Below, piece after piece: positions 1 to 64,000 of a DNA stretch of 64,000 nucleotides; the first letter of the stretch is position 1; the number at the start of each line of letters is the position of its first letter. Below the pieces are notes generated by a model. The model was not told where the DNA came from, made no database searches, and was given only the letters and a program-made list of their open reading frames with translations. A program made the position numbers and the translations under genes. The DNA is from Ischnura elegans (lineage: Eukaryota > Arthropoda > Insecta > Odonata > Coenagrionidae). The stretch lies in NCBI RefSeq assembly GCF_921293095.1, contig NC_060257.1, forward strand, positions 54,596,968 through 54,660,967, in the 5' to 3' direction.

Positions 1-1968
1 GTAATCATCGAATTATCAAGTATACTGACACGTGAAGTTAAAATGTCGTAATCCTATTGATTTATCTTCCCGTTTGGTCATCTACCCTATAATTCATGGT
101 CAAATACGCCCGCGGATGTAAAATCCTGCATGTTATAGCAATTCGACATATTTTAAGAAAACGCTGAATCGATATATATCTAATGAGACAAAACATGCAA
201 AACATATTTCCATTGGGGTTTGTGAAGAATACCAGGATGTGCACATTCACCAAATTTCATTGGTCCAACGGATATACGAATCAAGTTATGCCAATTTGCG
301 TATTTTCTATAATAATTGAATTGATATTTCGACTATACTGCATCTGTAATATAAAATCCGCAATGCTTTTGATTTTAATTCCGGTATATGGCCATTTACC
401 ATATAATTCCTAGTCAACTTTGCCCGTTGATATAAATTCCTATGTGTTATAACAATTCCATATATTTTAAGAAAAAGCAGATTCGATATATATCGAATGA
501 GAAACTATACACAAAAAATGTTTCCATTGGGCATTGTGAGGAATACCAAGTTGTACCCATTCACCAAATTTCATTGGTCCAACGCATATACTACTCAAGT
601 TATGCGTATTTGCATATTTGCTACAATAATCGATTCGATCTTTCGATTAAACTGCATCTGCACTGTAAAATCCGCAATGCTGTATATTATAATTCCAGTT
701 AATAGTCATCTACTCTATAATTCCTGGTCAACAATGCCTGTGGATGTAAAATCCCAAATGTTAAGGCAAATCGATATAATTTGGAAAATGAAGATTCGAT
801 ATGTATCGCATGTGAGACCATATACAAAACATATTTCCATTGGGCATTGTGAGAAATATCATGATATACCCATTCCCAAAATTTCTTTGGTCCAACTTAT
901 ATAGCAATCAAGTTATGCCAATTTGCGAATTTGCTATAATGATCGTATCGATCTTTCGATTATACTGACATCTGTACTGTAAAATCCGCAATGCTATTGG
1001 TTTAACTTCCAGTCTACGGGTATTTTCTATATGATTCCTGGTCAACTATGTCCTTGGATGTAAAATCCTGTATGTTATAGCAATTCGATAAATTTTAAGA
1101 GAAAGTCGATTCGATATATATCGAACGTGAGACTACATACAAAATAAATTTCCATTGGGCATTGTGAGGAATACCAATATGTACCCATTCACCAAATTTC
1201 ATTGGTCCAACGGAAAAACTATTGAAGTTATGCCAATTTACGTATTTGCTATAATAATCGAATCGACTTTTCGATCATACTGACATCTGTACTGTAAAAT
1301 CCGCAATGCTATTGGTTTAACTTTCAGTCTATGGGTATCTACTATGTAATACCTGGTCAACTATGCCCTTGGATGTAAAACCCTATATGTTATAGCAGTT
1401 CGATATATTTGAAGAAAAAGTAGATTCAATATATATCGCACGTTAGACTACATACAAAACATATTTCTATTGGGAATTGTGAGGAATACCAAGATGTGCA
1501 CATTCGCCAAATTTCATTGGTCCAACGGGTATACTTTTCAAGTTATACCAATTTGTGTATTTGCTATAATAATTGAATCGATTTTTCGATCATACTGACA
1601 TCTGTACTGTAAAATCCGCAATGCTATTGGTTTGAAATCCAGTCTATGGGTATCTACTATTTAATCCCTAGTCAACTATGTCCTTGGATGTTAAATCCTA
1701 CATGTTATAGCAATTCGATATATTTTAAGAAAAAGTAGATTCGATATATATCGCACGTGAGACCATATACAAAACATATTACAATTGAGTATTGTGAGGA
1801 ATACCAAGATGTACCCGTTCACCAAGTTTCATTGGTCTAACGTATACGCTAATCAAGTTATGCCAATTTGCATATTTGCTATACTAATCGAATCGTACTT
1901 TAGACAATAGTGACATCTGTACTGTAAAATCCGGAATCCTATTGATATCCCTTCCATTCTTTGGTCAA
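1..1968. repeat. satellite-like tandem array, unit about 314 bp, about 6 copies
   Basis: A recognisable core (CCATTGGG, then a GTGAGGAATACC-like block and a CACCAAATTTCATTGGTCC-like block) recurs at about 210, 524, 837, 1152, 1467 and 1782, a spacing of 313-315 bp. Each unit also carries a TATATATCG-like motif and a TCTGTACTGTAAAATCCGCAA-like block. Copies differ by scattered substitutions and small indels. The array is cut by the window's left edge and decays near 1,970. The unit is not a multiple of 3, and the short open frames inside are broken in neighbouring units, so I read it as noncoding satellite DNA. Confidence 0.9.
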
Positions 1969-3611
1969 TGCGTTATCCCTACCTTCTCTACTATCCCCGC
2001 TTTCAAAATTTAGCCTATGTTCTTATATTGGTGACGTAGATAGACGGGATGCGCGTATGTCTTACGGGGGCCTAATACAAAAAGGTATAAATTCATATCG
2101 ATGTATCTTCATTAGGAAACGTAATTCATCTAAATAATTTATGTGTGCGCATAATTCATTCTTTTCCTTACATATTGTTAAAATTTTTATCCCCGTAACT
2201 ATGTAAATAAGCCCAAAAAAAGGCTCAATCGAATACAACCTTGTATCGATCATAACTTCGAGTCTAATCAATCGATCCGCTTGATTTAACTTTTGTCGGA
2301 TGAAACACATTATCAGTTGTATTGTGTATGACTTCCATGTTCAAAACTTGATTAACAAAAAAGTTATTAGCGATTAAAGCGTATCCAAGGAGATTGGTAT
2401 CGATATAACTCGCACATGAATCGATCGAGCGGAATCATCACCATTGCAAAAGTTGACTATTTTAATGATGCTATTACCCTGAAAATTTCATCCATCTAGC
2501 TGAAATGGTTGCTAAGATATTTAAGGTTGTATGCTCCACAAAAAAATGGCGACAATGATTTTTCGCGTGCAGGACATTTTTCGGAATTTAATTATTAATT
2601 AACCAAGAGGGATACGGAGAAAGTGAGCTCAAACGTAAGGGTACAAGGTACCCTTTACGGTTTTTCTAGGAGATTCCAAATTTTCACATGGCACATGTCT
2701 CAAGGCCGAAATCCGAATTTGAATATTCGCCCATCACGACAATGTAAAATCGAAATCGTTTATTCCTCGGAATTGTTTCGACATATGAAAATTCCAAGAT
2801 AGCCAAAAAATCAACCAAAAAATTCTCTACCAAATAAGTCAAGGAATTTGTCGTACGATTATTGAAAGTTGGTCAAAAAAATTCCTAAACTTTTTCCATA
2901 AGAAAAGCATAGAAAACGTTCAAAAAATAATAAAAAATACTGAATATCAATTTGTCGCTATGGCAACTATACCAAAAAATCGAACAAAAAATCTACTTTA
3001 TGTCCATTGATTATCATGTTCCTCAGACGTTTAAAAACATAGAATGAAAGCGAAAACTTTTTAGTCCCATAAGGCTCCCATGTTAATTCAAGTCGATATA
3101 TCTCGAAAACTAATCGACTTTTTCAAGTTTTCAGATTTTTTCTCCCGATGAATTTTTTTTTACTTTTGCGTCCAATAAGCCAAATACCCACACCTATCAC
3201 AGTTTGGGCTGCGAATATTGATGAGTCAGTCAGTGGAATATCGATTTGCCATTATATATTAGCTTAATGCTTCCACATCAAACACACGATCTAGCTATTC
3301 CATCTTTATCAGAATATTTTTATCAGAATCCATGCCTGCGGACAAAAATGCCGAGTATATTGTGTAATTATAACAATTAAAATATTCACTGGAATATTGG
3401 CATCATGATCTTTTCCTTACAAAAATAGCAATGACACATTCATTATTGATTCGGTCGACTTGTTCAAAGGACGGCATGAATGAAGCGAAAGGTCAATAAA
3501 TTTTCCATGAATCATTATGAGATGTCTGTTTGCATCAAGGTAGGCCTAACTTCAAAACTATCAGTGGCTCTTGAAGTTATGCATACTGCGAGCCAAACCT
3601 GATACAAAGGC
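1969..3611. other. AT-rich intergenic DNA, no gene seen
   Basis: AT-rich sequence with only short open frames on both strands. None shows a recognisable domain or codon-level pattern. I saw no terminal repeats. Confidence 0.6.
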
Positions 3612-3614
3612 TTA

Positions 3615-3700
3615 GTACTATGGGGGAAAAAAGTATCCCAACAGAGTTTGTGCCGCCACCATCGCTTCGCAGGAGAATGGATTCCCTTTCCAACGGTATA
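3615..3700 (+). repeat. short block shared with 13,239-13,319 (opposite strand)
   Basis: About 80 bp matches the reverse complement of 13,239-13,319 at roughly 80 percent by eye. Both copies can be read as a peptide around YYGG-KYPN-VCAAT, in which several differences are conservative. It may be a fragment of a dispersed element or of a decayed exon. The family is not recognised. Confidence 0.5.
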
Positions 3701-5018
3701 TAATCCTTGGAATGAGACGACGGAAATTCAAATACGGTCTTTTTTCAGCCACCAAGGTCGTGGCAGTGAATTTGCCTGCCTCAGAACGAGGTTCGAACGT
3801 ATTTCGAACTCCTCTCTAGAGTGCTGGCGCATTCGATATCCTAAGGAATTGTGCCTTCCTTTTACCCGCTATATCCCTCTATCCCTCCTTTCCGTTCCTT
3901 CTTCGCACCTACACTGGCACTCTCTAATAATAATAAAATAAAAATATTATTAATTCACTAGTCAACAAAAACTTTTTTTTCTATCGTAGTGATTTTGCTG
4001 GGTCATCATAGAGGTGCTCTTCGTCCTGATTCCAAATCTGGGCTCAGATGTTTTCTATCACGTCTAGTTTCTTTAGTACAACCGAATTAAATAAGAGTTC
4101 AAGGATATTTAAGCAAATAAATCGTGATTTTAAAAAATGTGAAAAAATGGCACATTCATAGGATTTTCTTGAATATTAAGCATCTGGTAGGTCCCTGTTA
4201 AGTGTCCATCAGTAATATGCTAAGATGTTGCTGAAATTTCCAAAGTACTATTTTTCCAAATGTAAAACATCTTGGTTGAAACGCTCACTGTGATCATCTC
4301 TAACAGCGCTGAGTTTTGGTGGAAAAAGGCAAGGTGTGAGTCGAGAAAATATATTTTTTTTAATCATATTGCAGCTCATTTTTTGGTAAAATTAATTATA
4401 TAAGCCACCAGATCATGATAATTTTCAGCCTTGATATTTCCTAAAGAATGTCCAGATACATTTCTGAATGCGTTCCACGCGCTTTTTTCCGTTGACCTCA
4501 ATTGCTGTTGAAATTCCTAATCCTTCAGCGCTTCCCTAATCTGTGGCCCAATACAAATTCCTTCTTTGATCTTTGCCTCATTTAATTGAAGGACTTTTTG
4601 TTCCAAATAAGAAAAATCAGCACTATTTTTCCATTGCTCTCACAAAATTGAAAAAGTCCTTATTTCATATGCAGAGGTGGAAAAAGAATATTTTTTGGAT
4701 CGACCAAAGGCCGACAAAGGACATTTTTGGATCCAGGAACGAGTTCATTATGTTCTGGACAATTTTTCTTTCAAGTAATAATTCTTTTCTGTCTCTTATA
4801 TCCCACTCGAAGATGAAGCAACAACATTTCGTAAAACCAAATTGTAAGCCTAATCAAATTGCAATTACTTTTAGGTGACCTCAAATTTTCCATTCATATT
4901 TTTGGTAGTTTTTTTTTTTCTAAAAGTAACTGCGCATTTTCGTAACATTCTTTCATTTCAGTTTAATGAGTTAATAGTATCAATGGAAGCTCATTGCCAT
5001 TATGTAAGAGATTAGTCT
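3701..5018. other. AT-rich intergenic DNA, no gene seen
   Basis: No supported coding sequence. An open frame of 101 codons at 4,573-4,878 has no recognisable motif and the composition of random AT-rich DNA. Confidence 0.55.
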
Positions 5019-5022
5019 TTAA

Positions 5023-5855
5023 CCTTTTCCCTACCGTACACGTATATATACGTGTGGACGTTTCCTGACCCGGGAGACCACGGGCGTATATGTACGTGTG
5101 AGATTTTCCAGGTCAAGAAAACGAAACCCGTATATATCCGTTTTCTAGCTCTCCAATTTCAGTACCGTCGTGGGGTTAGGTCGCCTTTGTCTCGGGACCC
5201 AACGTTTCGGGGTTTAGGATTAACCCTCTGAATCCGGTAGCAGGTACCCGGACCCTTCGTCTTTTATTACCCCTCTCAGCGGTAAGGGACAGCGGGCATA
5301 CAAATGTTTGTAGAGTCAATTTTCGAAATAAATATTTGTTCATTTCTCAAGAAATATAAACTAAGAATTGAAGTGTTTGTCTTATGAGCAGCGTTTACAA
5401 TTTTTAAACGAAATTCTACGACAAATATTAACTTATATTTCGAGTTATGTATAAACATCAACATGGAAATTGTTGCTGCGTTAAATGCTTTGATAATGGC
5501 CTTAGAGCTTCGTTAAAAATTTGACAATGCTCAGATAAAAATGAGGAATTATATTCAATGTCTGTAATTTACGTGCAAACAACAATTATCCAGTTGCTAA
5601 ATACATATAAGCAATACATAAGTTGACCGCGAACCAATGCCACAGGTATGGTTGTAAACCCGGAAAGGAGGGAGCACAACTACTCTCAGAGTCCGAGATA
5701 ATATGGAGTCCCACCGTGGAGGGGTCGAAAAAGGTTCAGCGAGACCCTTCTTAACGAATGCCCTCCAAAAATGCTCCGTACCACGAGAAAGAAGAGTCTC
5801 TTGGGGCTCGGTACAGCAGTCAAGCTAAGACGAAAACTCCGCGGTCTGGAAAGGG
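5023..5855. mobile_element. piggyBac-like nonautonomous element (TTAA duplication)
   Basis: The block is flanked on both sides by TTAA (5,019-5,022 and 5,856-5,859). Its ends are inverted and similar: CCTTTTCCCTACCG on the left, and the complement of CGGTCTGGAAAGGG on the right. TTAA target duplication with C-rich termini is the piggyBac signature. There is no transposase frame in the 833 bp. The left subterminal region holds palindromic ACGTATATATACGT-type motifs. A second, interrupted copy of the right-hand part lies at 44,284-44,830. Confidence 0.7.
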
Positions 5856-5859
5856 TTAA

Positions 5860-6409
5860 TATAACCTAGGAGGAGTAAATGAACATACGTAATCATCTGT
5901 GTTGAATTCAAAATTTAGAGTATCCATAACGGAGAGAACATCATTGCAAAAATCAAATGGTTTTCTAGAGAAAAAATCAATTCTAATTTGTCATGGCGAG
6001 ATCGAGACATTAAAAGTTTCGTATGTGGATCCAGCTATTTCCCACCAATCTTACGACCATTCGTGGTCCTAATATTTCACCCTACTTTTTTGATAAAATT
6101 TAAACCGTGCACTTGATCATTTAAATTCTCTTGTGCTATAAAATGAGGTCCATCAGATGTACTCGCTCCAAAATTTGGGTCCTCCGAGTTTCCGAATCCT
6201 TCCTTATCACGTTCTTGATTATTTTCTGAATCTTCGCTAAGACTAATATACTCCATTGGTTCCGGCTCTTGTACATTTTCAGAGTGAGGGAACATTAGTA
6301 TCGTTGATTCAAAGTTGCCTGGATATTTTACTGTGTGTTTTGACTTCAGTGTAATTCGTTTCATTTTTTCAACAAAAATAACAGTCTGAAGAAGGATCGG
6401 CCAAATCAT
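5860..6409 (-). pseudogene. decayed coding remnant, acidic protein of an uncharacterised arthropod repeat-associated family
   Basis: The minus strand is open for 110 codons at 6,077-6,409, with an acidic, Ser/Asn-rich stretch followed by an HFIAQENLNDQVHGLN-like segment. Downstream, across stop codons, a segment containing KPFDFCNDVLSVMDTL is readable in the same region. From memory, the two segments resemble in order a protein found in many arthropod genomes as multi-copy uncharacterised genes; this is recall, not a search. The remnant ends almost exactly at the piggyBac-like element at 5,855, which may have truncated it. No function is assigned. Confidence 0.35.
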
Positions 6410-6899
6410 GGGAATGGCAAATTCCTTATAATGTTTTCCCTTAGTCCAACCGGTAAGAAGCCCTACAATGGTGCCTCACAACGCATGGGGAGCCCATTCT
6501 TTATCTTGGCCTACCAACAGGCAGTCAAAAAAAACCTTATGTCTGAAAAAGGGAGGAATTTTCCACCTTTGAGCCTTAAAAGTAATTTCACCGTATTCAT
6601 AACCAAAGTCATCTGGATGGTTTACGCACTATCTAGGCTTGAATAAAGCTAAGCCACTTCTCAGCGATTACATTATAATACGCTGTAATTTCCTGCGATC
6701 AACAAAATTCTCAAATTATTCTGAAACAACTCGGTTGAGACCAATTTGGGTCCAATGTGCAGCACTCTTTTATATTTTGAATTCATAAGTTAGCTGCAAG
6801 ATTATTCCATGCAAGCTAAATTTTAATGCGCCGTTTTGGGTACTTAAGCACTGAATTTTTAATCAAGAGAAACTCACGATTCCCCGAAAAATATAGGGG
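6410..6899. other. intergenic, no gene seen
   Basis: Unremarkable AT-rich sequence without supported features. The short frames have no recognisable motifs. Confidence 0.5.
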
Positions 6900-7560
6900 G
6901 TAGGATGTGCCGCGTAGGTTCAGTCTGCGCCAGAGAGAGGCTCACGGGCGCTACTCCGATTACATTACAGCTACAGCTGCATCTACATAATAACCTCCGA
7001 GCCACGTCTAGGGTGTTTAACAGGGGAGCACGCATTAGGATACGCCGACGACCAGAGACCGGAAGTCTTAGCCTCTGAATGTTTGTCCAACCATACATGC
7101 GTCGGCATTGGATTTGCGCAAATAAAGAATTTTCACGGGCACAAAAAAGCGTCAATAGCAATTGTAGCTCGCGGCTGAGCTTTAAGCCACCGAGTGCGTC
7201 CACCGGGTGTCGGATGGTGGGTCAACCTCTAGATATAGAGGTTAGCTGCGATATAAGCAAGTTTACTTGTCGAATAAGCAGTCGTGGACAAAAAGCGGCG
7301 GTTATCCGAGGTGGTATGGGTCTATCCCTGGGTGAGATAGGCAATCTAAATGATACACTAAACCTGTGAAGATACCGTGACTTGGCGATGAGAGGCCGCC
7401 AACAATTATGCCTCACATCACCCGGAGGAGAGGGCAGCAGCTCTTCTTCATATGAGTGAAGGTGGAGATCACGATGGTCAGTACAGCGACACCCAGGCCG
7501 GCCCTTATTTTTCAGAATTGCGAAAATTTGTTTTCCTGGTCTAAAAATGATCCAAATGAG
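6900..7560. other. relatively GC-rich island, possibly a transposon fragment
   Basis: This stretch is clearly richer in G and C than its surroundings and contains overlapping open frames of about 100 codons on both strands, which GC-rich DNA gives by chance. The segment at 6,960-7,040 (repeated CTAC/CAGCTGCA motifs, then CGAGCCAC and GGGTGTTT) resembles, from memory, a widespread arthropod repeat. There is no conserved domain and no terminal repeat. Confidence 0.3.
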
Positions 7561-8289
7561 GTCTATATTCACGTGCTAAAATTTGGTTACTTTAAAATAA
7601 CGGCAACCCGTGCCCCAAGGGCCCTAAGCACTAAGGACCCTCAATTGAGTTTTTTGGGGTCAAAAAAGTGCTATTCCTAGGTAAAACGTAAAAGTAAAGT
7701 TCATTAGGGCCAATTTTCTATTTTTTTTTACCTATCTCTAAGCGTTTAGGAGATTTCCTCCGTCGTAAAGGTATCCACCACCGGGTAAAGGGCGCCACCC
7801 CGCACCGCGGCACCGCTGAGTTACGGCCCGCACCACTTACTACAGACTTCCCCTCAACACCCTCCCCTCCCTCAGCAAAGACTTTGCTCCTGATGACAAG
7901 ATTTACATGCTAGTGGTGCAGTATTGAATAGGTTGTTCCTCTTGTGTCATGATTAATGCTTTTAAAGCCTATAATGTCAATTTTAACCCTTCAACGCCGT
8001 CCTATGTACTGGGTACCGACCCCTGAAACCTTGATTTTTTGCCGCCATACGGCCGCGAACCATTCCAGCAGGCTTTGTTCCAAAGTACTCTTTATGTACA
8101 AAATATTATAAGCTTGTGATAAAATTGTGTCTATGAATTACAAAGGAATGAAGGGAATGAGCAGGGCTTCCAGGGCTCCAACAGTAGATAGAAATATTCA
8201 AGGAAGACGAAACGAGGTAGTCAGTTCACGGATGTAGATCACTGTGGAGAGATAGTTCTTGTGTATAGTGTGCTAAGGATAGAAGGTGC
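7561..8289. other. intergenic, no gene seen
   Basis: No supported gene. A C-rich patch at 7,770-7,870 and a TTTTAACCCTTCAACGCCG-like string at about 7,980, similar to the end of the piggyBac-like family at 5,855, are the only distinctive parts. Confidence 0.45.
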
Positions 8290-8765
8290 TAAGCTGAAAA
8301 TACCAGCATAGAAGTAAGGAAACAATTCATCAGATGCTACGTATGGAGTATGTTTCTCTATGGATGCGAGGCTTGAACGGTGACAGCAGCAGAGAAGTCA
8401 AGAGTGGAAGCATTCGAAATGTGGTGCTACCGAATAATGATGAAGATAAAATGGATTGACCGTATGAGTAAACAGGAAGTGCAAAGGAGAGTGGGAGAGA
8501 AGAGAAGCCTCCTAAAAACATTAAGCAGAAGAAGGGACAACTTAGTTGGCCACATTTTGAGGCACGATGGTCTGATGAAGACAATCGTTGAAGGACAAGT
8601 GGAAGGGAAAAAGGGCAAGGGACGGCACCGAATGAGTTATATAGGACAGGTTATAAAGGATGTAAAAGAGAATAAATATGAAGCTATGAAGAGATTAGCG
8701 GATAGAAGAGAGAAATGGAGAGCTGCGTCAAACCAATCTTAGGATTGTTGACTAATGATGATGAG
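8290..8765 (+). pseudogene. 3' fragment of a non-LTR retrotransposon (reverse transcriptase C-terminal tail)
   Basis: The frame at 8,380-8,742 encodes the region that follows the reverse transcriptase domain in many arthropod LINEs: a VEAFEMWCYR-type segment, the block RRDNLVGHILRHDG, EGQVEGKKGKGRHR, and REKWRAASNQS at the C terminus. Upstream, the same frame continues through VRKQFIRCYVWSMFLYGCEA but meets a stop (TGA) at 8,370-8,380. It ends at a GATGATGA-rich tail, typical of LINE 3' ends. This is a 5'-truncated, dead copy. Fragments of the same family lie in the protease introns (18,688-18,760, 21,425-21,605, 30,190-30,700, 32,396-32,463 and 48,090-48,250). Confidence 0.75.
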
Positions 8766-9200
8766 CAATTGTAGTCACAGCGGATGCAGTACAGCGCGAT
8801 TGTCAACAAACACCCACGTTAATCTTAGCGATGATACGACGTTCTCTCTTAAAAAACCGTAAATACTGCAATGGGAGACTTATAAAAGTATGCGAACAAC
8901 TAAACTTCCTGTTGAAAATAAGATTCTTTTCTTGAAAAAGATCTATTACGTCAATCAATAACTTGTATTGGAGTACGATTTCACCGTTGATTAAATAGAA
9001 GAAAATGTTTTCGTAGTATTGAGAATCGGATATCTTTTATTCGTCCGGTCAATTTCGGAGTGTTCCAAAATTATTATGCTCGTTCTAGAGGTCATTTTAT
9101 AAATATTTATTGGCGCAAATCGTCAAGGGACACGTGACACATGGGTGATGCCTGGGTGAGACATGGGTGATACTAACATCCGTGAGGAATGACGTCTTCC
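8766..9200. other. intergenic, no gene seen
   Basis: No coding signal. The imperfectly repeated CATGGGTGATGCCTGGGTGA at 9,130-9,165 lies just upstream of the promoter candidate. Confidence 0.4.
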
Positions 9201-9345
9201 GATTTCCCCTCTTTGGTGGGTCCACGGTAGCTCACAATGCTATATAAGCAGAGGCCCACAGCATTTCCAAGTCACTTTCACCAGGACAGCGGAATTGAGA
9301 AGACCAGACGCATCTGATCCAGAATCATCCCATACTATATATTCG
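9201..9345 (+). promoter_or_regulatory. candidate RNA polymerase II promoter with noncoding first exon
   Basis: A strong TATA box (TATATAAG at 9,240-9,247) is followed about 30 bp later by an initiator-like TCACTT, a GC-balanced transcript-like stretch without ATG, and a perfect donor (TATATTCG|GTAAGT) at about 9,345. This layout is that of an insect 5' UTR exon. I could not find the coding exon it would splice to, and an LTR-type origin is possible. Confidence is therefore modest. Confidence 0.35.
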
Positions 9346-11732
9346 GTAAGTTTTAGTATTTAAGCTCAATGAATACGCCAATGCTTGCAGTATCTTTCAC
9401 CTGATAGACTCATAATACTGATCCTGTAAATATTTAAATACGAAATAATGAGTAAACGGCCTAAATGTTTGCTTCACATTGGTGGCATCTGGAAATTTTC
9501 ATATCAATACGTTACATTATGCTTCATTGCGTTGGATTTATTACCACTTTGGGTGCTGAGGGCGTAATATTACGCCACGTAAAATCCTTCGACTTTTGGT
9601 ACCTACGTAATTTTACGCTATCCGTCTCTTGAAAAATCGTAGCCTGCCATTTTTCAACTTAGTGGTTCTAACCTCTAAATAAAAAAATAAAAAAACGATA
9701 GAAAAATTAATACTTTTGTGATATCATTAATATTTTTGCTACAGGCGTCATATTAATTCATCCGTCTTTTAAAAAACGCAGTTTCCTATTTTTTAACAAA
9801 ATGGCACTAGCCTCAAAATAAATAAATGAAAAAAAGGAAAATTCATTCATTAAAGGGATACAAAACATCTATTTCTCGCATCAACGGTTAGTTCTTAATA
9901 AATAACACAAAATTATTGGTAGCGCCCAGTACTGAGAGGTCAGCATGGTAAGCATTAAAAAACAAATTTGTTTAATTACTTTTATTTAATATTAGTTATA
10001 CGCTTTTATATTCGATTACTTATATCGCAATTTTGCACTGTTTCTCGCGGAAAAATATTGTGATATTTGCCAGTACGACCCTGTACCCCACATGAGATGG
10101 GGTGAAAATCGCCTTGACCCACGGCCCCCCTAAATGCCACCCGTAACTTATAGATAACCCCAAATGCGTGTACAAAGTACCACCTATCAACTATTTTAGT
10201 CCTTTTTAACTAGGGAAAAAAACTAATTACTACACCTTTCCGATGGGCAAAACATCTTTCTTCGTTAATGATTTCTATTGGTCATGAAATGGCAAAGTAA
10301 AGATCTTTCTATATTTTTTATGTTACACTGAATGATATTTATTTTTAATTGCTCAAGAAATATAAGCCATTAGCGTAGCCCTCGAATCTCTGACGGCTTT
10401 ATTTCTAATTTATTTCTGATAATTTGGGCATCGCTTTCTTTACGGATTTAGCAGTATTTTTTTAACTGCGCGGATTTCTTTGTATTCTATTAATTTAACG
10501 TAGATAGTATTTCTGCGCTGAATCTTATATACTCGTTACATATAAATGGTATGGCATTTCGTATGCGTAGTAGTACCTCTCTCTCGCTATGTCATCCACA
10601 AATATTTTCAAGAAAGCTTGACGAATCCAGGGGCGGTCTGGGTAGATTGGGAGCCCTTGAGAAGGACTTATGGTGGGGCAATCCTTACTCCTTACCGGAA
10701 AATTCGGTAGTCCTCTTCGAATAATTTTAGAAAACTGCATGCACGAAAAAGATTATTTCTCGATTCTGTCTTTTAAAAACAAGATAAAAGTTAATGAAAA
10801 TTAAATTTCCGCATTAAAAAATACTGTGAAAATTGATAATTACAGGTGTAAAGCTGGTAAATTTTGAAGTGAAGTAAAGTTCTCTCATATATATATAGAA
10901 AATGCTTTCCTTGACGCTGCACTGAAATTTAAAAAAAGGCTCAAAAATAACCTTACGATTAACCTTTTCACAAAATCATCAGGTTCTCTAATACCTTCAT
11001 TTATTTTCACATAATATTTTAACGCTATTCTGTAATGAAAGCTACCAATGAAATCGTAAAATTTTATAATTGCAATAATCTAAGGTTCAAGTACTTATTT
11101 ATATCGCGGGGAAAGCATTTTTCAGATGACTCTTAAAACCAACAGAATCAGCTCTTAAAAAGGAAAACTTTACGTTCTTTCTTGAAAATTTCCGTGGAAT
11201 TTAGAGAAACCTTTGCAGTTACTACCCTATGGTCACTTATTCCTTCGGCGGTTCTCACGTTTATTACCTGATTAGGTATACTTGTCGCTATTGAATCAGG
11301 AATACTTTCTCCTCTGTTGGGTGTGGTTGCTATTTAAAATAATTTTTTTATGTAAAAATGTGTAATGAACTCTCGCAAATCAATTAATCTCAAAAATCAA
11401 GTTTCTTTCAGGGTATGCTATGCTGTTTATTTGCGTTTCATAATCTAACTTTGATGTTATATCTGCGTTTGGTGCTCTTTAGTACTAACTACTAAGTAAT
11501 ATATTTTTAGATTTAAGATATTTAATTGAACACCACGAAGATTAAACGCTGGTCTCAGTTATGGTATCCGCTTATCTGACGATTGAATTATTTACAGTTA
11601 TTAATACTCCGCCTCCAGTTCGATTTATTCAATTTTTTCGATGAACAATGAACGATTTTGTGAAGATTTTACCGTCTGAATCTTCATCTGTTAGTCAGCT
11701 ATTTGTTCCCATGATAACATTTTACTTCGTCC
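9346..11732. other. intergenic or intronic DNA with a diverged intron-type repeat at about 9,500-10,160
   Basis: No gene is seen. The part from GCTTCATTGCGTTGGATTTA (about 9,520) through CTCGCGGAAAAATATTGTGA to ACATGAGATGGGGTGA (about 10,100) follows, with gaps, the same order of motifs as intron 3 of the protease copies (19,890-20,110; 47,040-47,240). It is an older copy of that dispersed sequence. Confidence 0.45.
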
Positions 11733-12850
11733 TGTGAATTAAATGGTAGAATTCGGGAATTTAATTCCTTAAACTACGGCAATTAATTAATGCCAGGGCT
11801 ATTACTTTGAAACTAGTATTATTGCGATTCGGGACTGTTTTTCATTCGCTGTTGTCGATTAGACTATTTTTAGGCTCTATATCCCTACTTCATGGTTCTG
11901 CAACCTTGACTGCCTTTGATATTATGATTCAACTGATGTTTCTCATGCTTAAAGTTATAGCCTGTATTATTGTAAATTTGTAATGCTGATTATGGCAGGG
12001 TGATTTTTCTTTCTTTCACTCTATTCTCATTTCTTGAAGAACTTTTACCTGTGAGAACATCTGAATTTACCCTTTTATTTATTAACCCACCATTATATCT
12101 GCACCCTTCCCTACTCTCTACTCTAAAAAAAGACCTTCAGGGCTCAATATGCTGCACGGCGAAAAATACGTTAAAGTTCACTCAACAACGTCCCAGAATT
12201 AAATTTATGGTGAACACTCATACCTAGACAATTATCACTTTTAAAGGTTTTAGTGCGTCAATTGCGACTGAAATATTTCTCAATCATATGCACGTGATTG
12301 CTTAAAATTTAATTGACGACACACAATTTTTCTAGTTAAATTCCATAAATCGTAAAACAAAACTAACATTTTATTTTTCCCTAGCCAGTGGAAAAAAAAC
12401 ATTTATTTTCTGTAGTTTGATACCTCACTTTCTTTCCAATTTAATTGAAAACAAATATTTTTAAATCAAAACAGTGCATGACATTTCGCTTACTTGTGAC
12501 AATATTTAAGGGTCAAATAGATATCTAAATTAATGTGAACAAAAATAATGGAGAAATAAAGGACGAAAATATACTCCAATGAATTCACACCTCACTTGGG
12601 ACAATATTTCTCCAGTTATAAAATTCGAAATCTCAGCTGCACTTAGATGCATTATATGTCAGTATCAACATCTGCGGTTGTACACCTTGGTCCTAATCGG
12701 TCACTTCTCTGATTGATATCAGGTGGAGGTCTTCTCCGATTGTTCAATACCTCATTACCCTCCCTTTTGCGTTTCTCCGAGTAGTACACGGTACTTCAAT
12801 TTTTATTCATCCTTCGCCTTGTTTCCGCTACGCTTAAGCCTGCCTCCAAC
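11733..12850 (+). repeat. dispersed repeat, inverted relative to 45,190-45,960
   Basis: Long similarity to the reverse complement of 45,190-45,960, including the TTAAATGGTAGAATTCGGGA segment, the ACCCACCATTATATCTGCACC segment, the CAATTGCGACTG segment and the AGGTGGAGGTCTTCTCCGAT segment. The copy at 45 kb lacks the interval corresponding to about 11,766-12,060, an internal deletion. No long frame and no clear terminal repeats were seen. Confidence 0.7.
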
Positions 12851-12898
12851 AAGCTGACTACTTTTCCCCCTTTCGCCTGCTGACTAAGGCATCTTAAA

Positions 12899-13378
12899 TC
12901 AAGATAGGAACATATCCTTCTCGATCGCAAGAAAAACGCGTTCTGGCAATGTGCTCGTCAGTCCTTCCGGAAGAGCTAAAACTCCTTCAAAATCAACTGC
13001 ATTCAAATACGTGGGTAGTGATTTTTGCCGTATCGTTGAGATAGGCGAAGAAAAATTCAGAGGAGCGTTACCATTGTGCGCACATGATGCCATTGAATGC
13101 GCCTCAATTCTACGGAGTTCATCGCGAATCATGCTCTGGGTTGTGGGTGACTCAGTAGTCGGTCGCGTATTTGGACGACGGAGATAGGAAATGGTGTGCC
13201 TTGCTTGAATTTCCCTCACTGACAAAAGAATAACAATCCACTGGAAAGGAAACCCACTATTCCGCGGAGCGAGAGTGGCGGCACAAACTTTGTTGGGATA
13301 CTTTTCTCCCCCATAGTACATGTCTATATTCCTAATTAAACTACGAGAGACGACCTTTTGCCGTTGGCATAGCAGCAA
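12899..13378 (-). CDS. unrecognised 159-codon open frame, possible exon or element fragment
   Basis: This is an open frame with no family I recognise. Its N-terminal part (MYYGGEKYPNKVCAAT and GFPFQ) is shared with a second copy at 3,615-3,700, where differences tend to be conservative or in third positions. That hints the segment was once coding. The remainder (Thr/Ser-rich, then LPTYLNAVDFEGVLALPEG) has no second copy in the window. No start context, splice partner or downstream polyadenylation signal was found. It could be an exon, a fragment of a mobile element, or chance. Confidence 0.25.
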   Translation of the reverse strand: MLLCQRQKVVSRSLIRNIDMYYGGEKYPNKVCAATLAPRNSGFPFQWIVILLSVREIQARHTISYLRRPNTRPTTESPTTQSMIRDELRRIEAHSMASCAHNGNAPLNFSSPISTIRQKSLPTYLNAVDFEGVLALPEGLTSTLPERVFLAIEKDMFLS

Positions 13379-13624
13379 TTTGCGAAGTTCGGGCGCACGC
13401 GGTCAGGACAGTTAGGTTTGTGGTAATGTGCAGAATACAGACAAAGTCGATAAAGGCTGCTTTGGGTGCTTTACGGAAAACGGGCTTCCTGACCTACCGA
13501 GGCAGGTCAAATGTGCGGAGCATGGATGATCCACCCTCGTGATCCTACGTGCTACACTGCTTTAGACGAAGATCATGAAACTCGGAGAAATAGACCATCC
13601 ATACAATAGAACTTTCGCACTAGG

Positions 13625-13760
13625 GGCGCAGACAGGAATTAAGTCTGGGGGTTTGGGTGAAACTAATACTGGGGGCCTGGGGGGTATGGCTTACCCGCCA
13701 GGGTAAGCGAGAGGTGCGGGGGCCCTTCCCCAGAAAATTTTCAATGCTTTATGAGTGTTT
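13625..13760 (+). mobile_element. fragment of a G-tract hAT-type miniature element
   Basis: The order GCGCAGACAGGAATTAAG, GGGG tract, GAAACTAATACTGGG, GAGGTGCGGGGGCCC, CCCCAGAAA matches the left half of the element whose full copies lie at 30,364-30,635 and (inverted) 21,153-21,424. The right half is missing. Confidence 0.55.
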
Positions 13761-15159
13761 TCACTACAGACTAAGATTCTTATTCTTCCTAGTTGTACGA
13801 AGGCAAAATGGGATTCCTATGGCTATGCCTTCGGGGAAGTATATCTCTCATTTTAATGGGACCTGAAAAAACTGTGCGATCGAAAAATGCTGCCTTTTAG
13901 CCACTCTGAAAGATGTATTTTTTCTTTATTGTTCAATAAATTTAAGCCTAATGAAACCCTTGATAATGTTGCGGCTTCCAACCTTTTCATTGTAAATGAT
14001 TTTCCCCACCCTGAAAAAGCTATTTCCAATATTATCCATCTAGATATTTCATGGACTTGGTGTTCAAAGACATACGACAATTACTTTCAGCCGCGAGCCG
14101 TTGCTTCGACAAAAAAATTTGTAAAAAAGTAAGGAATGGGCCAGACGTATATTTTTGAATTCGAGAGTCAAAGAGGTATTTTCCCTCGAAACGGCTTTAA
14201 CAGATGCTATCCTTAATATACGCAACCCACGTATCATTAAAGCCAAGTGGGTCAACTTAGGGGCAAGTGTTTTGTATGGAGCGTAGCTTCAATGGCTGAG
14301 GTTGGAGCTAGCTGTCTGCGCTTTGATTTTTGTTATGAGTATATATTTTATGAATTTTTTTTCCTTCCTTACGTGATGTTCGCATCATTGGACATCATGG
14401 GATAGAAATGGATTGCACTCATAATGTGGTATAATTTAACAAGTCTTTAAACATAATTTACATTATATGTAAGAAAAGGCTTATATTTACCTAGTCACCC
14501 TCATTACATTGAATTGTCTGCATATTAGCTATTGGTAGAGTAGGAAAGACTGTGGTTGTAATACCTCCACAAAAGAAAGTATGTTATGGAAATTTTCTGA
14601 AGACACCGTGAAATACTTTTCGAAAAGTTGAAAGTTTAGTAAACTTTTTTAAATTCATTGATGTAACTAATATTTGAATCATTGTCTTTCAAAACCTATC
14701 ACCAATGTTGGTGTACTTCCTGCTCATTACTTCCCTTGATCCAGTTTAAGACATTAAAAATATGAGTCAGTTCGAATATCTAAAACCTTCTTCAGGGAGC
14801 GTGCATGCTTAAGTAGTTGGTGACGAAGTAAACTACGAACTTCAAGGTGGCCCAGGGAAAGAAATTTATTCCACGGACCTGAATTCTTAAATGTCAGTTT
14901 ACTGCAACTTAGTCTGGGGTGAGAATTATCTTTCGGGTTTAACTATTGAGTGAATGAGTTTCGTTTTAATGAGGAAAAAGTTAAACTACATTGGACATTA
15001 TTATGTGGGCGAATGAAGCCAACCCATCCATTACCTGCGGGAAAAATTTTTTAGGTAAAAAATTTAAAAGTAAAAAAAATTTAAAAGGTAAACATGATAA
15101 AACCAGAGTGAAATACAAGTCGTTTTCCGTATTTTCGGCCAATACGACTGAATAATTCA
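13761..15159. other. intergenic, no gene supported
   Basis: Overlapping frames of 75-81 codons exist on both strands at 13,853-14,132. I recognise no family in either, so I do not call a gene. The rest is AT-rich and featureless to my reading. Confidence 0.4.
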
Positions 15160-15260
15160 ATGACAATCCTCGCAATTGCAAACATTTTATTTCAAAATAT
15201 TGGAAAAAAGTGGATCGCATTGCACTTATCACCACACCGTGGACATTTTTGAAAACCGAC
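15160..15260 (+). repeat. conserved block of about 85-100 bp, copy 1 of 3
   Basis: A block running from GCAATTGCAAACATTTT through AAAAAGTGGATCGCATTGCA to ACATTTTTGAAAACC recurs at 45,086-45,180 (same orientation) and at 16,435-16,525 (inverted). It looks like an end of a dispersed element. The three copies have different flanks. Confidence 0.6.
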
Positions 15261-16301
15261 CGAAGTGGCAACACAAATCACCTTTATATGGGATGGATTG
15301 GGGCCTCCTCTATGCAGCCCCCCTGTGCAAACCACTGTACTTCAACCAATCGATTCCTCATAACCCCTCCCAGTGTGAAGTAATGACATTGCGCATCTGG
15401 CCATCTTAAGAAGAACCTCCATAGTTGTGCCTCATTAAAATGTGCAATATTAGTGATAATATTCGGCACTCCCCTCATACATTTTGGATTTGATGGCGGC
15501 TTGGAAGATAAGTTGCTAGGATCCCATGCGATCGTTTCTTCGCCTAAAAATGCACTCACTATTTTTAAATCGAAATTTGCCTAATTTCCCATTTCAAAGA
15601 CTCGCGGGTGGGACCCATATTTCAGCATGGCTTCAACCGCTCCCGTGCGCAGTAGCGGATAAGGAAAAAACTCAAGGGAGCGCAAAAGATATTTTGAGCT
15701 ACCTATACTTTTATCGTAATAAAAAATAATCAAGTTACATGTAAATTTTAAGATACTTTTGTTTAAACTGGTTATACGCAAAAACATAACAATGTTATCT
15801 TATGATATAAAAAAGTCACAATTGTAGTCCTACAATGTTCGGAAATGCGGGCAACTCCGCAAGGGGGGACGCGCGCCCCATGCGCCCCCATATATATCCG
15901 CCACTGCCAGTGCGCGATGCATAGCGACCAGCATTACATAGTTTAAAGATCAGTGTAATTGTTTATTATCTGTAATACAGGGTCACCATAAAATAATGGT
16001 ACTATTTCAGTAATCCATAGGAATATGGTAGGAAAATATCAGTCACGCCTTGCGTGCGTTATCGACCAAAACATCATCGTTCATTTTGATTCCTACTTCC
16101 ATCAGCTAACCAGGATTAAAGTTTCGTGACGCGATTTTTCTCCACCCTGCATAATAATGGCGCTGTGTTCGCCAAGGTAACTGCATAGAGGGGGCCAAAT
16201 TCCATCCCACGGAAGGCTGATTTCTGTTGCCAATTCGGTCCCATTTTAATCGGTTTTCAAAAATTAGATCTAAGGATTCCGCGGCGTTTCTTCATATGAT
16301 T

Positions 16302-16424
16302 CTCGGCTTTCGGGGGTTCTTCCGCGTTGAGATGACCATCGGTGACAACAGTATCTTCAAGTTCTTTCGAAGTCGTCACTTTCGAAGTGGCCATCTCAAC
16401 GCGGAGGAACGCCCGAAAGCCGGG
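16302..16424. repeat. inverted repeat (33-bp arms, about 57-bp loop)
   Basis: The left arm at 16,302-16,334 (CTCGGCTTTCGGGGGTTCTT and onward) pairs with the right arm at 16,392-16,424, with only about two mismatches. The loop contains TTCGAAGTCGTCACTTTCGAA. The right arm is followed by an inverted copy of the conserved block (16,435-16,525). It may be a small foldback element or its end. Confidence 0.75.
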
Positions 16425-16434
16425 ACTCGTATGG

Positions 16435-16525
16435 TTTTCAAAAATGTCCGCGGCGCCGTGATGGGTGCAATGCGATCCACTTTTTCCGATATTTGGCAGT
16501 AAAATGTTCGCAATTGCGAGGATAA
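16435..16525 (-). repeat. conserved block, copy 2 of 3 (inverted)
   Basis: Reverse-complement match to 15,160-15,260 and 45,086-45,180: GGTTTTCAAAAATGTCCGCG, then TGCAATGCGATCCACTTTTT, then AATGTTCGCAATTGCG. Confidence 0.6.
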
Positions 16526-16679
16526 GCATTGAAAAGTTATGAATTTGATTGATCACGTCATCACGTAGGAGTATAAATTTCGGTTTGCACCCCAATGATG
16601 CCTATTTTTCCCGTGAAACTTGGAAATTATGCATAATTAAAATCGGAAATTTTTCCTTCAGCGACGCGACCATACACTA

Positions 16680-16845
16680 ATCGTATACATTGTATTTAAA
16701 TTATATACATTGTATAAAAATTGTATATGCTGTGTACAGCAAGTGACTTATTACAATTTATACAATTTGTGTATAAGTTGTATACAACCTGTATAAGTTG
16801 TATAAAATTTTTATACGGTTTTATACAATTTTTTCCAGTGAATTA
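16680..16845 (+). repeat. TTGTATA-rich imperfect repeat upstream of protease copy A
   Basis: Repeated TTGTATA, TTATACA and GTATAAGTTGTATA motifs lie directly before exon 1 of the protease. The inverted copy before exon 1 of copy B (43,595-43,745) is the same type of sequence, so it was duplicated with the gene. It offers many TATA-like sites, and a promoter role is possible but unproven. In copy A the string TTTTTTCCAGTGAATTACGG before the ATG could also act as a splice acceptor of a 5' UTR intron. Confidence 0.6.
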
Positions 16846-16881
16846 CGGAACGCGCCCTGCCATCGCTTAGCAACTGTAAGG

Positions 16882-19800
16882 ATGAATGCGACTACAGCGG
16901 TCATCGCTTTGGCTGTTATAGCCAGCGCTTCGAGTGAGTACCTAAACAGTCACGTTTATTTGTAGATAGATGCACAGACATTGAGAGCACCCATAACTCA
17001 CTCTTTACCGGTCGTGTTTTGTGTATTTTATGTGTATTTGAGCGACGGATTTCTCTCGTAACCCATTTCCGGCAAGAAAAATGTCTGCTTGCGATTTTGA
17101 AGATATTAATGAGCTCCGCTCCTATATTGTCGTCTTTAAGTTATCTTTCGAAAATATTTTAATGGCGCTCAGGGCTGGGCAGTATTCCAAATATAAGTAT
17201 TTTAAAATGCATATTTGAAATACATTTGTAATCCTTACTTGATATTTCATATACACGACTTGAATGCATCTTGCATTTTGACTTCATGTACAGATTTTTA
17301 GTATATTACAAAATTTAAAACACGAAGAAGAATTATATAAAACACGAAGTACTCCGACCATGAATAACGAAATGGTCGAAAGTTAAAACAAAACACTCAG
17401 TATAACGGCTAAAAAATAACTTTCGACTATTTCGTTATTTATGATAGGAGCACTTCGTGTTTTATATCATTCTTCTCAGCTTTTTTGGTACTTTAAAAAT
17501 ATGCTATTAAGATTGAGATATTATGAGAAAGTAAAAAAAGTTAATAATTCTATTAGAGGTGCTAGTTGCCTTCGTCGGGGAGAGGAAAGGGACAGGCGAA
17601 CGGACCCACCAACTACCTGTGTCGTTCCTGTACAGTTTTTTTGTCGGTCCTTTCCTACCCTCCTTTGCTCGCGGCTCTGGTACTTCGCGGACCTGTGCGC
17701 CAACTTACGGTGTAAACAGTATAAACTAATTTTAACACTTTTCATATTCGAAAAAATAATTTGTTAAAGAAAATTTGGTAAATTCATGATTTTTCTATAT
17801 TTTGTTTTCATTTATGAAGGAAAATAATTGTGCTTTTATATTTCGGGGGGGTGTCCGGACCCCGCGTATCCCCCCTGGCTACGCCACTGGGTGCAACACT
17901 ATGACAGGCAACAGTGCAACAACGATAGGTGACAAGGCTGCGACAGGTACTGCAGCTGAGTCAACCTGGCTGTGGAACAGGCAGGCTAGCCCTGCTTGTC
18001 AACATTACTCGTCTCAGTGGCGTAACTATGGGGGGGGGGGTCGTGAGGGAGTAGATCCCCCCCGAAAAGCCTCAGATAAATAACAAAATATATTTAAAGC
18101 TATCGTATAATTATTAGACATAACAACTGCATCTGCTTTAAGTTCAATCTTTAAAAGCCAAAGTGATATAAAATGTATTTCCAGGCATTTCTTTTTTCAA
18201 AACGTTTAACAGATTTTGCCCGTCGGGGAGGGGGTCGCCAACTCAGGCCATCTCATCCCCCCCAAGGCATACTCCTAGTAACCCCACTTATTCATCTCAT
18301 TCTTTTGTCAACATTATTCATCTTATTCTTTCCCAAGGCTTCCGAGTGCCCAATGGGCGACCGCTACTTGACGGGAGAATCATTGGTGGGGAGGATGCAG
18401 CCCCCGGAGAGTTCCCTTACCAGGTAAGGAATAAGATCAAGGGCACACCTAGGATCAAAACTTGGGTGGGTGGGTGGCAAACCATTGTTGTTCAAGTTAT
18501 AGGTAAGATTTAAGCATGGAAAAGGTGAATGAAATCAACATTTTGAGAAAAATGTAACGGCTCCTTATTAGTTTTTAAAATTATTTGGTTGAAAAAATAT
18601 TATTTTCCTTAAAAACATATGCAATTTTTGTTTCTAGATGGGGCAGCTGCCCCCTCCTGCCCCTCGCTGGGTACGCCCACGACTAAGATCATCAATATCA
18701 TCACTGGTCAACGATCCTTAGATTGGTTTTACGCAGCTCTACACTCAATTCTACTATTAGCTATGATCCGTTTAAAATATTTTTATGACCGGCATTGTCC
18801 TGCAATTTCGGAAGGTTTTGAGTTTTGGTTTAATTGCCTAGTTTTGTTTTTATGGCCAAAATTGAAAGCCATCCACAGAGCCAGTGGTACATCGAGGGAG
18901 GTTCCGACCCTGCCCTCCCCTCCCGCGGGAATATAAAAACACAATAACTTCTTGAGAACTAATTATATTTTAACAAAATATTTTATAAAATGAAGTTTTT
19001 TCCGATTGTAAAATGTGTTTAAATTAGTTTAAAACACACTACTTAGTTCCCTGATTTTCAAAAGTTTTCCCGCGAACTCCCCTGGTTCAACCCTGGTTTT
19101 AGATTCCCGCCCCGAAGAAAATTCCTGGCTGCGTCACTGTGTGGAGCCCTGTCTTTTATTTTATTTAATTTATTTAAATCTGCATGTTTAAACCATATTT
19201 TCTTCATGTATATGACCTCGTGTCCAATTTCTCCTATTCCATCTTTCAGCTCTCCTTGAGAATAGGCGTATATCACATCTGTGGTGCATCCATCTTGAGC
19301 GAGGACTGGGCCATGACTGCCGCACACTGCGTTCACGAGTGAGTATCAACGAGAAACAGAAACTCGTATCCAATGGCCGTGATGTAGGTATTACGTTATA
19401 GGTGCAAAAAAATACTGTGTTGGTTTGCTGGAACGGAAGAATTCGCAGCAGTGACCATGAGCGTATCCAGCGGGGGTCAGGAGGGGTCAGCTGCCCCCCA
19501 CACCCCCATTAAGAAAAAATTGCAAAAGTCTTTAAGGAAAATTAGGACTGGATGGAAATGAAAGTTTTCAACAATTTTTACATTTTCTTTAAACTCATGT
19601 ATTAGACATGTTACAAAAATAATTTTTTTTCCTGCAAATAATTTTCAAAACTAATAAAGTGTTGTTTTCTAAAAATTAAATAAAATTTTCTTAAAATGCT
19701 GGTCCCATTAACCTTTTCCATGCCAAAATATTACAACTTGAACGGCCATGGCTTACCCTCCCCTAGTTTTGATCCTGGGTACGCCCATTGACAATGACCA

Positions 19801-22800
19801 ACCCAAGCTTCTCAACCGGAAATCGCTGTCAAGCACTAATCTCACGTGAGATTGGTCAAAATGCGTATTTTCAGTGTAAAAACGTTAATATATGCTTCAT
19901 TTGAGTTGCGTTGCGATGCATTCATTGCGTTGGATTTATTTAAAAAAAATGACTGCTTTTGCTATTTTTATGTAAGATAAGTTAAGGCTAGTATTTAAGA
20001 TAGCTAAGATCATAGTCTATAATCACATTTTACACTGATTCTTGCGGAAAAAAATTACGTGACACTTGCCTCCTCTCCCCAACGTGAGATGGAGTGAGAG
20101 TCGGCTCAACCCCCTCGCCTAAACGACTCACGTAATTAATGGATGCCGCCTAAACCGTTGTGGAGTTGTGTTCAGCATTTCGCCCAATCTTTGTTATTCA
20201 CGCAGCGAATTTTTTTTGGCTCCAGCCATACGCAGAAAGATCAGTTCGTCACCATCACAATAGGGTAGTTTCCTATTATTTTTTTATTGCCTTAATCGAA
20301 AGATTATTACTCCTGGAGTACGTATTTCACGCTTTTAGATTTTTAAATGACAATATCTATTTTTCGCGATTAAATGAAAATTGAAAATTTTCAAGCGCGC
20401 GAAAACGCGACGCTCAAGTATGAATGCCGGGAAATATCTCCGTACCTCGTATTTCTGGTTCCCCCTCCCGCCCGGTGAGGTGACCTTGAGGCGAGCCTTA
20501 GCGCTGATACGTCGCAGACTGCCAGCAGGTAGCTGAGTTCCTTGTTGAATGGTAGCACTTGGCATGAAAAAGGTTTATTAATACCTTATCAAACGAAGAA
20601 AACTTTCCGACCTTAGCCAGTTTTAGTAGGTGATTATTAAGACATGTTTCCCTGGGCTCTGTGCCTCATGCATGCATTGGTAACCTCAGACGATATATAA
20701 CTCCTATCCTCTCGTGTAGAAACTAGGTCCCTATGACGTCACGTGGAGTGGAATCGCATGGGCGCCAATCTGGCCTTTTTCAAATGAGGATAAAATTTGA
20801 CCCTTGCCATTCGTCTAAACCGGTATTTCAAAAACCAAATAATTTGTGCATTGTGAATACACTAATAGTGGGTAAGGAATCGTAATCAATGCCTTTCGTT
20901 TTCTTTGATGAAGGAAACTACCCTATTGTTATGCATTGTTACATGTTGCAGGATAATTACACTTTCTGTGCAATTGCCTAGGTTTTTCAACATACGAACA
21001 AGGTCTCGGAATGTGTCTTGTTCGTATATTGAGAACTTTCTGTGCCTGCCTTCAGTACCCTTTTTCCTGACTGTTGGTGGCTGGACAGGAGAGAGCTAGT
21101 AACCAATAGCATATTCAATCCTTGCTCCTTTAGAGAAACATGCTCCATATATCAGTGGCGTAGTGATGGGTATTTTTGGGGATACCCCCCCCCCCAGAAC
21201 TCAGTGAAATTTTAAAATTTAATAGATTTTACTTAATTGGATATATTTTACCTATAGAATAGTGTAAGAATAAAATATTCCTCAGTAAGCCGTTAAACTC
21301 ACCATTTTGAGCTATTTATCTTAAATATTTCTGGGGGAGGGCACCCACTCCTCCCTTATTGCATATCCCCCAGTATTAGTGTCTCCTAAATCCCCCCTAG
21401 CCTTAATTCCTAGCTGCGCACCTGCTATATTCATCAGATGCTTTATATATGCTTTGTTTCCTTACTTCTACGCTTGTACTCTCAGGTGTAAGGAGATTCT
21501 TCTTTTTGTAGAAAGCCCTCTTCAACTGCACTATTCTACTGATGATTTATTTCTCTCTGATTCCTTTGTTGGTAACTCGGCTTCTTAGATCCAATGGATC
21601 CTTCCTGCTGGTGGATAATAAAATGGAGTATTGCTGTTCTCTTTATTTTTCACTCTTCATTACAATAGATCAAAATAATAGTGAACCACCCACGTTCTCC
21701 AAATAGCAATTTTTTCTTTGAACATGACAGCTACAGGATAACTATAGTGCTTGAATGGAATCCTTCATGCAATTGTGGCCAATTATTACCTTTCAGTGTG
21801 GGTCGCAATCGCCTGCAGCTCATGGCTGGTTCTCTTGACGTTGATGAGGGGGACATTTATCATGTAACTTATTTCACTGTTCACCCCAATTATGATCCAG
21901 TCACCTTAGACTGGGATATGGCAGTACTCAAGGTAATTTTTTGTTCTTCTATAGCTATATGGGTATGAGATAAAATATTAAAATATGTTACTAGAAGACC
22001 ACTAATTTTTGTTTATTTTTCTTTTTGTTAGTTGTATTTGAATATTTAATAACAGAGTTTTAGTATACATAGACGAATCCAGGGGGGGGGGGCATGTGCC
22101 CCCCTCCCTGACCCTTAAAAAATATGCAAGATTTTTAATACGGTCCCATTATCATTGCGTTCATTTTGTATTAAGAGGTATACTTGTGCCCCACCAGAAG
22201 AAAATCTTGGATACGGCCTTCCTTCCCCCCCCCCCCCAGAAGGAAATCATGGATCCGCCCCTGTTAGTACAAACTGCTATTTTTATACTTAAAACATATG
22301 CTGACGACTTTTTGTTAAATAATTTCCTGAATATTTATAAAACTTTAATCTTTAAGTATAAAGATTTTTAAAATTCAATTAATTTTGTAGTGAATATTTT
22401 GGATATTGCATTAATTTATATTTAATTATATTTTATTAATGTATATTTCAATGTATTAGGGTATTAGTTTATATTCGTTCAAGAGCGTTTCTGAGTTGAT
22501 TTGGTGGAAGTACAATATATATCCATGTTGAAGATCACAAATGATAATTACCACATTTTTAAATGCAACACTCAACAACCGACCATGGTTTCAACATCTA
22601 GCGCCATTTTCACTTTGAAATGACACAATGTGTTGAATCCATTGGAGGTTGTTGAGTTTTGGAGTTAAAAAGTGTGGAAATTACCATTTGTGTTCTTTCA
22701 CCATGAGTTAATTTATGTTGTTGTTATTTTGAATATTATATAAATAAATGAATACTTATTTCATTATATTAACACAAATTTTTTTCCATTTTCAGTTGCT

Positions 22801-25800
22801 CAAAAAATGTATATAATTTTTTCTCAAGGGGTACAGTCTCAGAGCCATTAATAAATCTCATTTCATTTCATACTACAGGTCTCAAAACCTTTTGTCTTCA
22901 GTTGTACAGTGTCTCCTATTGCATTGCCTGCAGAAGGAGAGGAGCTGGATGCTGGGACAATGGTGGTGATAAGTGGATGGGGTGACTTATTGGTATGTGC
23001 ACAAGTGCAGTCTGGTCACGTTTGCTGGAGGCTGATCACTTAGGCCCCCCTCAATACTCCCATCTTTCATGAAGCCTATATAAAAAAGTTTAATAAAAAA
23101 CACTCAAAATGCTTGAACTGAAAGTTTTCTTTTTGCTATTATAAAATTCAACATTTGTATCGGTTGGTTTATTTATAACATACTCAGTGTAAAAATATCA
23201 TATAAAAAATAAATAAAATGAAGGTGGTTGAAGAATCAATGGCGTAGCTAGGGGGGGGTCCGGACCCACCTCCAAAATACAGAAACACAATTATTTTCCC
23301 TCATAAATAAAACAAAATATTGAAAAATCATTAATTTACAAAATATTTCTTTAACAAATAAAGTTTTTTGGATAGTGAAAAATATTAAAATTAGTTTAAA
23401 ACCCATTATTAGTGCACTATTTTCCAAAACTTTTCCCCTCTCACCTGAACGAAATCCCTGGCTACGCCTCTGAGAAGAATAAAGGTAATCGTGATGCTAT
23501 TTTGAAATGGTTATTCGTATAGATTATTTTTGAGGTTTTCTTAGATTTCAGTGCAGTTTCAGGGAACAAATTCCCTAATATAATAATCGAACCATAATTC
23601 ATTGTTAAACTTTATAAGCTGTTAAGTTCTCACGTTTGAAAATATTTTTTCTTACAAAATTGCTATTTTTTATTGACATTTTATTTAGTTTTTATGACTC
23701 AGAATAGCATCAAAAATTCTCCACTCCCCACTCACCCCAGACCACCCCTGAATCTGAATATTTCTGAGTTTCAGTGTACAGTGCTCTGAGAAAGCCATAT
23801 CCATATGTACTTCTGAGTTCCTATCCTCTGTAGGTACCCCTAATTATAATAACTATTTCTGTTCCATGGCAAACCACCATAAAAAATTAAATAAGTTTTC
23901 ATTATTAGTTTAAAATTTGATTAAAAAATTACAATATATTTTTCAAGCATTAGTATTTTCAATGGTTTTTCACAATTTGAACCCATGAATGCCAAATTTC
24001 AATTGGTATTTTTAGCAAACAAATATTTGAACAAAGTCAAGATTTTCAAACTTTAGATAAAGGTAAATTTTCATGTGGGTCAATACCATTACAATTTTGA
24101 AGATGATAACTTATGTTTTTAACAATTCTTCAATGTTGGTTTATACATGCTCTCTTAAAATAATGATGAACAATTCCATTTCCTCAGGATATAGGCTCTA
24201 ACGGTAGATTCCTTCAGAAGGTTACAGTCCCTGTATACGACCGAAATGAGTGTTTTCTGGATTACATAATGTACGGTGGGATTACAAATCAAATGTTCTG
24301 TGCTGGAGTGAAGGAAGGAGGCAAGGATTCTTGTCAGGTAAATTGCATTTACATACTTTATATCTTCTATTGTAATAAATGATATAGTTATTTTGTGGGC
24401 GTGGGCATGGGCGTAAGCCTTAATAACATATCAATACCTCCACTGCACATTATCTCAGCAATCGCCTACCGAATCAATTCCGCTCATCTAGGAGCCCAAT
24501 TATAATACCGTAGCAGAGAATTGGAGGTGAGCGTTTATGCTCCGGCTACTGCCACCTGAGAGCATCCGTATTGTTGGGCCCCTAGATGAGCGGATTTGTT
24601 TCAGTTGTCGATCATTGAGCATTTTTGCAGCGAAGGAATTGATATTACAAATAAAATGCATTGCACCATCATCCAATGTACGAAAATAGATATCATTAAA
24701 ACCCTGTGCTGAAATGACAAGTCTAACTCATCGTTAAATTCTGTTACCAAATTGTGCATTTCATACTAATGCCTCATGGTGAATGCAAACATAGGTAAAA
24801 ATGTATTTATTAATTACATAATTTATATATTGATTTTATGCACCCACCCTGAGAAAAAAGTTGTGTTTTCCTTGAGCATGGCTCTTGGTGGGGGTTTACT
24901 GAATAAAAAATTGTATGGAAGTTTCAGACTTTTAATCTATTTTTGTAGTCATACATATTATTATCAGTATATGCACAATAGTATTTTAATGCTTTTGTCA
25001 AATAAGGGTGCTGTTGTAGAGGCCATACATACATCTTAAATTCAGAATTTATATTTCTCTTAATTTTCTCTTTGACAAATGAAGTTTTTCATGGTCATTA
25101 TTATCCTTACCATAATAATCTAATTAGATTGGTTTGGTCCAATTAATTACCATTCACCCTTTCTGATTTGAACTTGAAAAATTGTATGAAAATGTCAGCT
25201 TTGAAGCTTTTGGAAGCACTTAAACATGTAGGCACTAAGATATTTACTAAATACAATAAATCTTACTTATATCATAGTTTGGGGGACCATCATTCCTTTT
25301 TGTTATAAACGGGATTTTGTTAAATGCATAATGAAGGATTTTGCCGTACGCATCACAGTATTGCCGGCTAACATTCCATAAATCGTCTTTAGTGTAGCAA
25401 TAGATTCGTAATGATGAACTATCATCCCACCCTTTCCATTAAACAGCAGTAAAGGGAAGAATTTTAAGATCTACAGTAGAACTATGAGGTGATAGCCACA
25501 TGTGATAACTACCGGTGATAAGGTAAGGAACGGTTAAGTATCAAAGATGGCCTTAATGTCTTTTTAAAAGAGGAAATAATTCCTTGAGGGACCAAAGAAT
25601 AGTTCGTAATTGCAGGGATTTTTTATCATCAGAACTCAACACATGCAGTGAAATTAACATAGGCTATCGTAGCAAAGTCTAAAAGACCAGAAACTACCCT
25701 CAGTATAGGCGGGATATCTTAACATGCGTGATCCTTATAAGCACGTTTCGCTGTACATATTTATAATTATTGTACACAGCGGAATCGTACTCTCAAGAAG

Positions 25801-26264
25801 CTTTAATCCACCATTATCATGAAAGCACACACTCATCAGAAGGGAATACATGCATCAAAACAAGGACAAAAAGAACAACGTAATAATATAAGCATAATGG
25901 CGGGGGATATTCAAATACATAGTCTTTACATTTGAGATTATAATTCCACATTTTTCATGGTCACTATTATCCTTACCATAATAATCTAATTAGATTGGTC
26001 TGGTCCACATGTATTACCTGGCAATAGTCATGAGGGTATTCCATACTTGGAGATATTTTATAGTGATTTTAAATGATTTTTTGTGAATGGATAAATCAAA
26101 TTCTCTCACAGGGTGATAGTGGTGGTCCTCTGGTCGCCAATGATAAGCTGTACGGCATTGTATCCTGGGCAATAGGTTGCGCCAAAAGAGGATACCCAGG
26201 AGTTTACGCCAAAGTATCGTCAATGAAGGCATTCATAGCCAAGGAAACTGGCTTGAAGAAGTGA
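16882..26264 (+). CDS. trypsin-like serine protease, copy A (complete, 7 exons)
   Basis: Secreted zymogen of the chymotrypsin (S1) family, 259 residues. Exons: 16,882-16,933; 18,338-18,423; 19,250-19,338; 21,797-21,932; 22,879-22,992; 24,188-24,337; 26,112-26,264. All introns are GT-AG and all phases join (780 nt with stop). Exon 1 encodes a signal peptide ([17 protein letters not shown]). Exon 2 has a short propeptide ending in R, then [15 protein letters not shown]. Exon 3 has CGASILS and the catalytic His (TAAHC). Exon 4 has the catalytic Asp (DWDMAVLK). Exon 5 has SGWGD. Exon 6 has KDSCQ, whose Asp at the base of the S1 pocket implies cleavage after Lys/Arg. Exon 7 has GDSGGP and YPGVYAKVS. 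Cysteines fit three disulfides (42-58, 168-182, 191-220 in chymotrypsin numbering). Odd point: the pocket residue 216, normally Gly, is Ala (SWAIGC). Likely extracellular or digestive; the exact role is unknown. Confidence 0.92.
17327..17476. mobile_element. foldback miniature element in intron 1 of copy A
   Basis: Two imperfectly paired arms of about 60 bp (starting AGAAGAATTATATAAAACAC, containing CCGACCATGAATAACGAAAT) flank a loop of about 30 bp. The inverted homologue is at 33,661-33,810 in copy B, so insertion predates the duplication. Confidence 0.8.
17827..17893 (-). mobile_element. end of a G-tract hAT-type element in intron 1 of copy A
   Basis: On the minus strand it begins CAGTGGCGTAGCCAGG, the end also seen in full elements of the window, followed by a G tract and TCCGGAC. 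The distal end has been replaced by other sequence. The homologue in copy B is at about 33,248-33,310. Confidence 0.6.
18688..18760 (-). repeat. LINE 3' tail fragment in intron 2 of copy A
   Basis: The reverse complement reads like the 3' end of the LINE fragment at 8,700-8,765 (AGAGCTGCGTAAAACCAATC, TCATGATGAT-type tail). The homologue in copy B is at 32,396-32,463 on the plus strand. Confidence 0.55.
20262..20924. mobile_element. ISL2EU-type nonautonomous element with AT duplication, intron 3 of copy A
   Basis: The termini AGGGTAGTTTCC and GGAAACTACCCT are perfect inverted repeats flanked by AT on both sides. The empty site is visible in copy B (near 30,850) and copy C (near 47,415), where CACAATTGTT is uninterrupted. 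That proves a 2-bp AT duplication and an insertion younger than, or private to, copy A. Related copies start at 26,353 and 61,633. AT duplications are the known mark of the ISL2EU superfamily. No transposase is encoded. Confidence 0.8.
21153..21424 (-). mobile_element. hAT-type G-tract miniature element, intron 3 of copy A
   Basis: A 272-bp element beginning CAGTGGCGTAGTG and ending CTGCGCACCTG, with C and G tracts just inside the ends. The flanks CCATATAT and CTATATTC are the remains of an 8-bp duplication. Its counterpart in copy B (30,364-30,635) is inserted in the same LINE fragment. Confidence 0.7.
21425..21605 (-). pseudogene. LINE reverse transcriptase fragment in intron 3 of copy A
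   Basis: The minus strand carries an [21 protein letters not shown]-like stretch, which matches the sequence before the tail fragment at 8,300-8,760. Same family, older copy, interrupted by the hAT-type element next to it. Confidence 0.6.
22068..22263 (+). mobile_element. hAT-type miniature element, intron 4 of copy A
   Basis: A 196-bp element from CATAGACGAATCCAGG to GGATCCGCCCCTG, with G and C tracts. The flanks TTAGTATA and TTAGTACA are an 8-bp target duplication with one change. Orthologous copies sit at 29,520-29,720 (copy B) and 53,712-53,907 (copy C), where the duplication is perfect, so it was in the ancestral locus. Confidence 0.8.
22528..22718. mobile_element. foldback element, intron 4 of copy A
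   Basis: The arms GATCACAAATGATAATTACC and onward through CAACACTCAACAACC pair with GGTTGTTGAGTTTTGG through CCATTTGTGTTC. Ortholog at about 54,170-54,348 (copy C). Copy B has lost this region in a deletion of about 490 bp. Confidence 0.75.
23237..23472 (+). mobile_element. hAT-type miniature element, intron 5 of copy A
   Basis: It begins CAATGGCGTAGCTAGG and ends CCTGGCTACGCCTCTG. The flanks TGAAGAAT and AGAAGAAT form an 8-bp duplication with one change. G tract and TCCGGACC lie inside the left end. The ortholog in copy C is 54,784-55,030. Confidence 0.8.
24465..24615. mobile_element. foldback element, intron 6 of copy A
   Basis: Imperfect inverted arms with the core CCGCTCATCTAGGAGCCCA against TGGGCCCCTAGATGAGCGG. 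Ortholog at about 59,930-60,095 in copy C. Confidence 0.7.
25083..26011 (+). repeat. 62-bp direct repeats framing about 810 bp in intron 6 of copy A
   Basis: The string from TTTTTCATGGTCATTATTAT through ATAATCTAATTAGATTGG occurs at about 25,083-25,145 and again at 25,951-26,011. The same pair occurs in copy C (about 60,350-60,405 and 61,215-61,272). The enclosed DNA has no long frame. Confidence 0.7.
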
Positions 26265-26336
26265 TGGAGAGTAATGGCATATTAGCCTATATACATGTAT
26301 GACCATTATTTTCATGTTCTAAAAACTTTTGTTCTC

Positions 26337-26342
26337 AATAAA
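26337..26342 (+). terminator. polyadenylation signal AATAAA of protease copy A
   Basis: A canonical AATAAA lies 73 nt after the stop codon of copy A, in a short 3' UTR shared with copy C (61,617-61,622). Confidence 0.75.
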
Positions 26343-26352
26343 TATTTCAAAT

Positions 26353-26668
26353 AGGGTGGTTTCCTTTTTATTAATTGCCTAAATCGAAAGATACTAAAGA
26401 AATACGTACTCCTGGAGTGCGTATTTCATGCTATTTGATTTTTAAATGACGATATCTATTTTTCGCGATTAAACGAAAAGTGAAAATTTTCAGACTGATA
26501 CGACGCTGGATGCTAACAGATGGCAGAGTACCTACTAGCTGGTAGCACTTGGCTTCAATAAGTATTATTAATACTCTATCAAACAAAGGAAACTTTCCAA
26601 CCATGGGCAATTTTAATTGGTGATTATGAAGAGATGTTTCTCTGAGTTCTGTGCCTCATGCATGCCGT
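26353..26668 (+). mobile_element. truncated ISL2EU-type miniature element downstream of copy A
   Basis: The left end AGGGTGGTTTCC after AT, then AAATCGAAAGAT, CTCCTGGAGT and GACGATATCTATTTTTCGCG, matches the element at 20,262. The right end is missing; similarity stops near CATGCATGCC. The orthologous insertion downstream of copy C starts at 61,633, so it predates the duplication. Confidence 0.65.
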
Positions 26669-27439
26669 CCAACTACTTTCCGTTTCTTTCCCGAAGGTTT
26701 TTTTGTTAGAGGCTTTCTATTGGACTATGGAGAATTAATTACTACTCTGCCAACCCATTCCTATTTCAAGAAGAATATATTTTAGATAAAATGTGTGCAT
26801 TCAAAAAAGAGGTGAATTAGATGTACGAGCATGGCAGTATGAATTTAATATAATTCAAGCTTTATTATGTTTGAAAGGCTCCTTGCAAAGCTATGAAGCC
26901 ATGAAAGCATTTTAGAAACCAGATAATAATTAGATTTTCCATCTATATTTACATGAAAATACTGACCAAACATATTTTAGATACATACATATACTTCCAG
27001 TATCCACCAAATACAAACCAGTATTATTTTTCAAGAGAATTGAAATCCAATAAATAAAAGCCAAAATTAACTATCCTTTTTGCAATAAATTTGGGGCCAA
27101 CATGAACTGCACCATGAATCAAAATCATGGTATGAAGCAACACATAGGATACCTCTATTGGACTCAATGTTATGAGCAAAAACATTTGTAGTACCTATCA
27201 ATCGAAATGGTGATGGCTCAAATGAGAAGGTGCGTTGGAGTAGGAAGGGGTGAAGGATCTCTAGAACATAGGTATTGGCTGACACAATCAGTTCCAAGGC
27301 AGTTTAGGATTAAGTTACAAGGGGGATGAGGATCAATTACATCCATTCTGGTGGGTTACAGAGGCTTTAGTTTCCCAGAGATTTCTTCATAAATATGATT
27401 CTTCTCCACAAAAAAATATTGTGTCAGACAAAACTAAAC
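26669..27439. other. intergenic, no gene seen
   Basis: AT-rich unique sequence. A 76-codon frame on the minus strand has no recognisable features. Confidence 0.5.
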
Positions 27440-27940
27440 CCAGTGAGAAATGGGTGGTGGAATCCACGTGGAACCCACGTGGAGAATTAACGTGGATACC
27501 ACGTGATTTTGGTCGTGGAATCAACGTGGAACCCACGTGGAAATTTGGTGGAAAAATTAAAACAGCAGTTGGTGCTGTCCTAAAACCATTAAAACCTCAA
27601 CCACTCTAGTATATCTAAACCTTCTATACATGTGTCTACGATTTTTCATGTGCTCTCATGGCTGCCTTTCCACGAATTATATAAAAATAGAATGTGCGAT
27701 ACATTTTCACATAACTAGCGTGGTTTCAGGATGATAAATGACGCAATGTCACCAGAGAGTTAAGTTCCACAAATTAGAAATTCTGTTTAACATTTTATGC
27801 TAATCACCACAAATCCACTTGAAATCAACGTGGATTCCACGTGGGTCCAACCACTCAATATCCACCACCACCAAATATCCACCACTCAACGTGGATTCCA
27901 CGTGGGTTCCACGTGGATTCCACCACCCATTTCTCACTGG
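27440..27940. mobile_element. foldback element with seven CACGTG boxes, copy 1
   Basis: The ends are perfect 32-bp inverted repeats beginning CCAGTGAGAAATGGGTGGTG. The 501-bp element carries seven CACGTG hexamers in its terminal regions, in arrays of CAACGTGGATTCCACGTGGG type. Flanking AAAC on each side may be a 4-bp target duplication. No coding capacity; short frames arise from the arrays. Confidence 0.8.
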
Positions 27941-28457
27941 AAACCCTCTGAGCCATTCACAGAAGCCTAATTTAAGCAGGAAATTGCCAGGCTATTTCAC
28001 ACAGAAATGCTGACGTTTATAAAAATGTCAAAACCATTAACATTCCTCATTATATACTGACTATTAATCTGAGTGCAGAAAAATTCTCTTCTTTAGTACA
28101 TATTAAATAAACTATTTAAAAAATCATATCAGTGAAATAATTTTATGAACAAAGAAAATTTACATGCCAAGGAAAGGTGAATGTGGGCACTTTTAGGGTT
28201 AATGAGCAGTGAACATGAGGTTCAATTACATATTGTTAGGTACATGTATTACTTTATATTCAAAATTAAGTCATGCATATGTTAATTCTTTTGCAATTTT
28301 CTCAAAGTGATGGCAGCCTATGTGCCAATATAACTACATAGTTAGTTTTCATAAAGTTAATGAAGAAATAGCATTATGGACTTATATGTCACTGAAAGAG
28401 TTTCAGTTTCTGTTTTTAGGGTTTGCATGTGGTAGTAAAGTCTGAAAAAGGAATTCC
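27941..28457. other. unique AT-rich spacer between the two CACGTG elements
   Basis: No feature seen. It is not shared with the DNA flanking the second element, so the pair arose by separate insertions rather than by tandem duplication of a larger segment. Confidence 0.5.
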
Positions 28458-28955
28458 CCAGTGAGAAATGGGTGGTGGAATCCACGTGGAACCCACGTGG
28501 AGAATTAACGTGGATACCACGTGTTTTTGGTCGTGGAATCAACGTGGAACCCACGTGGAAATTTGGTGGAAAAATTAAAACAGCAGTAGGTGCTGTCCTT
28601 AAACCATTAAAACCTCAACCACTTTATATCTAAACCTTCTATATATGTGTCTACGATTTTTCATGTGCTCTCATGGCTGCCTTTCCACGAATTATATAAA
28701 AATAGAATGTGCGATACATTTTCACATAACTAGCGTGGTTTCAGGATGATAAATGACACAATGTCACCAGAGAGTTAAGTTCCACAAATTAGAAATTCTG
28801 TTTAACATTTTATGATAATCACCACAAATCCACTTGAAATCAACGTGGATTCCACGTGGGTCCAACCACTCAATATCCACCACCACCAAATATCCACCAC
28901 TCAACGTGGATTCCACGTGGGTTCCACGTGGATTCCACCACCCATTTCTCACTGG
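28458..28955. mobile_element. foldback element with seven CACGTG boxes, copy 2
   Basis: Nearly identical to 27,440-27,940 in the same orientation, with the same inverted ends and seven CACGTG hexamers. I could not define its target duplication. High similarity implies recent activity. Confidence 0.8.
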
Positions 28956-29519
28956 GTCAATTGTACAAAAATGCCAATTATGCCAACAAGCACTGGAAAG
29001 TTGAGCAAAAACCACAAAATGCAAAATGTATCTTGAAAATTTGCATTGTCAACCACGATAGTTCGTAAAAATTTGTTCACAGTGAAAATAAATATTATGA
29101 AAAAATAAATAATCAGTCTCACAAATTTTAGTACAAGTAGTTGGAGTAGTGGGACCGATACAACCGATAAAAATGTTGAATTTTATAAAAGCATAAAGAA
29201 TACCTTCAGTTCAAGTAATCTGAGTGTTTTTTTACTAAACTTTTTTATATATGCTTCATGAAAGATGGGAGTGTACCGATATGTAACCCCATCCACTTAT
29301 CACCACCATTGTCCCAGCATCCAGCTCCTCTCCTTCTGCAGGCAATGCAATAGGAGACACTGTACTACTGAAGACAAAAGGTGTTGAGACCTGTAATATG
29401 AAATGAAATGAGTTTTATTAATGGCTCTGAGACTGTAAAGTTTTAAAATATATTCAGGAAATTATTTTAAAAAATTCGTCAGCATACGTTTTAAAGTAAA
29501 AAATAGCAGTTTGTACTAA

Positions 29520-29720
29520 CAGGGGCGGATCCAGGATTTCTTTCCGGGGGGGGGGGGGGGGGGGGAAAGGAAGGCCGTATCCAGGATTTTCTTCTGGGGG
29601 GGCACAAGTATACCTCGTAATGCAAAATGAACGCAATGATAATGGGACCGTATTAAAAATTTTGCATATTTTTAAAGGGTCAGGAAGGGGGGCACGTGCC
29701 CCCCCCTGGATTCGTCTATG
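29520..29720 (-). mobile_element. hAT-type miniature element, intron 4 of copy B
   Basis: Ortholog of 22,068-22,263. Flanks TGTACTAA and TATACTAA are the duplication with one change. It contains long G runs. Confidence 0.75.
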
Positions 29721-30189
29721 TATACTAAAACACTATTATTAAACATGCAAATACAACTAACAAAAAGCAAAATAAATAAAAAATTAGTGGTTTTATAGTA
29801 ACTTATTTAATAATTTATCTTATACGCATATAGCTATAGAAGAACAAAAAATTAACTTGAGTACAGCGATATCCCAGTTAAAATCTCTGGTGGCATCATC
29901 ATATTTGGGGTGTACAGTGAAATTAGTTACATCATAAATGTCCCCCTCGTCAACATCAAGAGAACCAGCCATGAGCTGCAGGCGGTAGTCACCCACACTG
30001 AAAGGTAATTATTGGCCATAATTGCATGAAGGATTCCATTCAAGCACTATAGTTATCCTGTAGCTGTCATCTTCAAAGAAAAAATTGCTAGTTAGGAAGA
30101 ACGTGGGTGGTTCACTATTATTTTAATCTATGGTAATGAAGAGTGAAAAATAAAGGGAAAAGCAATAGTCCATTTTATGATACACCAGA

Positions 30190-30720
30190 TGGAAGGATCC
30201 ATTGGATCTAAGAAGCCGAGTTACCAACAAAGGAAGCAGAAAGATATAAATCATCAGTAGAATAGTGCAGGCAAAGAGGGCTTTCTACAAAAAGAAGAAT
30301 CTCCTTACACCTGAGAGTACAAGCGTAGAAGTAAGGAAACAATTCATCAGATCCTATATATAGCAGGTGCGGAGATAGGAATTAAGGCTAGGGGGGATTT
30401 AGGAGAAACTAATACTGGGTATATGCAATAAGGGAGGTGTGGGTGCCCTCCCCCAGAAATTTTTAAGATAAATAGCTCAAAATGGTGATTTTAATGGCTT
30501 TCTGAGCAATATTTTATTCTTAAACTATTCTATAAATAAAATTTATCCAATTAAGTAAAATGTATTAAATGTTAAAATTTCACTGAGTTCTGGGGGGGGG
30601 GCTTATCCCCAAAAATACCCATCAATGCGCCACTGATATATGGAGCATGTTTCTCTAAAGGAGCAAGGATTGAATATGCTATTGGCTACTAGCTCTCTCC
30701 TGTCCAGCCGTCAAAGGTCA
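30190..30720 (+). pseudogene. LINE reverse transcriptase fragment in intron 3 of copy B, split by a hAT-type element
   Basis: The pieces 30,190-30,363 and 30,636-about 30,700 together follow the LINE fragment at 8,300-8,360 (GTAAGGAAACAATTCATCAG, then TATGGAGCATGTTTCTC). The interruption is the element at 30,364-30,635. Confidence 0.6.
30364..30635 (+). mobile_element. hAT-type G-tract miniature element, intron 3 of copy B
   Basis: A 272-bp element from CAGGTGCGGAGATAGG to TGCGCCACTG. Flanks ATATATAG and ATATATGG form an 8-bp duplication with one change. It is nested in a LINE fragment. Confidence 0.8.
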
Positions 30721-32395
30721 GGAAAAAGGGTATATATGGCAGGTACAGCAAGTTCTCAATATACGAACAAGACGCATTCCGAGACCTTGTTCGTATGTTG
30801 AAAAACCAAGGCATTTGCACGCAAAGTGTAGTTATCCTGCAACATGCAACACTGCATAACAATTGTGATGGTGACGAACTGATCTTTCTGCGCGTGGCTG
30901 GAGCCGAAAAAATTTTGCTGCGAAAATAACGAAGATTGGGCGAAACGCTGAACAGTTCCCGACTTCACAACGGTTTAGGCGGCATTCATTAATTACGTGA
31001 GTCGTTTAGGGGATGGTGTTCAGCCGATTCTCACTCCGTCTCATGTTGGGGAGAGGGGGCAAGTGTCACATAACTTTTTTCCGCAAGAATCAGTGTAAAA
31101 TGTGATTATAGACTATGATCTTAGTTATCTTAAATACTAGCCTTAACTTATCTTACATAAAAATAGCAAAAGCAGTCGTTTTTTTAAATAAATCCAACGC
31201 AATGAATGCATCGCAACGCAACTCAAATGAAGCATATATTAACGTTTTTACACTGAAAATACGCATTTTGACCAATCTCACGTGAGATTAGTGCTTGACA
31301 GCGATTTCCGGTTGAGAAGCTTGGGTTGGTCATTGTCAATGGGCGTACCCAGGATCAAAACTAGGGGAGGGTAAGCCATGGCCGTTCAAGTTGTAATATT
31401 TTGGCATGGGAAAGGTGAATGGAACCAGCATTTTAAGAAAATTTTATTTAATTTTTAGAAAACAGCACTTTATTATAGTTTTAAAAATTATTTGCTGGAA
31501 AAAAAATTCTTTTTGTAACATGTCTTATACTAATATCATTTTACATGAGTTAAAGAAAATATAAAAATTGTTGAAAACTTTCATTTCAATCCAGTCCTAA
31601 TTTTCCTAAAGACTTTTAGGATTTTTTCTTATTGGGGGGGAGGGGCAGCTGCCCACTACTGACCCCCGCTGGGTACGCCCATGGTCCCAGCTGCGAATTC
31701 TTCCGTTCCAGCAAACCAACACATTAATTTTTTGCACCTGTGACGTAATACCTACGTCACGGCCATTGGATACGAGTTTCTGTTTCTCGTTGATACTCAC
31801 TTGTGAACGCAGTGTGCGGCAGTCACGGCCCAGTCTTCGCTCAAGATGGATGCACCACAGATGTGATGTCCGCCTATTCTCAAGGAGAGCTGAAAGATGG
31901 AACAGGAGAAATTGGACACGAGGTCAAATACAAGAAGAAAATAAAGTTTAAACATGCAGATTTAATTATAAATTAAAAATAATTTACGGCAGGGCTCCCG
32001 CAGTGACGCAGCCAGGAATTTTCTTCGGGGCGGGAATCTTAAACCGGGGTTGAATCAGGGGAGTTCGCGGGAAAACTTTTGAAAATCAGGGAACTAAGTA
32101 GAGTGTTTAAAACTAATTTAAACACTTTTTACAATCAGAAAAAACTTCATTTTATAAAATATTTTGCTAATATATAATAAGTTCTCAAGAAGTTTTTGTG
32201 TTTTTATATTTCCGGGGGGGGGGGGGGGGGGGGGGGAAGGGTCGGAACCCCCCTCGATGTGCCACTGGCTCTGTGGATGGTTTCCACTTTTGGCCATAAA
32301 ACCAAAAATAGGCCATAAAACCAAAACTCAAATCCTTCCGAAATTGCACGACAATGCAGGTTATAACAATATTTTAAACGGATCATAGCTAATAG

Positions 32396-32463
32396 TAGAA
32401 TTGAGTGTAGAGCTGCGTAAAATCAATCTTAGGATCGTTCATCAGTGATGATAATTATGATCC
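32396..32463 (+). repeat. LINE 3' tail fragment in intron 2 of copy B
   Basis: Matches the LINE 3' end at 8,720-8,765 (GAGCTGCGTAAAATCAATCT and a GATGATAA tail). Inverted homologue of 18,688-18,760. Confidence 0.55.
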
Positions 32464-33660
32464 TAGTCGTGGGCGTACCCAGCGAGGGGCAGGAGGGGGC
32501 AGCTGCCCCCCCTAGAAGCAAAAATTGCATATGTTTTTAAGGAAAATAATATTTTTTCAACCAAATAATTTAAAAAGATTATAAGGAGCTGTTACAGTTT
32601 TCTTAAAATGTTGATTTCATTCACCTTTTCCATGATTAAATCTTACCTAAAACTTGAACAACCATGGTTTGCCATCCCCCCCCTAAGTTTTGATCCTACG
32701 TGTGCCCTTGATCTTATTCCGTACCTGGTAAGGGAACTCTCCGGGGGCTGCATCCTCCCCACCAACGATTCTCTCGTCAAGTGGCTGTCGCCCATTGAGC
32801 ACTCGGAAGCCTTGGTAAAGAATAAGACAAATAATGTTGATAAAAGGGTGAGATGAGTAAGTGGGGTTACTTGGAATATGCCTTGGGGGGGATGGGATGG
32901 CCTGAGTTGGCGACCCCCTCCCCGACGGGCAAAATCTGGTAAAAGTTTAAAAAATGACATGCCTGGAAATACATTTTACATTACTTTGGCTTTTAAAGAT
33001 TGAACTTAAAGCAGATGCAGTTGTTATGTGTAAATTAGACAATAGCTTTAAATTTTTTTGTTATTTATCTGAGGATTTGGGGGGGATCTATTCCTTCACC
33101 CCCCCATAGTTACGCCATTGAGACGAATAATGTTGACAAGCAGGGCCAGCCTGCCTTTTCCACAGCCAGGTTGACTCTGCTGCGGTACCCGTCGCAGCCT
33201 TGTCGCCTATCGTTGTTGCACTGTTGCCTGCCATAGTGTTGCACCCAGTGGCGTAGCCAGGGGGGATACGCGGGGTCCGGACACCCCCCCGAAATATAAA
33301 AGCACAATTATTTTCCTTCATAAAAGAAAACGAAATATAGAAAAATCATGAGTTTGCCAAATATTTCTTTAACAAATTATTTTTTCGAATATGAAAAGTG
33401 TTAAAATTAGTTTATACTGTGTACACCGTAAGTTGGCGCATGGGTACGCGAAATACCAGAGCCGCGAGCAAAGGAGGGTAGGAAAGGACTGACAAAAAAA
33501 CTGTACAAGAACGACACAGGTAGTTGGCGGGTCCGTTCGCCCGTCCCTTTCCTCCCCCTGAAGAAGGCAACTAGCACCTCTAATAGAATTATTAACTTTT
33601 TTTACTTTCTCATAATATCTCAATCTTAATAGCATATTTTTAAAGTACCAAAAAAGCTGA

Positions 33661-33810
33661 GAAGAATGATATAAAACACGAAGTGCTCCGATCATAATTA
33701 ACGAAATGGTCGAAAGTTATTTTTTAGCCGTTATACTGAGTGTTTTGTTGTAACTTTCGACCATTTCGTTATTTATGGTCGGAGTACTTCGTGTTTTATA
33801 TAATTCTTCT
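33661..33810. mobile_element. foldback miniature element in intron 1 of copy B
   Basis: Inverted ortholog of 17,327-17,476, with arms containing AACGAAATGGTCGAAAGTTA and its complement. Confidence 0.8.
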
Positions 33811-33913
33811 TCGTGTTTCAAATTTTGTAATATACTAAAAATCTGTATTTGAAGTCAAAATACAAGATGCATTCAGGTCGTGTATATGAACTATCAAGTA
33901 AAAATTACAAGTT

Positions 33914-34152
33914 GTTTGAGAATTTGAATTTGCCCGCATTAAGTGTATTATGTAGTTCTAAGTTGTTGGCGCTACATGCCTTTAGGGATCAGCGCCACTG
34001 AGGCATTGCGTATTTTCTTGTACATTCTTCTACATCGTCCGCTCTCGAGTCAGCCACCTACTGCCCGGCCGAGAGCGAACATGCGGAGCAACGAAAGAGA
34101 ATAAAACCAGCTACCGGAGAATTTCTTTGCTCATTCCGTTTTACATGGAACA
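33914..34152 (+). repeat. 5' LTR of the BEL/Pao element
   Basis: Starts TGTTTGAGAATTTG, ends TTACATGGAACA. Nearly identical to 42,955-43,194; I see one substitution (AGCGCCACTG against AGCGCAACTG) and possibly one single-base indel. Confidence 0.95.
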
Positions 34153-34156
34153 TTTT

Positions 34157-34173
34157 TGGTCCTTCGGGCCGGA
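34157..34173 (+). promoter_or_regulatory. putative primer binding site
   Basis: TGGTCCTTCGGGCCGGA lies 4 nt after the 5' LTR. It begins TGG, as expected for pairing with a tRNA CCA end. I cannot name the tRNA. Confidence 0.65.
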
Positions 34174-34600
34174 TAAGCTGGTGCTAATTGCTGACAGACG
34201 AACTGGACTGAAATTCGTCAACCTTTTGCTGAATGAACGATAAGTTACTTTTTCTTATTTCTGTGAATTCTTGCTTGGTGTCTGATTGCTGACTTTTCGT
34301 GCTAATTTCTCTACTGAGGAACGCATGTGCTATAAAGCTTGTGATTTCAATCACTTTCTGACCAAATTACGGGCTACTTCACTAGAACACGGACCACGTG
34401 TGCTTCGAGACGCGACAGTCAAACGCTCCTGCTATTACCCCACTTAACTGTCGCCTCTCATGCTTCTCGGCGTAAGATTGAATGTGTTGCTTCGCATGGC
34501 GAATTCTCTTAAGAACGTGCTTATGTTCTCTTTGCTTGCTCTAATATCGCTTCATGATTTTCATATTTGCTTATAATGACTTAATTCGTCATTCTCTATC

Positions 34601-35992
34601 GTGTGTGCTAAACTGCTTACGAAATCAAGGGCCGCTAAAGTCACGATGGAGTCCTTTAAATTCCAGCAGGAAAAACTTCTTCGTAAAATTACGAATTCTT
34701 TCACGAACTTTAAGAAGGAAGGAAGAGCCAAAATGACTCGGGGTGCGTGTGAAGTACGCTTAGAACAATTAGACGGGTGGTGGAGTCAACTAACGCGTGA
34801 CCACAGTTCAATGATTAGGTCAAAAGAAGTTGACTTCGAGGATATTTATTTTAAAGACGAATTCTTTGAAGTGGCTGAAGAAAGTTATGTCTCTCAGAGG
34901 GGAGAATTTAAGGAGTACTTAAACTGCTTAACGAGGGGCGAATTTTCTAATACAAGAGAGAGTGCTTCAAATGTGATCCCCGGGGAAAGTAATTGTAATG
35001 CTCAGCTAACTAACTTACCTCGATTGAACTTGCCAAAATTTTCTGGTGTGTTCTGCGATTGGCTGCCGTTTAAGGAAATTTTTGATTCCTTGGTAGTGGG
35101 AGAAAAGGCCATCGCCGACGTAGCTAAAATGCACTATCTACGAAGCTGTGTAATCGGGGATGCTGCAAATTATATTTCTTCAATTCCAGTAACTGGGAAC
35201 AATTTTCACTTAGCCTGGGAAACCCTTATGAACGCGTACGAGAACAAGCGTCGTCAAGTCAATGCGCACATCGACAGTTTGTTTTCTGTGACGGCTGCTA
35301 AAAGTGAAAATTCCGCAGAGTTGAGACGAATTTTGACATCAACTCTAAACTGTGTGCGACCATTGAATAATTTACGACAAGCAGCTGAGCAAAGGGACGA
35401 CCTGTTAGTCTACCTTACCGTTAGCAAGTTATATCCACCAACTCGTAAGGAGTGGGAGAGCCATCTGGGGAATTCAACCACGCCAAGAGAGCCTGCAACT
35501 TTAGATACTCTTGTCAAATTTTTAGAAAGTGCGATAATCAGCTCCGAAGCATTTGAGAGCGGGACTCATGGGACTTGTAAATCTACTAAATACAGTGCGA
35601 ACAGTGCAAAAAACAAAAATTATTCTGACTCTAAATATTCGAGAGTATTGCACGTGGGCTACGATTCCAAAAAGACCGAAGACAAATGTGCTTTGTGTAA
35701 TCGATCACATTTCATAATGTTTTGCGACCAATTTAGAGAAAAGACTCCACAGCAACGACAAGAGATAGTGAAATCAAAGCGCCTTTGTTTGAATTGTCTC
35801 TCGCGTCATTCAATAAAGTGTTGTAAGTCCAACAAAAGGTGCAGATTCTGCCAGGGAAAGCATCATTCGATGGTTCACGAGACAGAAGAGCCCGCAAAGC
35901 AATCTATCCCGTCACCAGAATCTTCTCACGCACATAAGGTAAGTCCGGTAGAGATGCCCCACCTAAGGAAATGTCTTCATATCTATGACTGA
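34601..35992 (+). pseudogene. gag: Gag of the BEL/Pao element (truncated by the pogo insertion)
   Basis: A 463-codon frame. Residues about 125-330 match the DUF1759 capsid-type region of BEL/Pao Gag (LPKFSGVFCDWLPFKEIF, WETLMNAYENKR). Cysteine clusters near residues 365-430 (CALCNRSHFIMFC, CLNCLSRHSIKCC, CRFCQGKHHSMVH) are the nucleocapsid-type zinc-binding part. Element-encoded residues end at about 35,936; the last codons to the stop are from the inserted transposon. The frame on the far side of the insertion is in the same phase, which suits the single Gag-Pol frame usual for this group. Confidence 0.9.
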
Positions 35993-36425
35993 GGTAATAG
36001 TAAGAATGTCGGACTTCACGATATAAAACAACATTTATTGATTATTAACAATATACCAACAAATTTTGATTAAAAAATATTAACCACAAAATATTTTAAC
36101 TTTTCCATAAATATGCATTTGGCCATCTCTCCCAACTGTCCGGGTGAGACCCCACCTCCTCGGGAGAGATGCCCCACGCAGCTCAAGCTGAATGCAATCT
36201 GATTTAAACCTGTTTAAAATAACACATTCAAATTAACGTAAACTTATGGTATTAATATAACATTTAAATACATTTTGAATCAACGTTTGTAAAAGTATTG
36301 TTCAGAATTGCATGAATCCAGTGAGAATATTCTTTAAATGTTGCACTGAAACTCGTATATGCACTAATGAATGACAACGATAGAAATAATATTTTACAGG
36401 AGCTTCTTACCTAATTTACAATTGT

Positions 36426-36638
36426 TTAAACATTGCTCGTCTTTTTTTCCTCGATCAGTTTGGTTCCACGTTTATTTACAGAGATTTCCGTAAATTGTCC
36501 ATGATTCGTGCAGTCAATGATCGCATTGAACATTTGATCAAGTCTACTGTTAATTTTTATGGTAAAACAGTTATCCTCACATTCCAAAAATCTGTTCTGG
36601 TCATCATCAATGATCAGTTTTTCCTTATTCTTTTCCAA
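36426..36638 (-). pseudogene. unrecognised 70-codon frame inside the pogo-like element
   Basis: Lies downstream of the transposase remnant on the same strand and may be part of its C-terminal region. The sequence is Asp/Asn/Lys-rich with no motif I recognise. Confidence 0.25.
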
Positions 36639-36954
36639 ATTTACTATGTTTGAAACGTTTTATTTTTTACTCTTCGCACTTATCTTTCCCTATTTTACGT
36701 GTTCGCCGAACGTCAGTACTTTCGCAGTACGTATCAATTTTATCGAATTTATTTCGAAGGCGGGAATGGTGATATTTGATTCAACGATTTTGTAGGTGCC
36801 ATTTTTGAATTCTGATGAACTTTTGACGACTTAAAAGTTGATTAAAGGCTTCTCTGGATGTCCCAGGCATTGAACTAGGGTCATGTACTCCGGACAGTTG
36901 CTTAGAGCTTTGGGTTTCTATTGCTATTATTCCATAACTTATGTCGAAGAAGTG

Positions 36955-37560
36955 TTAAGGTATTGTTGATAGGTCCATAGGAAATATGTCCATCTCCCTG
37001 AAACCAGAACTTGGTGGGAGTCCATTCAGAGTCTGAAAATTCCTTTTCCGGCCTTTGAAAATTAATGCCGGAGGAAAAACTTGGTCTTCAGCGTTGCAGC
37101 ACGCAATCACGGTGTTGTTTTTTCCTCTCTCCATAGATGTTAGAATCTGAACATCTTTAGCACCTTTTGTGGAGAAAATCTTCCCTAGGACGTTATTTAG
37201 CCGACAACCACACTCATCCATGTTGTAGACTTTGGCCGGCCTGGTAAAGAAATCATTCTCCTGAAATAATTCTGAGAGTATTTTAGAAAAGTGACTAACG
37301 CTTTCTCTATTTATACCTTCACCTCTACCAGCTGACAACCCTTAAGACAGCCTAGCACTAATTTTTTCTTAAAAATGAATTAAGCCAGTCATAACCCGAC
37401 ATCTGCAGTTCTGCATTGAAGGACAAGCTTTTCAGCAAACTGATAGGCTATTGATACACTAGTCTCTCAATCAGGTGCAAACCCAGATTTTTCCAGGCGT
37501 TGATTATGACTGACAAGTCGCTTTTCCTGCTCCATGCCAAATGGACCTAAAGAAACTTTT
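36955..37560 (-). pseudogene. decayed pogo/Tigger (DDE_1) transposase
   Basis: The open part (36,955-37,338) has the catalytic-core start of DDE_1 transposases: KVYNMDECGC with the first Asp, then GKIFSTKGAKDVQ, NNTVIACCNAEDQ and PPALIFKGRK. Upstream, in shifted or interrupted frames, GYDWLNSFLRKN and LSAGRGEGINRE match the CENP-B-like helix-turn-helix to DDE linker seen in Tigger proteins. A stop and a frame change lie between them, so it is dead. No intact DNA-binding domain or later catalytic acidic residues were found. Confidence 0.85.
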
Positions 37561-38160
37561 GCTTGCATTACCCTCTTCCTGCATCGGCGAAGAGTCCGAA
37601 AGGGGACTAGATGTACCTCGCAGTCTCACTTATTCCGCTATCACCTGCTTTCAGCCTCGTGAGAGGTTCTATAAATTGCTCTTCGGCATGATCTAAAGTG
37701 AAAATTAAAAAAAAAACAATCGATCGAATCACTCAAGTGAATAGTGAGCGATGATCGACATCACCTAAACGAATCGAACGACTTAGTCAATCACTTATGG
37801 AGATGGGATTTAAATATTACGCTGGTCAAAAGGAGGCAGTGCTGAGAATAGAGATGTGCCTGCTGCAACAAGTGATTGCCTTTAGAAGATGATGATGAAT
37901 CTGTTGCGAATGGTTCTATCATTATTTATTTTGTAGCCAAGGAGGCCTTGCTGCTTTGTTTATTCTTTAGGCAATAAGTCATGGGCTAAGATTGTAAGGG
38001 GCATGGCATAAAAAACTCTAATAAACTGATTCGATAATCGTGGAGATCGTCTCCATACCCATCTCCACAAATCAGACTGTATCAAAGCATTTAAAAAATT
38101 AGGAGGCACTTTTCACTTTAGGACTCTTCTATTGATGTACTCACTAATATTACTTCTATC

Positions 38161-38358
38161 CAGTGGCGGATCCAGGATAAGGACAAGGGGGGGCTAAGTG
38201 GGGTTAAAAATTCCAGCAGTAGTGGGGGTCGGAAAAACTTACCATTCTATCTAGTGTAAATTGGATACCCAAGGGGGGGGCATGGCCATAGCCCATGGCC
38301 CCCCCCCTTGGGTATCCAATTTATCCCCCCAAAGATCCCCCCGATAGATCAGCCACTA
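38161..38358. mobile_element. 198-bp hAT-type foldback nested in the pogo-like element
   Basis: Perfect 8-bp duplication CTTCTATC at 38,153-38,160 and 38,359-38,366. Ends CAGTGGCGGATC and GATCAGCCACTA are inverted. Inside, about 38,257-38,322, a near-perfect palindrome (AAATTGGATACCCAAGGGGG against its complement) surrounds CATGGCCATAGCCCATGG. Confidence 0.9.
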
Positions 38359-38814
38359 CTTCTATCGTATTGGTTATAATTAATTGAAAACAATACAAGT
38401 AGGGCATCCATACCTTAAGATAGCACTGGGGCATCTCTCCCGAGGAGAGGTGGGGCGTCTCTCCTTTCAGTACGGGAGAGTTGCCCTTACAGCCAGCGGG
38501 CCAACACATGGTCTAAGACGACTTGTCACTGCTTTTGGGCATTTGATAAACATGCTTCTACAAGTTTTCACCCGTTAATTCAAAGTATTCAAACATTTTA
38601 ACTGATGCCGACCAGAACCATTATGCTCTACCTTATAACAGAGCGGAAAATTCGGAGTGTCACTTGAAATGACGTTCTAAAGTAGCGTAAAAAAAACGAA
38701 TCACCGCGAAACTTTTGAGGCTTGATATTAGTTGTCAAACTAATTGACGGACCCCACCAGCAGAGCAATCTGATCGTTTGTTTTTAAACTACCACGATCG
38801 GGGCATCTCTCCCG

Positions 38815-41748
38815 GTGGGGCATCTCACCCGGACTTCCCTTAATAGTGTTTCACCTGAAGATGATTCAGATAAATCCACATTAATGCACATTACCCCCGC
38901 CCCCAAAACGTGTTCTGTGCTGCTTGCTTCGGTGCTCGTTAAAGTAATTGGACCACATGGTCACTCAGTACTTGCTCGAGGACTTGTGGATCAGTGTGCT
39001 CAGTCATCTTTCATCTCTGAGTCATTGTGCCAACGGCTACGGCTGAAGGGAAGGAACACTAATGTGGAGATACTGGGACTAGTGGGAAATAAACAAGCGA
39101 GTTGCAAAAAATCCGTGTCATTCAAAATCAAGCCGCATTTCCATTCCCCATTTGCTTGTGACGTAGACGCTTTTGTTGTCTCAAAAGTATCCTCATATAT
39201 TCCAGAGAATAAGATTGTTTTCTCTAACTGGAAACATATTCAAGGGTTGACGCTTGCCGATCCACAGCAATATGAAGAAAGGGGGATTGAACTTCTACTT
39301 AGCGCTGCCATCCATGCAAAGATTGTGAAGGACCAGGTGAAGAAAGGAGGTTCAGGTGAGCCTATAGCTACGTGCACCGCTTTGGGATGGATGCTGTCGG
39401 GAGACGTCCAAATCCAGCAGGTTGAACCGTCAGAGCCTTCAACGGTTCTTCATTGCCTGGAGACTGAGGACCTTACTGACCTTCTAAGGAAATTCTGGGA
39501 ACAAGAGGATTTTCAACCTTCAAGAAAAATACTCACTCCGGAGGAGCAAGAGTGTGAAGACTTTTTCATGTCTAATTATAATAGAGATTTTTCAGGTCAC
39601 TTCATCGTTCGACTGCCACTGAAGGATGATGAGACGGCCGAAAAGCTACAAATTGGTAATTCTTACTCTACTGCCAAGAGGATGCTCGATCGGATGGAGA
39701 GGAGATTCGTCAAAGATGACCACTTGCAAGAGAAATATAAGGCCTTCATGCGTGAGTACATTAACCTGAAACACATGAAAGTCTCAAATCCTGAAAGAGA
39801 TCTTGATGGTTTCTATCTTCCTCACCATGCTGTTTGGAAAGAGTCCAGTGCGACAACTAAGTTAAGAGTTGTGTTTAATGGTTCGCAAAAAACCGATAAA
39901 GGGATATCTCTCAACGATAAGTTGCATATTGGTTCTAACTTATTACCTGATTTAGCTGATGTGGTATTACGTTGGCGAACTTATCGCTTTGCTTTTACTG
40001 CGGACATTGAGAAGATGTTTCGCCAAGTCTTAGTTGATGAGCGTGACCAACATTTACAGAAAGTACTGTGGAGATTTGACAAAAATGAACCTGTGCTTTC
40101 ATACAAATTACAAACTGTGACTTATGGCTTGGCATGTTCACCTTATCTAGCAAATCGATGTGTTAGAGAACTAGGCCAGAGTGAAGGTGCCCATTACCCT
40201 CTTGCTGCCCCTGTGCTACTTGATGAGATCTACATGGACGACGTGCTGACAGGAGAGCACACCCTGGAGAACGCGCGCCGCAAGCAGGAGGAGCTCATCA
40301 ACATGCTGATGGTGGGCGGCTTTCCTCTGCGCAAATGGGCTGCAAACGACCAAGAGCTGCTGGAATGGTTGCCACAGGAGGTAGTTGCTGCTGATCCTGG
40401 TGATCTTCCACAGCCGGAATCCAGGATGGCTGTCCTGGGCCTATCCTGGGTCCCCCAAGAAGATAACATTTTCTTCCGGATAAGTATCGATCCAGTTTTG
40501 ACTAAACCGATAACCAAACGCAATGTTCTTTCCAATATTTCTAAATTGTTTGATCCACTTGGTTGGTTATCACCGGTTATTATTACTGCTAAAATATTAA
40601 TGCAATCTTTGTGGCTTCTGAGAACTGATTGGGATTCTGAACTTACTGATGAAACTGCAAGGGTGTGGGAGAATTGGTATTTGTCACTTCCAGTTCTGTC
40701 CAATTTAATACTGCCCAGATGGATTCGGTTTTCTCTAAGTGCAATATTTTCCGAAATCCATGCATTTGCCGATGCTTCGCAAAGAGCTGTTGTTTATCTT
40801 AGAGTAATTTCTGATGTGGGTTCCACTTCAATGCTGGTTTTGTCTAAGAGCAAAGTAGCTCCTATTAAAACTATCAGCATACCAAGGCTGGAACTGTGCG
40901 CCGCCGTATTGGCTGCTCGGCTTGCAAAACATTGCCAACATGTCCTCAATTTGACTGATTCAAAAGTACACCTTTGGTCTGATTCCATTGATGTTCTGTT
41001 CTGGTTGACAGATCATCCCTCTCGATGGCAAACATTTGTGGCTAATCGCTGTGCAGAAATTCTAAATTTACTTCCTAATGGTACATGGCATCATATCCGT
41101 TCCGCAGGTAATCCTGCAGACGCTGTTTCCAGAGGTTTAACTCCTTCTGAGTTGATGAAGTCTCAGCTTTGGTGGCATGGCCCCCCAAATTTAACTTCCT
41201 CCAGTGCACCATGGCCAACATCAAAGCCAATACAAGTGGTAATAGAGCCAAAAGAGGCAAGAAAAATAACACACATTGCTTCCGTATCGCTCCTTCCAAT
41301 TTGGGATTTGTTGTATAGGTTTTCTTCCCTATCAAAACTCCTGAGAATTACGGCACTCTGCTTGAGATTTTTAAAACTTAAATTTGCAACTTGGGTGGCG
41401 TCGGGAAAAATTCTTGAATCTTTAAAAAACTTTCCATCGTCTTATTCCTCGCATCCTAGCGTCGAAGAAACTGACTTCGCATGTTTTCTATGGGTCCATG
41501 AAGTCCAAAGAACTTCCTTTTTTAAAGAAATCTCTTTAATCAAATCAGGACTTCAAATTTCTCATCAAAGTTCTCTACATAAACTTAACCCCATTCTTAC
41601 AAGTAATTGTCTTCGTGTTGGTGGGCGTTTAAAACATTCTATCCTGAGTGAAGACGAGAAGCATCCTCTAATTTTACCACATTCTTCTCGCCTAACTACT
41701 CTTATAATAGAACATTTCCACAAAATTACTCTTCATGGAGGAACTTAA
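38815..41748 (+). pseudogene. pol: Pol of the BEL/Pao element: aspartic protease, reverse transcriptase, RNase H
   Basis: 977 codons; the first nine are from the inserted transposon. Residues about 30-190 are the BEL/Pao aspartic protease (DUF1758/A17 type), with LVDQCAQSSFIS at 57-68; the usual Asp-x-Gly is here Asp-Gln-Cys, so the active-site Gly is lost. The reverse transcriptase has FTADIEKMFRQV and YMDD at 473-476. RNase H-like segments are FADAS near 650, RLELCAAVLAARLAKH, LWSDSIDVLFWL and RSAGNPADAVSRG. The C terminus enters the integrase zinc-binding region and stops at HGGT. That stop (41,746-41,748) is followed by 18 more open codons in the same frame before the next Met, so it is a point nonsense change. 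Confidence 0.93.
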
Positions 41749-41802
41749 CTAACTCTCTCACATATTAGGAGAAAATACTGGATAATAAAAGGAAGGCAAG
41801 CT

Positions 41803-42819
41803 GTGAAAAGTGTTATCCACAATTGCACGACATGCCGTCGGTATTCTGCTTCTCCTACGTATCAAAGAATGGGCGACTTGCCTCCTCTCAGGGTAAGACT
41901 AAACAGACCATTTTTAAATTCAGGGGTCGATTACTGTGGGCCATTTCTCATCAAGTGTTCTCCTGGGCGGGGTCGCAAACACTATAAAGGATATGTGGCT
42001 CTCTTCATTTGTTTGAGCACCAAAGCCGTGCATATGGAGGTTGTGTCTAGCTATGACTCTGCAGCCTTCATTGCTGCCTTTAAAAGGTTTGTTGCTCGAA
42101 GGGGTCACTGCGCTACTTTGCTTAGTGACCAAGGGACTAATTTTATTGGTGCTGATGCTGAACTCCGAAGTCTCTTTCAAAAGGCCTCTAAACAATGTAA
42201 CAAAATAATTGAAACATTAGCAAAAGATGGAACTAGTTGGAAATTTAATCCGCCCGCGGCTCCACATTTCGGGGGAATATGGGAAGCCGCAGTTAAATCC
42301 ACAAAGTATCATTTGAAACGAGTTATTGGATTGCATAAGTTAACATATGAAGAGTTTTCAACTGTTTTATGTCAAATTGAAGCATGTCTCAATTCTCGAC
42401 CGTTAGTCCCTATAACGGATGATGTTACCGATTTGCAATCACTCACTCCAGCACATTTTTTAATTGGCTCTGCTTCTTTACTGATTCCAGAACCTAGGGT
42501 TACGGATGAGGAGTTGCCTCCTCTGAAGCGCTGGTTGTTGCTGTCACAAATGAGTCAACATTTCTGGGACCGCTGGTCGGCAGAATATTTAAAAAGTATA
42601 CAATGCCGAAGCAAATGGACCCAGGAATCTCCCGCCTTGACCGTGGGAGATGTAGTACTCATCAAAAATGAGATGACCTCTCCAGCCAAGTGGCCTCTGG
42701 CGGTGATCACTGACCTTCATCCTGGGTCAGATGGATTGGCGCGAGTGGCAACTGTCCGCACAGCGACCAGCACCTTCAAGAGGCCCATCGTCAAATTGAT
42801 TTTGCTAATTACACGATGA
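41803..42819 (+). pseudogene. Integrase part of BEL/Pao Pol, separated by a stop codon
   Basis: Same reading frame as the preceding Pol part, resumed after the in-frame TAA. Residues 8 and 11 (HNCTTC) are the Cys pair of the zinc-binding domain. Catalytic triad: Asp43 (GVDYCGPF), Asp109 (LLSDQGTNF) and Glu161 (GGIWEAAVKS), with the PHFGG motif usual for BEL/Pao. The C-terminal part (VGDVVLIKNEMTSPAKWPL) matches the DUF5641 tail of this group. The catalytic core looks intact. Confidence 0.93.
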
Positions 42820-42940
42820 TATTGTTGTTTCTATTGTATTGTTTCATTTATATTTCTGTAATTCACTTGAATTGTATTGTAATTTACTGTTTTTTTTTTG
42901 TTGTTTGCTTAAAAGATTGTTTTTTTTTTGTTCGAAGAAC

Positions 42941-42954
42941 AAAGGTGGGCGGAA
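42941..42954 (+). promoter_or_regulatory. polypurine tract of the BEL/Pao element
   Basis: AAAGGTGGGCGGAA directly precedes the 3' LTR, the expected site of plus-strand priming. Confidence 0.65.
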
Positions 42955-43194
42955 TGTTTGAGAATTTGAATTTGCCCGCATTAAGTGTATTATGTAGTTC
43001 TAAGTTGTTGGCGCTACATGCCTTTAGGGATCAGCGCAACTGAGGCATTGCGTATTTTCTTGTACATTCTTCTACATCGTCCGCTCTCGAGTCAGCCACC
43101 TACTGCCCGGCCGAGAGCGAACATGCGGAGCAACGAAAGAGAATAAAACCAGCTACCGGAGAATTTCTTTGCTCATTCCGTTTTACATGGAACA
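42955..43194 (+). repeat. 3' LTR of the BEL/Pao element
   Basis: Matches the 5' LTR. It is followed by the target duplication CAAGT. Confidence 0.95.
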
Positions 43195-43594
43195 CAAGTG
43201 TATTTCAAATACGCATATAAAAATACTTACATTTGGAATACTGCCCAGCCCTGAGCGCCATTAAAATATTTTCGAAAGATAACTTTAAGACGACAATATA
43301 GGAGCGGAGCTTATTAATATCTTCAAAATCGCAAGCAGACATGTTTCTTGCCGGAAATGGGTTACGATAGAAATCCGTCGCTCAAATACACAATAGATAC
43401 ACAAAGAAAGACCGGTAAAGAGAGTTATGGGTGCTCTCAATGTCTTCATATCTATCTACAAGAAAATGTGACTTTTTTGGTACTCACTCGAAGCGCTGGC
43501 TATAACAGCCAAAACGATGACCGTTGTAGTCGCATTCATCCTTACAGTTGCTAAGCGATGGCAGGGCGCGTTCCGTAATTCACTGGCAGTACTG

Positions 43595-43745
43595 CTACCC
43601 CTATGAAAAAATTGTATAAAACCGTATAAAAATTTTATACAACTTATACAGGTTGTATACAACTTGTATACAAAGTATACAAATTGTATAAACAATACAG
43701 TTTATACAATTTGTATACTTTGCATACAATTTGTATATAGCGTAT
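43595..43745 (-). repeat. TTGTATA-rich repeat upstream of protease copy B
   Basis: Inverted homologue of 16,680-16,845. Copy B has about 20 extra bases (GGGGTAGCAGTACTG) between this repeat and the conserved TGAATTACGGAACGCG leader before the ATG. Confidence 0.6.
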
Positions 43746-43794
43746 ACAATTAGTATAACAGTAATTCAACGAAGGTGCCAAAAACTGAAGTCAC

Positions 43795-44110
43795 AAAATC
43801 AACTGGGTCAGTGCCCAAAACAATGTTCCACATTCAATAGTTCAATTGCTTCTAAAGATCATAAATATTGTTTTAAACAAGTTTCTTGGAGATCCATCAA
43901 TGTTAGTCATTCAATGCCACTTGGAAATTTTTCAACTGAGGCGTCAAATATCTAAGTCCGAAAATCAACTGGGTTAGGGACCAAAACAAAATGTTCCACA
44001 ATCATTAGTAAAATTGTTTCTAAAGATCATAAATCGTGTTTTATACAAGATTCTTGTAGATCAATCAATGCTAGTCATTCAATGCAACTTGGAAATTTTC
44101 AAATTTCGGG
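43795..44110 (+). repeat. two tandem units of about 166 bp
   Basis: AAAATCAACTGGG, TGTTCCACA, GATCATAAAT and TAGTCATTCAATGC recur in the same order 166 bp apart, with roughly 80 percent identity by eye. Noncoding. Confidence 0.7.
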
Positions 44111-44283
44111 TGGAGGGATTTCCCGTCATTGATGGATAGACTAGGGGAGAGATGGGGTGGGCTATAGGGGTGGGTGGGCATTTGGGATATTCGTAGAATA
44201 TTTTTTTACAACGGGCTTTTGTGTATGTAATAACTGAGTCACAGGTGTTATTGAATGATAACACAAAATAATAAGAATAACTA

Positions 44284-44830
44284 CTTAACCCTTTCGAGAC
44301 GGCGGAGTTTTCGTCTTAGCATGACTGCTGTACTGAGCCTCAAGAGACTCTTCTTTCTAGTGGTACGGAGCAGGAGCGCAGGTAGGAATGAAGGCTGGGG
44401 GGGGGGGGGGGGTTTGGTACAACTAATACCGTGGTGTGAGGGGGTATGGAATATCAACCAAGATAAGCGGTAGGTGCGAGATTAATAAATTGCGGAATTT
44501 TAAGATAAATGGTTCAAAATGGTGAGTTTTACGGCTTTCTGAGGGATTTTATATCAATCCTTACATTATTATATTAGTAATATCAATCCAATTAAGTGAA
44601 ATGGATTAAAATTAAAAATTTCTCAAAGCTATTGGGGGGGGGGGGGTGTTTATCCCCCAAACCGGGCACGGGACATTTTTGGAGGACATTGGTTAAAAAG
44701 GTTTTCGCGGGTAGTCACATGCTTTCAGCTCCAACCTTTTTCGGCCCTCCCAGCGAGGACTTCGCATTATCTCGGACTCCGATGGTGTTTAAGCAGTGTC
44801 ATCACGGACGCGGAGATATGACGACTACAC
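44284..44830 (-). mobile_element. piggyBac-like element copy, interrupted by a G-tract element
   Basis: 44,284-44,371 and 44,673-44,800 together match the reverse complement of 5,640-5,855 (TTAACCCTTT end, GCGGAGTTTTCGTCTTAGC, CATTTTTGGAGG, CCTTTTTCG). The stretch between, about 44,372-44,672, is a diverged member of the hAT-type G-tract family (CAGGTAGGAATGAAGGCTGG, AACTAATACCG, G runs). Confidence 0.65.
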
Positions 44831-45085
44831 TAGCAAGGGTTGGTGTGCGCTAAAATGTTATTTTTTTGTATTACTTATTGTGATCAACTTCCAACTTAAA
44901 AATGAAAACTTTTCCTGCGAAAGCACATGCAAGGCTCAGGGCGAGCAGCAATGTGAGTGCAGATGTAATAATTAAGAACACCTAACAAATATAATTGCCA
45001 TATCTCTGTAACACTTGTAATTCACATTACTCCAAAGTTTTCTTCAAGTGCCTATGCGTACTAAAAGAGCCACTCAAAGTGCAAA
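44831..45085. other. no feature seen
   Basis: Short AT-rich interval between repeats. Confidence 0.4.
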
Positions 45086-45180
45086 TCGCGCAATTGCGAA
45101 CATTTTTCTGCAAAATAACGGAAAAAGTGGATCGCATTGCAACTATCACGGCGCCGCGGAAATTTTTGAAAACCATACGA
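45086..45180 (+). repeat. conserved block, copy 3 of 3
   Basis: GCGCAATTGCGAACATTTTT, AAAAAGTGGATCGCATTGCA and AATTTTTGAAAACCATACGA match 15,160-15,260 and the complement of 16,435-16,525. Confidence 0.6.
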
Positions 45181-45189
45181 GCGGAAACA

Positions 45190-45960
45190 TAGCGAAGGAT
45201 TCATAAAAATTGAAGTATCGTGTACTACTCGGAGAAACGCGACAGGGAGGTAAATGAGGTATTGAACAATCGGAGAAGACCTCCACCTGATTTCCATCTG
45301 AGAAGTGACCGATTAGGACCGAGGAGTACAACCGCAGATGTTGATACTGACATATAATGCATCGAAGTGCTGCTGAGATTTCGAATTTTATAACAGGAGA
45401 GATATTGTCCCATGTGAAGTGAGAATTCATTGGAGTTTATTTTTCGTCCTTTACCCCTTCCATAATTTTTGGTCACATTAATTTAGATATCTATTTGATC
45501 CATACATATTTTCACAAGTAAGCGAAATGTCATGCATTGTTTTAAAAATATTGGTATTCAAATAAATTGGAAAAAAGTGAGATATCAAACTGCAGAAAAT
45601 AAATATTTTCCTTCCACTGGCTAGGGAAAAATAAAATGTTAGTTTTGTTTTACGATTTATGGAATTTTCCCAGAAAAATTGTGTTACGTCAATTAAATTT
45701 GTAGCAATCATGTGCATATGATTGAGAAAATTTTCATTCGCAATTGACGCACTAAAACCTTTTAAGTGATAATTGTTTAGGTATCAGTAGTCACCATAGA
45801 TTTAGTTCTGGGACGTTGTTGAGTGAACTTAAACGTATTGTTCGCCGTGTAGTATATTGAGCCCAGAAGGTCTTTTTTTAGAGTAGAGAGTAGGGAAGGG
45901 TGTAGATATAATGGTGGGTTGATAAATAAAAGGGTAAATTCCCGAATTCTACCATTTAAT
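45190..45960 (-). repeat. dispersed repeat, inverted copy of 11,733-12,850
   Basis: Long reverse-complement similarity with an internal deletion relative to the copy at 12 kb. The end AATTCCCGAATTCTACCATT matches the region at 11,740. Confidence 0.7.
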
Positions 45961-47682
45961 TCATAGTTATATTCAAGGGCTGTCGCCCTATTGTTTAAAA
46001 TGGGCGTTCAAAACAGCTTATTAAGCGTACCTTCATTTTTAACGATTTTTAATTGCTTTTTTCTCGGAATTTTACGAGAAGTGCGTCGTCTCGCTTTGGC
46101 ATATTACATTTGTTCCCATAAACTACCGATTCGCAAAATTAGAGCTCGATCGGCGATGCGAAGGTCGTGCATTCCCCTTGTTAGTTCCCTGATTTTCAAA
46201 AGTTTTCCCTCGAACTACCCTGGTTCAACCCTGGTTTTAAATTCCCGCCCCGAAGAAAATTCCTGGCTGCGTCACTGCGGGAGCCCTGCCGTTTATTTTA
46301 TTTAATTTATTTAAATCTGCATGTTTAAACCATATTTTCTTCATGTATTTGACCTCGTGTCCAATTTCTCCTGTTCCATCTTTCAGCTCTCCTTGAGAAT
46401 AGGCGGACGTCACATGTGTGGTGCATCCATCTTGAGCGAAGACTGGGCCGTGACTGCAGCACACTGCCTACACAAGTGAGTATCAACGAGAAACAGAAAC
46501 TCGTATCCAATGGCCGTGACGTAGGTATTACGTCACGGGTGCAAAAAATTAATGTGTTGGTTTGCTGGAACGGAAGAATTCGCAGCAGTGACCATGGGCG
46601 TACCCAGCGGGGGTCAGGAGTGGGCAGCTGCCCCTCCCCCCCAATAAGAAAAAATCGCAAAAGCCTTTAAGGAAAATTAGGACTGGATTGAAATGAAAGT
46701 TTTCAACAATTTTTACATTTTCTTTAACTCATGTAAAATGATATTAGTACAAGACATTTTACAAAAAATAATTTTTTTCCCAGCAAATAATTTTTAAAAC
46801 TAATAAAGTGCTGTTTTCTAAAAATTAAATAAAATTTTCTTAAAATGCTGGTTCCATTCACCTTTTCCATGCCAAAATATTACAACTTGAACGGCCATGA
46901 CTTACCCTCCCCTAGTTTTGATCCTGGGTACGCCCATTGATAATGACCAACCCAAGCTTCCCAACCGGAAATCGCTGTCAAGCACTAATCTCACGTGAGA
47001 TTGGTCAAAATGCGTATTTTCAGTATAAACACGTTAATATATGCTTCATTTTAGTTGCGTCGCGTTGCATTCATTGCGTTGGATTTATTTAAAGTAAACA
47101 ACTGCTTTTGCTATTTTTATGTAATGTCAGTTAAGGCTAGTATTTAAGATAACTTAGATCATAGTTTATAATCACATTTTACACTGATTCTTGCGGAAAA
47201 AAATTACGTGACACTTGCCCCCTCTCCTCTACGTGAGATGGAGTGAGAATCGGCTGAACCTCCTCCCCAAAACGACTCACCTAATTAATGGATGCCGCCT
47301 AAACCGTTGTGAAGTCGGGAACTGTTGAGCGTTTCGCCCAATCTTCGTTATTTAAGCAGCGAAATTTTTTCGTATCCAGCCACGCGCAGAAAGATCAGTT
47401 CGTCACCATCACAATTGTTATGCAGTGTTGCATGTTGCAGGATAACTACACTTTCCGAGCAATTGCCTAGGTTTTTCAACGTACGAACAAGATCTCGGAA
47501 TGCGTCTTGTTCGTATATTGAGAACTTGCTGTACCTGCCATCTATACCCTTTTTCCTGACCTTTGACGGCTGGACAGGAGAGAGCTAGTAGCCAATAGCA
47601 TATTCAATCCTTGCTCCTTTAGAGAAACATGCTCCATATATCAGTGGCGCAGTGATGGGTATTTTTGGGGGATAAACCCCCC

Positions 47683-48247
47683 GCACCTGCTATATATAGG
47701 ATGTGATGAATTTTTTCCTTACTTCTACGCTTGTACTCTCAGGTGTGAGGAGTTTCTTCTATTTGTAGAAAGCCCACTTTGCCTGCACTATTCTACTGAT
47801 GATTTATATATTTCTGCTTCCTTTGTTGGTAACTCGGCTTCTTAGATCCCCCCTCCCCAGAACTCAGTGAAATTTTAAATTTTAATACATTTTACTTAAT
47901 TGGATAAATTTTACTTATAGAATAGTTTAAGAATAAAATATTCCTCAGAAAACCGTTAAACTCACCATTTTGAGCTATTTATCCAAAACATTTCTGGGGG
48001 AGGGCACCTACACCTCCCTTATTGCATATCCCCTAGTATTTGTTTCTCGTAAATCCCCCCTAGCCTTAATTCCTAGCTCCGCACCTGCTATATATAGGAT
48101 GTGATGAATTTTTTCCTTACTTCTACGCTTGTACTCTCAGGTGTGAGGAGTTTCTTCTATTTGTAGAAAGCCCACTTTGCCTGCACTATTCTACTGATGA
48201 TTTATATATTTCTGCTTCCTTTGTTGGTAACTCGGCTTCTTAGATCC
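47683..48247 (+). repeat. two identical-looking 167-bp segments, 231 bp apart, intron 3 of copy C
   Basis: 47,683-47,849 and 48,081-48,247 both run from GCACCTGCTATATATAGGAT to TCGGCTTCTTAGATCC, and I found no difference. The first copy sits inside the hAT-type G-tract element where copy A has no insertion. The duplicated DNA is the LINE fragment plus the element end. Confidence 0.85.
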
Positions 48248-48250
48248 AAT
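48090..48250 (-). pseudogene. LINE reverse transcriptase fragment in intron 3 of copy C
   Basis: Ortholog of the fragment at 21,425-21,605 (TTCCTTACTTCTACGCTTGT, TAGAAAGCCC). Short and dead. Confidence 0.5.
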
Positions 48251-48444
48251 GGATCCTTCCATCTGGTGGATCATAAAATGGACTATTGCTTTTCCCTTTA
48301 TTTTTCACTCTTCATTACCATAGATTAAAATAATAGTGAACCACCCATTCTAGCTAGTTCTCCCTAACTAGCAATTTTTTCTTTGAACATGACAACTACA
48401 GCATTACTAGAGTGCTTGAATGGAATCCTTCATGCAATTATGGC

Positions 48445-48583
48445 TGTAATGACTTGACGCTACGATGGTTGCCGTGCATGTGACGCTAAAGCGTAGCGTC
48501 CCATTTATTGTTGGCGCCAAAACAAATGACACACTAAATTATATATAACAGGTTACAAACAATAGCAATTACAATACATTACA
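48445..48583 (-). repeat. 3' LTR of the gypsy element
   Basis: On the plus strand it runs TGTAATGACTTGACGCTACG to AATACATTACA (139 bp). It is preceded on the minus strand by a purine-rich tract, GAGGGAGGGAGATGA (about 48,584-48,598), the likely polypurine tract. Confidence 0.9.
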
Positions 48584-48963
48584 TCATCTCCCTCCCTCAA
48601 AAAAAATTGATTACACTTTTGCAACATCGAAAAATAATGAAACTCAATATTGGAGAGAGAAGGAAAACCCAAAGGAGACATACTTCATGTTAATAAATTG
48701 AACATTACAAAGGAAGAAAAAAGAAAACTTCACAAATCCAAACACTGCCTTCTTTTCCTCTCCTTAAGAGGGTACTTTCTTTGAGGGATACTGTTTCCCG
48801 TCACGCTCTGGTCATTCACATTCCCTCCCACTTTGGGCAGCCTCGGTCCCCAGACACTATTTTGAGACTCCCATCCCCCCACAGATTGCACCGATCCCTC
48901 TTCTGAAATGCTAACCTCTTCGCTTCTGGGAGCTATTTCTGGAGCAACAGCTACATCTTCAAT

Positions 48964-49482
48964 CTACACACAACTTGGCCTCTCCCTCATTGTCACTCTT
49001 GTCTCCCTGCCCTGGATTTGATTAATATGCCTGTGAATGAGATTCCCATCATCAGTCAAAATTTTGTAGTTCCTTGTACCAAGAACCTCTTTCACCACTC
49101 CCTTATTCCACTTCCCTATACCATATGGGTAAACTTTCACCATCACCTCTTGACCACTTCTAAACACTCGCCCAAAAGAACCCCCCTGAGCTCCTCCTTG
49201 AGCCCTTTGATGGTTTGTAACAACCTCTCTCGTATTTGGCTTCACTACCACAAGCCGAGAATGAGGGAGTCTTCCAAACATCAGTTTGCTCGGAGCTTCC
49301 CCCGTGGTAGAGTGTGGTGCCAGTCTATAGTCAAAAAGGAGTCTGGGCAAGGCAACATGCAAGGGAACTCCTGAGTGCAGAAGGGTTTTCAGTTTGTTCT
49401 TGAAAATCTTCACCATATTTTCAGCAGCACCATTGGTTGCTGGATGATACGGTGGAGAAAATATATGCCTGATACAATTCAT
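48964..49482 (-). pseudogene. gypsy integrase, C-terminal part
   Basis: 172 codons. It contains the third catalytic residue (Glu21, in HPATNGAAENMV) and a C-terminal chromatin- or DNA-binding type tail (VFRSGQEVMVKVYPYGIGKW). It is separated from the preceding integrase part by a frameshift near 49,500. Confidence 0.88.
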
Positions 49483-49985
49483 TTCACAGAATTTCGCAAA
49501 TTTCCACCCGTGAACTGGGGGCCATTGTCGGTAACAATCTGCTCCGGGAGTCCAAAGACAGAAAATACATTTCTTAGGTGAGAAATGATCTCCTCTCCTG
49601 AACTAGTCCTTAACTCCTGTACCTCTGGCCATTTTGTTTGGCTATCAATTAAAACCATAAACATCTTCCCCACAAAGGGTCCTGCCAGATCTAAATGTAG
49701 TTTTTGCCATGGTTTCTCTGGCCAGTCCCTACTCTTTAATGGTACCCTGTTTGGTGTTGGCTTATTTGATAAGCAGGCCTCACAAGACTTTACCATCTTT
49801 TCAATGTCCTGATCCAACTTTGGCCACCACACATATGACCTTGCCAATGATTTTGATTTTGCCATTTCCAAGTTCCCTGAATGCAACTCTGACAATATTT
49901 TCAGTTTTAACCCTTCTGGCACTATGACTCTATTTCCCCACATCAAACAACCTTGTCCCACTGTCAAACTCATATCGCCTATCAA
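49479..49985 (-). pseudogene. gypsy integrase, N-terminal part
   Basis: 168 codons. Zinc-binding region: His35, Cys68 and Cys71; the second His of the HHCC set appears replaced (LHSGNLEM). Catalytic Asp99 (LDLAGPF) and Asp153 (VTDNGPQF). The frame leaves the conserved path just after Asp153 and stops, overlapping the next part. Confidence 0.9.
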
Positions 49986-51159
49986 AATATGGCTTCAACT
50001 CCTCACCCACCTTCCTTGGCCAGCCAAACAAGCAAAAATCAATTACCTTACTTACACGTTTATCCACCCGAGAAGCTTTGCTAATTACCTTTGAGGTAAC
50101 AGGAAGAAATTCACTTTCTCCTAACTGCAAATAGGAAAGTTCCTCTGTAATATTTGACTCCTGCTCCACGGGTAACCTAGATAATCCATCTGCAACTACA
50201 TTCTGCTCTGCTTCGATATACTGTATTTCATAATCATAGGCTTGCAATATTACTGCCCAGCGCTGTAACCTGTCGGCAGCCATTTTTTGTATCCCTCTAT
50301 TTTCCCCAAAAATGTGGAGCAGCGGTTTATGGTCTGTTTTCAAAACAAAGTGACGACCGTATAAATACTGATGGACCTTTTTCACCCCAAAAATTATGGC
50401 CAAAGCCTCTCTATCTATTTGGAAATAATTCCTTTCTGCGCTACTCAGTGACCTAGATGCAAAGGCAACTGGCCTTTCCTCTCCATTGGTGTATTTATGG
50501 AGCAGCACCGAACCTAGGCCAAATGGTGAAGCATCACATTCTAATATCACATCTACAGTTGGATCATAATGTGCCAATACCCTATGTGATGTGATTAACC
50601 TCTTAATTTTCATAAAGGCTGCATCACAGTCTGCTGACCAAAACCATGCGACATCCTTCTTAAGAAGTTCATGCAAAGGAAACAGCACAGAAGCTAGGCC
50701 CGGTAAGAACTTGGAGTAATATTCTACAAGACCCAAGAAAGATCTTAGCTGGGGGACATCTTTCGGAGCTGGTGAATTTACAATGGCTTCCACATTATCC
50801 TTCATTGCATGAAACCTACTTTTATCAGTCCTATGACCCAAAAATTCCACTGACTCGCAACCAATTTTACACTTTTGCTTATTTACTCGAAATCCAAATT
50901 TTTGTAACCTTTCTAGCAATGCATACAAATTTTTACCGTGTTCCTCCTCATTACAGCCTGTAACAATTACATCATCCTGAAAACAGGCCACCCCTGAAAG
51001 GCCTTGAACCACCTGATCCATTATCTTTTGAAAAATGGCTGGGGCAGATGCAACACCAAATGGTAACCTAACGTATCTAAAAAGGCCCCTATGGGTATTA
51101 ATTGTGCACATACGCTGTGAATCTTCAGCTAAAACCAGCTGTTGAAAAGCCTGGGACAA
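49930..51159 (-). pseudogene. gypsy reverse transcriptase (later part) and RNase H
   Basis: 409 codons. It has RLPFGVASAPAIFQ, FQDD at 60-63 (the YxDD active site), FLGLVEYYSKFLP (thumb), LECDASPFGLGSVLL with the first RNase H Asp, and LKTDHKPLLHIF. The N-terminal part of the reverse transcriptase is upstream (51,160-51,450), with an in-frame TAG near 51,191 and more stops. The end overlaps the integrase frame. Confidence 0.92.
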
Positions 51160-51452
51160 GTCAATTGTTGAAAATGCCTGACCACCTTGCTACTTTAGAA
51201 AGACCTCTTCCACTCTAGGTAGGGGGTACCTTTCAATATTTAAATTTGGGTTTAAAGTTATTTTAAAATCCCCGCAAATCCTTATCTTCCCTGTGCTTTT
51301 CATTACTGGCACAATCGGTGTTGCCCAATCGCTAAAATCTACTGGATACTAAATACCCAGCTCCAGCAATCTGTCAAGCTCCTCATTTACTTTATTTCTA
51401 AGGGCAAATGCTAAGGCTCTGGGAGCACAAAACACCGGTGTTGCATTTGCTT

Positions 51453-52031
51453 TTAAGTGAAGGGCGACTTCCCCCCATTGAAGGTCCCTAATCCTTCATC
51501 CCACAGATCCTTGAAGCTTTTCATGACATCTTCCCCCGACTTGCCTTGTGACGAGCATACCTTTTGCACTGGCTGAGGTAGGCCCAGTGCACTGTGCCAA
51601 TCTCTACCCAATAATGGCGGCCGTCCATTCCTTACTACAAACAGTGGCAATTTAGCATGAGACACCTGATACACTACATCAACTTCCGCAATGCCCTTGG
51701 GTTCAATGAGCGTATTTGCATAAGACCTTAATTTTACTCTAGTATCCTGAAGTTTTAAGTTAGAAAAATACTTATAGTAACATCTTTCTGACACTGCAGA
51801 GATGGCTGAGCCTGAATCCAACTCCATTTTCAGGGCTATACCATTGACTATCACTTCAGCATACCATGGACTCTCCCCTCCAATCATAGCAGTATTTATA
51901 TTGTACAATGCAAGATCTAAATCATCAGCATAGGAAGAACAGTGACCTTCGGAAAAATCCTGTTCCCCCTCGGCCAAAATTTGAAATGATATCCTTTTCG
52001 GTGCACTTACCCTTCTACTTTCCCTGCACAT
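51453..52031 (-). pseudogene. gypsy aspartic protease region
   Basis: 192 codons with a retropepsin-like active site ELDSGSAISAVSE and a later PLLGRDW motif (flap-to-C-terminal region in gypsy proteases). The catalytic Asp-Ser-Gly is intact. Joined in the original to Gag upstream; the Cys-rich zinc-knuckle coding sequence lies around 52,030-52,150. Confidence 0.85.
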
Positions 52032-52149
52032 TGCCTTAAGGTGCCCTGTCTTTTTGCAAATGTCACATTTATATTATCTGTATTTGCAGCTTGCAGCCCT
52101 GTGGCCCACGTAACCACAGCATTTGCACCTGTCTACACTTGGTGGCCTT

Positions 52150-52843
52150 CTCTCCTGCTTCTGCCATCTCCTGGCACTCCCGTGCCTACTCGATGCACCG
52201 CCTCGGCGTCGTCGTCTTCCTCCATCTCACCTCTTTCACCTTTCATAGTATAATGAATGCCTTTCTGCTGCGCCTCCCACACCTTCCAAATTTCTTCCCT
52301 CTGCTGCATTTCTACTCGTCTCCGCATACATCAGTGCCTTTTCCCGGGATGCGGCTATCTCCACTGCTCGGGCGAAAGTTAAACTTTCGTCCTCCAAATA
52401 CAATGCCTGGGCGATAGCCGAATCCTTGAGTCCCAGGACAAACTGGTCTCTCAGGGCCTCATCCAGGAATCCGCCGTACTTGCAATGACGCGACGCGCCG
52501 AAAACTCGGGGACGCTCTCCTCCTTCCCTTGTGTCCTCTGGTGGAACTTGTGCCTTTCAGCAATTGCCGATTTCTGAGGGTTGAAATAACTCCTCAGCTT
52601 ACTCTTTATTTCATCTAGCGAGCACTGCGACGGCTTCTTGGGCTCGCACAAATTACGTACGACTTCGTACGTCTCCTACCCTATCGACGATAAGAGCAAT
52701 GCTTTTTCTTAGTTGCGTGCACGTCTTCTCCTCCCAAGTCCAAAACAATAAAATACTCATCCAATCTCTCTTCATACGACTCCCAATTGTCCACCCCAAC
52801 ACAAACTTTTCCATAAAATTTGGCATCCCGTCCTCGTCGCCAA
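52150..52843 (-). pseudogene. gypsy Gag remnants
   Basis: Broken frames (52,451-52,651; 52,653-52,843) with Gag-like segments such as DEIKSKLRSYFNPQKSAIAE, FHQRTQGKEESVPEFSA and GWTIGSRMKRDWM, the usual capsid motif order of gypsy Gag in shifted frames. The primer binding site follows the LTR on the minus strand at about 52,822-52,842 (TGGCGACGAGGACGGGATGC). Confidence 0.75.
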
Positions 52844-53417
52844 TGTAATGACTTGACGCTACGATGGTTGCCTTGCAAGTGACGCTAAAGCGTAGCGTCC
52901 CATTTATTGTTTGGCGCCAAAACAACTGACACACTAAATTATATCTAAAATGTATCTAGAATACAAACAATTATGCCTCATTCACATTACGATAGCTCCA
53001 GCCATCGTCGGAACTATCGTGCATTCACACGACGATGGTTGAAACCTGTGCTGCTCTCTAGTGCTGACATCTAAAGTGAACGAGAAATTGATGATTAGCG
53101 AAGCTGTTGTGGTTTGCATTGACAAGATATTACTGTTTTCAACGTGTATTTACCGAATAATTTTTCTTCCGCTCATATTCTTCCTTCCTAGGACAAATCC
53201 ATTAAAAAATAATGGAGCTTCACGAGCTTTTCGTCTTTCTCTTGTCGCTTCCGTTTCCGGTCTCCCAGCGCCTAACCATAGTAAAGTGGCAACGTTCGGA
53301 ACTACGTCAACTATAGTCAGGACTTGCATTCACACGGCTAGCTCGGTCAACTATAGTTAGGACGACGGCTTGGACTATAGTAATGTGAATGAGGCATAAC
53401 AATTACAATATATCACA
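52844..53417 (-). repeat. 5' LTR of the gypsy element, with an inserted miniature element
   Basis: TGTAATGACTTGACGCTACG to ATATATCACA. Without the inserted 52,971-53,399 it is about 145 bp, like the other LTR, from which it differs at several positions. Confidence 0.9.
52971..53399. mobile_element. 429-bp miniature element (PIF/Harbinger-like) in the gypsy LTR
   Basis: Perfect 20-bp inverted ends, TTATGCCTCATTCACATTAC and its complement. The other LTR gives the empty site, AAACAATAGCAATTA. The outer TTA/TAA could be a 3-bp TWA duplication as in PIF/Harbinger, with one base changed. The interior contains repeated ACTATAGT and CATTCACACG motifs and no transposase. Confidence 0.7.
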
Positions 53418-53711
53418 ATGGCCAATAATTACCTTTCAGTGTGGGTAACAAAAGCCTGCAGCTCATGGCTGGTTCTCTTCACGTTTACGAGGGGGACATT
53501 TATGATGTAACTAATTTCACTGTACACCCCAATTATGATCAAGTCACCTTAGACTGGGATATGGCCGTGCTCAAGGTAATTTTTTGTTCTTCTATAGCTA
53601 TATGGGTATAAGAAAAAATAATAAAATATGTTACTATAAGACCACAAATTTTTTTTTTATTTTGCTTTTTGTTAGTTGTATTTGCATATTTAATAATAGT
53701 GATTTAGTACA

Positions 53712-53907
53712 CATAGACGAATCTAGGGGGGGCACGTGCCCCCCTCCCTGACCCTTAAAAAATATGAAAAATTTTAATACGTTCCCATTATCATTGCGTT
53801 CATTTTGTATTACGAGGTATACTTGTGCCCCTACAGAAGAAAATCCTGGATACGGCCTTCCTTTCCCCCCCACCCCACCCCAGAAAAAAATTCTGGATCC
53901 GCCCCTG
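53712..53907 (+). mobile_element. hAT-type miniature element, intron 4 of copy C
   Basis: Ortholog of 22,068-22,263, with a perfect 8-bp duplication TTAGTACA on both sides. Confidence 0.85.
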
Positions 53908-54169
53908 TTAGTACAAACTGCTATTTTGTACTTTAAAACGTATGCTGACGAATTTTTGTTACATAATTTCCTGAATATTTTTTAAAACTTTAATCTTTAA
54001 GTATAAAGATTTTCAAAATTTAAATAATTTTGTCGTGAATATTTTGGATATTGCATTAATTTATATTTAATTGCATTTTATTAATGTATATTTTATTGTA
54101 TCAGGGTATTAGTTTCTATTCGTACAATAGCGTTTCTGAGTTGATTTGGTGGAAGTTCAATATATCCAT

Positions 54170-54348
54170 GGTGAAGATCACAAATGATAATTTTCCACAT
54201 TTTTAAATTCAACACTCAACAACCGACCATGGTTTCAACATGTAGCGTCATTTTCACTTTGAAATGACACAATGTCTTGAATCCATATGGTGCGTTGTTG
54301 AATTTTGGAGTTAAAAAGTGTGGAAATCACCATTTGTGTTCTTTCATC
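54170..54348. mobile_element. foldback element, intron 4 of copy C
   Basis: Ortholog of 22,528-22,718 with the same arms. Confidence 0.7.
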
Positions 54349-54783
54349 ATGAGTTAATTTATGTTGTTGTAATTTTGAATATTTTATAAATTTATGAATA
54401 ATTTTCTTATTGTATTAACACAAAATATTTTCCATTTTTAGTTGCTCAAAAAATGTATATATTTTTTTCTCAAGGGGTACAGTCTCAGAGCCATTAATAA
54501 ATCTCATTTCATTTCATTTTACAGGTCTCAACACCTTTTGTCTTCAGTGGTGCAGTGTCTCCTATTGCATTGTCTGCAGAAGGAGAGGAGCTGGATGCAG
54601 GGACAATGGTGGTGATAAGTGGATGGGGTGACTTATTGGTATGTAAAAAACACTAAGATTACTTGAACTGAAGGTTTTCTTTTTGTTATTATAAAATTCA
54701 ACATTTTTATCGGTTGGTTTTTTTATAACATACTCAGTGTAAAAATATATAAAAAATAAATAAAATGAAGGTGTCGGAAGAAT

Positions 54784-55030
54784 CAATTGCATAGTGAGGG
54801 GGGGGGTCTGGGGTGTCCGGACCCTGCTCCAATATACTGAAACACAATTATTTTCTCTCATAAATAAAACAAAATATTGAAAAATCACGAATTTACAAAA
54901 TATTTCTTTAACAAATAAAGTTTTTTGGATAGTGAAAAATGTTAAAATTAGTTTGAAACCCATTACTTAGTGCACTATTTTTCAAAAACTTTCCCACCTC
55001 ACCTGAACGAAATCCCTGGCTACGCCTCTG
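54784..55030 (+). mobile_element. hAT-type miniature element, intron 5 of copy C
   Basis: Ortholog of 23,237-23,472; flanks GGAAGAAT and AGAAGAAT. Confidence 0.75.
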
Positions 55031-55080
55031 AGAAGAATAAAGGTAATCGTGATGCTATTATGAAATGGTTATTCGAATAG

Positions 55081-56744
55081 CCCGCACAGCACATCGTTGC
55101 CAAAGGACGTCCGCTGCGCATCCGCCGCGTCCTCTCGGTGTCCGCGGATTTTCAGGACAGCCAGAGGACAACCGCCGGCTGTCCTGGCCATCCGTCCGCA
55201 CACTGTCCTATCTCGGATGTCTAGCGGACGTCCAGCTAGTGTCCCGTTTGTACGAAGGTTTTAAACAGTACACTAGCAAATTCACATGCAGCGATAAAAT
55301 TGTATCAAATACGCCCAAATTACCTAAAAACTCGCGAATGAATATATGACACAGTAGTCATTTCGTATCTGGATACGCTGGAGACAAAGATTCATATCCG
55401 GTGTGGGACTATTTTCTTTCGCGGATGGGGCCATAGCCACCTAGAAAGAGGGCCCGCGGAAGGATCGCCCAGGATCGCCGTTGGAGATTAAGTTGTTAAC
55501 GTTACGTTTCACTGTATTCCATGGATTTTTGTGGTTAAGTTGCTGAAAATTAGAGTTTTTGTGAATAGTGAAGTTTCCGTTATTTTTTAGTCTCATTCGG
55601 TGGGCTTCAGAAACTTGTTTGTGAGGCATTTTTGTTAAAAATGCCTTTCTCGTGTCTGGTGCCGGTATGCGAAGGAAACTCCTGGAGGACTAGACCTAAA
55701 GTTCAAGTTTTTAGCTTTCCTATAGATCTTGGGTTGAATAAAGTGTATTTGGGCGATAAGAAGAGACAATTTCACCCCTACGAAAAACATTAAGGTATGT
55801 ACCCTTTCCCCCTGAAATTATTTGGACGTAATTTCTAGTTAGAAGTGGCTTTGAGATGTCGATGAACGACTCAGTGGACTGAAAGTGCTGATTTTAAATA
55901 TTTTAGCGGCAATTCATTTGAAAATTCTTGCATTTTAGTTGTCTTTATTGCATTCTGTCGTTCCGTTTTGTCGTGCAACAGAGCTCAATGAACATTGCTC
56001 AATGAAAAATGTTCTTAATTATAAAACATGCATTACTAATATATTAATATTTATAACTTTCATATTTAAATATATAATGTATTAATATTTTTACTTAAAA
56101 TCTTTTTTTTAAGAATAAGAAAAAGCCAAAGAAAAGTTTCTATAATGTTTACGGCCTAAAATGGACAGGTTTCATAATTTTGAAACCTTAAGAATGTTAA
56201 ACACGAGACTAATAAGACTGTGGTTTCCTGTCCTGTGTAATCTGCTTGTTACCTACAAGAGACGATTTCTTGCTACAGTGAAATTTTTATATACTTCATT
56301 ATTACAGGAGCAGTGCAGGAGAGCATGTCAGTCCCTGAAAAAGATGTGGAGGTGGCTATCAGAAACTCACTAAGGCACGCCAAGTGACAGCAGCAACACG
56401 GTTGCAGGGGAAGATGAAAGTTAAATAATTCGTATGTAGTTTCTTGCATTGGATTATTTTAAGAAGCCAAATAAATATTGTGCATGAAATTGATGCCTTA
56501 TTTATTTAAATTCTTGTCTGCACCTATTATTTATTAGTATCGAACAAAATGCAATCCTAACCTAAACGTGTCCTGAAGGTGTCCGGAGCGGACACTTCCA
56601 GGACGTCCGTAGGCCACCTTTTTCACTGACATGCGGACTTGCAGCGGACACCCTTTGGCATGAATTTGGACGTCCTACGGACGTGCATAGGCCACTTGGC
56701 GGACAGTCACCGGATGTCCTAAAGGTGTCCGTGTGCTGTGTGGG
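55081..56744 (+). mobile_element. 1.66-kb DNA transposon with THAP-coding remnant, TAG duplication
   Basis: Inserted in intron 5 of copy C; copy A near 23,522 gives the empty site. Flanking TAG on both sides (55,078-55,080 and 56,745-56,747). Ends CCCGCACAGCAC and the complement of GTGCTGTGTGGG match at 11 of 12. Both subterminal regions (55,100-55,250 and 56,570-56,740) are GC-rich and full of GGACGTCC, GTGTCC and GCGGAC motifs. The superfamily is unresolved: a TAG duplication does not fit the standard PIF (TWA) or ISL2EU (AT) rule. Confidence 0.8.
55641..55793 (+). pseudogene. N-terminal half of a THAP zinc-finger protein
   Basis: 50 codons: MPFSCLVPVCEGNS, then VQVFSFPIDLGLNKV. This is the start of a THAP domain (Cys5 and Cys10, FSFP motif). 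The second metal-binding pair (C-x2-H) is absent before the stop. A donor-like AAG|GTATGT directly follows the stop, so a splice to another exon is conceivable. THAP domains are DNA-binding parts of several transposases, which fits the surrounding element. Confidence 0.7.
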
Positions 56745-57667
56745 TAGATTATTTTTGAGGTTTTATTAGATTTCAGTGAATTTTAGGGAACAAATTCACT
56801 AAATAGATGGTAGAAACATAATTCATTGTTAAACTTTATAAGCTGTTAAGTTATCAATTTTAAAATATTTTTTTCTTACAAAATTGCTATTTTTTATTGA
56901 CTTTTTATTTAGTTTTTATGAGTCAGAATAGCATCACAAATTCTCCACTTCCCACTCACCCCAGACCACCCCTGAATCTGAATATTTCTAAGTTTCAGTG
57001 TACAGTTCTCCGAGAAAGCCATCCTTATATTTACTTCTGAGTTCCTATCATCTGTAGGTACCCCTAATTATAATAACTATTTCTGTTCCATGACAAACCA
57101 CCTTAGAAAAATTAAATAAGTTTTCATCATTAGTTTAAAGTTTGATTAAAAAATTACAATATATTTTTCAAGCATTAGTATTTTCAATGGTTGTTCGCAA
57201 TTTGAACCCACGAATGCCAAATTTCAATATGTATTTTTAGCAAACTTTTAGCAAACAAATATTTTAACATAGTCAAGATTTTAAAACTTTAGATGAAGGT
57301 AAATTTTGATGAGGGTCGGTACCATTAAAATTTTGAAGATGATAACTTGTGTTTTTAACAATAGGTCTCTGAACACCTATGTAGGAAAAGACGTTTCTGA
57401 AAAGTAGGTGTAATTATTAAGCTAAAAGTTATAACAATATGACTGTAAAGTCATCTATTTTTTTATTATGAGCATTTAAAATACGTCTCACAAGCCATCA
57501 AGGAAAAACGTAATTCGCACCACCGCCATCTTGAATGACGTCAGCTCATGCAATAGTGTTGTTCTTAACCACCTTGACCGTGCACATTATTGAAGTTTAC
57601 AGCGGAGATATTGTGGTTATTACGCCGTATTTTTCGTGTCGTAGTTATTCCTCGATATGTCGCAGCG

Positions 57668-57799
57668 TATAGCTTCAAGTACTGCATTGTGCCTAAGTGC
57701 AGAAATACGACTAGAAATGCTCCAAATAAATATTTTCATACGGTCACCCAAGACGTAGAACGAAGATTGGTTCGGATGAGAAAGTGCCGACGAATGTGA
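57668..57799 (+). pseudogene. THAP-domain remnant in the ISL2EU-like element
   Basis: The readable segment YCIVPKCRNTTRNAPNKYF followed by HTVTQDVERRLVRM fits a THAP N-terminal half (C-x4-C, then an aromatic and basic stretch). It stops before the second metal-binding pair. Confidence 0.6.
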
Positions 57800-58119
57800 A
57801 TGAATGAAAAAAAATGAATTCTAATATTAACGCATTGTTTATCAGATTTGACACAATTCTATACCTACTCATCTTCACCAGTGGAAAGTTTTTTCACTTG
57901 CTGGCTTTATCCACTTCGAGGGGATCTCTATCCGACACTTTTTGAAAAATTTGTGTTCCTCAAGGAGACTAATGCAACTATATAGAGCAACATTTGAGAA
58001 GTTTTACTTTAAAAAGTAAAATATATATTTTTAAAACATACCTTTCTCGTGTACTATTTGTAACTATCCTTACGAGCAAAAACAGGTTAAATATTTTTTA
58101 AGATCTCTTAGTTTCCATA

Positions 58120-58525
58120 AGGTGAGGTGGGGTAAGTGCGACCCCCCTTCAGGTAAATCGTATTTCCGTTCTCGAAGCAGGTGGCGGTCGTGCAACATAT
58201 TCCACACATTGTTATGAAACCAGAGCCAACGACTTTTTAATACTTATCCCTTAATTTCTCGACATGCTTAGGAAATATACCCGTCCGTTCATCTCGTAGT
58301 CTTAGTTGGTTGTGAGGAGAGGCTATACCGCAGTTCCCTCTGAATCAACGCATCGGAGGTGTTAGGTAAGAACTATATCTTGTTTTCTCTTCTTCATGGA
58401 TTGGTTTTCCTTGCTTTACTTTAAATTAGGAACTCGGGTCGTTATATTTAGTTTAGATGGGGGGTCGCACTTTCCCCGTCGTAACCATTCATTCCTACCT
58501 CCCGGGGCAAGTGCGACCCCAGGCT
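58120..58525. repeat. GTGCGACCCC-type motifs, possible nested pogo-like relic
   Basis: GGTGAGGTGGGGTAAGTGCG at 58,120 (followed by ACC), GGGGGTCGCACTTTCCCC at about 58,460 (inverted) and GGGGCAAGTGCGACCCC at 58,504 repeat one motif. From memory, similar strings form the ends of arthropod pogo/mariner-type elements. Boundaries are not resolved. Confidence 0.4.
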
Positions 58526-59929
58526 ACGAGGTTGAAGTATGGATTGAATTTTTAGCTTATGTCTAACAGTTCTTGCGTTAAGCTTTTAGTTTCTGTCTGG
58601 CAGTTCTTGCGTTAAACTTTCTTAAATAAATGTTGCAAAACACCGAAGTTCATAAAACTAGGTCTCTATTAACTCTTATTTTGAAGGTTTATCTGATAAA
58701 GATAGCTTACTTCAGTTTGTTGATTGATTATGATAGGGCATTGGATATCATGTCTTCTGACGAGGAGGATGTAGACGACATGGTATTTATGCCTGAAACA
58801 AGATAGCATGAGTCGAAAAAGCTTAACAAATTCGGTGACTAACATTCAAAGTGGAGATTGGATTCTGGCTAGATTCAGCAGCAGCTCACTATGCAGGGAA
58901 AATTCTGGAGATTAATGAATAAGGTGATGCCGTGGTTTGCTGTTTGAGGACATTTTTTGGAACTGAAATAAGTTTCACCTGTCCATGGAATGAGGATTCC
59001 AGCGAAATACCTAGGGAAGGTGTTGTAAAAATATTACCGAAGCCCCCTGTCGGCCGTCGACCGGCCGGCTTACAAATGTTTTTTTTTTTCAAAAAGTATT
59101 TCAAATACTGTTTTATATTTCAAACTCCCAAGTCACAGGTATTGTGCACTTCAATTTTGTCCAGCCCTACTTACATAGTACTTAAACTCCTCTCAGAACT
59201 AGCTATGCAATCATTGCAAGAAAGGCTGTTAACTTCCACCTCATCGTCCTCCTCAAAAACTCGTGCCTCCACATAATAGGTTGCTGCTCGGGGTACACAC
59301 GAGCTCAAACGATACATTCGTTTTGATTGTGCGTAATTTGCACGCAACCAATGGCAGTCTAAACATATGTTTAGAGACTGTGGTTTAGACTGCCAATGGC
59401 GTCGTCAGCGTAATCTTCTCGTCCGACCCTAATAAATGTAATCTCATTGTTAAATTTCATAAACACATTTAATAAAGAAAGATTAAAGAAATAATATTTC
59501 TTAAGAAAATATGTGAAATAAGTGCGTTAAAGTGGCCTTTATGACATTTTTACTATATTTTACGATTTTTAGTTAGTATTTGAAGGGATATTAAAATATT
59601 GTCCAGAGACCTATTCTTCAATGTTGGTTTATACATGCTCCCTTAAAATAATGATGAACAATTCCATTTCTTCAGGGAGGACACCCTAACGCAAAATACC
59701 TTCAGAAGGTCACTGTCCCTGTACATGACCAAAATGAGTGTACTCTGGATTACTTAAGGCCCGGTGGGATTACAGATCAAATGTTCTGTGCTGGAGTGAA
59801 GGAAGGAGGCAAAGATGCTTGTCACGTAAATTGCATTTACATACTTTATATCTTCTATTGTAATAAATGATATATTTATTTCATGGGCTAAAGCCTTTAC
59901 AACATATCGATACCTTCACTGCACAAAGG

Positions 59930-60095
59930 CTCAGCAATCGCCTACCAAATCAAATCCGCTCATCTAGGAGCCCATAATTATAATACCGTAGCAGAGAATT
60001 GGAGGTGAGCGTTTATGCTCCGGCTACTGCCAGCTGAGAGCATTCGTATTGTTGGGCTCCTAGATGAGCCGATTTGTTTCAGTGGGCGATCATTG
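59930..60095. mobile_element. foldback element, intron 6 of copy C
   Basis: Ortholog of 24,465-24,615, with CCGCTCATCTAGGAGCCCA arms. Confidence 0.7.
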
Positions 60096-61328
60096 AGCAT
60101 TTTTGCAGTGAAGGAATTGATATTACAACTAAAATGCATTGCACCATCATCCAATGTACAACAATAGATGTCATTAACACCCTGTGCTGAAATGACAAGT
60201 CTAGCTCATCGTGAACTTCTGTTACCGAATTGTGCATTTCATACTAGTGCTTCATGGTGAATGCAAACATAGGTAAAAATGTATTTATTAATTACATAAT
60301 TTATATATTAATTTTTATATTTCTCTTAATTTTCTTTTTGACAAATGAAGTTTTTCATGGTCATTACTATCCTTACCATAATAATCTAATTAGATTGGTC
60401 TGGTCCAATTAATTACCATTCACCCTTTCTGATTTGAACTTGAAAAATTGTATGAAATGTCAGCTTTGAAGCTTTTGGAAGCACATAAACATGTAGGCAC
60501 TGAGATATTTACTAAATACAATAAATCTTACTTATATCGAATTTCAGGCGACCATCATTCCATTTAGTTATAAACGGGATTTTGTTAAATGCATAATGAA
60601 GGAATTTGCCGTACGCATCACAGTATTGCCGGCTAACATTCCATAAATCGTCTTTATTGTAGCAATAGATTCGTAATGATTAACTATCGTCCCACCCTTT
60701 CCATTGAACAGCAGTCAAGGGAAGAATTTTAAGATCTACAGTAGAACTATGAGGTGATAGCCACATGTGATAACAACCGGTGATAAGGTAAGGAACGGTT
60801 AAGTATCTATGATGGCCTTAATGTCTTTTTAAAAGAGGAAATAATTCCTCGAGGGACCAAAGAATATTTCGTAATAGCAGGGATTTTTTATCATCGGAAC
60901 TCAACACATGCAGGGAAATTAACATAGGCTATTGTAGCAAAGTCCAAGAGACCAGAAACTCCCCTCAGTATAGGCGGGATTTCTTTACATGCGTGATCCT
61001 TATAAGCATGTTTTGCTGTACGTATTTAGAATTATTGTACACAGGGGACACTTACTCTCAAGAAGCTTTATTACACCATTATCATGAAAGCACACACTCA
61101 TCGGAAGGGAATACATGCATCAAAACAAGGACAAAAAGAACAACGTAATAATATAAGCGTAATGGCGGGGGATATTCAAATACATAGTCATTACATTTGA
61201 GATTATAATTCAACATTTTTCATGGTCACTGTTATCCTTACCATAATAATCTAATTTGATTGGTCTGGTCCACATGTATTAGCTGGCAATAGTCATGAGG
61301 GTATTCCATACTTGGAGATATTTTATAG

Positions 61329-61526
<198 letters not shown>

Positions 61527-61616
61527 TGATGGAGAGTATTGGCTGATTAGCCTATATACATGTATGACCATTAGATATATTTTGTAAATTTACATTGTCT
61601 GAAAACTTTTGTTTTT

Positions 61617-61622
61617 AATAAA
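61617..61622 (+). terminator. polyadenylation signal AATAAA of protease copy C
   Basis: Canonical AATAAA 88 nt after the stop codon, in the same position as in copy A. Confidence 0.7.
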
Positions 61623-61632
61623 TCATTCAAAT

Positions 61633-64000
61633 TGGGTGGTTTCCTATTTTTTAATTGCCTAAATCGAAAGATAATTACTCCTGGAGTACGTACAGTCGGA
61701 TCCGGATTTAAGGTCTTCGCATTCAACGTTTTTCCGCATTTAGCGTTTATTTATTTGGGTCCCGATTCATTTCCTATTAGGACAATGTAAAAGTTATACG
61801 TATTTAGTGTTTCCGCATTTTGCGTTTTTCCGCATTTATGGTCGTAAAAATATGTCCCGCTCAAGATTTTTTTGTCCGATTTAACGTTTTTTCATGACGG
61901 TTCATCCAAATCTTCGAATTTATGCTCACCAACAAGAACAGTCTCATGAAAGTTTACCAAGAGTCGATAGAATCTACCGGGGAACGCTTCTTCAACTGCT
62001 TTCTTCCGCGAGCGCAGCGCTGCGACCTTCTACTCGCAAGTTGGGTGATTTGTCTTCTCATAACATTTTGCTCCCCTTCTGATCCAAACACCAGGCACTT
62101 TTTGTATCAGATCCGATCTAATGGAGAAAAGCCATCCTTTAATAACCTCAAACTACCTTATCCTTCACTTCTTGAACTTGCCTTCGATGATACGTGACGA
62201 CTGATGACACGAGTTATCCTCCGAGGGCCGCTACAATAAGGGTTTTCTCGTTATGTTTTCAATTTATCAACTCTACTCCCTACGGGCAGTCGATTATTAG
62301 CCCAATATTTTTTCAGTCGGCTTCTTTCTCTTTTCAAAAGAGGAGGCCCAATATCAATTGCGCAGTTCACTAGAAGATTCTTTCTATAATCCATTCCAGG
62401 TCAGTTTCCACGGAGGAACAGCGAAAGAACAGAGGAAGTGTTTCCCCTGTCATGACCGTGAGTGAGAGCATTCTTTCCCTACGGAACAACATTATTTTAC
62501 ATCCTAATTTAGATATCCCGGAGCCAATTTATCGACATGCGGCTGGTTAATATCGCTGTCGATTCAAAAATATTTATCTGGTGCTAATTAATGTCAAAAG
62601 AGAATGACAATCGGAGTTTTGACGAACTATCACGGTGCATGACTCTAAATAAATCGCTCATGCTGGAAAAAAAATCACCGCATACTCACGGTAGAATAGA
62701 TTAGCGCGGAAAAATACGAAAATCCGGCAGGTATCCCTTGGTGGTTGACTTCGACATCATAACCCTGACGAAATTGCCAAACTCAAGAGGCACTGACAAT
62801 TTTTCGAATGAAATCCAGTTCTGTTGAAGATTAAACCTTTTCACTTAACAGAGTTTTGCTAATCGTTATTCAAGATCCAACCATATTTTATTAAAAGCTG
62901 CCGAGAAACAAGGCGAGTCGGAGTCAAGGTGATCAGCGCGCCGCGTAAGCAACTTCTCCCGGCCCCATTCGACCTGCATAAGGCCGCGGATATATGACAA
63001 CGAATCTGGTGTTATCATCGAGTTGAATCACCATCGACTTGTACGCATACTAAAATAAGATTCTACTTTTATGGATGACCTCGAATTCCAAAATGTGCGC
63101 ATAGGAGGCTTTTTAAAGGCTCATAAATCCCTTGTTTCGCCGAGGCAACAGAAAACGTTAAGTTGGCAAAATTCCAGAAAACCTCCCTTTTACTAGATAT
63201 TCGGTAGTTAAGAATTCGGGATTAGCGATCTTCTTCTGTCCCTTTATTTCACTCATTCCTCATGATTTTTCGAGTACCTACTTACACCTTTTCTTATTAT
63301 ATTAGAAATTCTATAGTCACCTACATGTCACTTTTACAGAAAAAATCCTAAATTTCATCGAGACCACTGAAATATGCATAAAAATGGAATCACTAATGTC
63401 CATAATAATAATCTGTGTGGGAATGCTTTTAAGTTGATATTAATTAGAATTTTCTTAAAATATTTCTTTAAAACAATTGTTATTCTCTCATTACTTATTT
63501 TTAATACCCATTTTTTTAGCTGATTCCTGAAAAGTATTATCCAACCTTCATAGGGCAAAGAACATTTCATTAAAGAATTTTTTGCTGCAATCAGCACCTT
63601 TTAGTTACTTAAAATAATACTTTTTATTCATAAAAAGCCATTCCAATCATTATAGACCCTAAAACCTGAAAAAAATGGCAGGTCCTCATTTAGTGTTTTA
63701 AATTTGGTCCCCCCTGAAAAACCTTAAATCAGAATTCTACTGTATTTCATGCTATTTGATTTTCAAATGACGATATCTATTTTTCGCGATTAAATGAAGA
63801 GTGAAAATTTTCAAGCACCCGGAAATGCGACGGCTAAGCATGAATGCTGGGGAAACTCCGTGTGACGTCGTTCTGGTTCCCGCTACCGCAAGTGAGGTGA
63901 CCTTTGGGTGAGGCTTTGAGCCCTCATACGACGAAGGATGCTAGCAGGTAGCAGAGTGCCCTGCTAGCTGGTAGCACTTGGCTTAAATAAGGATTATTAA
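61633..64000 (+). mobile_element. ISL2EU-type miniature element downstream of copy C, split by a 2.05-kb insertion
   Basis: 61,633-61,692 and 63,743-64,000 together follow the element at 20,262-20,924 (GGTGGTTTCCTA, CTCCTGGAGTACGTA, ATTTCATGCT, TATCTATTTTTCGCG, TAGCACTTGGC). It runs off the window end. Same insertion site as 26,353 downstream of copy A. Confidence 0.75.
61693..63742. mobile_element. pogo/Tc1-mariner-like nonautonomous element, TA duplication
   Basis: Flanked by TA on both sides (61,691-61,692 and 63,743-63,744). Inverted ends: CAGTCGGATCCGGATTTAAGG-like at the left, and CAGTAGAATTCTGATTTAAGG-like as the complement of the right. The uninterrupted homologue at 20,305 (CTGGAGTACGTATTTCA) proves the site. 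Left subterminal TTTTTCCGCATTTA motifs are repeated. The longest frame (91 codons, 61,922-62,197) is not recognised and no DDE region was found. Confidence 0.8.

Follow-up and report, generated by a model that had tools for sequence, protein, structure and literature searches.

The window, by which I mean the whole 64-kb stretch of Ischnura elegans DNA that was analysed, holds two near-identical foldback elements (Table 1), each with seven copies of the hexamer CACGTG. The initial annotation had described them as such, and the description is confirmed by a direct read of their borders, by the positions of the boxes (27465, 27476, 27500, 27534, 27838, 27899 and 27910 in copy 1; 28483, 28494, 28518, 28552, 28853, 28914 and 28925 in copy 2) and by their ends, which are perfect inverted repeats of 44-46 nt in both copies. 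In both copies all but one of the seven boxes are contained in the unit CCACGTGG, and two of those six lie within TCCACGTGGA; in copy 1, the two units are counted six times and twice, respectively. A repeat family, D1, accounts for 20 overlapping 27-nt matches across both copies, direct as well as inverted and at both ends. CACGTG occurs 27 times in the whole window, compared to a mean of 5.5 (sd 2.4, maximum 12) in 100 shuffles. Outside both elements the hexamer is still enriched, with 13 more sites where 5.5 are expected for the entire window.

Table 1. Coordinates of the two elements, their parts and their target site duplications in the window
Feature	Position	Strand	Remarks
Copy 1, 503 bp	27439..27941	+	CCCAGTGAGAAA...TTTCTCACTGGA; final base differs from GGG
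Copy 1, left target site duplication (AA)	27437..27438	.
Copy 1, right target site duplication (AA)	27942..27943	.
Copy 1, left terminal inverted repeat	27440..27483	+	I3, 44 nt, 100% complementary; two CACGTG
Copy 1, left subterminal array	27484..27550	+	two more CACGTG and degenerate ACGTGG units; family D1
Copy 1, internal part without subterminal units	27551..27813	+
Copy 1, subterminal array and terminal inverted repeat on the right	27814..27941	+
Copy 2, 500 bp	28457..28956	+	CCCAGTGAGAAA...TTTCTCACTGGG
Copy 2, left target site duplication (TC)	28455..28456	.
Copy 2, right target site duplication (TC)	28957..28958	.
Copy 2, left terminal inverted repeat	28457..28501	+	I2, 45 nt, 100% complementary
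Copy 2, subterminal array and terminal inverted repeat on the right	28829..28956	+

The two elements lie in the same orientation with 515 bp between them, and align at 98% and 99% identity in ungapped blocks of 170 and 300 nt, all of which would suit a local duplication. However, their target site duplications (AA versus TC) and their flanks differ, so copies 1 and 2 are two separate insertions, and a local duplication is extremely improbable. Elsewhere in the window, one of four frames from the protease region (24170-24382) matches Trypsin in Pfam. Frames and repeats of this protease neighbourhood at 17420-21417 recur inverted at 30379-33716 (e.g. 17420-17767 on the plus strand versus 33369-33716 on the minus strand), and an inverted duplication apparently surrounds the two copies. 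A Pao/Bel retrotransposon (Peptidase_A17) and a further element, with reverse transcriptase and RNase H domains, have open frames at 38788-41748 and 49930-51189.

In the 1.72-Gb genome (110 contigs), the 31-bp end of this family, here called fam1, is found 767 times in forward and 765 times in reverse orientation with at most three mismatches, while the reversed pattern, taken as a control, is not found at all. The possibility that these two copies are the only ones, which the initial annotation had raised against its own proposal, is thereby refuted. I analysed a sample of 52 distinct copies, composed of the best-matching loci and the first listed ends on contig C1, without copies that were repeated in duplicate or mirror loci or had less than 40 bp of flank; the 20 copies from C1 within this sample were picked by their end sequence only. 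An exact 2-bp target duplication is present in 44 of the 52 copies, where random pairing would give 5.25. Flanks agree over 3 bp in 2/52 and over 4 bp in 0/52 copies, and a 7-bp agreement is seen in a single copy, which sits in a simple repeat. The 44 duplications represent 15 different dinucleotides, with TA observed in six and AT in two of them. Paralogous empty sites, situated in dispersed repeats and with a gapless joint, were found for five insertions (L010, L023, L028, L053 and L063) with 69 joined-flank queries, duplicates included and L053/L054 counted once. The matches of L009 (neighbouring fam1 copies), L020 (80% identity) and L040 (joint within a run of G) were discarded. Internally, the copies diverge from the majority sequence by a median of 0.8% in the sample of 52 and 1.2% in the 20 copies from C1. 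Many ends, low divergence, 2-bp duplications and empty sites therefore define fam1 as a young DNA transposon. It is a non-autonomous cut-and-paste family of the MITE or foldback-like kind, in which no transposase-length reading frame was seen, and CACGTG arrays are indeed spread by a mobile family, as had been proposed. A search of a phage collection gave no match, and three sequence strings of the element did not occur in the literature searched.

The copies in the sample measure 500 bp (n = 27), 503 bp (n = 9) or 489 bp (n = 7), with single copies of 442, 456, 467, 473, 478, 501, 504, 515 and 589 bp, and the length classes of 500, 489, 478, 467 and 456 bp are spaced by 11 bp.

A sister family, fam2, shares the first 15 bp, CCCAGTGAGAAATGG, with fam1 and then continues with ATCATCGAAT. 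Its ends are found 138 times in forward and 137 times in reverse orientation (at most two mismatches, control 0), and for the first 100 places listed, the distance within neighbouring end pairs is mostly about 1.1-1.3 kb. The one complete copy that was read (L066 8056-9288) contains no CACGTG, ACGTCGA/TCGACGT 15 times and TCGACGTCGA four times. Its palindromes are of the GACGTC type, with CGACGTCG standing where fam1 has CCACGTGG; the units of both families have the ACGT core in common, while the flanking position differs on both sides in such a way that the palindrome is preserved. The flanks of two fam2 copies were read, and show no duplication in L066 and a 3-bp match, AGA, in L067.

The genome yields 26 matches to Transposase_21, and both transposase frames that were tested match this domain and hold the C(2)C and H(3)H motifs, described as common to CMC-type transposases in PMC12730594. 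Fifteen of the 26 matches lie on four small contigs (C13, C14, C16 and C17) that constitute about 3.6% of the genome. Family A has an open frame of 882 aa, and its ends, located genome-wide, are CCCTTACAGAAAATTAATACTGG and a variant thereof. They enclose 7.6 and 7.8 kb in two copies and are spaced otherwise elsewhere, and the 346 bp beside the right end hold five occurrences of the 17-mer CAGTATTTTTAATACTG, counted together with its complement. Three of the six A end pairs read show a TA duplication, and the other three show none. In family J, ends CCCTGGTGAAAATGGCCACAG at a distance of 8.5 kb enclose the transposase, TGGCCA occurs eight times in the 1.7 kb read, and a TA duplication is seen in one of three end pairs, the one with mirror-image flanks, with none in the other two. 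The J ends at L098 (C17:8046441-8046511) and L099 (C17:8055283-8055353) are, together with their flanks, mirror images, which suggests a palindrome in the genome or in the assembly. Downstream reads of 11 of the 26 matches revealed the ends of D, H, J and H2, whereas G showed a palindrome array but no end, and nothing recognisable was seen in six cases; the ends of D, H and H2 start with CCC and were read on one side only, with H and H2 alike. The family B locus, L069, has no recognisable end. Element N (1.78 kb) has CCC ends too and is nested in a fam2 copy at L067:561-2338, where its TA duplication (1/1) and empty site are exact, as confirmed by an uninterrupted fam2 copy. Overall, the coding elements begin with CCC and carry subterminal repeat arrays of motifs other than that of fam1. 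Such CCC ends may be a little-described variant among Transposase_21 elements.

The boxes themselves are well preserved. Seven CACGTG are present in 29 of the 52 fam1 copies, six in 13, five in five, four in four and eight in one, and any single box is intact in 40-51 of the 52 copies (9-20 of the 20 copies from C1). Perfect boxes at hundreds of sites could be seen as a mobile enhancer, as if they were retained because host bHLH factors such as Clock/Cycle or Myc/Max would bind them. Substitutions are indeed slightly fewer in box columns than in the remaining arm columns, though not significantly, in the 52 copies (10/1,599 versus 59/7,722 cells, p = 0.63) as well as in the 20 copies from C1 (5/595 versus 42/2,931 cells, p = 0.33). 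Gaps, however, are more common in box columns than elsewhere in the arms (65/1,664 versus 130/7,852 cells, p = 6e-8), and units are gained and lost in 11-bp steps. The boxes are therefore not decayed by substitution, the outcome that the initial annotation had considered for other copies, and show no significant extra protection, but are lost together with the units of the array. Moreover, the fam2 copy has no CACGTG at all, and the coding elements of the same genome hold other repeats at the equivalent place. Hence, the mobile spread of the arrays stands, whereas the claim that the boxes exist as bHLH E-boxes is not supported, and I consider retention by host factors distinctly unlikely. Host bHLH proteins might still bind the fam1 arrays as a side effect. 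A search with a spaced CACGTG pattern was uninformative, with 56 matches versus 69 in the control.

The best explanation, to which I assign a probability of about 0.68, is that fam1 is a non-autonomous family moved in trans by a CCC-ended CACTA/EnSpm-type (CMC) transposase of this genome, with the palindromes acting as subterminal binding repeats of an element-encoded protein. Mobility, 2-bp duplication, copy number, youth and the different palindrome in the sister family were observed directly. The assignment to this type of transposase, and the role of the palindromes as sites of the transposase or a helper, are the most likely interpretation by analogy. The layout is like that of CACTA elements, with a conserved end and, at either terminus, direct and inverted repeats that are specific to the family, and the CACGTG palindromes are therefore read as putative subterminal binding repeats. 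A CMC transposase acting in trans would mobilise fam1. Insertion makes a 2-bp staggered cut, as the duplications and empty sites show. Palindromic units near both ends, with CCACGTGG as their core, would be bound by a protein that probably acts as a dimer, either the transposase or a TNPA-like helper, and CACGTG would be the core of the subterminal unit of fam1 itself.

In favour of the CMC assignment, the CCC ends and the end-plus-subterminal-array layout agree with the Transposase_21 elements found here. Compared with the five ends known from A, D, H, H2 and J, the first 15 bases of fam1 score 9.70, while the best of 20,000 shuffles of these same bases reaches 9.41, and the end of family J, CCCTGGTGAAAATGG, shares 10 of 15 positions with fam1. 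The margin is narrow even with CCC, and the likeness beyond CCC is modest, as 319 of the 20,000 shuffles reach the score of fam1 once CCC is left out, with H and H2, being alike, not independent of each other. Also against this assignment, fam1 has no preference for TA (6/44), whereas the 2-bp duplications of the coding-type elements, where seen, are TA (A, J and N), and a 2-bp duplication is missing from three of six A pairs and from two of three J pairs. The flanks of the two fam2 copies, with no duplication and a 3-bp match, and the fact that the ends are not CACTA also count against it. No autonomous element bearing the CCCAGTGAGAAATGG end turned up among the first 100 places listed per search, and no Transposase_21 frame was found between fam1 ends, though the genome has such transposases. 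The missing partner, the lack of TA preference and the modest end likeness could indicate that fam1 belongs to another, possibly undescribed superfamily with 2-bp duplications, and that the likeness of its CCC ends to CMC elements is due to convergence. I regard this as unlikely, given the shared end pattern and layout.

The hunt for a coding partner gave some further observations. Ends with the same 15 bp but another continuation are few (13 and 5). A 48-mer of the long arm has 56 exact-match places, six of which, on C13, C14 and C16, were read over approximately 620 bp towards the interior; five of them ended as short copies, and L101 ran into a repeat. Two fam1 left ends, in L101 and in L050/L065, continue into copies of one repeat, roughly 360 bp long and 83% alike, that lie in opposite orientation. 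The 3.0-kb fam2 copy L067 was rejected as a coding copy, as it is a fam2 element with N nested in it.

The rows of CACGTG near the ends of fam1 most likely serve the transposition machinery of the element, rather than host clock or Myc-type regulators. By a rough estimate, fam1 supplies some 4,400-4,900 CACGTG sites (767 ends at 5.75-6.35 boxes per copy). The biology of transposition alone can yield dense clusters that resemble transcription factor motifs, which calls for caution when enhancers are predicted from motifs. A pair of families that share their ends but differ in their palindromes would furthermore provide a natural experiment on how a transposon binding protein and its sites change together, for which PMC2613891 gives a precedent in plant CACTA elements. 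More tentatively, and with considerable doubt, a lineage of CCC...GGG CMC-type transposons might swap its palindromic subterminal site between sister families by paired changes (CCACGTGG versus CGACGTCG, with a shared ACGT) while keeping its end constant. The site of fam1 would then coincide with a host E-box, and hundreds of young insertions would hence present the bHLH factors of the host with dense clusters of CACGTG.

With respect to known systems, hAT, P and Galileo elements have duplications of 5-8 bp, and were rejected for fam1 on its flank agreement over 3 and 4 bp. Galileo, a Foldback-like member of the P superfamily, has a longer duplication and much longer arms than fam1. Tc1/mariner duplicates TA and piggyBac/Kolobok TTAA, and both were rejected given the variety of dinucleotides among the duplications of fam1. 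A search for YqaJ (ISL2EU) was uninformative, since all 150 scored candidates (of 309) match.

ISL2EU, of the PHIS superfamily, has a 2-bp duplication as well, but according to PMC4482050 this duplication is AT and the ends are usually GG. ISL2EU was excluded because of this AT duplication, which is seen in only 2/44 cases, and fam1 ends in CCC, not GG. The fungal Plavaka and ESTA elements have CMC-related transposases, and PlavakaA and ESTA share the 2-bp duplication with fam1, whereas the termini of Plavaka are TGT..ACA or CATCA..TGATG and the duplications of ESTA are TA (PMC12730594). CACTA/EnSpm elements (CMC; Spm/En, Tgmt*) resemble fam1 in their short duplication, conserved ends and element-specific direct and inverted subterminal repeats, and they too have non-autonomous derivatives that are moved in trans (PMC2613891). 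The same source describes that their subterminal repeats diverge widely between elements while the ends stay conserved, and that the TNPA helper recognises these repeats, which act in cis for excision. In contrast to CACTA...TAGTG, the ends of fam1 are CCCAGTG...CACTGGG, and no coding content was seen in fam1. Its 2-bp duplication differs from the exactly 3 bp of classical plant CACTA elements (PMC4158355 and PMC2613891), but fits the range of the CMC clade, given as 2-5 bp with mostly CA..TG ends in PMC12730594 and as 2-4 bp in PMC4482050. Within the same genome, families A and J with their Transposase_21 differ from fam1 in being coding, about 7.6-8.5 kb long in their fullest copies, with a TA duplication where seen and another repeat motif, but share with it the CCC ends, AAA near positions 10-12, the subterminal arrays and, in some end pairs, the 2-bp duplication.
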